Shown here: piece by piece, positions 1 through 50,862 of the stretch | Layout of the letters: every line of letters begins with the position of its first letter | Position numbering within the stretch: the first letter of the stretch is position 1 | DNA from: Kalaharituber pfeilii | Taxonomy: Eukaryota > Ascomycota > Pezizomycetes > Pezizales > Pezizaceae | Assembly: GCA_015179045.1 (NCBI GenBank) | Contig: WHUZ01000176.1 | Coordinates: forward strand, 1-50,862 | DNA length: 50,862 nucleotides | Direction of reading: 5' to 3' | Program-made: the position numbers and the translations under genes | Notes under the pieces: model-generated | What the model saw: the letters and a program-made list of their open reading frames with translations, nothing else | Told to the model about the DNA's origin: nothing | The model's database searches: none

Positions 1-469
1 AATGTACCTATCATTCATAGCATTATAGAATATTCTATCAATATAAGTAATATAGGACTCCCAAAATACGAAATTCTAGATATCTAATATACACAGTAAG
101 TACAGGTTTGTGCCTTATTTTCAGTCCAACATAGCAGTTACTAATGCAAACTTTTATAAATATAATAGATGATATTGTGCTTGTAGTTGCTTGGATAGAT
201 ATTTCTGCCTCTTATTCATAACATGGTATACTTTCAATACAATACATAAAGACTAGAAGATAATAAACAATCATAAAAGTAAGAAATAGTAATAAAGGAA
301 GAGGAAACAAGTAGAAAGTGACACAAAGCAGACACAGCACATGGTTTCACTATCAGTTTGCAGAAAATAAGACATTAAACAACTAGAGATAAGAGACAAT
401 TAGGAACAAGAAAGAAAAGAACACATTAGAGAATATACAGAGAAAAGGAGGTGACAGAAATAAAGAAAC

Positions 470-2316
470 TAAAAAGATGAGAAAAGCCAGGAAAGCAAAG
501 CCTGATGTAATGTGTCAGTATAGTATACTAGTCCTGACGCTGCGTATTCTACTCAGTAGACATATCACTTTGGGCTGGGGTTGCCTATCGTGTAGTAGTA
601 GACTGGTCTCTACAGAGGTAGTGATCGAATAGCCACTCTTTTAACTCCATCTCATACTGATCTATATTACCTACCACACTATACACCACTATCTCCTGGT
701 CTATGGGCCTTGTTTTTCAGAGAAGCCGATCCTTCACCTCTGCCTTTATATTCACTATAATGAGATCTTGGACCTGGTCTGAATGGTCCTCCCAGGCCTT
801 AATAAGGTAGTCCTAAATGACTTGCTATATGTTAGTAACTCTCCTTATAATATCAGATTTGTACTTACAAAAGGCAGTTTCAAATTTGAACTCAATGCTA
901 TTTTGGTTGAAAGTTCCAAGACTCCACACCTTTAGACAATACTATATCATGCTGGCTACTAGGCAGATGAATTGTTTATTTATTCTATCTAGGAATCCGA
1001 GTCAATATTGCCTCATATTTTTGTACTCATAAAGCACTTAATCCAAATTAACTCAATAATCTCTTCAGCTATAAACTGATTTTCTCTCCTCTATGAGAGT
1101 AAGTGTCAGTTCAACCACTTGTCATGTCGGAGTATATACTATGTAACATTTTCTCTTATATATGAAATAGTTAGAGAGGAAAGACCTTTTAATAGCAAAA
1201 GAGAAGAAGACAAGTTTGGTAGTAGTTTTTTCTGAAGGACCATTGGGATGTAGACAAGATTACATTCAGAGGTAGATAGTTAAAGGCGTCTCGGTATGAG
1301 ACTGAAAGGGGATAGAGGTGAGACAATTCAGTTGGGCGCCTTTCCCCCTGCAAAATAATTAGAGACTATGAGAAACATATATACTTAGGAGGGGCTAGAA
1401 TTAGGGTTTTTCAGATGGGTAGTTTCTGTCCTTGCTTTTAACTTTCTCTTTTTCTATAGTATAATATTGCCATAGCCCTTAGAGCAGCATACGATTAATG
1501 ATAAAAAAAAAAAAAAAAAAAAAAAAAAGAAATAGTCATAAAATAGCAACTCCTTCACTTTAGTGGCTTTTGTCTCTGCTAAGAGATAGTTAAGTTCATA
1601 CAGATTTATCACTGTATCTCAGCATTTATATACCAACTATGATCGAACTCTCAAATAGATGCTTTAGAGCTACAGGATATTAGCAATCATACTAGTCCTG
1701 TTGGAATAAGATGTATTGACTTACATATGAATCAATAGATTTAATTTTAACTTTATACTCACCTAGCCTATTCTGAGCCATATCCTACAATTCCTCAAGC
1801 ATGTCTACTACTTCATTAGCACTTAATAGTAGATGATCAAAAAGTGTTAAATTCTTAATAATCTCCTCCGCCTGGATTACTAACTCTTAATATATAGGGG
1901 GAATGCTACAGAACACTCGAGATCGGACCCCTCTATGAGTTTGCAATTGAACTGAGTTACAAGAGTTAATTTCTGCCTCAAACTCTTATTGAGATTTCTC
2001 TACATCAAATTCCAGCTCCTCTTTATTATCGAGATTCTAACTTAGGCTCTCTACATTCTAGTCTCTACTATTATCACTTAGATCACATTCATTTAGAATT
2101 ATCTATTAAATAAGTAAGTTTAAGGATTCACTAAGATATAGAGCATTTTAAACTCACCTGTGTAATCATTCTTTTACCTGTTGCTTTCTTGACTGTAATA
2201 TGAACTTTTGATTTTTGTACTATTTTCACAGAAAATTGTCATTTCTTGGACTTTTCCACTAGCATACTATCATTATTTGTCTTGGCTCTCCTTCTAGTAG
2301 ATGTACTACTAGACAT
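470..2316 (-). pseudogene. decayed intron-bearing gene of unknown identity
   Basis: I do not recognise this gene. Read on the minus strand, a start at 2316 opens a basic stretch (MSSSTS then RRRAK) that runs about 53 codons with one internal TGA. A fungal-looking intron (GTGAGT donor near 2157, AATAG acceptor near 2107) follows. A second exon, about 2106-1763, is acidic and helix-rich and reads through apart from TAG/TAA codons explained by C-to-T change. A second intron (1762-1698, GTGAGT to CAACAG) joins to a third exon in phase. A further coding-like stretch (about 1070-540) reads in one frame through TAG/TAA stops. Several stops sit where Gln or Trp would fit, as expected for RIP. A 26-base A run interrupts the locus at 1503-1528. 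It could be a transposon gag/transposase or a lost host gene; coding origin is moderately supported, function not at all. Confidence 0.35.
1503..1528 (+). repeat. 26-base poly(A) tract
   Basis: An uninterrupted run of about 26 A on the plus strand. It could be the 3' tail of a retroposed sequence or simple slippage; no target duplication or upstream LINE coding sequence was found. The exact length is uncertain in any assembly. Confidence 0.6.
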
Positions 2317-4859
2317 TTCAGATGTTAAATCAAGTTTGGTAGTAGATAAGAGGAAAAGAGAAGAATAATAAGGAGTAGATAGAGACTGAGTAGAATCAGT
2401 AGAGTATAAGAGAAAAGATGGAGGATCATAAATCGAGGAAGCTATATATCACTTGATATACCCTTCAGTTTCTCTTATGTCTATTAAAATCCTGCTATCA
2501 GTGCATACATTCTCAGTCTGGGGACAGGTTAGTAGGTATCCTTAGTTGGAAGTTTATGAGATCCTATCATGGTGCATTGTATTAGTTGGCTGGCATACTT
2601 GGTCCTCGTGAGGGAAACTTATGAGATTGTATCACCTGTACATTGTGTCAGTCTGCCAACGCACTGGGTCCTTATAAGGGAAGTATACAAATGTTCCATG
2701 CACTTGTTGATTAAGTTCTTAATTCAAATTGCTATGAATATAGTGCTCATTTAGAAAGTATTAAAATAGCTTTAATAAGTAAGTATTTATTACAGCTAGA
2801 AAGGGAAGTAAATATCATAGGTGAAAGGAACAGATAATGTAGAAGTAGAAGAAACAAAGAAGCTAGACAATAGAGAAATAGAAAACGTAAGATAAAATAA
2901 AAATAAAAACAGAAATAAAAAAAACACAAATACAGATAACAAATTCAAAATCAAAGATATTCTATTCGAGTCAGTCAACTTATCCATAGTGTTGGACTGC
3001 CTTTGGCATGCAGCCACAATCCCACTCCAGGACTGGTAATTATATAAATTATATAGAAAAAACTTGCTTTCAGTACTAGGTCAAAGCAAGAATAGGGGAA
3101 AATAGTGAAAGAGAATAAAAAAGAAAGATAAAAATAACAAATTCTAAAATCAAGACATTCAACATGAAATAACCCAGCTGCCTATCCTCAGTATCAGACC
3201 TCTCCCATATAATATTTCCTTTACTCTAAACTAATTATGGAGTAATTTACAATGGTCTATCTCATGCATTTCGTTTAGTACAAATTAATAAGTATAAAAC
3301 TGAAAAACTAATAAGGAACAACTTATCATGTAATCTCAAATGACTCCCTTTACCTACTTCCAGTGGTTGAGTACAGCAATTCTAGCTGTCCTTCTTACAG
3401 CTTCTATTCAGTGATGGCAAGTCACAGCTTTTGTTCAGTCTCCCATCTTTTCTTGTATATATCAATAAGAAGGGCTTTGAATACTTTATATACTTGGTTA
3501 TCATTGCATGCTAAGAGAGTTTTAGTAGATCTTTTGAATCTAACCGTTCTCTTAACTTCATCTTCCAATTTATCTTCCCCTGCTTGTCGCTTACCTATAA
3601 TATTATTAGTGATACAATAGATTTTTAGGGTACTCTTTCATATGGTATATTTCATATCCTTATCTTCCTATCCCAATAGTATCTTGAAGTTTGATATTTC
3701 GTTCTTTTAGTAACTATTTTTCCTATCATGTAGGGTTAGATAACTGACATGCTAGATATTTAGCTCTATTTCGGGAATAACTCAAAGGAGCGATTACCTC
3801 TGTTACATAATATAAATGCCATAAACTTGAATTAAAATTGAAGTACTGTCATGCTCACAATTTATAGGACTTTAGGTCTTCAATTGTGCTCAATATTAGA
3901 TTATATACCTAGAGTTCTTTTCGAAAGATATCGCAGAATCTAGAATAAGAATAGTTTGGTTCTGATATACACTTGAGAATTGCCTTATAGGTAGATCAAA
4001 CAACTAATTATTTGCTTGTTTTAGAGTATACAAAAATATAGATTCTAGTAATATTTATCTTAAATCCTCATAGCCATTCTAAATACATAAAACAAAGCAA
4101 CAACTCTATCTATTTCATAGACCCTATACCATTATAGCCATTACTTGAATTAATGATCTATTTCTAACATTTTGATACAAGAACTATATGAATCTTAATC
4201 TCAGTTTGATCTGATCAGTCTTCTGCACTAAAACACACCTAAATCATAATACCCCACCAGAATACACTTACCTTCAGATATGTTTTGGAAGATATCTGAT
4301 TGCTATGCTAGATCACACTTACCTTAGGATGTGTTCTAGAAGACACTGGATCCAGAGTATCAGATTGGGACTAGAACACTAGAATTCACTCCTGATATGT
4401 ATATATATACTGATCTTGGAACTATACTTAGATAGTTTAGGTACCATGTCAGAGTTCTAATCTTGGCAAAGCTTGCCTAATGATTATATACTACCTCTTA
4501 AGCTAGGGAGTCTAGGTATAAGAATAGATTTTCTGCTTTATTTCTTCTACTTAATTTTTCTAAAAAAAAACAAGACTACAGCTTTCTACTTCAATTTTTC
4601 GGAAACTTCAACCTATACTCTTGCAAAGCACTTGGCATACAAATTCTACAACTGATGCGAAAGGTCCAATACCCAATAGTATGGGTCTTTCACCTTCCAT
4701 TATAGCCCCCTTGACTGAACTCTTTATCTAGAAATGAATACTACTAAAATCTGTTGTCTATATTTTATAGTCATGCTAGTGCTTATACGGAACACTTGTG
4801 CAAGAAACATTTTAAACACAGATGGAAGCCCACATTTGAGAGAACAAACGTCTTCATAT
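2316..4859. other. AT-rich relic DNA without a supportable gene
   Basis: About 2.5 kb of AT-rich sequence with scattered short open frames of up to 85 codons that show no family motif. It holds degenerate short repeats: a near 75-bp direct repeat around 2900-2980 and 3110-3190 (both containing AACAAATTC..AAATCAA), and weak tandem units near 4255-4350 (ACTTACCTT..GGAT/ATGTGTT). It looks like old, RIP-eroded repeat DNA. No gene is called. Confidence 0.5.
2525..2690 (+). repeat. degenerate tandem repeat, three units of about 60 bp
   Basis: Three diverged units share the order GTCAGT/TAGT, GGTCCTY, GGGAARY, TTATGAGAT, YATCA and GTACATTGTG. Units begin near 2531, 2583 and 2648. Units differ at many C/T and G/A positions. 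No coding role is visible. Confidence 0.45.
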
Positions 4860-7159
4860 ACAAGCAATAGTATTCTGACACCCTGAGGTCATCAAAAAAT
4901 ACTAAACTCTAGAGAAGAGATGGGAAAGATGAAAATAGACTAGAACATATAATTCAACAAATCTATTCAGCCTATTCTGACTTTGAACCCCACAATCCTG
5001 AAACCTCCATAGATGACGGCTCAGATTCTGAGGAAATTCACTTCAACAATCTCTTCCCCACCGATAAGGAGGATAACTTGGTAAATGCATCTTCTGACAC
5101 CACAAGTTGGACTTCCGCTTCCACTTCTGTCAAGATTTGTGAAAGGACACTTTCCTTTCCTTCTGAATACAAAGCCAGAGTTCTATTATACTAGCATATG
5201 TTTCGTCATCTCTAGAATGTCTCCTCCAATATTTTCCAGCCCTTTATGAATGCTCTAGACTACAAGCTTACTCAGTTCTTTCAAACATGTGGGATTTCCA
5301 GATTTCATATTAATGAATTCTTTAAAGATAGAATAATGGCAGCGGCAGTAGAGAATGATCTAATGTATAGAGTCTTTTTTCACTCAAGTCATACTTTATA
5401 CAAACTTCTGGATACAATGGCTTCTAAACTACAATAGACTGAAGGAATTGTAAAATATTGACTAGAACCAGAAACTTAATTCGACTATTGCAATATATTG
5501 CAATGTATTAAGTATCTCCTATGTCAGAGGGTCTATGTAGAGAACATGGTATGGAGTCCAGTAAAAGAGATGGATAGCAAAGGCAAGTAGATCTATAATG
5601 AGATATATACTGTACATTAGTGGTAGGACACACAAGTAATATAATTGCACCCTGCTTATAGCATATCTTATACGAAAGTTAGGTAGCTCACGTTACCAAT
5701 TGGATCTATACTCATCTTAATTCTTCTCGCCTCTGACATGACATACCTTACCAACTTTTCCAGCAGCAAAAAGCTATGGCCCCTCTATCTCAGTATAGGG
5801 AATATTACATCTTGAGTCCGAAATATGCCCTCAATAAATACTTGAATTCCCTTAGCTCTTCTGCTGATTTCACCTAAAAGAGTTTCTGGTATTGATGGAT
5901 ATTCTATTAACACCCAAAAGCAGGAGTTATTAGATGTTATTCATAAACTATTAGCATACATACTGAAGCTACTATCTAATTCTGCATACCATAAAGGGAT
6001 TGAAATCGTGTGTACTAATAAGTAAGTCTAACTTTGCATCCCTTATATCTCTGGATAGCTTACTGATTATCTTAAAAACTGTACCATACATGGTATAAAG
6101 TCAAATCTATGCACAATTTGCAGTTCACTAAAAAAACAGTTAGGTGAACTACCTGAAGCTGGTTGTAAATACCCTAAACAAGACCACAAAGCCTACACCA
6201 CTGCCTATTGCAAATCTAATAAAAAGAGTCTTCTTTCTAATAGTATAAAGTATATAGAAAATGCATTATGGTTATTCCTAGACATTATCCTACATAAGCT
6301 TATTCGAGCTGATATTTTCTACTACCTATTCTTTGGCATCACCAGTACTAATTATATGATGAAGTAGATTCAAGTATTTCTTAAAAAGCATGACTGCCTA
6401 GTCCCATTCGATTATATATAGAAGAGATTGCCTGTTTACCCCAGATTTCATCCTCATAAAAAGGCTTACAGATCTGTCTCTCAGTGGTCTAGTAAGAAAA
6501 TGCGGTATATTGGAAAGGTTATATTAGGTGCTTTTACTGCTACTTTATATTAGACAGCCAATCAACTATAGTTGACAGGAGAACAAAAACAAGACTTCGA
6601 TAAAGCAATCTCCTGCATCAGATATCTAATAGATTTTATACTAATGGCACAGTATAGAAGTCATACTGTATCTACTATTGCATACATAGAGAAGTATTTA
6701 CAGAAGTTCCATGAGCACAAGGATGTCTTCCTCGCTTGCTATGCTAGGAAAGAAGTATGGAACGAGGCTAGAAAAGCAAAACAATAACTTGCATCAGATT
6801 ATTGTCTTGCAGAAGCTTCTGAGTGATACACTATAGTACAACGAGAGCAGTTGAGGAAAGAGCACCAATTAGAGTGTTAGTTATTAGTTGAGGACCTTTT
6901 AGAAGAAGAAGCTAACTTCAACTTCTCTAAGATCCATATACTCTCTCACTACACTGAGCAAATACCCAGGTATGGTAGCTTGCTACAATACTCTACCGAA
7001 ATATATGAAACCTACCACAAGCTTATAAAAGATGCTTACAATCGAAGTAATCATATTGATGCTATGTTATAAATTGTGCAGATATACATATGGGATCCTG
7101 AATTTACTATAAGAGATAAGAACCTAGAGGCATGGTGAAAAGAGTTACTACATGTCAAA
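4860..7159 (+). pseudogene. RIP-decayed Plavaka-type (KDZ superfamily) DNA transposase
   Basis: Conceptual reading on + gives the landmarks of fungal Plavaka transposases in the right order. There is an N-terminal acidic region (about 4980-5170). Next comes a block ending in CIKYLL, VENMVWSP and YNEIYTVH with Trp codons turned to TAG (about 5450-5620). Then comes the core LTNFSS-KK-WPLYLSIGNI (about 5745-5810), preceded by the Asp-bearing strand. Last is a C-terminal block with KIHILSHYTEQIPRYGSL and YHKLIKDAYNRSNH (about 6935-7060). Open segments remain at 5246-5434 and 6572-6784. Premature TAG/TAA/TGA codons are mostly where Gln, Trp or Arg would sit, plus frame changes, so it cannot make transposase. 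It is cut at 7159 by the 5' LTR of element A, and its downstream half is not found on the other side of A. No terminal inverted repeats were found. Family call is from recalled motifs. Confidence 0.75.
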
Positions 7160-7403
7160 TGTTATGGAATAACAATTTAGAAACAATTAACCATTAAGGT
7201 TATTGTTTAAACATTTTTCTTGCCCTGAACTAACTACTTACTGTTACCCTGAATTTCCTTACTCATGTATTACTAACATATCATATAATGTTTTAAGGTG
7301 CTTGTAGGGTTGGGGACCCTCCCCTACACCTTGAAACATAATAGTGCGGAGGCTTACAAACTTGGCACCATTTAGAATATATTTTTACTTACAGTTGTTT
7401 TCA

Positions 7404-7481
7404 TGAAACACATTAGTGTTTCAACAAGAGGATGAAACACACTAGTGTTTCGACAAGGGGATGAAACGGAGCTATGTTTCA
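7404..7481. promoter_or_regulatory. three inverted TGAAACA repeats in the A LTR U3 (Ste12-like sites)
   Basis: Palindromic 20-mers start at 7404, 7433 and 7462, i.e. every 29 bp; the first two have TGAAACAC and GTGTTTC half-sites. A further TGAAACA lies at 7332-7338. TGAAACA is the known pheromone-response element bound by yeast Ste12 and its filamentous homologues. The array sits 60-140 bp upstream of the TATA box, where an LTR enhancer would be expected. Binding is inferred only from the motif. Confidence 0.55.
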
Positions 7482-7543
7482 GGATTCATGTAGTAAGTTT
7501 TAAATGAAAAACTTATACTAGTTATGTGCAGGGGTGGAAAAGG

Positions 7544-7552
7544 TATATAAAG
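7544..7552 (+). promoter_or_regulatory. TATA box of the A 5' LTR
   Basis: TATATAAAG downstream of the inverted repeats and about 120 bp upstream of the LTR sense ORF. Its counterpart is 17390-17398 in the 3' LTR. Transcription would begin roughly 30 bp downstream, making the LTR ORF the first ORF of the genomic RNA. Confidence 0.65.
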
Positions 7553-7671
7553 AGTTCTGATTTCTGCTTCAAGATAGATCTTTAGACTACAAGAGAGTTC
7601 CTCAGCAACCATCTACAAGAGAAGTTCTCAAGTAGATACTCTGAAGCTATCTTAGTTAGATAGTTTTTCTT

Positions 7672-8040
7672 ATGGATAGAGTACAATTCAAAGCAATCAG
7701 ACTTACTTTACCTCTCACTTCAAGAGTGAAAAGATATATCTTTATTAGCAACTGCCACCCACAGCATAGCCCAAGTCTACTATCAACTATCTGTAGCCTA
7801 AATACTTTAATAGGTTGTTATTCTGTTAAACCATTGGGGTCACTGCCTGCTTGTCAAAGAAGAATAGTACAGGTACTATTCAAGTTTAGAAACACCTGGG
7901 CAGAGGGTTAAATTATTGAAGCATACACAAAAGACAGAAACTGCATACTAGAATTCCTTTACTATCAAAGTCCAGAGGAAACAACCCTATACCAACCCCT
8001 CATAACTATCCTGTATTCCTGCCAAGAAAACCTCTTCTAG
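7672..8040 (+). pseudogene. LTR-borne sense ORF, 122 codons (5' LTR copy, one internal stop)
   Basis: I do not recognise this protein. The same 123-codon frame including the stop (M[D/N]R.QFKAIRL at the start, ILYS..ENLF at the end) occurs in both A LTRs and in the lone LTR at 22301. This copy has one TAA at codon 80 where the 3' LTR has CAA, a C-to-T change. No signal peptide or membrane segment is visible. The composition is that of a small soluble protein with a conserved middle (LSTICSLNTL, GCYSVKPLGSLP) and an Ile/Leu/Tyr-rich C-terminus suggesting beta strands. It starts about 120 bp after the TATA box, so it would lead the sense transcript, and ends 45 bp before the convergent antisense exon. 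Coding constraint is argued under the 3' copy. Confidence 0.6.
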
Positions 8041-8375
8041 GGACTCCATCTTTCCAGAGAATCTTGAAAGCCCCATAAGGTTCCCTACACCATAGTATCT
8101 GCTGGAGGAGAATAACTTGGGGGAGAAGACAAATTAATACCAATAGAAGCAGAAACCTCTTCCTCCCTTTTCCCCTCACAACAGGAATCACACATAGGCT
8201 AGAAATAACAAGAGTAGTAAAGCAAAAGGAAAAAACCCAGAATACTAAAAATAACAACAATAACAATCTCACCAGGAGAAAGACTAACCCCAACTGAAAT
8301 CCCACCAGAAGTACCAGAGCCAGTCCTAGGGGGACTTGCTCTAGGAAAAACCCAAAAACCATCAGTCTCTGCAAC

Positions 8376-8448
8376 CTATTGAGGCAAGAACTCTAGGTTA
8401 GCATTGAGAACATACAATATTTTTAAGTCTTGCAGAATTGAGACATAC
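8376..8448 (-). other. intron spanning the LTR/internal boundary of A
   Basis: On the minus strand the donor is AAG|GTATGT at 8448, the branch site TGCTAACC is at 8403-8396 and the acceptor CTCAATAG ends at 8376. The LTR ends at about 8422, inside this intron. The branch and acceptor half is therefore repeated in every LTR (18221 onward in the 3' LTR; 22994 onward in the lone LTR), while the donor exists only next to the 5' LTR. Confidence 0.65.
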
Positions 8449-9962
8449 CTTAAGACCTATCAAAAAAACTAGCATTCCTTGAACTCCCCTCACTACCATT
8501 CTCAAAACACCTCAACTCCTCAGCAACAAATTTCTGAAGCTTCACAGAATCCAAGTCCCTCCTGACAGACTCTAGGTGTTCAGAAATAGGAGGAAGAGTG
8601 TGATAACCAGCATCAGGATCATAAGTCCCAATCCTCCTTGCATCATAAAGATTAGCAAGTTGAGGAACAAGGGGCTCCATAGGCTGACAAGCACCTACTC
8701 CCTCTAGGACAATCCAATCCTCCATTTCCTTGGTATTGAGCTGACCAGTTAAAGTCACAAAAAAGTCATTCATCATAATACCAGTTTCAATAGAAGGAAA
8801 GAGGGCCTCTAAGTCTATCAATCCCAATACTCTCATCAATCAACCTGGAAAAATAACAAGGCTTAAAGTCATAGAAAAAGTGACCACAGAAAATTTCTGT
8901 TCTGATTGATTCCCTTGCCTTTTCCATTACCAAGTGGGTAAAAGGAGAATCAAGCCTTGCATTATTCCAAGAAGCAGAAAAGGGAAGGAAGTAAAAAGGA
9001 ACACCAACCTCCTTACCAGCAACATCCTCCAAAACCCACTGTGCATCATCTCCAGCTGCCCTTTTGATAGCTGCACAGGTGGACAGCCACAGACACCAGG
9101 AAAAAGAAGATTGAAGCAAGCTTCACCTTCTAGGAGGAATTTCCTCAGTATCCATAGCTAAGGAAGAGTCACTTTTAGTACTAGCCTTGAAGCAGAAGGA
9201 ACAAGAACAAGAAGGACTGATCATTCACTCCAACTGCTCTCAGAAGGAATATCACTGGGAGAAGGAGACCAATCCTCAATAGAAGGATTGGTAGGAGGAC
9301 ATTCCCATTCTAAAACCAAGTCAGTAACATAACATACATAAGGAATAGGCAACTCACTAGCCTCAACTGCTTGCCTAGCCTGCTTAGTCAAGGCCTTATC
9401 AAAAGCCTTACTCTGATCCAGAAATACTGGAATAAAGTCAGTCTGAGGAGAAACCATAGAAGAAGAAGAGGAAGAAGTACTGTGATAATCCACCCCAAGA
9501 TCCTCTACCTTATTAATATAAGCCAGGGTAGATTCATCATAACCCTGGTTGAGTTGAGCTGAACCATAGTCAGTATACTGGTCAAGAGGAATAGAAGAAC
9601 TAGTGTTACTAATCATCTTCTTCTCCCTCTTCCTATTACACTTGGCACAAGTATATCTACCTGTACCAGGGAAAAGGGTAACACAGTCCTGGTAAAAAAG
9701 GTGATTAATAGGCAAAGGAATAGGAGACTGAAGAATTTCTTTTGAGATAAGAGTATCTCCACCCTCAGACCAGGACAATTGGACAGCATTCTCATACTCA
9801 GAAACCCCACCAAAAAATTAGTTTTGCCTTCCCAGTGAGGCTCATCCTAATAGGACTCAAAAGTCCTAACTAAGGAACATGCAGTCTACCTTCCACTCCT
9901 TAGGACTAGCCTTAGACCTTATTAAGGCCCTGGACTGATCAACCAGAGTCAAGTCAGTATTC

Positions 9963-10032
9963 CTATAAGGGATACAAAGTTAGCTAACAAATCTTTTGAA
10001 ATAAAAAGAGATAAAAACAGAAAAGAACATAC
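9963..10032 (-). other. first recognisable intron of the antisense gene
   Basis: The donor GTATGT is at 10032-10027, GCTAAC branch-like sequence lies about 20 nt before the acceptor, and TTATAG ends at 9963. Removing 70 nt joins the exon ending ..PEGLE to a frame reading NTDLTLVDQSRAL without a stop for over 30 codons. The unspliced frame ends quickly, which supports genuine splicing on the minus strand. Confidence 0.6.
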
Positions 10033-10314
10033 TCAAGGCCTTCTGGAACATTTTCAAAGTTGTCCCAGATATCAAGAAGAGTATCAGCCATCTTGTATAC
10101 CCTCTCCATAGAATCAGGTTGGCTCCAATAATTTGATTCATCCAAGAATTCATCAAGTCACAAAGGATATCCCTCATAACCCTCCCAGAAAGGCAAGCCT
10201 CTGGACATTTGAGAAGGTTTCTCAGTTTAGCCTTAAGAAAGTAGTAACCAGTGGTTACCCTAAAAGCACCAGGAGCCAACTTGGTAGAGTGTGCAAAGGT
10301 AGTCATCTAGAAGA

Positions 10315-12180
10315 ATGGCAACACCAGGGTTATATGACAGTCCAAGAAAAGGACAACCAAGGGAATGGGCTTACCTTGAATATATAACTGTAGAAAAAAG
10401 AGATATTGAGGAAGATGAAGAAAAAGCACCCCTATATATCACTACAGTTAATTTGGTTGCTAGAGAATATAATCTCCCAGGAAAGAAAATAATAGTAACA
10501 TATACATGCAACATAAAGAAGCTAGAGTTTTGGGAAGAAACTCTGGACCCTATTATAGCAGAAACAAACCACTTTGCAAAAACAGTAAAGAAAGAAAAGG
10601 AATTATGCTATCTGCAAAGAGGAGTAGCAAAATACCTAATATGGAAGCACTATGGAACAAGTGTTCATGTTACTTCCTTTGTGAAAACAAAGGTAGTAAG
10701 ACCATTTGAAGAACTTGCAGACAAACAGATAATCTGGGATGAAAAATGGGGCAACACAGAAAAAGAAGCATAGCACTACTTCCTAATACCTGAGAAAGAA
10801 GAAAAAGAATCCTGGGATAAGGTATGGAAGAAACATAGACCAACAGGTATCAAAAGAAGTAACTGGCTAGAAAGAAACTGGAACAGCATACTTGCTTTCT
10901 TGGATATGGTAAATAACACAAAATGAAGAGAAGAGGTAAAGAAACCAGAAGAACTGGAGAAGGAGGAGATGAACAAGAACACAGTAGCAGTGAAAGTGAA
11001 AAAAGCCAGAAAAGCCACATAAGCATTAAAAGCCTTCAAAGTACAGCAAAAGGAGGAAAAGGCTCCTCTCCACTATCACCCAGTAGCTCTGAACCAAGTA
11101 CAGCATCATACTACTCAGACAGCTCAGAAGCAAGAAAGTCAAAAGAAAGAAGAATAAAAACAAAAGCAAAGAAGAAAAGCCTAGCTGCAAAAGCAATAAA
11201 ACATGGAGAAGATTTTGTAGAATGGGAAAGACTTACTGGAAACATAGTCCCAAAAGTAACTGGATCTACTTTAGGAAAAAAGCTAAAAGTAGATATAGAA
11301 AAGTGTGATGGTAGTAGCAAGTGGAGAAAAGCTGAAGAATTTGATGGTTGGGGGCAGAAGATGATGCTGTATCAGACAATGTTGGGAGAAACTCTTTGGG
11401 GAAAGAAGGGTTTAAATCCTTAGGATTCTGGCTAGAAAAAGAGCCAAGACTAAGATGGGAAGCCTACACTAGAGACAAAAAACTAAGGAGCATAGTAAAT
11501 TTCCTGCTAAGCCTAAGAAAAAGCCTAATCCCTATCACAGAAAGCCAAGACCTGTACAGGAAATATAACAGTACCATGCAAGGAAACTCAACAGTCATGG
11601 ATTATGCAAATGAAATAAAACACCTAGCCTCAAAGATAAGCCATATTAAAGGAAACCAGGATGCTATGATTCAAAAATTCATGGATGGCCTTAATAAACA
11701 ACTATGGAAGGAAGTAGGACCTAAAGTAGAAGGTATCACTGAATTTGACAAGGTTGTTGAAATTGCACAAAAACAAGAAAAATACACCATAGCTGCAGGG
11801 GTATCATCAGCCAACAAAAAAGCAATGGATGAATTTTTTAGCAAGCCCATGAAACAAGGCATGAAAATGAGCAAAAAAGCAGCAAGAGCATCCTGGAAAG
11901 AACCACCAAAAAAAGAAACAAAGCCTACCAACAAACCTACAACTCAATAAAAAAGAGGATCAGCAACTCCTAGGGAGGAAAATCCACTAGAGGAGGCAGG
12001 GGAGGAGGCAGAGGTGGTTCAACAAATAAACCAAGTAAGGCCACTAAGGATAAATGGTTTGCAGAAGGAAAGTGCCTAGAATGTGGAGATCCCATCACCA
12101 AGTAAAAGACTGTCCAAAAAAGAACAAGGATAAGAAAAAGGATGAGAAAAAATCTTCACAAGCTGTAACAGCCCAACAAT
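10315..12180 (+). pseudogene. element A gag (broken by stops and frameshifts)
   Basis: Sense gag starts at 10315 (MATPGLYDSP). The first 152 codons end in TAG at 10771 but the same frame continues as clear coding sequence to about 10920. A Ser/Lys-rich segment follows in another frame (10923-11423). The capsid-like retrotransposon gag domain lies in a third frame (11348-11950), with RWEAY, YNSTMQGNSTVMDYANEIKHL and FMDGLNKQLW typical of the family. After a further frame change come an Arg/Gly-rich box (about 11970-12020) and a zinc knuckle at 12073-12113 (C-X2-C-X4-H-X4-C) whose two halves are offset by one base. Gag packages the RNA and forms the particle. This copy cannot make it without frame correction. 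Its start overlaps the region where the antisense gene begins and lies 1.9 kb from the LTR. Confidence 0.8.
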
Positions 12181-12181
12181 A

Positions 12182-12433
12182 ATGGCAACACTATCAGACC
12201 ATTTAGAAATATGCACAAAAATTAATGGATTCCCTGCACAAACCCTGGTAGATATGGAAACAACAGGGACAACACTAATCAGCAAAGAATTTGTTGAGAT
12301 ATACAGTATACCATGCACAATGTATGACAAACCAAAACAGCTGCAACTAGCCTCAACAGGTTCCAGAGCTGCATTAGTAGGATATGCTGACATCATAATG
12401 GAAATAGGAGATTACAAATCCCTAACTCCATAA
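12182..12433 (+). pseudogene. element A retropepsin-like protease
   Basis: An 83-codon open stretch between the gag zinc knuckle and RT. The presumed catalytic turn reads TLVDMETTGTTLIS, followed by a hydrophobic strand and the second half ending near VGYADIIMEIGDY, which fits a retropepsin fold. The usual D-[ST]-G is replaced by D-M-x-T-x-G; related fungal Gypsy proteins can show similar Asp-Met turns, as far as I recall. It cleaves Gag-Pol in the particle. The conserved C-terminal strand continues after 12433 only in other frames. Confidence 0.65.
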
Positions 12434-12853
12434 GAGCAGATATAGCATCAATAAGATGGCAATGTATAATTGGAAAACAGATCCTAGCCAGACTAGGGGC
12501 AGTAATCTATGCAGATAAGAATAAAGCAACAATCAGGCCACCTGAATGGGTAGAATCAGGAAGGCCAGAACAACAGCTGGACCCCTGAATAGGACCTGTG
12601 AAACATAGAAGCAGAGCAAGAGCACCTAGACAAAAAAGATCTGCAGCACTAAGTCATCCATATATGACAGACTATGAGTCACAATCAGACTATGATCAGA
12701 TGATGAATCATATGATGAATGGTCTGATTTAGAAGATGACTCACTATTCCAAAATGGAAACCAAATCCCTAGCTGTGCAGCAATAACTGCAGTGGAACCT
12801 GAGATAAGAGAAAATTTCAAGAAAAAAGCTATTCAAGAAATTCCCAACAGTAT

Positions 12854-13659
12854 TCACACCTGAAGGCCCAACAGAACTGCCACCAAACAGACCTGGGCTA
12901 GACCATAGAATAAGGCTAAAAGACCAAAAGCTACATGGAAAACCAAGCTAATTCCTATGGCACAGGCATTTAAGCAGCAATGGGAAGAAAAAGTAAGAAC
13001 AGAATTAAAAACAAAGAGGATGAAAACTGTCAGAACAAAAGACAAGGATTACACCAATATTCTGCCAGCCTAAGCATGATAATCCAAAAAAAGGCAAGAT
13101 TTCTGTTTGACCTAAGAGAAAGAAATAAGCACACCATCACAGATGACACAAAGATCCCAGACATATTTGACATCATCAGAGATATAGGAGACATGCCTTA
13201 TCTCTCTAAATTTGATGTACATGATGGCTATCACAACCTAAGAATAGACCCAAGAGATGAACACCTTACAGCATTTCAAGTACCAGGTACCCTGTATATG
13301 AGATAAGGGTAATGCAACAAGGAGATAAAAATGCCCCTGCAAGTATGGTGAAATTCATGAATCATGTATTCATGGAATTACTATACAGATGTGTAAGGAT
13401 CTACTTAGATGACATCTTTGTCTATAGTAGAACCCTAGAACAACACTGGGAAGATCTGTGTAAAGTGGCAGAGCTAGCAAAAGAAAATAAGCTAGCCTTC
13501 AAAATAAGTAAGTGTGAAATATTACCTGAGGAAGTACATGCATTAGGCCACCTAATTACAAAGGAAGGAATAAAAGCAGACCAAATCAAAATAGATAAGG
13601 TCTGTAATTTCCCTGTACCTAAGAATAGAAAGCAGCTGCAAAGCTTTCTAGGTTGGTAA
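12854..13659 (+). pseudogene. element A reverse transcriptase
   Basis: RT palm and fingers are spread over two frames: 12980-13306 (ends KFDVHDGYHNLRIDP and the region before the PFGL-like turn) and 13312-13659 (MQQGDKNAPASMVKFMNHVF, then the catalytic YLDD at 13402-13413, then ALGHLITKEGIK and PKNRKQLQSFLGW). A one-base shift near 13290-13310 separates them, and a TAA directly follows LGW. Sequence motifs, including PxGxxNAPA-like QQGDKNAPA, are those of Ty3/Gypsy RT. The upstream end near 12854 is also out of frame. The fold is complete in content but not translatable as one polypeptide. Confidence 0.85.
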
Positions 13660-13803
13660 TCTATTTGACAAAATTTACACCTGGACTGGCCCTAGCAATG
13701 GCCCCATTAACAACTCAGGCAGGTGAGACACAAGAATGGAATTGGACACCCATGCATGACCATGCCATAAAATTAATTAAGGAATGCATTAAAAATAGTA
13801 AGC

Positions 13804-14230
13804 TTGATCAGGCCACTTGACTATATGTCAGGCCAACCAATATTTTTAGTCACAGATGCAAGCACAACTGGCATGGGTGCATGGATTGGACAAGGAGAAA
13901 GTCCTGAAACAGCAGTACCAGCAGGGTTCTGGTCAGGAAAATTTGGCAAGGCAGAATTCAATTACTCAACATATGAAAAAGAACTGTTGGCAATAGTTAA
14001 TGCACTAAGAGTATTCAGAAATGAACTGATAGGCACACATGTGATAATTTACACAGATCACAGCCCACTAGTTGCATTTCTCAAAAAATTAGACCTAAGG
14101 CCAAGAATGCAAAGATGGAAAGAGGTGTTACAAGAATTTGACTGTGAAGTAAGGCACTGGGCAGGAAATAAAAATAGAGGAGCTGACATCCTCTCAAGGA
14201 TAAATACCCAGTGGCCTCCCCTCAAGCCAG
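13804..14230 (+). pseudogene. element A RNase H domain
   Basis: The frame opens with TDASTTGMGAWIGQ, then YEKELLAIVNALRVFRNEL, TDHSPLVAFL, and ends HWAGNKNRGADILSRIN. These carry the catalytic Asp of TDAS, the Glu of EKEL and the Asp of YTDH, and the domain-closing RGADILSR, as in Ty3/Gypsy RNase H. It degrades the RNA strand during reverse transcription. The domain itself is intact and fused in frame to a Pro-rich linker that runs on to 14718. It is separated from RT by about 140 bp in shifted frames. Confidence 0.88.
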
Positions 14231-15296
14231 AGGAAGTCCACAGATACCTACAGACCATCTCCTCTGCTGCCACCTCTATACAGACCCCACACCCTCCAAC
14301 TCTTGCCTTAGCACCAACACCACCACTCACACCTCCACCAACAACACTACCAGCACCAACAAAAATGTCTGCCTTCCTCTCCTCCTCCTCTCCCTCCAAG
14401 ATGACCTGGGCTGCAGTTGCAGCCAATGGAGCTCCTCTTCCTCCTCTTCCTCCTCCTCCTCCAGGCCAGCAGTCCCTGGAGGAACCATCTCTCCTCCTCC
14501 TCCTACTCCCTCCCATCTCTGGCATATATGGGGCAGAAGATGAAGCTCCTACCACCAATGGTAGGAGAAGAATCCCTCTTCCTCCCTTCCAACCAGACCC
14601 AAGGGGCCCATCAAGGGCTTTGAGGGTGCCCCTGGCTCCTTCACTCCTGGGGAGGATGCCAGGGACAGAAGGTCCAGGAGAAAGTTGTCTCCCCTGGGCA
14701 GAATGGCCACAGGGTTGAGAAGAAGACTGTGGGGAGACCACCCCACAAAAAGGTACAGATCCAACTCCCTCCTCCCTCTCCACAAAGCCTGGAACACCCT
14801 GGAGCACAAGCTCCTACACTGGACAACCTGCAAGTTTGAGGAATGCCTTGTGCATGCCTCAGACAAGGAGGTTGCTGGTCCCAGGGTAAGGCCAGCTAAC
14901 CCTGAGGCACTGCCAGACCTCAGGTCAACTTTCAGGCAGAACTTGTGGAAAGACAATGTTCTGTCTGAAATCCAGGACATGGAGAATTCCATGTACCTGA
15001 AGCTGGCCCAAGGGGCTAGAAAAAATCAGGACCCACAGCTCAACTTAGAGCATGGGTTTAGGACAGAGGGAGCAGAGGCTTCCACCTTTGACCAAGAGGA
15101 TGTGGAGATGAAGAACATCCTGGAGGACAAAGGGTAGAAGGGTGAGTACATCCAAACAATCCTGCAAGACCCCTCCTTTTCTTTTGCCTACCAGTGGCCT
15201 ACACTGGCAGGGCCACTGTGGGCAGTAAAGGAAGGGTGGCTCCTGAAGTATGACAGGGGCCAGGAAGTTTGGAGGGTCTGTGTACCCAGGAACTTA
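14231..15296 (+). other. unusual 300-codon linker between RNase H and integrase
   Basis: The RNase H frame continues into a Pro/Thr/Ser-rich region (TPPLTPPPTTLPAP, a TWAAVAANG motif, PPLPPPPPG and a Leu run) to 14718. It then switches to the 14685-15137 frame, a charged helical segment containing EIQDMENSMYLKLAQG, and finally to sequence leading into the integrase zinc region. Typical Gypsy pol has a few dozen residues here. The base composition (CT-rich, GC-richer) differs from the AT-rich, purine-rich remainder of the element. Acquisition of foreign coding sequence or expansion of a spacer are both possible. No recognised domain. Confidence 0.6.
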
Positions 15297-16086
15297 ATGA
15301 TGAATGGTAAGAAATTCTCACACCTGATAATTAACCAAGCACATGAATTCCTCAATCACAGAGGAATGAAGGCAACACAGAAGCTAATTGAGAATTTTTG
15401 GGAAATACAGTCATTAAGTTCTGAGGTAAGAGATTTTGTGAAATCCTGCAGCCTATGTCAGAGGACTAAGGCTGTTGGTGGGATGAACCCTCCTCCTCAT
15501 CCCCTAAATGTGGAGGAGTTCCTGAAAGTTTCATGGCTATACAGGTGACATACATAGTATGTCTAAGACCTTTGGAGTAGCCACATATAAGAAAGGTATT
15601 TACTCCAAGTTCTTAGTATCATTGACTGTTTTCTGGATATTACTATGCAATTCCTTGTACCCAGTCTGTACCCAGTACCTTTATCATATCAAAGCTCAAA
15701 GATTACTTTACAAGTTTAAAACACCAAAAATAATCTTTGCTGACAGAGGTACTAACTTGGGATCAGAAGAAGTACAGGAATTCCTGAAAGAGAAAGGAAT
15801 AGAACTCAGACAGTCAACAGCATACCACCACCAAACTGTTGGACAAGTGGAAAGGGCCCATCAAGAACTAGATGCTGGAATGAGAAGGATGTTACTCTCA
15901 AAAAAAGGTAACTGGGTGACCCTACTACCAGAAGTTGTGAGAGCAATGAATAATACAACAAATGCCACCAGAGGAAAAAGCCCAGCATCAATTGCCTTCA
16001 AGCAGGAAGATCCCTTCAACTTGCTCAACATCACAGCAATGCCAGGACCAGAAGACACCCACAATGGCAAGAGATTAAGAAAGTAA
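15297..16086 (+). pseudogene. element A integrase (zinc-binding domain and DDE core, frameshifted)
   Basis: The H2C2 zinc-binding domain at about 15325-15470 shows H-X4-H (HEFLNH) and CSLC. The core is broken: an IIDCFSGYYYAIP-like strand lies in one frame near 15625-15660, while 15715-16086 in another frame holds FADRGTN (second catalytic Asp) and the last catalytic Glu in VGQVERAHQE, followed by a helix ending RGKSPASIAFKQ. The first catalytic Asp (MDF-like) region around 15535-15560 is disrupted. Integrase inserts the cDNA; this copy needs at least three frame corrections. Confidence 0.82.
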
Positions 16087-16169
16087 AACCATCTCACAAG
16101 TTAAGGAAAAAGTTAAGCAGTAAACTAATATCTGAGCTAGCAAAATCAGCAGGTCTAAGGACTCTGGTA

Positions 16170-16898
16170 ATGCCTGGCAGATGGGTATGGCTATCAAATA
16201 AGAACTTGTCTGAGAAGGTAAAAACCCCTCTTGTTTGCTGGGAAGGTCCTTTTAAAATCCTACAGTATGATGCTAAATTGGACAATGTCAAACTCAAGCT
16301 ACCTCCAACATACAAAATACACCCATGGTTCCATTCCTCCCTCATCAAACCATACTCACAAAAGAGACCCTCAACAATTCCCTGGATTTACAGCCACAGA
16401 ACCAGGACCTGTTGAAGGAGACAGATGGGAAGTAGAAAGGCTCCTCCAGTTCAGGCTTAGGCCAATAACTGGAGAACCTCAATACTTAGTGAAATGGAAA
16501 GGATATGACCTAGAGGAGGACAAGAAGGAACTAACAACTGGGTAAATGAGGAGGACATTGACTTTAAGTTAAAAAAGGATTTCTGGGAAAAAGAAGACAT
16601 GGAAAAAACATTCAGGTTCAGAAAAAGAAATGTAGGGACTAGCAAAGGGAGGTCTAGGGAAAAAACTTATGACTTGATAAAGCAGCAAATGAAGAAGTAT
16701 ACCCAGAAGAGTTCTGCTGCTATAACAAGATTTGTTAATACCCACCATAACAAAGCAAAAGAGGAGGACACTCCTTTACCCTATACCCCTCCTATTTCCC
16801 AGTTTGAAGAATTAAAAGAAATTTTAAGAGAAGGAATACCCCAAGGAAGAAGCATAACCTTTTCTGATGAGATTTTCTTGTATATTGGAAAATACTAG
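16170..16898 (+). pseudogene. element A integrase C-terminus, chromodomain and tail
   Basis: 16170-16415 encodes the integrase C-terminal SH3-like module (RWVWLSNKNL, GPFKIL, HPWFHSSLIKPY). A frame change leads to the chromodomain at about 16426-16570: WEVERLL, then YLVKWKGYDLEED, and after a one-base shift NNWVNEEDI. Chromodomains of this class steer integration to heterochromatin marked by histone H3 methylation, which suits the repeat-rich location. After the chromodomain a Lys-rich tail of about 110 codons (16599-16898), ending ..FSDEIFLYIGKY, is longer than usual for chromoviruses. The stop lies about 100 bp before the 3' LTR. Confidence 0.82.
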
Positions 16899-16995
16899 AA
16901 AAACATGGAGAAAGGTTGAAAAGAAGAAGACAGAGGAGCCTGGGAAGTATTGATGGACTGGTGCTGTGAAAACACAGCAGAAGAAATAATGTTCT

Positions 16996-17005
16996 AAGGG
17001 GGAAG
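16996..17005 (+). promoter_or_regulatory. polypurine tract of element A
   Basis: AAGGGGGAAG lies directly before the 3' LTR start TGTCATGG. This is the expected priming site for plus-strand DNA synthesis and fixes the LTR start at 17006. Confidence 0.85.
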
Positions 17006-17250
17006 TGTCATGGAATAACAATTCAGAAACAATTAACCATTAAGGTTATTGTTTAAAAATTGTTCTTGCCCTGAACTAACTACTTACTGTTACCCTGAAT
17101 TTTCTTACTCATGTATTACTAACATATCATGTAATGTTTTGAGGTGCTTGTAGGGTTGGGGACCCTCCCCTACACCTTGAAACATAATGGTGCGGAGGCC
17201 TACAAACTTGGCACCATTCAGAATGTATTTTTACTTACAAGATGTTTTCA

Positions 17251-17328
17251 TGAAACACACTAGTGTTTCAACAAGGGGATGAAACAACACTAGTGTTTCA
17301 ACAAGGGATGAAACGGAGCTACGTTTCA
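17251..17328. promoter_or_regulatory. inverted TGAAACA repeats, 3' LTR copy
   Basis: Three palindromes, at 17251, 17280 and 17309, with four exact TGAAACA/TGTTTCA half-sites in the first two. They match the 5' LTR array with the same 29-bp step, so the array is a stable feature of the LTR. Confidence 0.55.
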
Positions 17329-17516
17329 GGATTCATGTAGTAAGTTTCAGATGAGAAACTTACACTAGTTATGTACAGGGTGGAAAAGGTATATAAAGGG
17401 TTCTGATTTCCGCTTTCAGATAGATCTTCAGACTGCAAGAGAGTTCCTCAGCAACCGTCTACAAGAGAAGTTCTCAAGTAGACATCTGAAGCTATCTTAG
17501 TTAGATAGTTTTCCTT

Positions 17517-17885
17517 ATGGATAGAGTACAATTCAAAGCAATCAGACTTACTTCACCTCCCACTTCAAGAGTGAAAAGATATATCTTTATTAGCAACTGC
17601 CACCCACAGCATAGCCCAAGCCTACTATCAACTATCTGTAGCCTAAATACTTTAACAGGTTGTTATTCTGTTAAACCATTAGGGTCACTACCTGCTTGTC
17701 AAAGAAGAATAGTACAGGTACTATTCAAGTTTAGAAACACCTGGGCAGAAGGTCAAATTATTGAAGCATACACAAAAGACAGAAACTGTATAATAGAATT
17801 CCTTCACTATCAAAGTCCAGAAGAAACAACCCTATACCAACCCCTCATAACTATCCTGTATTCCTGCCAAGAGAACCTCTTCTAG
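17517..17885 (+). CDS. LTR-borne sense ORF, 122 aa, intact
   Basis: An uninterrupted 122-codon frame starting ATGGATAGAGTACAATTC, about 120 bp downstream of the LTR TATA box. It is unknown to me. The protein begins MDRVQFKAIRL, has two central Cys-containing blocks (ISNCHPQHSP, TICSLNTLTGCYS), a basic turn CQRRIVQVLFKFR and ends ILYSCQENLF. No membrane segment or known catalytic motif. The lone LTR at 22301-22669 encodes a protein of exactly the same length, about two thirds identical by my alignment, with no net indel and a single stop that a C-to-T change explains. Surrounding LTR sequence needs gaps to align. That pattern argues for a translated, selected protein. The 5' LTR copy would be expressed as the first ORF of element RNA; this 3' copy would be transcribed only as read-out. 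Confidence 0.7.
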   Translation: MDRVQFKAIRLTSPPTSRVKRYIFISNCHPQHSPSLLSTICSLNTLTGCYSVKPLGSLPACQRRIVQVLFKFRNTWAEGQIIEAYTKDRNCIIEFLHYQSPEETTLYQPLITILYSCQENLF

Positions 17886-17929
17886 GGACTCCATCTTTCT
17901 AGAGAATCTTGAAAGTCCTATAAGGTTCC

Positions 17930-18220
17930 CTAAACCACAGTATCTGCTGAAGAAGAATAACTTGGGGGAGAAGACAACTCAACACCAACAGAAACAGAAA
18001 CCTCCTCCTCCCTTTCCCTCTCACAACAGGAACCACACATAACCTCAGAAATAACAAGAGTAGTAAAGCAAAAGGAAAAAACCCAGGACACTAAAGATAA
18101 CAACAACAACAATTTGACTAGGAGAAAGATAACCCCCACTAAGACCCTACCAGAAGTACCAGAGCCAGTCCTAGGGGAACTTGCTCTAGGGAAAACCCAA
18201 AAACCATCAGTCTCTGCAAC
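17930..18220 (-). CDS. terminal exon of the antisense gene, 3' LTR copy (open)
   Basis: After the acceptor (CTCAATAG, ending at 18221) the frame is open for 96 codons to a TAG at 17930-17932. It opens VAETDGFWVFPRA, passes a long hydrophobic segment of about 30 residues that can span a membrane, then CGSCC, a charged run EREREEE, and ends SSPPSYSSSADTVV, containing PPSY. Compared with the 5' LTR copy two one-base offsets bracket the hydrophobic segment, so the two copies read the membrane helix in different frames yet share both ends. Lacking its donor exon here, it can be expressed only if spliced from a downstream minus-strand transcript. Confidence 0.55.
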   Translation of the reverse strand, partial: VAETDGFWVFPRASSPRTGSGTSGRVLVGVIFLLVKLLLLLSLVSWVFSFCFTTLVISEVMCGSCCEREREEEVSVSVGVELSSPPSYSSSADTVV

Positions 18221-18267
18221 CTATTGAGGCAAGAACTCTAGGTTAGCATTGAGAACATCCAATATTT

Positions 18268-19962
18268 GATCTGTAGTAGTACACTATCATAGTTCCTTAG
18301 GTTCTGGAGTCTATAGTGTACTGATGGAGTAGAGGATGAATAGGGGGTTGAGGTGTTAGTGTTTTTTCATGAGGGGCCAGAGAGATTTATAGCTGATGTA
18401 GTAGTAGTATATCTAGTAACTGAAATAGCAAGTAGTTTGAACTCCTGCTAATTCATCATCACTCGAGAATGTCCTGCTATTAGATTCTGAACTTGAATCT
18501 TAAGGTTTGGTATTACGATAGTGATGAGAGCTTGATGTAGTACTTTGGCCAGTCAGTTGAGCCCATCGATCTCTGTGAAGAAGTCAATAATGGTTCTGAT
18601 ATGCTTTACCTTTTGGAGTTTTTGTACAGCTTCGGCAGTTTCTTGAGAGTTTGAGGAGGTAGCTCAAATAAGCGCTTTGGCTTCTGTCTAGGTCACTACT
18701 ATGTCTTTAGTATCCTGCCACTAATCTGATATCTTATCCTCTATACATTGGGTAAGCAGATCAAGCCTTAGTTGATTACTGTCAGCTCCAGTCATCTAGA
18801 AGTATAATTGAAGCCAGTGGAAAAAATTGTTCACTTTGTCCCATCATCCATTGAAGGTGGGTATGTTAACTTGGAGTGGAACTTTTGGTTCTTGCCAAGG
18901 TGGAAAGGGATCTCTCAGTAGGAGAGGTTATCATCCACCGAAGGAAGGTCCACTACTACTGCTGCTATGAGGATCTAGAGGAGGAGGTAAACCACCATCA
19001 GGAGGGGCCAGAGGGTTCAGAGGTAGAGTAGAAAGCGTTCCAGAGAGTGTTTTCTTCTTGTCCTAGGTATATAAAAAGTTCAGGATCTGGTCTAATGTAT
19101 TGTCTATAATGTTTATATTGCTGATAAGGGGGTTTAGTTCATTTAGGAAGAAATTCTTAAGCCCGGCTTTTTATTGAAGGAGAGTATCATTAAATTGGAC
19201 ACTTTGGCTATTCAATGCATTATTGAATTGAGCGGCTTGAGCTGCAACAATAGTATCAATTCTGTTCTTCAGAGCTGTCAGGTTGGTTAGCGTGGTCTCA
19301 TTATCTGCCTATTGCTGAGCTGCAAATTGGTTAGTCAGGTTTACGACTCCTATTAGTACTTGTTGAACCTCCGATTGAGTATGCTCTACAGTCTCCTTGA
19401 GTTTGTTGGCAGTCTCGTTTGCTGCTTTCCATATTTCCTTTATCTTTAGTATCTCCTCATATAGTGCTGGAGAGCTATCAGTGGGGCCCAGAAATTGAGT
19501 AATAGCTTTGGCCGTAGAAGCTATAGGTTTGGTTGTTAAGGGGATAGGTTTGGCTATTGAGAGGGTAGGTTTGGCCCTTTCCTTTCCCTTACAGCTAGAT
19601 GGTTCTCCTAACTTCTCCATAATTGCTTAAGGTATGGTAGCTGTAGGGTGTGGCAACTGGAGAAGGGAGTGCCACTAGGGTGCAGGCCACAAGGTTTCTA
19701 CTCTAAAATGGCAAGTCCTATAGCTCATCTTAGGTGTTGTATATAATGGCGTATAGGCAATATGGTGCTGCAGTTGTAGGTGTATTGCCTGGAGTTGCCT
19801 GTAGGGCCTTGTCTGTATTTCCTGAGTATTGGAAATAATAGTATCAGTTTCATCCTCATCATTACTTATATAGTGAGGGGATGGTAAGTGAGAGGTCATA
19901 GATGGATCGATCACAAAGGGGGTAGTAATGTTCATAGAATCATCCGTTGATGCTGCTGACAT
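18268..19962 (-). pseudogene. B' gag, RIPed and truncated
   Basis: This is the counterpart of gag in element B (28250-29981), aligned on the minus strand. It starts at 19962 (MSAASTDDSMNITTP) where B has its gag start. A 19620-19309 segment keeps the coiled-coil portion (ETANKLKETVEHTQSEVQQ). The Pro-rich and capsid regions follow down to 18268, where A's 3' LTR cuts it. Many Gln and Trp codons are TAG/TAA and CpA is depleted relative to B, as after RIP. No pol remains. It is useful as an outgroup to infer B's original gag frame: B lacks one base near 29960 that B' retains. Confidence 0.8.
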
Positions 19963-19968
19963 TATAGT

Positions 19969-20286
19969 TTATGTGAGTCTAACTCTCTGTGCAGAGGAGA
20001 GATGTGAGTAGGTGATATCCAGTTCTTGCCATATAGTATTTAATTATGAAGCTAGCCAACAGATATGGTCGTCAATAGCTAGTCTGAGCCAGTGGGCCTC
20101 ATTAACCTCTTGCCACAGAAAGTCAATATTGGTATAAAGTTATTCTTGCTGCAATTGCTGCAATACAAGCTCATTATAGTAGAAATTAATCTGCTCTCTT
20201 AGTTCTTATGTGCAGGTTAGTAGGTTGTGATCATCAGCAATTATCAAGTATACAATTAGTATGATCAGGAGTAGGACGTGGAGCAT
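19969..20286 (-). pseudogene. B' leader ORF (signal anchor plus coiled coil), RIPed
   Basis: Same frame and the same length as the B leader ORF at 29985-30302. It begins MLHVLLLIILIVYLIIADDHNLL and ends SAQRVRLT followed by TAA. Internal TAA/TAG codons all fall on Gln codons of the B copy, so they are C-to-T changes. No insertions or deletions separate the two over 105 codons. The stop is 6 nt before the gag start. The conserved length despite heavy mutation shows that this ORF is an ancestral part of the B family. Confidence 0.7.
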
Positions 20287-20315
20287 GGGGATAAAATAGA
20301 AGTCAAGCAATGTAA

Positions 20316-20915
20316 TGTTACTACCAGGCACTTCAATGTTAGTAAGTGGTAGGGGTCCGGTAAGAATAGTATAGCTAAAGGGTGAGCAATGAAGAAGGGT
20401 AGGTAAAAAGATAAGTAATAAACTTAGAGTTTAAGTAAAACTTAGGATACTGCTAGTATCTTAATTCTTTATAACTAACAGTGGAGAGCTGAAGCTTATA
20501 TAGTAAGTGCTCATTATACATGACTCTTCAATAATTACTAATATGACTATAATATGATAATACTATCTTATAAAATAAATAAATAAATATAGAAACAGTA
20601 ATATAATAGAAACATATAATAATATAGATTCCCTTTTCAAAACCAATAAACAAGTAAAGCATTATCTATGTTATAACCATGCATTATTAGGAAAGGTATT
20701 GTAAGTGATACCAGTTGCTTCATAAGTACCATGCATATATTAGTGCAGTGTACGTATAAGAACTGACACATATGTTTAGTATAAGATAACTACCGAACAA
20801 CCAAAGTATACCGTGGCTCGCCTAGTATTGATCAGATATATCTTAGCAAGTCTTATAATAGTATAGAGGTAGTACCTTCCCAATATTTAATAGATCTTTA
20901 CCTTTAGCCATAATA
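20316..20915 (-). repeat. 5' LTR of B' (RIPed)
   Basis: About 600 bp matching the 593-bp LTRs of element B. The plus-strand sequence starts TGTTA and ends TAATA (TAACA after C-to-T). It abuts family D gag sequence at 20916, so B' had inserted into a D copy. The matching 3' end of B' is missing. Confidence 0.85.
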
Positions 20916-21714
20916 GTAATAGTTCTAGCTACTATTATGAAGTACCAACTTGAAATAGAGACTGCTAAACTTAAGTAAGAGGCAGATACTATGAAAAAGA
21001 TACAAAACCTAGAGCAGCAGTATACTAAGGACGTGAATACTACTATTATCAAGGCCTCAGATGAGAAAAGAACTATGGTTGCTACCTTAGAATCTCAATT
21101 ACAGGATACCAGGATCCTGCTCGACAAACAAAAGGTAGAGCAGAAGGACCTAGAAGAGAAAATTCTATTCTAAGAAGATATTATTAAAGTCAATCAAGAA
21201 CAGGTAATAATATTAGAAGTGAAAATCACCTCCCTTAAGAATCAGAATAAAGAACTATAAGACAAAGTAGTATCTCTAAAAGTTATACTTCTATCATTTC
21301 GAATGCTAATAAGATTACTATCTCTAGTATAAACAGTGACTACCATCCTTTTTGTCTGACCAGCACTATCTCCTTCTCTAAAAAAGAAAGCCAGGTATGA
21401 GACTAGATGATAAGATTTACCTAAACCTAAGCTTACTAGCCAGTACATCCCATTTGCTTACCTTCTGACTCTTAGAACTTAGGATGGTTACTTGAATAAA
21501 TTATAAGTATAGAAGTCAGAAGTAATAGACTTAGTATACCTCCGAAAGTATTGCTAAACCTTTGTTGAAGAAGATACTAAAATTCTATATGTATTCTAAT
21601 CTCTAACTAAGGAGGCAGCAAAATGGCATAGCCTAAACAAATATATATATAGGTTCAAAGGCTTAAAGATATACCATATTGGAAAAATGGATAGACAATT
21701 TGGCAGAAAAAGTA
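20916..21714 (+). pseudogene. D'' fragment: gag coiled coil of family D
   Basis: This matches 48622-49410 of element D and 32925-33700 of D'. An open piece at 20991-21170 (MKKIQNLEQQYTKD, then LESQLQDTRILLDKQKVEQKDLEEK) is a long heptad-rich coiled coil. The next block (about 21480-21600) corresponds to the start of the capsid domain. Stops are RIP-type. It is bounded left by the B' LTR and right by an inverted C-family LTR scrap. Confidence 0.75.
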
Positions 21715-21799
21715 TATTACGGGCATGAGGTGCTCGGCTCCAGTGGGTGCTGGAAGGAACTAGACATTATAGCTACAGTGAGGAAAACGGCAGTACTGG
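21715..21799 (-). repeat. truncated C-family LTR, inverted
   Basis: TATTACGGGCATGAGGTGCT and onward is the reverse complement of the C LTR end (..AGCACCTCATGCCCGTAACA at 39934 and 34796). Only about 85 bp remain before the A-related lone LTR. The last six bases of the C match (TGTCAT) are also the first bases of that LTR. Confidence 0.75.
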
Positions 21800-22015
21800 T
21801 GTCATGATCTAGCAATTCAGATAACTAACCATAAAGGTTGTTTTCCAAATTTCTAAGTCCTGAGCTAACAGTTACCCTGAATAACATATAAGTCATATAT
21901 TACTAAGAAGTCATGTATAAGTCAGGTATTACTCATCAACAAGAAAAAGAAGGATTAATAATCATGTACGATAGTTTTCCTTAAAGATGCTATTAAAAGA
22001 AATGTAACTAGCAAA

Positions 22016-22129
22016 TGAGTCAACTAGTGACTCAAAGAATGAGTCAAGAAATGAGTCAAGGAATGACTTAAGGAATGAGTCAAAAAGCGAGTCAAAAGGT
22101 GACTCAAGGAAAAGTCATGTAGTGAGTCA
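22016..22129. promoter_or_regulatory. 12-bp-periodic TGA(G/C)TCA array in the lone LTR U3
   Basis: Exact TGAGTCA or TGACTCA occurs at 22016, 22028, 22040, 22052, 22076, 22100 and 22123. One-mismatch versions lie at 22064 (TGACTTA) and 22088 (CGAGTCA). Eight successive sites are exactly 12 bp apart, close to one helical turn. TGASTCA is the known binding site of Gcn4/AP-1 type bZIP factors, whose fungal homologues (for example CpcA/Cpc-1) drive amino-acid-starvation responses. The array ends about 50 bp upstream of the TATA-like box. Confidence 0.65.
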
Positions 22130-22181
22130 GTAACAGACCCACACCAAACTCATGTATGGAAAAGAAGAGCTTGGCGGAGCG

Positions 22182-22190
22182 TATTTAAGG
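22182..22190 (+). promoter_or_regulatory. TATA-like box of the lone LTR
   Basis: TATTTAAGG, about 110 bp before the sense ORF, at the same relative place as TATATAAAG in the A LTRs. Confidence 0.5.
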
Positions 22191-22300
22191 CGCTCGCTTT
22201 GCCCGCAGAGATAGTTCTTCAGAGTTCTTGAGCCAGAGCACATAGGAAGTACCTTCACTCTGACTTCTCTGAAGCTATCTAAAGTTTAGATAGTTTTAGT

Positions 22301-22669
22301 ATGAATAGGACACAATTCAAAGCAATCAGACTTATCTCTTCTCCCACCTCACCAGTGAATAGTTATAGATTCTACAGTAATTGTATCCCCAATAGAAGCC
22401 CATCTTTATTCTCTACAGTTTGTAGTCTAAATACCTTGACTGGAATTTATTCAATAAAACCATTGGGCACATTATCCTATTGTTAGCAAAGGATAATTCA
22501 GGTATTGTTCAAATTCAGAGACAACCAGTCAGAAGGACAAATACTTGAAAACTTCTCAAGAGACAGAAGAGCAAAAATTGAATTCATTCAATACATTAGC
22601 TTAGAAGAAACAACATTATACCAACCACAGATAACCATCCTATACTCCTCAACTGAGAACCTGTTTTAG
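22301..22669 (+). pseudogene. LTR-borne sense ORF, diverged copy with one stop
   Basis: Starts MNRTQFKAIRL and ends ILYSSTENLF, with the same 122 codons as 17517-17885 and no net insertion or deletion. The single TAG (codon 62) aligns with a Gln codon in A. Changes cluster in a few variable segments (residues 18-33 and 75-95), while LSTxCSLNTLTG, YSxKPLG, QVLFKFR and EETTLYQPxITILYS are retained. The pattern is that of a protein under constraint followed by one recent RIP-type hit. Confidence 0.65.
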
Positions 22670-22721
22670 GACTTTAGGAGAACCATCTGTCTAGAGACTC
22701 TTGGAACCTCTCCTAGAAGTA

Positions 22722-22993
22722 TTAAACATTCTCAGAAGAAGAATAAGGAGGAGGCAAAACAGACAAAGGAACCTCTTCTTTCCTCCTCTTCCTATACCTA
22801 TAGCAGTCCAGAAAACATCAACAGACAACAATTAAAACAAAAAGACCAATAAAGCAAAACAAGATAATAAGACCAATTTCATCAGTAGTTAAAGAAAGAC
22901 AAAGAAACCCTTTCCACCCTTTAAAGTACCAGAGCCTGTTGAACTAGGAGGTTTAACAGCTCTAGAGAATACCAAAACCACCATCTCTGCAAC
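22722..22993 (-). pseudogene. terminal exon of the antisense gene, lone LTR copy
   Basis: After the acceptor CTCAACAG the exon opens VAEM. In one frame it then encodes TTDEIGLIILFCFIGLFVL (a membrane helix), a TGA, then DCYRYRKRRKEE and the tail LPPPYSSSENV before TAA. The PPPY corresponds to PPSY in A. The exon is 272 nt rather than 291, so at least one frame change is present upstream of the helix. The branch site TGCTAACC is also kept. Confidence 0.5.
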
Positions 22994-23041
22994 CTGTTGA
23001 GAAATACCTCCAGGTTAGCATATTGAGAAACCTTAACATTT

Positions 23042-23849
23042 AGCAAACACAGGCCTGCAGTGTAAGTTCCATGTATACAAAACTATGTTCCTTAGTCATT
23101 TGATTATTGGCCTCGAGATTAAGATGTACCTAGTCAAACTCTCTACTATTCATGACTGGCCATAGCCGATAAAAGAAGGTGCAAGCCTTTCTAAGCTTTG
23201 CAAACTACTGCCACTGATTTATCCTCAACTACTACCACTGACTTATTTTACTCTACTACAACCTGACTACTTACAAGCCTTGAACAGAGACATACCTTTT
23301 ATTTAGGGGAGGCAGAGTAGCAAGCTACTTTTACAGAACTCCAAGACAAGTTCATCAGTGCCCCTATACTGCGACAGTTCAATCGATCCTTACCGACAAT
23401 TATGAAGCCTACTGCTCAGACTAGGCACTCACTGGCATCTTGAGCTTAAGAATGACGTTATCACCCTTTACTCCTGTGAGTACCACTTCTGACTACTGAC
23501 CCCTGCCAAATAAAACTACTCTATCTATGATAACAAACTCTTAGCAATCCTTGATTATACAAATAGAGGATAGAGTTATTAAGAACTAAGTTTACCATCT
23601 TTACTGACTATGTACTTTACTACCAAATAATGCTTCAATAACCAGCAATCCAACGGGAGCTAGAAACTCTCCGAATGCGATTACATCAGCCTAACGGCAA
23701 AGTGGACGCTCCCTCTCAGACTGATGAAGTGCAAGACGTATGGACTGACATCTCTGGGGTCAACTGTGACGAATGGGTAAGGAATAATGACAGGCTAGGT
23801 ACTTAAACTATATTTGAATAATAATGATGATACTATGATAACAACGTAG
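23042..23849 (+). pseudogene. C' left part: RT end and RNase H (RIPed, deletion-bearing)
   Basis: This aligns with 37470-38275 of element C and 44610-45530 of C''. It covers the RT segment after the catalytic motif (FHVYKTMFLSHL-like), the RT-RNase H link and the RNase H core. It shares with C several internal deletions that C'' lacks: about 10 nt near 23440, about 7 nt near 23555 and about 60 nt near 23720. No open frame survives. It is interrupted at 23849 by element B and resumes at 30925. The 5' half is absent beyond the lone LTR junction. Confidence 0.75.
23845..23849. repeat. left target-site copy of element B (CGTAG)
   Basis: CGTAG before the B LTR pairs with TGTAG at 30925-30929. The one C/T difference is a transition of the RIP type. 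Joining the flanks restores continuous C-family sequence as seen at 38270-38290. Confidence 0.75.
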
Positions 23850-24442
23850 TGTTAGGCCAGGCGCTTCAACGTTGCTAAGCAGTAGCGGTCCGGTACGAAT
23901 GGTACGGCTAAAAGTGAGCGACGAAGAAAGGCGGGCGAAAGATACGTGATAGACGTAGGTTTTGAATGAAACTTAGGACACTGCTAGTGTCTTAATTTCT
24001 TATAACTAATAGTGGCAGCCAGAGCTTATATAGTAAGTGCCCATCATATATGACTCGTCAATAATTAATAACATGACTGTAACATGATAACATCATCTCG
24101 TAAAATAGATAAGTAAATATAGAAATAGTAACGTAATAGAAACATATGATAACGTAGATCCCCTTTCCAAAACCAATAAGCAAGCGAAGCGTTATCTATG
24201 TTGCAACCGTGCATTATTAGTAAAGGTATTGTAAGCGACGCCGGTTGCTTCATAAGCACCATGCATGTATTAGTGCAGTGTACGTACAAGAACCGACACA
24301 CACGTCTGTGAGGTAACCACCGAACAACCAAAGTGTACCGCGGCTCGCCTAGTATTGATCAGATACATCTTAGCAAGTCTTATAACGGTACGGAGGTGGT
24401 ACCTTCCCGATATTCGGTAGGTCTTTACCTTTAGCCGTAACA
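23850..24442 (-). repeat. 3' LTR of element B
   Basis: 593 bp, paired with 30332-30924. It is bordered by the CGTAG target copy on one side and the polypurine tract on the other. One extra G near its left end (GTTAGGCC against GTTAGCC) is among the few differences. Confidence 0.93.
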
Positions 24443-24456
24443 TCACCCCCGTCTTA
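24443..24456 (-). promoter_or_regulatory. polypurine tract of element B
   Basis: On the minus strand AAGACGGGGGTGA directly precedes the 3' LTR (TGTTACGG). It is the plus-strand primer site. Confidence 0.8.
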
Positions 24457-24736
24457 GAGGTCCTTCGTCCCGAAGGCCTACTAAGTCGACCCGAGAGTAT
24501 CGTTGACCCTTCGGTAGGTTAGTGAAGTTATCTTTTATAGCTAAGCAATTCGGCATACCATAATGCATAGTACTTGTTCGTTAATAACTTTTGTATTAAC
24601 GGCCGATGGTAAGACCGGTGTGTCCTGCACAACAGTATTAGATATGTTAAGTACTAGTTCACGTAGTACTCACATGAAGTTCAAAGCCTTTAGACGTTCG
24701 GGTCTCTGGCTTGCGCGGTTATTCTCATGGAACTCC

Positions 24737-26010
24737 CTAATGGTTCATACCACGTTGAAGGTTTGCAAGTGGTTCCCATGTATCATCGTCTTCGTTGTAC
24801 CCTTGCCAACGGATTCGGTATTTGACCTGACCTCGGACCCTTCTACTATCAACAACATGGTCGATGTCATAGTAGAATTCTTCTTCATCATCGTCGAGGT
24901 CCATTTGGTCTTCGTTTCGGACTCGGTATGGCTTTAGAAGACTGGTGTGGATGACTTTGTGAAGGCGGATGCCTCGGGTAAGTCGAGTTCATAGGCATGC
25001 CGACTAACAACTCTCTTGACCTTATAGGGACCAATATACTTATTGCTAAGTACCCTATTATTGCCGGCGACAACCCGAAGGTTGCGTCGGTCAACAAGGA
25101 CTTGGTCTCCTACTCGGAACTGACGAGATTTCTCAATGTGAAGTTGAGATCTCTTGTCGTTTATCTTCTTGAGAGTGTTGTGGATGTCGTTATGAACGGT
25201 AGTCATCCGATCGAGCCAGTCTTCTGCTGCAGGTGATGCGAAGGTATGGTCGTCCGAAACGTGAATAGTCTTTGGGTTGAATCCGTATAAGCTTTCGAAG
25301 GGTGTGTAACCGTGGGTAGAGGTACGCGAGGAGTTGTAGGCGAACTCGGCTAGGGGTAGCCAAGTAGTCCAACGGTTTTGACGATCGTGACAGAAGATAC
25401 GTAGGTATTGCTTCAACGTTTGGATGGCTCTTTCGGAGAGTCCATCAGTCTGAGGATGGTGGGCAGTGGAAAGTCGGAGCTTGATGTCAAGCTTGTTGTT
25501 TAGTTCCTTCCAGCATGCAGAGGCAAATTGAGGTCCACGGTCGGAGGTAATTGCAAGAGGTAGACCGTGGTGTCGCCAGATCTCGTTGATGTAAACGGAT
25601 GCGACATCGGTAGCTGTCCAAGTCGTCTTGGCCGGTATGTATCGTTGTACTTTGGTGAACCGGTCAGTAATGACGAGGATAGCATTGAAGCCTTCTGACT
25701 CTGGTAGTTCTCCGACGAAGTCCATTGCGATTTCCTCGAAGGGTTTGATACCCGTTGGCATTGGGATAAGTTGTGTCCGTCGTGGATGTCTGTCTGCTTT
25801 AGCCTTTTGACAGGGGCACAACTTGCAACATAGTGTTGGGTATCTTCCTTCCATCCATCCCAGTAGAAGTTCCTTGAAATGATTTCATGAGTGCGGTGCA
25901 CTCCCCAGTGACCAGCGACATCGGAGTCGTGGCATTGTTTCATGACTTCGGGCCGGTATTGTTCCGGTACTACCAACAACCCGTCTTCTCTTCTTTCCCA
26001 GTCATCAACA
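24737..26010 (-). pseudogene. element B integrase and chromodomain
   Basis: The H2C2 zinc domain starts near 25960 (CHDSDVAGHWGVHRTHEI) and ends with CKLCPC, the Cys pair falling after a frame change near 25855. The core runs 25854-24934 in one frame: catalytic Asp in AMDFVGEL (25720-25722), Asp in TSDRGPQF (25540-25542) and Glu in LSERAIQT (25432-25434), with 35 residues between the last two, the standard D-D-35-E. The SH3-like GPYKVKRVV follows. After a one-base shift near 24960 comes HTSLLKPYRV, an acidic run and the chromodomain (DIDHVVDSRR, YRIRWQGYNEDDDTWEP), ending in TAG at 24737. All catalytic residues are present; only the frame shifts argue against function. Confidence 0.9.
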
Positions 26011-26019
26011 TTAATACCA

Positions 26020-27960
26020 TCAAGGTCATAATCTCGTTCGACAGGTTCTCCGTTGATTAGGAGTTGCCCGTCTTTGAGTAGTTGTACTTCGAGTCCAGCG
26101 GGTTCGTCACCGGACCTTCTAGTTAATGCATCGGCTTTCCCGTTATCTACTCCTTTCCGGTAGTGGATAAGGAAGTCAAACTCGCATAGTTTGATATACC
26201 AGTTTGCTTGTCGGGAGTTAAGCCTTTGCTTGGAGGCGAAGTAGGTGAGGCCATGATGGTCGGTGTATATGTCGACGTGGATGCCTTGTAACCAGGTGCG
26301 CCATTTGCGGAAGCAGTCAACTATGGCAAGGAGTTCCTTGTCGTGAATAGGATAGTTGCGTTCCGCAGGGTTAAGGGCCCTGGAGTGGAAGTCGATAGGG
26401 TGAAGAGTTTTGACTTGGTTGGTAGTGTGGTATTGGGAGAGTACGCCTGCAAGAGCTTGGTTGCTAGCGTCAGTCTCCATGATCGTGGTAGGGTACGGTC
26501 GTACTGCCGGAGTATTGGTGCGGACGTGAAGGCATCCTTTAATTCATTAAAGGAGTGTTGTTGTGCCTCAGTCCAGGTAAAGGTACGTTTCCGGTCAGTT
26601 GGGTCAGCGGTCGGGTTTTGGCGCTGTAATTCTGGATGAATCGGCGATAGTAATTCGCAAAACCCAAGAACTTTTGAACCTCCTTCTTTTTTGTTGGTAC
26701 GGGCCAGTCGGCGATGGCACTAAGTTTCTTCGGATCCATTTTGATTTCGGACCCATTAATGAGGTGGCCGAGGAACATTGTTTCTTTGACGTGGAATTCT
26801 GACTTCATGAGGTTGACGGCAAGTCCGTGTTCGGCAAGCTTAGCCAGGACTTGTTCCACTATCTTTTGGTGTTCCCGTTCGGTCCTTCCCCATATATTAG
26901 TATGTCATCAATGTACCAGACTACTCCGTCGATGTCCTTCAGTATCTCGTCCATCATTTCTTGGAACGAGGCAGGGGCATTGATCAATCCGAAGGGCATG
27001 ACGGTATATTCGAACAAGCCTTTCTTTGTCTTAAAGGCGGTCTTCCATTCGTCGCCAGACTTAATTCGAATAAGGTAGTAGCCGTTTTTGAGGTCCAATT
27101 TGGTGAACCATTTGGCTCCTTGGGTCTTTTCGAGGAGGTCGGTCATTAGTGGTAGCGGGTATCGGTTCGGGATGGTAAGCTTATTAAGCTGCCGATAGTC
27201 CACACATAACCGTAGTGATCCATCCTTTTTTCGGACAAAAAGTATCGGTGCGCCGGCCGCTGATCGGGACCGTCTAATTTTCCCGGTAGGGAGGTGCTCT
27301 TCCAAGTATCTCTTCAGAGCTTCATCTTCCTCCCACGTTGTCTTATATATTGGGCCATTAGGTACTTTAGCATTAGGGTCTTTAAGTGGGATTTCGTGGT
27401 CCCAAGGTCTATGAGGGGGTAATCGGCGAGCCTGTTCTTCGGAAAAAACTTCAGCGTAACGGGAGTACCATTCGCGTGCATCAATCATTAGCAGTATATC
27501 TCCTTCCTCCCAAGATTCCTTATCTAAATCCAAAATAGAAACAGAAGGGAGATTAACAAGAGTACAAGGAATAGTTAAACCAGAAACATTATGAACCAAA
27601 CGCCGATTAGGACAATCCACCGAAAAACCTTTTTCCGACAACCAAGACAATCCCAACAAAAGTTCCCTATCACCCATGTCCAAACATTCCGTATCCAAAT
27701 CAAAAGTTCCGTCCATCTTATTACCACAGGAATCTAAAGCATTAAGGAAAGAAAAAGAAGTATTTACAACCATAGTTCCTCCTTTTAACAAAGATCCGTC
27801 ACCCTGTCTAACCCCAATAGGCCTTTCCCTTTTCTTCCAACCCAGTCTCTTTCCCAAATCCAACGAACACAAGAAGCGGATGCACCAACGTCGATGATCG
27901 CTCTGACTTTGAGGTTGAGGTTTTTGAACTCAATGTCAGTAGCGAGGAGAGGGTGGTGTT
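26020..27960 (-). pseudogene. element B protease, reverse transcriptase and RNase H
   Basis: Protease: AIIDVGASAS near 27892-27881 (D-V-G-A in place of D-S-G), then after a one-base shift the open frame 27869-26859 with the second strand LDMGDRELLLGLSWL. RT: VRKKDGSLRLCVDYRQLN, KLDLKNGYYLIRI, PFGLINAPASFQ and the catalytic YIDD at 26915-26904. The frame ends at 26859 and resumes one base over (EQVLAKLAEHGLAVN, LGFANYYRRFIQNYS) to 26539. RNase H: TDASNQALAGVLSQ, HDKELLAIV, YTDHHGLTYF, KADALTRR from 26480 down to about 26150. All hallmark residues of Ty3/Gypsy enzymes are visible. Three frame changes separate the blocks. Confidence 0.9.
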
Positions 27961-28106
27961 CGGGAGCTTTGCCGAAGGTGCTGTCGGGGCTCCCTACTCA
28001 TTTCCCGACTCCGGTTCCTCCTTGATGTCTTCTCCATCTGAGTCCAGCTCAGTGATACGGAGGGCGCCTCGGTCGGTTCGTCTTTGTTTGTTTTGCGGGG
28101 CTCTCT

Positions 28107-29981
28107 CTATCCGGTTCTCGAGAGTCTTGGCGGTCCCCGCATCTCGCTTTCGCTTATTGTCGCCCTTGGGTTCTTGTATGTCCACCCTAACCAACAGTCC
28201 TTCTCTTCATGACTTTCCGTCCACATTTCCCACATTCTCCCCGAGCTCTTCGGTCTTGTTTGACCTGCGGCGGTACGCTGTCGTGGTTCCTTGGGTTCTG
28301 GGTGTATGGCGTACCGGGGGAGCGGAGGATGATTGGGGAGTTGAGGTGTTGGTGTTTTTTCGTGAAGGGCCGGAGGGGTTGAGGCTGATGGGGTGGTTGC
28401 GTACCCGGCGATCGAAATAGCGAGTAGTTTGAACTCCTTCCAGTTCGTCATCACCCGAGGGTGTCCTGCCATTAGGTTCTGAACTTGAACCTTGAGATTT
28501 GGCATTACGATGGCGATGAGGGCTTGGTCCGGTACTTTGGCAAGCCGGTTGAGCCCATCGATCTCTGTGAAGAAGTCAATAATAGTTCCGGTGTGCTTTA
28601 CCTTTTGGAGTTTTTGCACAGCTTCGGCAGTTTCCTGCGGATTAGAGTATGCGGCCCGAATGAGCGCTTCGGCTTCTGTCCAGGTCGCTACCGTGTCCTT
28701 GGTATCCCGCCACCAGTCTGATGCTTTTCCCTCCATGCACTGGGTAAGCAGATCGAGCCTAAGTTGATTGCTATCAGCTCCAGTCATCCGGAAGTATGAG
28801 TGGAGCCGGTGGAAGAAATCGTTAACTTTATCCCATCTGCCGTTGAAGGTTGGGATGTTGACTCGGAGGGGGACTTTTGGTTCCGGTCGAGGCGGAGATG
28901 GATCTCTTGGTGGGGGAGGTCGTCGTCCACCAGAGGGAGATCCGCCACCACCGCCGCCACGAGGATCTGGAGGTGGAGGTGGGTCACCACCAGGAGGGGC
29001 CGGAGGATCTGGGTGCGGAGGAGTGCTTCCAGGAGGTTTAGCTGGATCCGGCTTTTTTGCCTGAGGCTAGTTTCACCAGGCTCCCCAGTGTATTCGCCAT
29101 CGTGTTGAATTCGACGACGAGGGGGTTGATATGGTTGGCGAATTCCGTTACGAGGTCCTTCCTTTGTTGCTTAAGAGCAGCCGTGAACTTAGCATCCAAG
29201 GCGGCCCATTGTTGTTTTAGGCAGTCGTCGAAGTCGTTATATTGCTGTTGCATATGACCCAGGAGTTCGTCCTTCAGGGCTTCCAGGTTGTGGGTGGTCG
29301 TGGCCTGGTCAGCCTCCCTCTGTTGGTGATAGGTGGTGGTGAGGTTCGCGATATCCGTGAGGGCCTTTCTGGCCTCGTCCGAAGTTTGCTCCGTAGCTTC
29401 CTTCAGCTTCTGAGCAGTCTCGTTTGCTGTCTTCCGGAAGGCTGCCATTTCCGGTGTTTCTTTGTAGGCCTGTGCCACCTTCTTTGATGTTTCGGGAGCT
29501 GGTGTAGGGGTCCGGTGTACCGCCTTCTTTCCCTTTGAGGAGGATGAAGATGAAGATCCCACATAGATCCAAACACCCGTGAAATCGATCCTCTCGGTTT
29601 CGGTGATTGCACTCCTGGATCTCAGGAAGGTGGGGCTTGTTGCAGCGGCAGGTATGGCGATGACTGACTCTGCTGTTGCCAGAGGTATTGTTGCTGAGCA
29701 TACTGCGACGGAGGGTATTCCGGTGCGGGGAGTAGTGGCTGGAATTGACATGCGGCGTTCCTTGGAGGGGTACTTCCGCAGGTTTAATCGCCTTGGGGAT
29801 TGTGGCTCCGGGTAATAGTCCAGGTGCATAGGTGACCGGAGCAGTCTCCATGGACTCGTACTCGGGTTGACTTCGATGGATTCGTGGATGGAGTCTTCGT
29901 GTTCCTCTGGTTCATCGAAGGGTTGGCTACCGAGCGGGGAGGTGACCTCCATGGAATCATCTCGGGGGCTTCTGACGCCAT
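28107..29981 (-). pseudogene. element B gag
   Basis: It starts 3 nt after the leader ORF stop (ATGGCGTCAGAAGCC). One missing base in the C run near 29960 moves the reading to the long open frame that ends at 29038. That part is acidic, then Ser/Pro-rich, then a coiled coil (AFRKTANETAQKLKEATEQT). An extra A in the run near 29058 puts the following Pro/Gly-rich region and capsid domain (WDKVNDFFHRLHSYFR, WWRDTKDTVATW, FFTEIDGLNRLAKVPD) in another frame down to 28107. The zinc knuckle C-X2-C-X4-H-X4-C (28234-28194) is again split by one base. B' confirms the ancestral frame at the N-terminus. Confidence 0.85.
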
Positions 29982-29984
29982 TGT

Positions 29985-30302
29985 TCACGCGAGTCTGGCT
30001 CTTTGTGCAGGAGAGAGATGCGAGCGGGCGATAACTAGTTCTCGCCGGGTGGTATTTAGCTGTGCTGCTAGCCAGCGGATGTGGTCGTCGGTAACTAGTC
30101 GAAGCCGGTGGCCCTCGTCGACCTCTTGCCACAAAAATTCAACGTCGGCACGGAGTTGTTCTTGCTGCAATTGCTGCGACGCAAGCTCGTCGTGGTAGAA
30201 ACTAACCTGCTCTCGTAGTTCTTGCGTGCGGGTTAGTAGGTTGTGGTCGTCAGCAATTATCAGGCACACAATTAGTATGATCAGGAGTAGGACGTGGAGC
30301 AT
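29985..30302 (-). CDS. element B leader ORF: signal anchor and coiled coil, 105 aa
   Basis: An open 105-codon frame beginning 29 bp inside the 5' LTR boundary: MLHVLLLIILIVCLIIADDH gives an N-terminal hydrophobic helix of about 17 residues (signal peptide or anchor). A Gln/Glu/Leu-rich amphipathic stretch with heptad spacing follows (LREQVSFYHDELASQQLQQEQL) and a basic end SPAQRARLA before TGA. Only 3 nt separate the TGA from the gag ATG, the layout of a bicistronic mRNA using termination-reinitiation. The RIPed copy B' keeps the same length and frame. A frame upstream could extend to 30350 but would start in the LTR; the ATG at 30302 is preferred because it is shared with B'. Function unknown; membrane targeting of the particle is a guess. 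Confidence 0.65.
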   Translation of the reverse strand: MLHVLLLIILIVCLIIADDHNLLTRTQELREQVSFYHDELASQQLQQEQLRADVEFLWQEVDEGHRLRLVTDDHIRWLAAQLNTTRRELVIARSHLSPAQRARLA

Positions 30303-30317
30303 GGGGATAAAATAGAA

Positions 30318-30331
30318 GTTCAGCGGTGTAA
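30318..30331 (-). other. expected primer-binding site position of element B
   Basis: The 14 bases following the 5' LTR read TTACACCGCTGAAC on the minus strand. They lack the TGG that pairs with a tRNA CCA end. Element C has TTACACCACT at the same place. A self-primed mechanism as in Tf1-type elements or a shifted tRNA site is possible; I could not identify the primer. Confidence 0.35.
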
Positions 30332-30924
30332 TGTTAGCCAGGCGCTTCAACGTTGCTAAGCGGTAGCGGTCCGGTACGAATAGTACGGCTAAAGGTGAGC
30401 GACGAAGAAGGCGGGCGAAAGGTACGTGATAAACGTAGAGTTTTGAGTAAAACTTAGGACACCGCTAGTGTCTTAATTCTTTATAACTAACGGCAGGCAG
30501 CCAGGGCTTATATAGTAAGTGCCCGTCATATATGACTCGTCAATAATTAATAACATGACTGTAACGTGATAACACCATCTCGTAAAATAGATAAGTAAAT
30601 ATAGAAATAGTAACGTAATAGAAACATATGATAATGTAGATCCCCTTTCCAAAACCAATAAGCAAGCGAAGCATTATCTATGTTGCAACCGTGCATTATT
30701 AGTAAAGGTATTGTAAGCGACGCCGGTTGCTTCATAAGCACCGTGTATGTATTAGTGCAGTGTACGTACAAGAACCGACACACATGTCTGTGAGGTAACC
30801 ACCGAACAACCAAAGTGTACCGTGGCTCGCCTAGTATTGATCAGATACATCTTAGCAAGTCTTATAATGGTACGGAGGTGGTACCTTCCCGATATTCGGT
30901 AGGTCTTTACCTTTAGCCATAACA
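30332..30924 (-). repeat. 5' LTR of element B
   Basis: 593 bp with TGTTA/TAACA ends on the minus strand and a TATATAAG box at 30515-30508. It pairs with 23850-24442 and is followed by the target copy TGTAG. Confidence 0.94.
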
Positions 30925-31892
30925 TGTAGCTCGATACTGGGGTATGCATTGGACTCCTCTCTCAGAACTTCTACTAGGACAGCTAAGTAGCTAATTATAT
31001 CGTCAGTTGTGCAGCCTACCTAAAGGCTAAAGCTAACCGATATCTGAGGCAAACTAGACTTATGCCAATGCCTACTAGTAGGAAGCCTTGAGGAGATAGC
31101 TATAGACTTTGTTGGAGAACTACCAAGGGCTTTAATGCTATTTCAGTTATCACAAACTGGTTCACTAAAATGTAGTGCTGCACTATACACTAGTACAAAA
31201 TACTTAGACAACTCGAGACATCACCAATGCCTTCAATAATATCCTCAGGCAATTTGGTCTACCCTGCGATATCACCTCTGAATGTAGACTACAATTTGCC
31301 TCAGCCCTTTGAAAAGACATTACAGAACTCCAACTCTGTACTGCTTACCACCCCCAGACTGACAGAGTCTCTGATGCATAACATCTGGTAGTGTATAATA
31401 CAGACTCCTAAATAGTATCTCCATATCTTCCATGACCTAACTATGGCAGAGATGACAAGACTTGGGAAATGGTTAAGAATCTTCATAGATTGTTAGAATC
31501 TTTCAGAAAGTTTCTACAATCAACATCCGAGGAAGCCTTCGGGACCTTAATAGTCCAATAAAACATTAATGGCTCATAGGATAGAGCATCTCATATAAAT
31601 GAGAATTCTGTATGGCTATGCTACTTAAATAGTTCATTGACATGAGTATCTTTTCCTTATGTAGACTTTTTCCTACTGGGTTTTGTCTTTAGGAAGATTT
31701 TTAATGGCTCACTAATAATAAGTGAAAGATATACCAGTCTCACTATCAGTCACGGGCAACTGCAGTTCAGCTTGTATATTATCTCGCGTATAAGATATAC
31801 TAATAGCCAAAGTATGAGACCTACAATTCCAATTAGTTCGGTTTTCTGTTGGTGATTGTTACTCAGGACGAGTACCTTAAACAGGGGGGTAA
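30925..31892 (+). pseudogene. C' right part: integrase remnant
   Basis: Continues C' after element B, aligning with 38285-39195 of C. Recognisable pieces are the zinc-domain region (about 30980-31060), the MDF-like strand (IAIDFVGELPRALML region, about 31095-31140), the DDE core with CDITSECRLQFASA (about 31265-31310) and the chromodomain end (about 31440-31530). Stops and deletions leave no usable frame. Unlike C it keeps the segment around 30990-31060. It ends in a polypurine tract (ACAGGGGGG) before the LTR. Confidence 0.75.
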
Positions 31893-32631
31893 TGTTATGG
31901 CTAAGATGGAAACTTGCCTACCACTGTAGCAAGGGGCAAGGGTTTCACTACTAATTAGCTGCCATGGCTAAAGGTGAAGACTTACCTGCTAAGAGGATAA
32001 TACTGACTCTGTAATCAAATATAAGACTAATGCTATTTGACCGAACTGATTACTTATTAGGCTTGGCTGTTGATTCTCATATCATTTAGATAGGGCAGTA
32101 CTATAGAAGGATGTATCATCTGGAATACAGCTTGATATATATACTCAATTTACGGAAGTTCTATTAATATATGCACATGCATTAGTACATTCGTTATCTT
32201 TGTCCCGTACTATTTTTGTATGTTTTTATTATATGTGCCTATTACTACCAGTATTAGCATTGATAAGGAATCACCATATTGCTAGCCAATTATTCTTTTG
32301 TTGACTCCTCACATATAGCGGCGTTGAAGTCTATATAAGTGCCGGCTGGTAATAGCATAGTTAGAAGAATAAAGACATAACTGATGTCCTAAGTTTCTCT
32401 ATAGCTCTAAACCTATTATTCCCTCACTATGTACGTGAATTGCTCCACTCCGCTGCATGCTCCCTGCTGAGTAACTACCCTTCCGGTCTATCGTATATAC
32501 CTCCATAGCCATTCCGACTCATCGTATTCACACTTCTGAGATGATGCTGGCACTGCTGTTTTTCTTACCATAGCTGTGATATCTGATCTCTTCTAGTGCC
32601 CACCAGAGCCAAGCACCTCATGCCTGTAATA
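31893..32631 (+). repeat. 3' LTR of C' (RIPed)
   Basis: 739 bp, the same length as both LTRs of element C, with start TGTTATGG and end TAATA (TAACA mutated). It is followed directly by D' gag sequence, so C' was inserted in D'. Confidence 0.9.
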
Positions 32632-34057
32632 ATAAGTTTACAGCTTAGGGAAACTATAGCCAAAGAAATCAAGAAAGCTCGAATACAGATAGCTTATTTT
32701 TTCCTGAAATCGTTACCAGTAGATATAGATATAGACCAAAAAGAGGAACTAGAAGTTGAATTTATTACACAGTAATCTATCAACCTTCAAAATCAACTTA
32801 GAGCTAATACTAATAAGTACAAGCAATGTTACAAAGTACAAATCTAAGCTGATACCTAAGCTTGAGAAACCAAGCTTTGAGAATAGTTAACCAAGGAAAA
32901 AGCTGAATATGAGGCAACAGTTCTAGTAGTAGTAGAGAATTACCAACTCAAAACAGACGCTGCTAAACTTAAGTAGGAAGTAGAAATAAAGAAGAAGGTT
33001 TAAAACTTAGAAAGGGAGTATATCAAGTATGTGAATGCTACTATTATCAAGTTCCTGAACAAGAAAAGATTAATAGTTACAGCCTTGAAGTCTTAATTAT
33101 AGGATACTAAAATTCTCCTTAATAAAGAAAAGACTGACCAAAGAGGGCTGGAAGAAAAAATCATAGTCCAAGAAGGTATTATTAGGACCAGTCAAAGGCA
33201 GATTACAGTCTTGGAAGCAGAAATCACCTCTCTTAAGAACCAGAATAAGGAACTATAAGATAAAGTAGCAGCCTTTGAGGTCGTATTCCTTCTATCTAGA
33301 CTGCCAACTAGAATACTATCTCTGGCACCAACTGTGGCTACTGTCCTTTCTATCTGACTAGTACTATCTTCTCCTCTAAGAAAGAAAGCCAGGCATGAAA
33401 CCAGACGATGGGATTTATCTAAACTCAAACCAACTGGCCAGTACATCCCATTCACCTGCCTCCCAACTTGAAGAACTTGGAATGGTAATCTGGATAGACT
33501 ATAAGTATGGAAGTCTAAAGTAATAGACTTAGTATACCTCTAAAAGCACTACCAAACCTTTGCTAAAGAAGATACTAAAATTCTGTATATATCCTGATCT
33601 CTAACTAAGGAGATAGCAGAATAGCATAGCCAAAACAAATATATATACATGGGTCTAAGGGCTTAGAGAGATACTATATTGGAGAAATAGATGAACAATT
33701 TGGTAGAGAGAATGGGAATCTACATACAAGAGTAGCAGATATTAGATAACTCAACACCTATACATAGAAGGGCAAAATTATAGACTATATTAACACCATC
33801 AAGAAAATGAACTACCTTACTAATTATGATGATAAAATATTTAAGGATAAGGAGGTCAAAGGGTTGAAAAGAAATATTACCCAATTCTTTCTTATATAGC
33901 TAGGAGTACCCAATAAATTACTTGATAACTGGTACAAATGTGTAATAGTAGTTGGTATGAGAGATGAGTGAACAATATAAGTTGTGAGCTATAGTGATAG
34001 TAATAAACTTAGTAGCCATTCAAAGAGGAAACAATCTTCAGAAAAGAAGAAGGATAG
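32632..34057 (+). pseudogene. D' gag, left part (RIPed)
   Basis: Aligns with 48330-49755 of element D: the coiled-coil domain (about 32640-33290) and then the capsid-like domain (about 33480-33960, ending with the KGLKR and W/YKCVI blocks). Stop codons TAA/TAG/TGA appear at positions that are Gln, Trp or Arg codons in D. The sequence is cut at 34057 by element C with target copy GATAG at 34053-34057, and continues at 39940. Its left end is replaced by C'. Confidence 0.8.
34053..34057. repeat. left target-site copy of element C (GATAG)
   Basis: GATAG here and at 39935-39939 flank the C LTRs exactly. Removing C plus one copy rejoins D' sequence in line with D at 49750-49770. Confidence 0.9.
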
Positions 34058-34796
34058 TGTTACAGCTAAGGTAGAAACTTGCCTACCACTGTGACAAGGG
34101 GCAAGGGTTCCACTACTAATTAGCTGCCACGGCTAAAGGTGAAGACTTACCCGCCAAGGGGAAAACGCTGACCCTGCAATCGAACATAAGACCAATGCTG
34201 ATTGATCGGACTGATCACCTGTTAGGCTTGGCTGTTGATTCTCGCATCATTTAGATAGGGCAGTACTATGGAAGGATGTGTCATCTGGAATGCAGCTTGA
34301 TGCATACACTCGAATTACGGAAGCTTTATTTATATACGCACATGCATTAGTATATTCGTTATCTTTGTCCCGTACTATTTTTGCATGTTTTCGTTACGTA
34401 TGCCTATTACCACGGGTATTGGTATTGATAAGGAATCGCCGCATTGCCAGCCAATTATTCATTTGTTGACCTCTCATGTATAGCTGCGCTGAAGTCTATA
34501 TAAGCGCCGGCTGGCGATATCATAGTTAGAAGAATCAAGACACAAGCGGTGTCCTAAGTTTCTCTATAACTCAGAACCTATCGTTCCCTCACTACGCCCG
34601 TGAATCGCTCCGCTCCGCTGCGTGCTCCCTGCCGAGTAGCTGCCCTTCCGGTCCGCTGTATACACCTCCGTAGCCATTCCGACCCACCATATTCATACTT
34701 CCGGGACGACGACGGCACCGCCGTATTCCCCACTGTAGCCGTAACATCCGGTCCCTTCCAGCGCCCACCGGAGCCGAGCACCTCACACCCGTAACA
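34058..34796 (+). repeat. 5' LTR of element C
   Basis: 739 bp starting TGTTACAGC and ending CCCGTAACA, with TATATAAG at 34497-34504. It is nearly identical to 39196-39934. Confidence 0.94.
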
Positions 34797-34835
34797 TTAC
34801 ACCACTCCTCTTTCACCTACCATCCCGCCTCCACA

Positions 34836-36100
34836 ATGTCGGCACCAAAAGGCTCATCCGCTGCCTCCTCTTCCTCGAGGACCTCTCCCCGGAGATGTCG
34901 CCAACCTCTGTGACGAGCAAGCGTTTCTAGGTAATGTATCCACCCCTCTCTCTCAGAGCCAGCAAGAGCTGCAAAACATGATAACCCATGTTGCCTAGCT
35001 ACGGGCAAGTATGTGTGGTCAAATATTGCAGCAGCTAGCATTCCAGCCAGCACTAAGTCCGTAACGATGACAGCCAGCGTAGCCTCCGTAGCCTACCCAG
35101 GTCCGAAAGGCTCTCCTCCGAAGCATTCCCTCCGCCGGGTACTGATGGTGCGGGTACTCCTTCTCCTCGTGCCCTGTCTTGCGGTTCTCATCGAGTACGA
35201 GACCCTACGCCTCTTCGTTTTTTCCCATGAGTCAAGTACTGCCATGGGACCTTTCTCTCCTCCTCCACCTTCTCGTTATCCCCATGAGTCAGTTATTGCC
35301 ATGGGACCTCCCTCCTCCTCGTATCTCTCTTAGCGGCTCCCGCCGAGCCCGAGATTCGACGCCTCCTCCTCCGTCAGTTGATGCTATGGGGCGACCTCCG
35401 CCTCCTGCGAAAATTCCCCCTTCAGAAAAGTTTGATGGGGATGAAAAAGAGCTTGACAATTTTCTTTCCTAGTCCAACGATGGACTGGGAGTTCGTGAAT
35501 CACTCCGACAATGAAACCTCTCGCTTGAAGGGCCATGCCCTCACATTTTCCGTTGAACCCTCAGCATTATATGCCACAGCTCTCAACTACTGCGTATGAC
35601 CTTTCAGGACTCCTCAGCCATTGCTGAGGCTGCTCGAAACATTCGGACGCAAGCAGTAGGGTAGAATGCAGGATTTCTTAATTGAAATCGATGAGTTCAA
35701 CAACGTGGCAAAGACCCTGACCCTGTCCTCATTTCCGATGTCTCCGCAGCATTCAAAGATGTCGGAACCTTCTATGGTCATTTGATTGTCGAAGCAACTA
35801 GAACCAATGAAGTTTCCATTGCCGAACCTGGGAAAGCCTGGGATAAGCGCTTCATTCCCTCCACCACAATGACAAAATCACCTCCGTCAGTAGCAGCTCT
35901 ACGATACAGCACCTCCACCTCTGAAGAACAAGAAGAGTAATGACATACCTGAAGAACTGATCAGACGAAAAGGCAACTGATGCATCAGGTATAAGATCAC
36001 GTCATGCTGCGAAAAGAAGTGGTAGAAACCAACTGAAGCCAAAGAAGGAAGATAAAAGGGAAGTAAAACGCCCTGGAGTCATGAATCTACTCTCTTGATA
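34836..36100 (+). pseudogene. element C gag remnant
   Basis: Starts MSAPKGSSAASSSSRTSP at 34836, about 40 bp after the LTR. It then breaks repeatedly: Ser/Pro-rich region (35013-35330), PPPPAKIPPSEKFDGDEKELDNF near 35400-35460 (entry of the capsid domain), SSAIAEAARNIRTQAV near 35610-35660, and a zinc-knuckle remnant CIRYKITSCCEKKW near 35980. In C'' the same stretch is longer (41477-43260). No continuous frame exists. Confidence 0.7.
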
Positions 36101-36383
36101 CGTATCACAAAGAAGACGAAGACAGATCTGACCATCTCATAGGCCGTCGACGGATGTGAGAGAATCACTGAACTGTCTAATTAGAGTGGATAGGGACCCT
36201 ATCAGTGTAGGACTCCCCGTCACAGCGACCTCCTCAGTTGCGAGGTAAAATTCAAAACTGGGAAGACCGTTAGAGCTATTGTGGACTGTGCGGCCCTGCG
36301 CCGATTGTTTCCTTGGCAGACTGGGTAAGGAGTTGAAGATGAGGTCACAAGCAAGACCTATGATGATCAAGATTCTTGAGAAT

Positions 36384-36414
36384 CTCTTTCGTTTTCGTTT
36401 TCGTTTTCGTTTTC
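36384..36414. repeat. CGTTTT microsatellite
   Basis: Four to five consecutive CGTTTT units in the protease-RT spacer of element C. They are absent from C'', where the corresponding segment is AT-rich unique sequence. Confidence 0.7.
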
Positions 36415-36470
36415 TAGCATCCGGTTCCCAATTCTGTTTCCTCCGCTTGGGATTATATACCTTCTATTGG

Positions 36471-36770
36471 CATTCCGGGAAAATCTGATAAGGCATTCGT
36501 TGACTTTATTTCACCTTCTGTTCTGAACTCCCGCCAGACGATTAAGGAATTTGTTTTCGATTTTGACGCCGAAGTTATAGATATGGCGGAATGCATCATT
36601 GATTGTGTCCGAGTCAATAGCGTTCCGGGAAAGTCTGATAAGTCTCTGTTGACTTTGTTTCGTCTTTTGTTTAAACTTCCATTAAGGAGTAAGGAATTTG
36701 TCTTTGATTTTGATGCCGAAGTTATGGATATCGGCGAATGCATCATTGCACGTTTGATGGTCCTGCACTG
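36471..36770 (+). repeat. tandem duplication of about 150 bp inside element C
   Basis: Unit one (from CATTCCGGGAAAATCTGATAA) and unit two (from CGTTCCGGGAAAGTCTGATAA) share the later marks AAGGAATTTG, GATTTTGA[CT]GCCGAAGTTAT and GAATGCATCATTG. The offset is 147-150 bp, so the duplication is close to codon-length neutral. C'' has a single copy at about 43648-43770. Confidence 0.75.
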
Positions 36771-39195
36771 CGATTGAGTTGCTTTCGGTTCTTTCTGATG
36801 ATCCCCTTGAAGAGGTGATACTCCATTGATTGATACAACGAGCACTAGTACTCGCGATACGTTAATGTTTTTTCTGAGGAACAGGTATGCCGCTTACCTC
36901 CTCACCAAAGCTGGGATCATGAAATCCCTTTCGAGAATCCAAACGTGAAGCCTCCCTATGGTCCAGTGTACCTGGAAAAAGATGAGGCTCTTTAAAGGTA
37001 TATCGTCGAACACCTACCAGCAGAGAAGATACGAAGGTCAAGGTCAAAAGCAGCTTCACCGATTTTTTTTGGAAGATAGATGGGTCCTCCGACCATGCAT
37101 TAATTATAAGGGCACTAAACAAACTCACCACTCTGAACAAACACCTTTTGCCCTTAACGTCGGAACTCCTCAAAAAGACCCAAAGCGGTAAATGGGTTAC
37201 CAAACTCGATCTCAATAACGGTAACAACCTCATGTGAATTAAGTCAGGTGACGAACGGCGGCTGTCAGACACGTCCAACGGCTTATTTGAAGTACCCAGT
37301 CATACCTCTCGGACTCATCAACATACCTGCTTCCTTCGAAGAGATGATGGATGAGATCCCTACTTGTATCGGTAGAGTTGTTTGGTACCTGGACTCTTAA
37401 TCTATGAAGGCAAGTCCGAACGAGACCATAAAAGGATAGTGGAAAAGTGCTTGCCAAGTTGAGCAAACATGGGCTTGCGGTGCGAGTTCCATGTGCACGA
37501 AACCATGTTCCTTGGTCATTTTATTGTTAGCCTCGAGATTAAGATGCACCCGTTCAAACTCTCTACCATTCGCGACTGGCCATAGCCGATAAAAGAAGGT
37601 GTAAGCCTTTCTAGGCTTTGCAAACGACCACCGCTGATTCGTCCTCAACTACCACCGCCAATTTAATTTACTCCGCTACAACCCGACCGCTTACAAGCCT
37701 TGACCGGAAACATACTCTTTATTTAGGGGGGGCAGAGCAGCAAGCTGCTTTTGCGGAACTCCAAGACAAGTTTATCAGTGCCCCTATACTGCGACAGTTC
37801 GATCGATACCTGCTGACGATTATGAAACCGACCGCTCAGACCAGGCACTCGCTGGCGTCTTGAGCTTAAGAATGACGTTACCACCCTTCACCCATGCGAG
37901 TACGGAGTACCACTCCCAAATACTGACCCCTGCCAAACAAAACTACCTCTATCTACGATAACGAACTCTTGGCAATCCTTGATTGTACAAATAGAGGATA
38001 GAGTTATTGGCAACTAAGTTCACTGTCTTCACTGACTACGCACTTCACCACCACACAACACCTCAACAACCAGCAATCCAACTGGAGCCAGAAACCTTCC
38101 AAATTCGATTACGTCAGCCTAACGGCAAAGCGGATGCTCCCTCTCGGACTGGTGAAGTGCAAGACGTGTGGACTAATATCCCTGTGGTCAACGGTGACGA
38201 ATGGGTGAGGAACAATGACGGGCCTAGGTACCCGAACCAGTATTGACTGGAAGTGATAATGATGATGCCATGACAGTAACGTGGCTTGACACTATGGTGT
38301 GCATCGGACTCCTCTCTCGGAATTTCTACTAGGACAGCTGAAAAGACTTATGCCAACGCCTACTAGTAGGAAACCTTGAGGAGATAGCTATAGACTTTGT
38401 TGGAGAACTACCAAGGGCTTTAACGCTATTTCAGTTGTCACAAACCGGTTCACTGATATGCAGCGCTGCACTACACACTGGTAAAAAATACTTTGACAAC
38501 TCGAGACGTCGCCAACGCCTTCAATGACATCCTCAGGCAATTTGGTCTACCCGCCACATCACCATGGACCACAATTCGCCTCAGCCCTTTCGGAAAGACA
38601 TTACATCCGAACTCGACGCAGAACTCCAACTCTGTACCACTTACCACCCCCAGACCGACTTCATCTCTGACGCACAACGTCTGGTATTGCAGAGAGTGTG
38701 TAATACAGACTCCCAAATAGTATCTCCACATCTTCTATAACCGAACTATGGCAGAGATGACGAGATTTGGGAAACGGTTGAGAATCTTCGTAGATCGTTG
38801 GAATCTGTTAGAGAGTTCCACGATCAACATCCGAGGAAGCCTTCGGGACCCTATGGTCCAATAAAGCATTGATGGCTCATGGGACAGAGCATATCGCACA
38901 AATGGGAATTCTGTGCTGCCATGCTACTCGGATGGTTCGTTGACGTGAGTACCTTTTCCTTACGGAGACTTTTTCCCATTGGGTTTTGTCTTCGGGAAGG
39001 TTTTTAACGGCTCACTGATGATGAGTGAAAGACACACTAGTCTCACCATCGGTCACGAGCAACTGCAGTTCAGCTCGTGTGTTACCTCGCATATAAGGTA
39101 CGCCGATAGCCAAAGTATGAGACCCACAATCCCAATTAGTTCGGTTTTCTGTTGGTGATTGTTACTCGGGACGAGTACCCTAAACGAGGGGGTAA

Positions 39196-39934
39196 TGTTA
39201 CGGCTAAGGTGGAAACTTGCCTACCACTGTGGCAAGAGGCAAGGGTTCCACTACTAATTAGCTGCCACGGCTAAAGGTGAAGACTTACCCGCCAAGGGGA
39301 AAACGCTGACCCTGCAATCGAACATAAGACCAATGCTGATTGACTGGACTGATCACCCGTTAGGCTTGGCTGTTGATTCTCGCATTATTTAGATAGGGCA
39401 GTACTACGGAAGGGTGTGTCATCCGGAATGCAGCTTAATGCATACACTCAAATTACGGAAGCTTTATTTATATACGCACATGCATTAGTACATTCGTTAT
39501 CTTTGTCCCATACTATTTTTGCATGTTTTCGTTACGTATACCTATTACTACGGGTATTGGCATTGATAAGGAATTGCCACGTTGCCAGCCAATTATTCAT
39601 TTATTGACCCCTTATGTATAGCTGCGCTGAAGTCTATATAAGCGCCGGCTGGCGATATTATAGTTAGAAGAATCAAGACATAAGTGGTGTCCTAAGTTTC
39701 TCTATAACTCTGAACCTATCGTTCCCTCACTACGCCCGTGAATCGCTCTGCTCCACTGCGTGCTCCCCCCTGAGTAGCTGCCCTTCCGGTCCGCTGTATA
39801 CACCTCCGTAGCCATTCCGATCTGCCGTATTCACACTTCCGGGATGACGCCAGCATCGCCATTTTCCTCACCGTAGCCGTAACATCCGGTCCCTTCCAGC
39901 ACCCACCGGAGCCGAGCACCTCATGCCCATAACA
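39196..39934 (+). repeat. 3' LTR of element C
   Basis: 739 bp, TGTTACGG to CATAACA, TATATAAG at 39635-39642. It is followed by target copy GATAG at 39935-39939. Confidence 0.94.
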
Positions 39935-40828
39935 GATAGTATAGAAACTATGACCTTTAAGGCCAGCCCATACCTCCCTAGCTCCTCTAAAAAACTCAGT
40001 ACTAAATAGAAGGCTAATGGAAAATGCTCTCATGGTAGAAGAAAAGGCTACACTTTTAGTAAATACATAGCTACAGAAATTATAAAGTAGTGGAAGATGA
40101 TCTAGCTAACTAATTAGTCAGGTAATAAGAGAAAGAGAAATAATGATAAGAAGTAGAACAAGAAGAAGGTAAGAAAAATTAAACAAGAAAACAAAGGAGA
40201 CTAAGCTAAAATATAGATATATAGCCTAGTATCATATATTACTACTCTTAATAAATCTGAGTTAGAAAACTAGAAAGGCAGATCTTAGCTAATGAAGTAT
40301 CTGCCTCTCCTCCTTCTTCAATCCTCAAAAGACCTCTAACAAAGAAATTAATCATCCATAAAGCTGAGCCAAAATGGAAGGAAAATGGTATCTCAAAATC
40401 AGTAATAATTAGAGTATATATTGACTCAGAAGCTGAAATATTAATGCACTCCAATAAAGTACTAGTCTTATATATCAAAAGAAAATTCCCCATTAAGTTC
40501 AGAGGAGCTAGCAGTATATCCTTACTAAATACTGGTATAGAGTATACTCCAAAGCTCCAAATAACTCTTATCCAAAATACTAGTAAAGTTTATAAAGAAC
40601 TTATCAACTTTAATATAAGTGATAGAGGAAAGGACTATAATATACTCTTGTCAATAATATAAATAGCTAGTTACCAGTCATATATTGATTAGAACTTATA
40701 CTATGTTGAACTAAATTACATCAAATGCTTGGAACACATTAAGGCAAGGTATTTTAAACTTTGTAAAGTAGAGGAACTTTACATGATTGAAGAATAGCAA
40801 GTAGAGCAAGTATTTTTTAGTTAGTATA
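39935..40828 (+). pseudogene. D' gag end and protease region (RIPed)
   Basis: Continues D' after element C. The zinc-knuckle remnant lies at about 40025-40070, where Cys and His codons of D (KCSCCRRKGHTFSKC) have become Gly, His or Tyr through transitions. A segment at 40444-40659 corresponds to the D protease (HIKRKFPIKF, TPKLQITLIQNTSK, NISDRGKDYNILLS). The element C'' LTR cuts it at 40829. Confidence 0.75.
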
Positions 40829-41441
40829 TATTACAGCTATAATAAAACTTACCTATATTGGAGAATACTTATCCTGAATCATTATATAAGACCAATGCTA
40901 ATAGACTAGACTGATCACCCATTAGGCTTAGTAGTAAATTTATTTATTTATCAAATAGAATAGTACTAAGGAAGTATATATTAAATATTTTTAGTAAGAC
41001 CTCTAGGTCTGCAATGTACTCAGCTTATTAAAAGCTAATATATATACATATGCACTAATAGTATATAGTATTATCTTATGTCTATTCTATTTTTGCATAT
41101 TTCTATTACATGTGCCTATTACCACAGATATTATTATTAATAAGAAATTGCTATATTGTCAGTCATTTATTCATTTATTGACTAGTCATGTATGATAGCA
41201 CTAAAGTCTATATAAGTGCTAGCTAGCAATAGTATAGTTAAAGGAATCAAGATATTAGTGGTGTTCTAAGTTCTTTATTACTCTGAAACTCATAGTTTTT
41301 CTTATTATGCCTATGAATTATTCTGCTCCACTATGTATCTATGCCGAGTAGCTACCCTTCTGGTCTACTGTATATATGCCTCTATAGCCATAATACCTAT
41401 TTCTAGGCTATGGCAAAGCTGAGCCCCTCATGCCCATAATA
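40829..41441 (+). repeat. 5' LTR of C''
   Basis: Starts TATTACAGC (TGTTACAGC mutated) and ends CCATAATA (TAACA mutated). It shares the U3 core, TATATAAG and 3' end with the C LTR but is 126 bp shorter, so it is a distinct subfamily. Confidence 0.85.
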
Positions 41442-41476
41442 TTATACTGCTTCTTCTACACTCATTCGCCTTCATA

Positions 41477-43270
41477 ATGTTAGCTCAAAAAGGCTCCTCT
41501 AGATTCTCACTTATTTAGAGTGACCTCTCACTAGAGGTTCAAAGGCTGGCAAGAGAGTACACTATGAAGTAGTAGCCAAAACCTCTTCCTGCCTCCTGCA
41601 TGTATGAGAATGATGACTATGCTGATGATGATATGGAAAGCACTCATAGCAGTTTGGTACTTAGCTATACTAACTCTACTAATATTTCTAAGCATACCAT
41701 AGAAAAATGATGACAAAACCTACATGCCCAAGCTAGGAAGGGTCTTGAAGATTCATACCCCAATATCTAACTACTCTCGAGTAAGCTCTCTACTATAGAG
41801 AGGATCTAATCCTACAAGTCCTATCACTATCCAAGCCAAAGACTCTGCTCTTTGCTAGAAGGTTTACCAACTTGCTGTAACTATATGTCAGACAGTATAT
41901 GAAAAAATAGGAGAAGCTAGGACAGAGGCCAAATGAGCTGCCACTGACATAGCTAACCTCCGAAATGAATAGGTAAATATAGACCAGCAAACTAAAGACT
42001 ATGTGTATTACCACTATAGCAAGCTAGAATAACTTATCATTCAAGCATATGACCATATAGATCTCCTAACTCAGGCATTTTAAGATAATATATCTACTCC
42101 ACTCTCCCAAAGCTAACAAGATCTATCAGCTACGATAGGCCAGTTGGGTCAGCTACTAGCTAACATGTGGAATCAAATACTACAGTAGCTATCATTCTAA
42201 CCAGTAAGCCACCCCACAGCTTCAACAATAACCACAACAATAGTAACATCTAGCACCCCCTATCAGACCAAATCCAGCCCCAGAGGGGTCTGCAAAAAGT
42301 TCTTCTATAGGATCTCCTCTGTCAGGTGCTGGTGGCACTAGTGCTTCTCCCCTCACCTACCTCCTTATATGTCTCAAAGACTGTAGGACTTGACTCCTTC
42401 TCTTCCACCACTACCTTATTTCCCAGCCAGCATGCAGATATCTTAGGGTGCCCTATCTTCATCTAAAATTCCTGCTCCCAACAAGTGAGATGGAGATACA
42501 AAGGAGCTAGATAACTTCCTCTACTAAGTTGAGTGCTAGATTCAAAGCCAGCATCTTATCAGTAACTAAGAGTACTATAACATACTTTCTTCCCATCTGA
42601 GAGGCCCTGCTCTCATTCTTGACTGACAATATTCTTCTGCTATATATTATAACATACTTGCTACCCTGCACAAGAAGTTTCAAAATTCTGCAGCTATTAC
42701 TGAAGCTGCCCAAAAGATCTAGACTACAAAGCAAATAGAGCATATATAGGACTTCTCAATCGAAATCAACAAATACAATAGTATAGCAAGAATTTCTGAC
42801 TCTGTTCTCATCTCCTATATATTGGCCAATATCAATGATGAAGTACGACAACTCCTCTTTGGCCACCCTAGCTGCAAGAAGAATTAGGAGCTGTGGAAGC
42901 AAATGGCTACTAAAATTGTAGATGACGTTATTTCCTCGAACAAATGACCTATACCAACTCACATCCTAAGGAACTTAGGCAGTAGCTTTACACTTTCTAA
43001 AAAGAACACTGCTTCCTCCATCCTGAAGAATAAATAGAAAGATGATCGAGTCCCAGAAGAGCTCATCTAGGAAAGGAGGGCCGTTAGCTACTGTATCAAG
43101 TGTGAAAAGAATGAGTATAAGATTATGTCATATCATGAAAGGAAGTGGTAGAACTAGCAGCCTTGGGAGAAGGATAATGAGCAAGCAAAAAAGCCCAAGA
43201 AGGAAAATAAAAGGGTAGTGAACACCTTGAAGTCATACAGCTCATAGCCCAAAAAGAAAAGTACAGATAA
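41477..43270 (+). pseudogene. C'' gag (RIPed)
   Basis: Start ATGTTAGCTC at 41477. It has a Ser-rich N-terminus, helical middle, Pro-rich spacer (about 42230-42480) and capsid domain (about 42490-42960; LTSYILANINDEVRQLLFGHP-like with stops). The zinc-knuckle CIKCEKNEYKIMSYHERKW lies near 43090-43150: the third and fourth ligands are Tyr where His and Cys are expected, each one transition away (CAT to TAT, TGT to TAT). Confidence 0.72.
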
Positions 43271-43399
43271 AAGCTACCTTAAGATACAGGCTATTGATAA
43301 ATCTGAAAGGATCACTAAGTTGTCTAATTTGGAAAACTAGGTAGAGATCCTGCGCAGGCTGGTAGGACCCCCTGTTATAGTGACTTCCTTAGTTGCAAG

Positions 43400-45340
43400 G
43401 TAAAATTCAAAACTAAAAGGACTGTCAGGACTATTATGGACTATGCGGCCTTTGCACCGATTGTTTCTCTGATATTGGGTAAGGAATTGGGATTGAGGCC
43501 ACAAGCAAAAGCTGTAAAAATCAAGCAAGATAATAGTTCTCTTCTCTCTAGTGGTTCTTTCATTGTAAATACTTCATTTTCATTTTCTAGTATTCTGGTT
43601 CTTGAATCTATTTCTTCTACTTTTGATTATATGCATTTTATTGGCGTTCCGAGAAAGTCTGATAAGATCTCTATTGATTTCGTTTCTTCTTCTATTTTGA
43701 ACTCACCTACAGGCAAGGAATTAGTTTTTGATTTTGACACCAAAGTTATAGATATCAGTGATAGAGAATACATCATCAGCTTGTCTTAGTTAAAGAAAAA
43801 TGGTTTTTCTGTTGATTGTATTAATAGTACTCTGAGACATAGCATATTTGATATTTCTTGTACTCGCATTAATTTACCTTCTGTTTGTATTCTTTGTAAA
43901 TTTAATAATACCTTTAAGGAGAGTGATATTCTATTATTACTTAACATATGTGAGTACTACTCACAATACTCTAATATCTTTTCCAATGAACAGGTATGCT
44001 GTTTACCCCTTTACTGAAGCTGAGATTATAAAATCCCGTTTTTGAACTCAAATATGAAGCCTCCCCATGGTCTAGTATATAAGATAACCTAGGAAGAAAA
44101 TGAGACTCTTTAGAGATATATCGATGAACACTTATCAACAGGGAAGATACAAAGGTTAAGGTTGAAAGTAGCTTTACTGATTCTTTTTATGCAGAAGAAA
44201 GATAGGTCACTCTGACTGTGCATTAACTACAGAGCACTAAACAAACTCACTATTCCGAATAAATATTCTTTGCTCTTAATATCAGAACTCCTCAAGAAGA
44301 CTCAAGATAGTAAATAGTTTACCAAACTCAATCTCAAAAATGGCTACAACCTTATCCAGACAAAGTCAGGCAATGAATAAAAGATAGCTTTCAAAATATT
44401 CAAAGGCCTATTTAAGTATATAGTCATACCATTCGGACTCATTAATACAACTGCTTCCTTCTAAGAAATAATAGATGAGGTCTTCATTAGCATTGATAAA
44501 GTTGTTTAGTATTTGGATGATATCTTAATCTATGGAGGTAAAACTAAATAAGATCATTAAAAGATAGTAGAAAAAGTGCTTACTAAATTGAGTAAATATA
44601 GGCTCACAGCTAACCTGGCTAAGTATGAGTTCCATGTGTATGAAACTATATTCCTTAGTTATCTGATTACTAGCCTTGAGATTAAGATAGATGTGGCTAA
44701 ACTCTCTACCATTCATGACTAACTATAGCTGACAAAGAAAAAGGAAGTGCAAGCCTTCCTAGGCTTTACCAACTACTACCACCGATTTATTCTGAAACTA
44801 TTCTACTACTACTTAACTACATATGACCTTGATCAGAAACATACCCTTTATATGGGAGGCAGAACAGTAAGCTGCTTTTATGAAACTCAAAGATAAGTTT
44901 ATAACTACCCTCATACTGTGACAGGTCCATTGATCTCTACCTATGATTATAGAAACCGACTGCTCAGACCAGGTATTAGCTGATATCTTAAGCCAATATC
45001 ATATTAAAGACAACGTTGCCACCCTATACTCATCCGACTACCATTCTTAATTACTGACTCCTACTGAATGAAACTACTCTATCTATGATAAAGAACTACT
45101 AGCAATCTTTGATTGCCTGTATAAGAAATAGAGGATAGAGTTGCTAGAAATTGAGTTCACTATTTTTACTGACTATTATACACTAAAGTACTCCACTACT
45201 AATCAATATCTTAATAGCTAACAAGCTAACTAGAGCCAGAAACTGTCCGAATTTGACTACATTATCAAATACATTCTGGGAAAGCTTAATGGTAAAGCAG
45301 ATACCCTCTCTCAACGAACTGGTGATACCACCTCTAGCAG
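43400..45340 (+). pseudogene. C'' protease, RT and RNase H (RIPed)
   Basis: Protease region 43436-43789 starts MDYAAFAPIVSLILGKELG; element C has VDCAA there. RT runs about 44080-44720: KKDRSL.LCINYRALNKLTIPN, KWFTKLNLKNGYNLI with W as TAG, MPFGLIN, and the catalytic YLDD at 44510-44521 still intact. RNase H runs about 44945-45330: ETDCSDQVLADILSQYH, YDKELLAIFDC, IFTDYYTLKYF-like and GKADTLSQR. Frame shifts are few; the main damage is premature stops. Confidence 0.82.
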
Positions 45341-45479
45341 CATTAAACAACTATTTAAGGATAGGCAACTACTGATTGACGAAGAGGTAGGTGAGGTACA
45401 AGAAGTGTGAGCTAATATCTCTGGAGTTAACTATAACGAATGGGTAAGGAACGATGATGGACTTCTTGTAGTACCTAAG

Positions 45480-46730
45480 CAATATCAACTAGAAGTATTA
45501 CAACAGTACCATGACAGTAATATGGCTAGATACTGGGGTGTACACTGAATCTAAGAACTACTCTCTTGAAACTTCTACTAGGATAGTTGGAAAGACCAAG
45601 TGGCTAATTATATCATGGGTTGTGCAGCCTACCTAAAGGCTAAACCTGACTAACATTCAAGATAAACTAGACTTATGTCAATGCCTACCAGTACAAAGTC
45701 TTGAAAGAAGATAGCTATGGACTTTATTGGAAAACTACCAAAATCTGAGGGCTTTAATGCTATTTTAGTTATTAAAGACCAGTTTATTAAAATGTAATAC
45801 TATATATTAGTAAGAAATACTTGAACAATGCAAGACATCACCAACGCTTTTATTAATGACATCTTTCAGCAATTTGGTCTACCTTTACATATTACCTCTA
45901 ACTGTAGACCACAATTTACCTCAGCTTTTTGGAAAGAAATAATATCAAAACTTGATATAAGACTCTGACTTAGTACTGCTTATCACTCCCAGACTAATGG
46001 ACTCTCTAAACGAGCAATATAGACTATCAAACAGTATCTTCACATCTATTGCTATGATCGATAGAGCCAATAGGTATCTTGGCTATCTCTAGCTGAGTTC
46101 GCTTACAATTCTACTGCTACCTCAACTTATAGCTATAGTCCTTTTCACTCTTTATATAGATTCGACCTTAAAGTTATTTACCTCTTAGATAACAATACCT
46201 ACGCCTCTCTGGCAGCTGAAGACTAGCTAGACAGGATGACTATAGTATATAACCACATTGCCGACACTCTAAAGAAGATAAATAATAGACAGTTGAACTT
46301 CTTACTTGATAAAGCAAGGAAATTCCAAGGAGAAGATAAGATTCTGATTGATCAAAAGAACTTAAAGGTTACTTTAGAAAATAATTGAACTTTGACCAAT
46401 GAATATATTGGTCCCTACCCTATCTCAAAAGTTGTCCATGACCATGCATATAAGGTAGCTTTGCTGCAAGGCATATGACTTCATAAAGTTATCTATGTCT
46501 CACTTCTGAAGCCTTTCTGAGAATGACTTAAATCTCAGGAAATAGAAATTGATAATGATGATAAATTTTTCTTTGAAGTCAACCATGTAGTTAATTCAAA
46601 ATGAATTAATAGGATAATAAAGTACTGAATCTGATGGTAAGAATATAGTAAAGATAAAGATACTTGAGAACTAATTGGGAACTTGCAAAGATCCCTTGAA
46701 TCTGTCAGAGAGTTTTATAACTAGTATCTA
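45480..46730 (+). pseudogene. C'' integrase and chromodomain (RIPed)
   Basis: The zinc domain (about 45500-45640) is followed by the core: first Asp kept in MDFIGKLP (near 45720). The second is changed to Asn (TSN where TSD is expected, AAC at 45900-45902) and the Glu to Lys (GLSKRAI, AAA at 46008-46010). All changes are G-to-A. The SH3-like module includes NEYIGPYPISKVV (about 46395-46435), and the chromodomain (about 46570-46720) reads FFEVNHVVNSK.INRIIKY then DTWELIGNLQ with Trp codons partly stopped. Confidence 0.82.
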
Positions 46731-47087
46731 AGGAAGCCTTAGTACCTTATAGTTCAATAAGGCACCAATGGCTATAGCTAAGCTATTCAGATATTTTTTG
46801 AATATGAGTACCTTTTCTTTACAAAGAGATTTTTTCTTACAGGGTTTTGATCTTTGGTAAGGTTTTTAATAGCTTACTGATGACGAATGAGTACTCAAAG
46901 ACATACCAGTCCTATTGTCACCTACAGATAATTAAAAATTTATATAAAATCTTATACATAAGGTATACTGATATATTAGTAGCCTTTTATAACCCTTTTG
47001 AGTCCGATTATATTGCTTACAGTCACAGTTAGGTCTCAGCTTTTTGGTGATTATTATTCAGGATGACTACCCTAAAATAGAAGGTAA

Positions 47088-47294
47088 TGTTATAGCTATG
47101 GTAAGACTTATCTGTATTGGAAAACACTTACTTTGATTCATTACATAAGACTAATGCTGATAGACTGACTATTAGGCTTAGTAGTAGATTCATTTGTTTA
47201 TCGAATAGGGTAGTACTAAGGAAGTATATATTGAACATTTTTGGTAAAACTTTTGGGTCTGCAATGTACTCAGCTTATTAAAAGCTAATATATG
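47088..47294 (+). repeat. 3' LTR of C'', interrupted by element D
   Basis: The first 207 bp of the LTR (TGTTATAGC onward) match 40829-41060. The match stops where TGTTACAGG of the D LTR begins. The rest should lie beyond the window. Confidence 0.8.
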
Positions 47295-47933
47295 TGTTAC
47301 AGGCATAATCGTTTTCATACTATAACACTGTCTTGTTTAAGTATTGTCAAAAGATACTACCAATTATACAGCCTACCAGTCAGAAGTTTAGCTAACTCAA
47401 TACTAGTCAGATCTGTGGTAATGGAACTTCTTTAGTTAAGAAGTAAGTAACTACTAAGATTAGCAATCTTGGCTACTAACTCTTCCAACAGCTTCTGTTG
47501 TACTATTCATTATATAATAACCTTTTTTTATTTTCTTATATCATCGATCTTTGCATAGGGATCGGAGTTATAATAGTATACTTAGATAGAGGCTTGCATT
47601 AGAGGTTTCAAGTTCTCATATTTATTGTTCTAGAATTTATTGTAAGAGTTAGTCAAAAAGAAAGGCTATCACTTAGCTTTTTTTCAGGGTCTAATTTGAT
47701 TCTCAGAATCCATTTAAGCTGAATTTGTTAACAGCTTTGAAGAACTACATTTTGTATAAATAGAAGCCTGACTCACTGGAGTTAGAAGGGCAAGTACTCA
47801 GAACTCAACCCTAACAAATATAAAGCTTTCTTACTATCTCAACTACTTCATTTCCTATAACTTATATTTAATTATATTTCACATTGCACTTAGTTATTTG
47901 GTAAATAGCTTACCTCCAACGTACTCTGTAACA
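47295..47933 (+). repeat. 5' LTR of element D
   Basis: Ends form an 8-bp inverted repeat, TGTTACAG and CTGTAACA. TATAAATA lies at 47755-47762, about 170 bp before the LTR end. The internal region begins CTACATTTGTTAGG with no TGG. Confidence 0.82.
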
Positions 47934-47981
47934 CTACATTTGTTAGGTCTCATTTTGGCACAACCTCACAAATAACGAACA

Positions 47982-50110
47982 ATGGCATCCTATAACTTCC
48001 CTGTGATTCCTAAGCTATTAACTGCTGGGAACAAACTAGTCTATTGAAGATCTAAAGATGAAGTGGATTTGGATTCTAGTATAGAAGCAGTATAATCGGC
48101 CCTCACCACCACTCCAAGACCAGGACTCCAGCCTCGAACAAAGTCTCAGTCCTAGCAATTGTACATTAAGAATACTCAAGAACTAAATTGGATTCAGATC
48201 TATCAAAGCTATGTAAATCAATTAATCTCACAGAGACAAGAGAAGCTTACCCTTCTGATTCCTATCTTAGAGGCAGTAAATCTGGGACATGTCAGCTCAC
48301 TAATAGTACAATTCTCCTCATAGGCATGGAATTTAGTTTCACAGCTTAAAGAAGACATAGCAGATGAGCTCGAAAAAACCTGAAGCGAGATAAGCTACCT
48401 ACTATTAATAGAACTACCAGTAGCAATGGACATTGACCGAAAAGAAGAATTAGAAGCCAAATTCCTAAAACAGGAATTCATCAATCTCCAACAGCAGCTC
48501 AAGCATGATGCTAATAAGTACAAGCAAAGTTATGAAGTACAAATCCAAGCCAAAGCCCAAGCTTGAGAAACCAAGCTTCGGGAACAGCTAGAGAAGGAAA
48601 AAGATGATCATGAAGCAACAGTCTTAGCTGCCACTGAGAAGTACCAACTCAAAATAGAGACTACCAAACTCAAGTGGGAGGCAGATACTATAGAAAAGAT
48701 ATAGAACCTAGAGCAGTAGTACACTAAGAATACCAATGCTACTATTATCAAGACCTTAGATAAGAAAAGAGCTATGGTTGCCACCTTAGAGTCTCAACTG
48801 CAAGGTGCCAGAATCCTCCTTGACAAGCAGAAGACCGAGCAGAAGGATCTAGAAGAAAACATCCTATCCCAAGAAGACGCTATTAGAGCTAGTCAAAGAC
48901 AGATAATAATATTAGAAGCAGAAATCACCTCTCTCAAGAACCAGAATAAAGAGCTGCAAGACAAAATGACAGCTCTTGAAGTCAAACTTTTGCTCTCCTA
49001 ACTGTCAACTAAATTATCATCTCCAGCATGAACAGTAACCACCATCCTCTCTATCCGACCAGCACCATCTCCTCCTCTAAAAAAGAAAGCTAGGCATGAA
49101 ACCAGATAATGGGATTCACCTAAACCTGAACCTACTAGCCAGTACATCCTATTCACCCATCTCCTAACTCTAAAAACTTGAGATAGCAATCTGGACAGAC
49201 TACAAGTATAGAAGTCTGAAGTAATGGACTTAGTATACCTCTAAGAGCACTACCGAACCTTTGCTAAAGAAGATACCAAAATTCTGTGTGCATTCTGATC
49301 TCTAACTAAGGAGGCAGCAGAATAGTATAGCTAAAACAAACATATATACATAAGTTTAGGGGCTCGGAGAGATACTACATTGGAAAAATAGATAGACAAT
49401 TTGGCAGAGGGAATGGGAATCTATATACAAGAGCAGCAAATGTGAGATAAACTCGACACTTACATGCAGAAGGGCAAAATCATAGACTATATTAATACCA
49501 TAAAGAAAATGAACCACCTAGCCAATTACGATGAAAAAACGTTTCAGAACAACGTAGTCAAAGGGTTGAAAAGACATATTGCCTAATTCTTCCTTATGTA
49601 GTCAGAAGTACTGAATGAATCACTTGATGCCTAGTACAAATGTGTAATAGCGGTTGGTATGTGGGACAAGTGAATACCATAAGTTGTAGGTTACAGTGAT
49701 GATAATAAACCTAGTGACCATTCAAAAGGGAAACAATCTTCAGAGAAGAAGAAGAACAGTATGGAAACTATGACCTTTAAGCCCAGCCCATACCTCTCTG
49801 GCTGCTTGAAGGAACTCAGTACCAAATGGAAGGCCAATAAGAAATGCTCTTGCTGTAGAAGAAAAGGCCACACTTTCAGCAAATGCATAACTATGGAAAT
49901 CGTAAAGGAGTGGAAGATGACCTAGCCAACTAATCAGTTGGGTAATAAGAGGAAGAGAGATGATGACAAGAAGGAGGATAAAAAGGAGGTAAGGAAAATG
50001 AAACAAGAAAACAAAGGAGACTCGGCTGGGATACAGGCTCACAGCCTAGCATCACACATCATCACTCTCGATAAATCTGAGTTAAAAAACTAGAAAGGCA
50101 GATCTTAGCC
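47982..50110 (+). pseudogene. element D gag
   Basis: Start MASYNFPVIPKL at 47982. One frame runs about 340 codons to a TAA at 48999, interrupted only by TGA/TAA/TAG codons of RIP type. Its second half is a continuous coiled coil (QLKHDANKYKQSYEVQIQAK, LESQLQGARILLDKQKTEQK). After 49000 a Pro/Ser-rich spacer leads to a capsid-like domain (SEVMDLVYL, FAKEDTKILCAFWSL, IDYINTIKKMNHLANYDEKTF, VKGLKRHIA). A zinc knuckle at 49845-49887 (KCSCCRRKGHTFSKC, C-X2-C-X4-H-X4-C) is intact. A Lys-rich tail follows. The N-terminal coiled coil of over 150 residues is long for Gypsy gag. Confidence 0.78.
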
Positions 50111-50116
50111 AACGAA

Positions 50117-50862
50117 GTGTCTACCCCTCCTCCTTCTCCAGTTGGCTTTACTCCTCCTTCAATCCTCAAAGGACCTCCAGTAAAGAAATCAATCATTTGC
50201 AAAGCTGAGCTAAAATGGAAGGAAAATGGTATCTCCAAATCAGTAATAATGAGAGTATATATTGACCCAGAAGCAGAAACATCAATGCTCTTCAACAAAG
50301 TACTAATGCCACATATCAAAAGAAAATTCTCCATCAAGTTCAGACAAGCTGGAGGTATGCCTTTACCAAATACTGGGACAAAGTATACCCCAAAGCTTCA
50401 AATGACTCTTATCGATGATACCAGTAAAGTTTATAAAGAACTCATCAACTTCGATATAGGTGATAGAGGAAAGGACTATGATGCACTCTTGTCAATGACG
50501 TGGATGTCTAGTCACCAGCTATACATTGATTGAGACTTAGACTATGTTGAACTAAATCACACCAAATGCTCGAAACATATCAAGGCTAGGTGTTTTGAAC
50601 TTTGTGAAGTGGAGGAACTTTACACGACTAAAGAATGGCAAGCAGGGCAAGTGTGTTTTGGTAGATATATGCATATCGTGGGACGAAAAACACCCCAAGT
50701 ACATATCTACGAAACAGAAGCTGGGAAGCAGGTAACCTTTGACCTAGCAGCATAGAAGAAGAAATTTCCAAAGGTTTTCGACTCTGAGACTATAGCAAAA
50801 CTACCCTTGCACTAATCATACGACTATCGCCATACCTCTACAAGAAGGACAACAACCTCCAT
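50117..50862 (+). pseudogene. element D protease and start of RT (partial)
   Basis: An open frame to 50533 holds a retropepsin-like turn MRVYIDPEAETSMLF (D-P-x-A in place of D-S-G-A), then TPKLQMTLIDDTSKVYK and FDIGDRGKDYDALLSM.W, the second half of the fold, and continues past a TGA to a linker region. The last 60 bp (one frame reads TTIAIPLQEGQQPP) resemble the hydrophilic segment before RT. The rest lies outside the window. Confidence 0.7.

Follow-up and report, generated by a model that had tools for sequence, protein, structure and literature searches.

A conserved, likely accessory antisense gene with predicted introns and a predicted end inside the LTR in a chromovirus clade of Kalaharituber pfeilii

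The window analyzed here is a stretch of 50,862 nucleotides of Kalaharituber pfeilii DNA, and it represents one contig (C86) of the 78 Mb genome (360 contigs) that was searched. It contains a member of a Ty3/gypsy chromovirus family of this fungus, with gag, reverse transcriptase (RT) and chromodomain on the plus strand between two LTRs. Self-BLAST revealed an LTR pair at 7157-8422 and 17003-18267 with 93.4% identity. Comparison of 5′ and 3′ LTR copies of other families showed that the internal part starts with TTTTTAAGTCTTGCAG, which sets the end of the 5′ LTR in the window at 8419. The 5′ LTR, beginning with TG, accordingly spans 7160..8419 and the 3′ LTR 17006..18264 (both plus strand). The initial annotation had put the LTR end near 8084, about 335 bases too early. 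The domain check covered the window element and found, above cut-off, a Retrotrans_gag domain (11345..11947; PF03732, E 2.3e-6), a reverse transcriptase (13261..13656; PF00078, E 9.3e-17) and, in the last part of pol, a chromodomain (16222..16542; PF00385, E 1.1e-6), all on the plus strand. Upstream of gag lies a further plus-strand ORF with no assigned function (10315..10773). A protein search with this ORF gave no match at E 0.01 and also missed the copies in its own genome, so that misses of such protein searches are weak evidence of absence. A primer site was looked for in the window copy; nowhere in the LTR was a stretch of at least 9 bases from 8406-8475 complemented, and TGG was absent from 8401-8500.

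On the minus strand, opposite to gag-pol, exons 1-3 of an antisense gene are flanked by the 5′ LTR and the sense ORF at 10315, and exon 4 is predicted inside the 5′ LTR. The initial annotation had located the gene between the 5′ LTR and gag. This holds for exons 1-3 but not for the last exon. The upper limit of 10109 given there also has to be moved, as the coding homology of exon 1 (10033..10306, minus strand) extends to an ATG at 10306-10304, only 9 bases from the ATG of the sense ORF. Immediately before the antisense ATG we found a candidate 5′-UTR intron, intron 0 (10307..10374, minus strand), with a GTAAGC donor and a CTAG acceptor. Its donor reads GTAAG followed by C or T in 9/9 aligned copies, and AG precedes (AA)ATG in 8/9. 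We regard this intron as weak, because the donor overlaps the conserved sense codons W-A-Y-L-E. Exon 1 has frame breaks near 10130-10157, shares in pieces 40-47% amino acid identity with exon 1 of contig C263 and ends with ...NVPEGLE. Intron 1 (9963..10032, minus strand; GTATGT donor, GCTAAC branch at 9984-9979, TAG acceptor) joins this end to NTDLTLVDQ..., with 31 codons until the next stop, just as had been proposed. The same junction is made by the public gene model P0012 (BDZ91DRAFT_768962), whose sequence fits the window.

Exon 2 (9224..9962, minus strand) is broken in frame from about 9869 to 9817, contains an open ORF at 9224-9817 and shares 34% amino acid identity with exon 2 of C263. 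Its low end merges into exon-3-like sequence with no recognized intron, and the position 9224 is therefore approximate. Exon 3 (8450..9223, minus strand) is frameshifted (pieces 8790-9122 and 8453-8839) and ends with ...FFDRS and a TAA stop (8452-8450). The following intron 3, the LTR-end intron (8376..8448, minus strand), again carries GTATGT, GCTAAC and TAG, and the claim of consensus sites in both introns was thus confirmed. The claim that the second splice also continues in frame was not confirmed, since the exon-3 frame stops one base before the donor. Intron 3 crosses the boundary between LTR and internal part and consists of 44 nt of the LTR end and 29 nt of adjoining internal sequence. 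Predicted exon 4 (8085..8375, minus strand) begins with VAETDGFWVFPRA..., and its translation shows a hydrophobic helix, then a charged stretch and a PPSY motif of the PPxY type (codons at 8112..8123 by hand count on the translation), followed by a stop at 8087-8085. The 5′ LTR copy of this exon is broken by one TAG at 8201-8199. A second, stop-free copy is found in the 3′ LTR (minus strand, 17933-18220). A candidate distal donor, GTGAGG in phase 1 (8488..8493, minus strand), could pair with a second acceptor, GCAG (exon from 8368); this combination would bypass the TAA and enter the membrane frame.

The frameshifts reported for the window copy are real. Compared with its closest relative, contig C30, over 7157-10400, the window differs by 18 indels, 12 of one base, and by 205 substitutions, 178 of which are transitions; the TAG in the exon-4 frame of the 5′ LTR adds to these lesions. 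An excess of third-position differences is absent in exons 1 and 2 of this pair (exon 2: 15/6/10 by codon position). Judged by these sequence differences, the window/C30 lineage is in recent decay and the window copy of the gene is broken.

When two antisense pieces of the window were compared with the genome, we recovered the close copy in C30 and relatives at 31-42% amino acid identity. Five antisense pieces were mapped. In 15/15 contigs with both LTR and antisense matches their order is the same and they run against the LTR; exon 3 is present in 18 contigs. Other LTR families of the genome have homologous antisense exons in the corresponding position, which supports the earlier view of an intron-bearing antisense gene that belongs to the element lineage. 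Four coding exons were defined from the better-preserved families C221, C164 and C263, although every one of these has a frame break in some exon. Exon 1, which opens with a conserved ATG, has about 91 codons; exon 2 has about 170 or slightly more, exon 3 about 263 and exon 4 about 92, and exons 1-3 together encode about 520-550 residues.

Splice signals are conserved across these copies. For intron 1, the GT donor and GCTAAC are present in 8/8 copies and the TAG lies at the same place in 6/8, whereas C166 and C105 have their acceptor AG shifted by one base to a later position. For the LTR-end intron the comparison covered 15 of the 18 exon-3 contigs (all but C297, C302 and C211). GTAAGT or GTATGT is kept in 15/15, CTAAC in 13/15 and YAG in 15/15. 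In this comparison the LTR/internal junction stretch is conserved beyond what splicing needs, including the interior of the intron. The C221 group has an extra intron, intron 2, between exons 2 and 3 (GTAAGT...CTAAC...TTTAG), which was looked for in the window lineage and not recognized there.

We further asked whether the antisense frames show signs of selection. Exon 1 gave antisense-frame dN/dS values of 0.28-0.48 in 7/8 comparisons, with C290 at 1.24; exon 2 gave 0.13-0.54 in 9/9, and exon 3 gave 0.25-0.58 in the 10 defined of 12 comparisons. For exon 2 of C221 and C263, differences fall 13/6/33 at codon positions 1/2/3. Ranked among all six frames, the antisense frame came lowest in dN/dS in 17 of the 27 comparisons that were defined for exons 1-3. 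The mirror sense frame alone was lower in 6/27, and further frames were lower as well in 4/27 (C166, C234 and C290 for exon 1, C290 for exon 2). The antisense frame of exon 3 is free of stops in C221, C164 and C263, while the other five frames hold 2-24 stops in C164 and 3-19 in C263. Antisense-frame stops (2-18) occur in 10/12 exon-3 copies compared with the reference C221, and the mirror sense frame carries 8-22 stops across the 12 copies. Considering six-frame stops and dN/dS together, we judged a sense-strand or composition artefact unlikely for exons 1-3. On this sequence evidence, exons 1-3 are coding and under purifying selection. The initial annotation had made its case depend on other copies keeping the splice sites and frames and on a codon bias. 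Sites and frames are indeed kept, and of the 27 defined comparisons of exons 1-3 all but one give a dN/dS of 0.13-0.58.

The predicted LTR exon was studied in a set of 24 copies, from which contig C220 had been removed and which did not include contigs without the junction motif. Its frame begins with VAE directly after the acceptor and is open for at least 83 codons in 13/24 copies, 12 of them with 91-100 codons and one with 84. First-order Markov simulation, tried for six copies, gave a chance of 0.003-0.022 for such an open run. The 13 open copies are not independent, as C221, C164 (represented twice) and C272 are close relatives. A hydrophobic stretch of 19 residues is present in 13/13 (Kyte-Doolittle mean 2.5-3.3). 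The helix alone is weak evidence, because the antisense LTR strand is T-rich and favors hydrophobic codons in any frame; another frame of this strand also looks hydrophobic. The stronger points are that the frame keeps its length and that a charged stretch and a PPxY motif follow. Lysine and arginine are commoner after the helix than before it in 12/13 open copies. The exception is the 3′ LTR copy of the window, the middle part of which is frame-shifted relative to C30, and what follows the helix in the window lineage mixes arginine with glutamate and is not purely basic. A PPxY motif (PPPY or PPSY) is found near the stop in 11/13 open copies, with SPSY in C267 and a stop just before the motif in C166. 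Its distance from the stop is 8 residues in 9 copies, 7 in C223 and 16 in C263, and its codons differ synonymously between families. Thus, a PPxY on a predicted membrane protein, as expected of an adaptor of Rsp5/NEDD4, was seen in 11/13 open copies. Selection on exon 4 is less uniform. Window and C30 differ by 4/6/18 at codon positions 1/2/3, and dN/dS is mixed, with 0.29-1.28 in 9 comparisons and, among open copies, 0.28-0.85 plus one value of 1.36 (24 pairs above 72% identity, of 78).

How exon 3 and exon 4 are connected is less straightforward. Exon 3 ends with (D/G/N)(R/K)(S/Y) and a TAA one base before the donor in 15/15 copies; one row, C336, was dropped from this count, being a copy of the LTR alone that fitted the pattern by chance. 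After the conserved splice, the membrane frame is +1 relative to exon 3. Consequently, ordinary splicing and translation would not lead into the membrane exon. TCT precedes the TAA in 14/15 copies. This TAA/TCT site may be conserved for the sake of splicing or, as the LTR junction is located here, of the sense strand. The phase of the exon 2 end is 1, so that skipping of exon 3 into exon 4 would also need the second acceptor. By eye, the public models P0003, P0005, P0006 and P0012 seem to differ in how they bridge exons 3 and 4.

The gene seems to be restricted to part of the chromoviruses of this genome. In an RT search with an E cut-off of 1e-20, of which the best 150 of 325 candidates were considered and all counts are lower bounds, RT relatives at 62-100% identity were found in at least 10 contigs. 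Among these, 7/10 have an exon-3 match (C86, C30, C164, C211, C290, C221 and C234), two only an exon-4 match (C165 and C239) and C205 neither. The next RT group, at 40-42% identity and in at least 11 places, has no adjoining exon-3 match among the same 150 candidates. From its sequence distribution the antisense gene looks specific to one element clade. Protein searches gave one match for the exon-2 piece, from K. pfeilii, and 12 matches for the exon-3 alignment among the best 7990 candidates scored, all of them from K. pfeilii. Thirteen public gene models (P0001-P0013), each annotated as hypothetical protein, match the antisense exons. A family search with the antisense pieces covered the Pfam library and found no domain above cut-off, bZIP and TRP28 (PF04195) being absent. 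Structure prediction of P0002, from an alignment of 11 public K. pfeilii models including itself, was uninformative (mean pLDDT 38). No source gene for the antisense gene was found; C297 and C302, two loci for which no LTR match was obtained, contain stops.

Taken together, we consider it likely, with a probability of roughly 60%, that the K. pfeilii chromovirus clade carries a conserved antisense gene, probably accessory, with predicted introns and a predicted end inside the LTR, the product of which would likely act at membranes through its PPxY tail. The gene would fill the 1.9-kb leader that separates the 5′ LTR from the first sense ORF. Antisense transcription would run from in or near the sense ORF (about 10.3-10.8 kb) into the LTR, from a promoter in or before the ORF at 10315. 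The introns would be spliced from the antisense RNA only. Genomic RNA would be the other strand, would carry the introns unspliced and would transmit them at each retrotransposition. The antisense introns would thus persist because the replicating RNA is the other strand, as the initial annotation had soundly reasoned. The last intron covers the LTR/internal junction, the expected primer site, so that one stretch would serve both strands. The LTR exon would supply a single-pass membrane tail, and its cytosolic PPxY may bind a ubiquitin ligase of the NEDD4/Rsp5 type. Such binding could direct the protein, possibly also particles of the element or membrane proteins of the host, to the endosomal/ESCRT route.

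Two further explanations were weighed. In one, the conservation is due to a non-coding role of the leader on the sense strand (priming, packaging or translation), and the antisense frames are incidental. Conservation of the LTR/internal junction beyond splice needs, also within the intron, and the low dN/dS of the mirror sense frame agree with such a role. However, this mirror frame is riddled with stops in all 12 exon-3 copies and the antisense frame of C164 and C263 has none, antisense dN/dS stays below 0.6 in all but one of the 27 comparisons, and the PPxY is kept despite changed codons, all of which makes a sense-strand origin of the pattern highly improbable. The other explanation, that a host gene was captured and is carried along with no advantage for the element, would account for the introns and for the lack of Pfam homology to known retroelement proteins. 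We nevertheless consider such hitch-hiking quite improbable, given purifying selection across families, no intact host paralogue among the matches (C297 and C302 having stops) and the occurrence of the gene with RT relatives at 62% identity or more and not beside the 40-42% group (best 150 of 325 candidates).

An element-borne antisense gene leaves several ways to relate its soluble part to the tail. One reading, which we consider possible but less likely than not, is that a single antisense multi-intron gene yields soluble and membrane-anchored forms by means of the LTR tail exon. The switch would lie at the LTR/internal junction, where a conserved UCU-UAA-G stop meets the donor, and would act by +1 frameshifting or splice choice; the PPxY tail would then form an env-like or late-domain-like link to ubiquitin and ESCRT. 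Programmed +1 frameshifting at a stop codon is an antizyme-like arrangement. That a membrane-anchored isoform arises beside the soluble one by alternative splicing, with the distal phase-1 donor (GTGAG-like) and the second acceptor GCAG skipping the TAA, is possible but doubtful. Distal phase-1 donors with at least 4/6 consensus bases exist in 13/15 copies and with at least 5/6 in 7/15, including the window lineage and C221, counts that are given without a chance expectation, and P0003 and P0005 appear by eye to use the distal donor with another acceptor. Yet the distal donor is absent in C166 and C105 and weak in C290, its pattern may merely reflect conserved Gly-Gly-Glu codons, and the proximal donor is present in 15/15. 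Since the latter is universal and the UCU-UAA-G site is kept in 14/15, we slightly favor +1 frameshifting over alternative splicing. Rather unlikely, in our judgment, is a split into two products, in which exons 1-3 encode a soluble protein ending ...DRS-TAA and the LTR exon a separate membrane protein of about 90 residues, N-out with a cytosolic PPxY, for which a different antisense RNA would provide the start ATG. The invariable TAA one base before the donor, an ATG right after VAE in many copies (VAEM) and a helix charge bias that fits a short N-out protein speak for it. Against it, the window lineage (C86, C30 and C165) has VAET and lacks that ATG, and the acceptor directly before VAE, which a separate start would not need, is kept in 15/15. 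Topology bears on the same choice. By eye, no signal-peptide-like start was recognized in exon 1, and with a large N-terminal part and no evident signal peptide a cytosolic PPxY would be awkward in a fusion. Of the traits of a retroviral Env (signal peptide, ectodomain and transmembrane helix), it is the helix that is predicted. A tail on the wrong side of the membrane in a long fusion protein favors a separate ORF or an isoform.

Several known systems resemble the proposed K. pfeilii antisense gene in part. HBZ of HTLV-1 is an alternatively spliced antisense gene with an exon in the LTR (PMC1459196, PMC10186651). The K. pfeilii gene would likewise be an antisense gene of an LTR element with a predicted exon in the LTR. 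In contrast, HBZ transcripts are described as starting in the 3′ LTR, with their first exon there, and as encoding a nuclear bZIP factor. The K. pfeilii gene adjoins the 5′ LTR, has its predicted last exon in the LTR and ends in a predicted membrane tail; the comparison with HBZ concerned layout. With its end in the 5′ LTR, the gene probably starts internally. In plants, Grande gene23, RIRE2 and Retand/TRP28 are described as conserved antisense accessory ORFs of LTR elements whose role is open, and the examples described lie between pol and the 3′ LTR (PMC7264820, PMC11963269). According to one passage in these sources, which cites Steinbauerova et al. (2011), additional ORFs in either orientation are found upstream of gag-pol as well, and position alone may therefore not be unique. 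Neither paper uses the word intron in its main text. Unlike the plant ORFs, the K. pfeilii case combines predicted introns and a terminal exon in the LTR with a fungal chromovirus. HIV-1 ASP is an antisense protein with no known homologues and is predicted to be membrane associated (PMC12568219). As far as that source describes it, the K. pfeilii product would share both traits. HIV-1 ASP overlaps env, and its size and gene structure differ from those of the K. pfeilii gene.

Spliceosomal introns in antisense genes of mobile elements have a precedent in a myxomycete, where antisense homing-endonuclease genes in nuclear group I introns carry such an intron and expression was shown (PMC9548176). 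The combination of a mobile-element antisense gene with a spliceosomal intron is what we predict in K. pfeilii; however, the myxomycete system, as described, is no retroelement and the gene encodes an endonuclease. For the predicted tail, yeast Sna3p offers a parallel, with a C-terminal cytoplasmic PPAY that is bound by the WW domains of Rsp5 and with two transmembrane domains (PMC2171029). This likeness concerns layout only (a C-terminal PPxY on a small membrane protein); Sna3p is a host gene.

Antisense genes of LTR elements are thus already known from plants and retroviruses, with open roles in plants. Among titles and abstract openings retrieved with limited terms from one library, we found no description of a fungal LTR element whose antisense gene bears introns. 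The present case offers evidence for selection across many families, together with predicted introns, which point to the coding strand without recourse to the ORF argument. The recognizable PPxY motif makes the function testable. If our reading is correct, an LTR and the priming-site stretch next to it can be exon and intron of a gene on the opposite strand. The public models that match the antisense exons are named hypothetical proteins, which suggests that annotation of elements on one strand may miss genes.

The sense strand also carries an open reading frame upstream of gag, which lies at 10315-10773 (+) and extends to about 10923. This frame is conserved clade-wide, with 46% amino acid identity to the copy on C221, another contig of the K. 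pfeilii genome. Its ATG and the antisense ATG (10306-10304) are 9 bases apart, and the donor of intron 0, a candidate 5'-UTR intron of the antisense gene (10307..10374, minus strand), overlaps the W-A-Y-L-E codons of the sense frame.

At the LTR/internal junction, the stretch 8420-8450 and its homologues are strongly conserved between families, although in the window copy we found neither a TGG at the LTR end nor a self-complement of at least 9 bases in the LTR for this putative priming stretch.

A GC-rich stretch of about 1 kb (13777-14715, plus strand) has 52% GC, compared with 38-44% in the adjoining kilobases. Judged by eye, this proline/serine-rich stretch seems to follow RNase H within pol. 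An open reading frame lies opposite it (14058-14807, minus strand).

In an old copy of the antisense gene on contig C302 (443810-451379), exons 3 and 2 are separated by about 6.8 kb, and were perhaps pushed apart by another insertion. The membrane exon, the predicted last antisense exon, was also matched at 22740-22910 (minus strand; 42% amino acid identity, one stop), on the antisense strand of a further LTR in the window (22267-23029), far from the first element.
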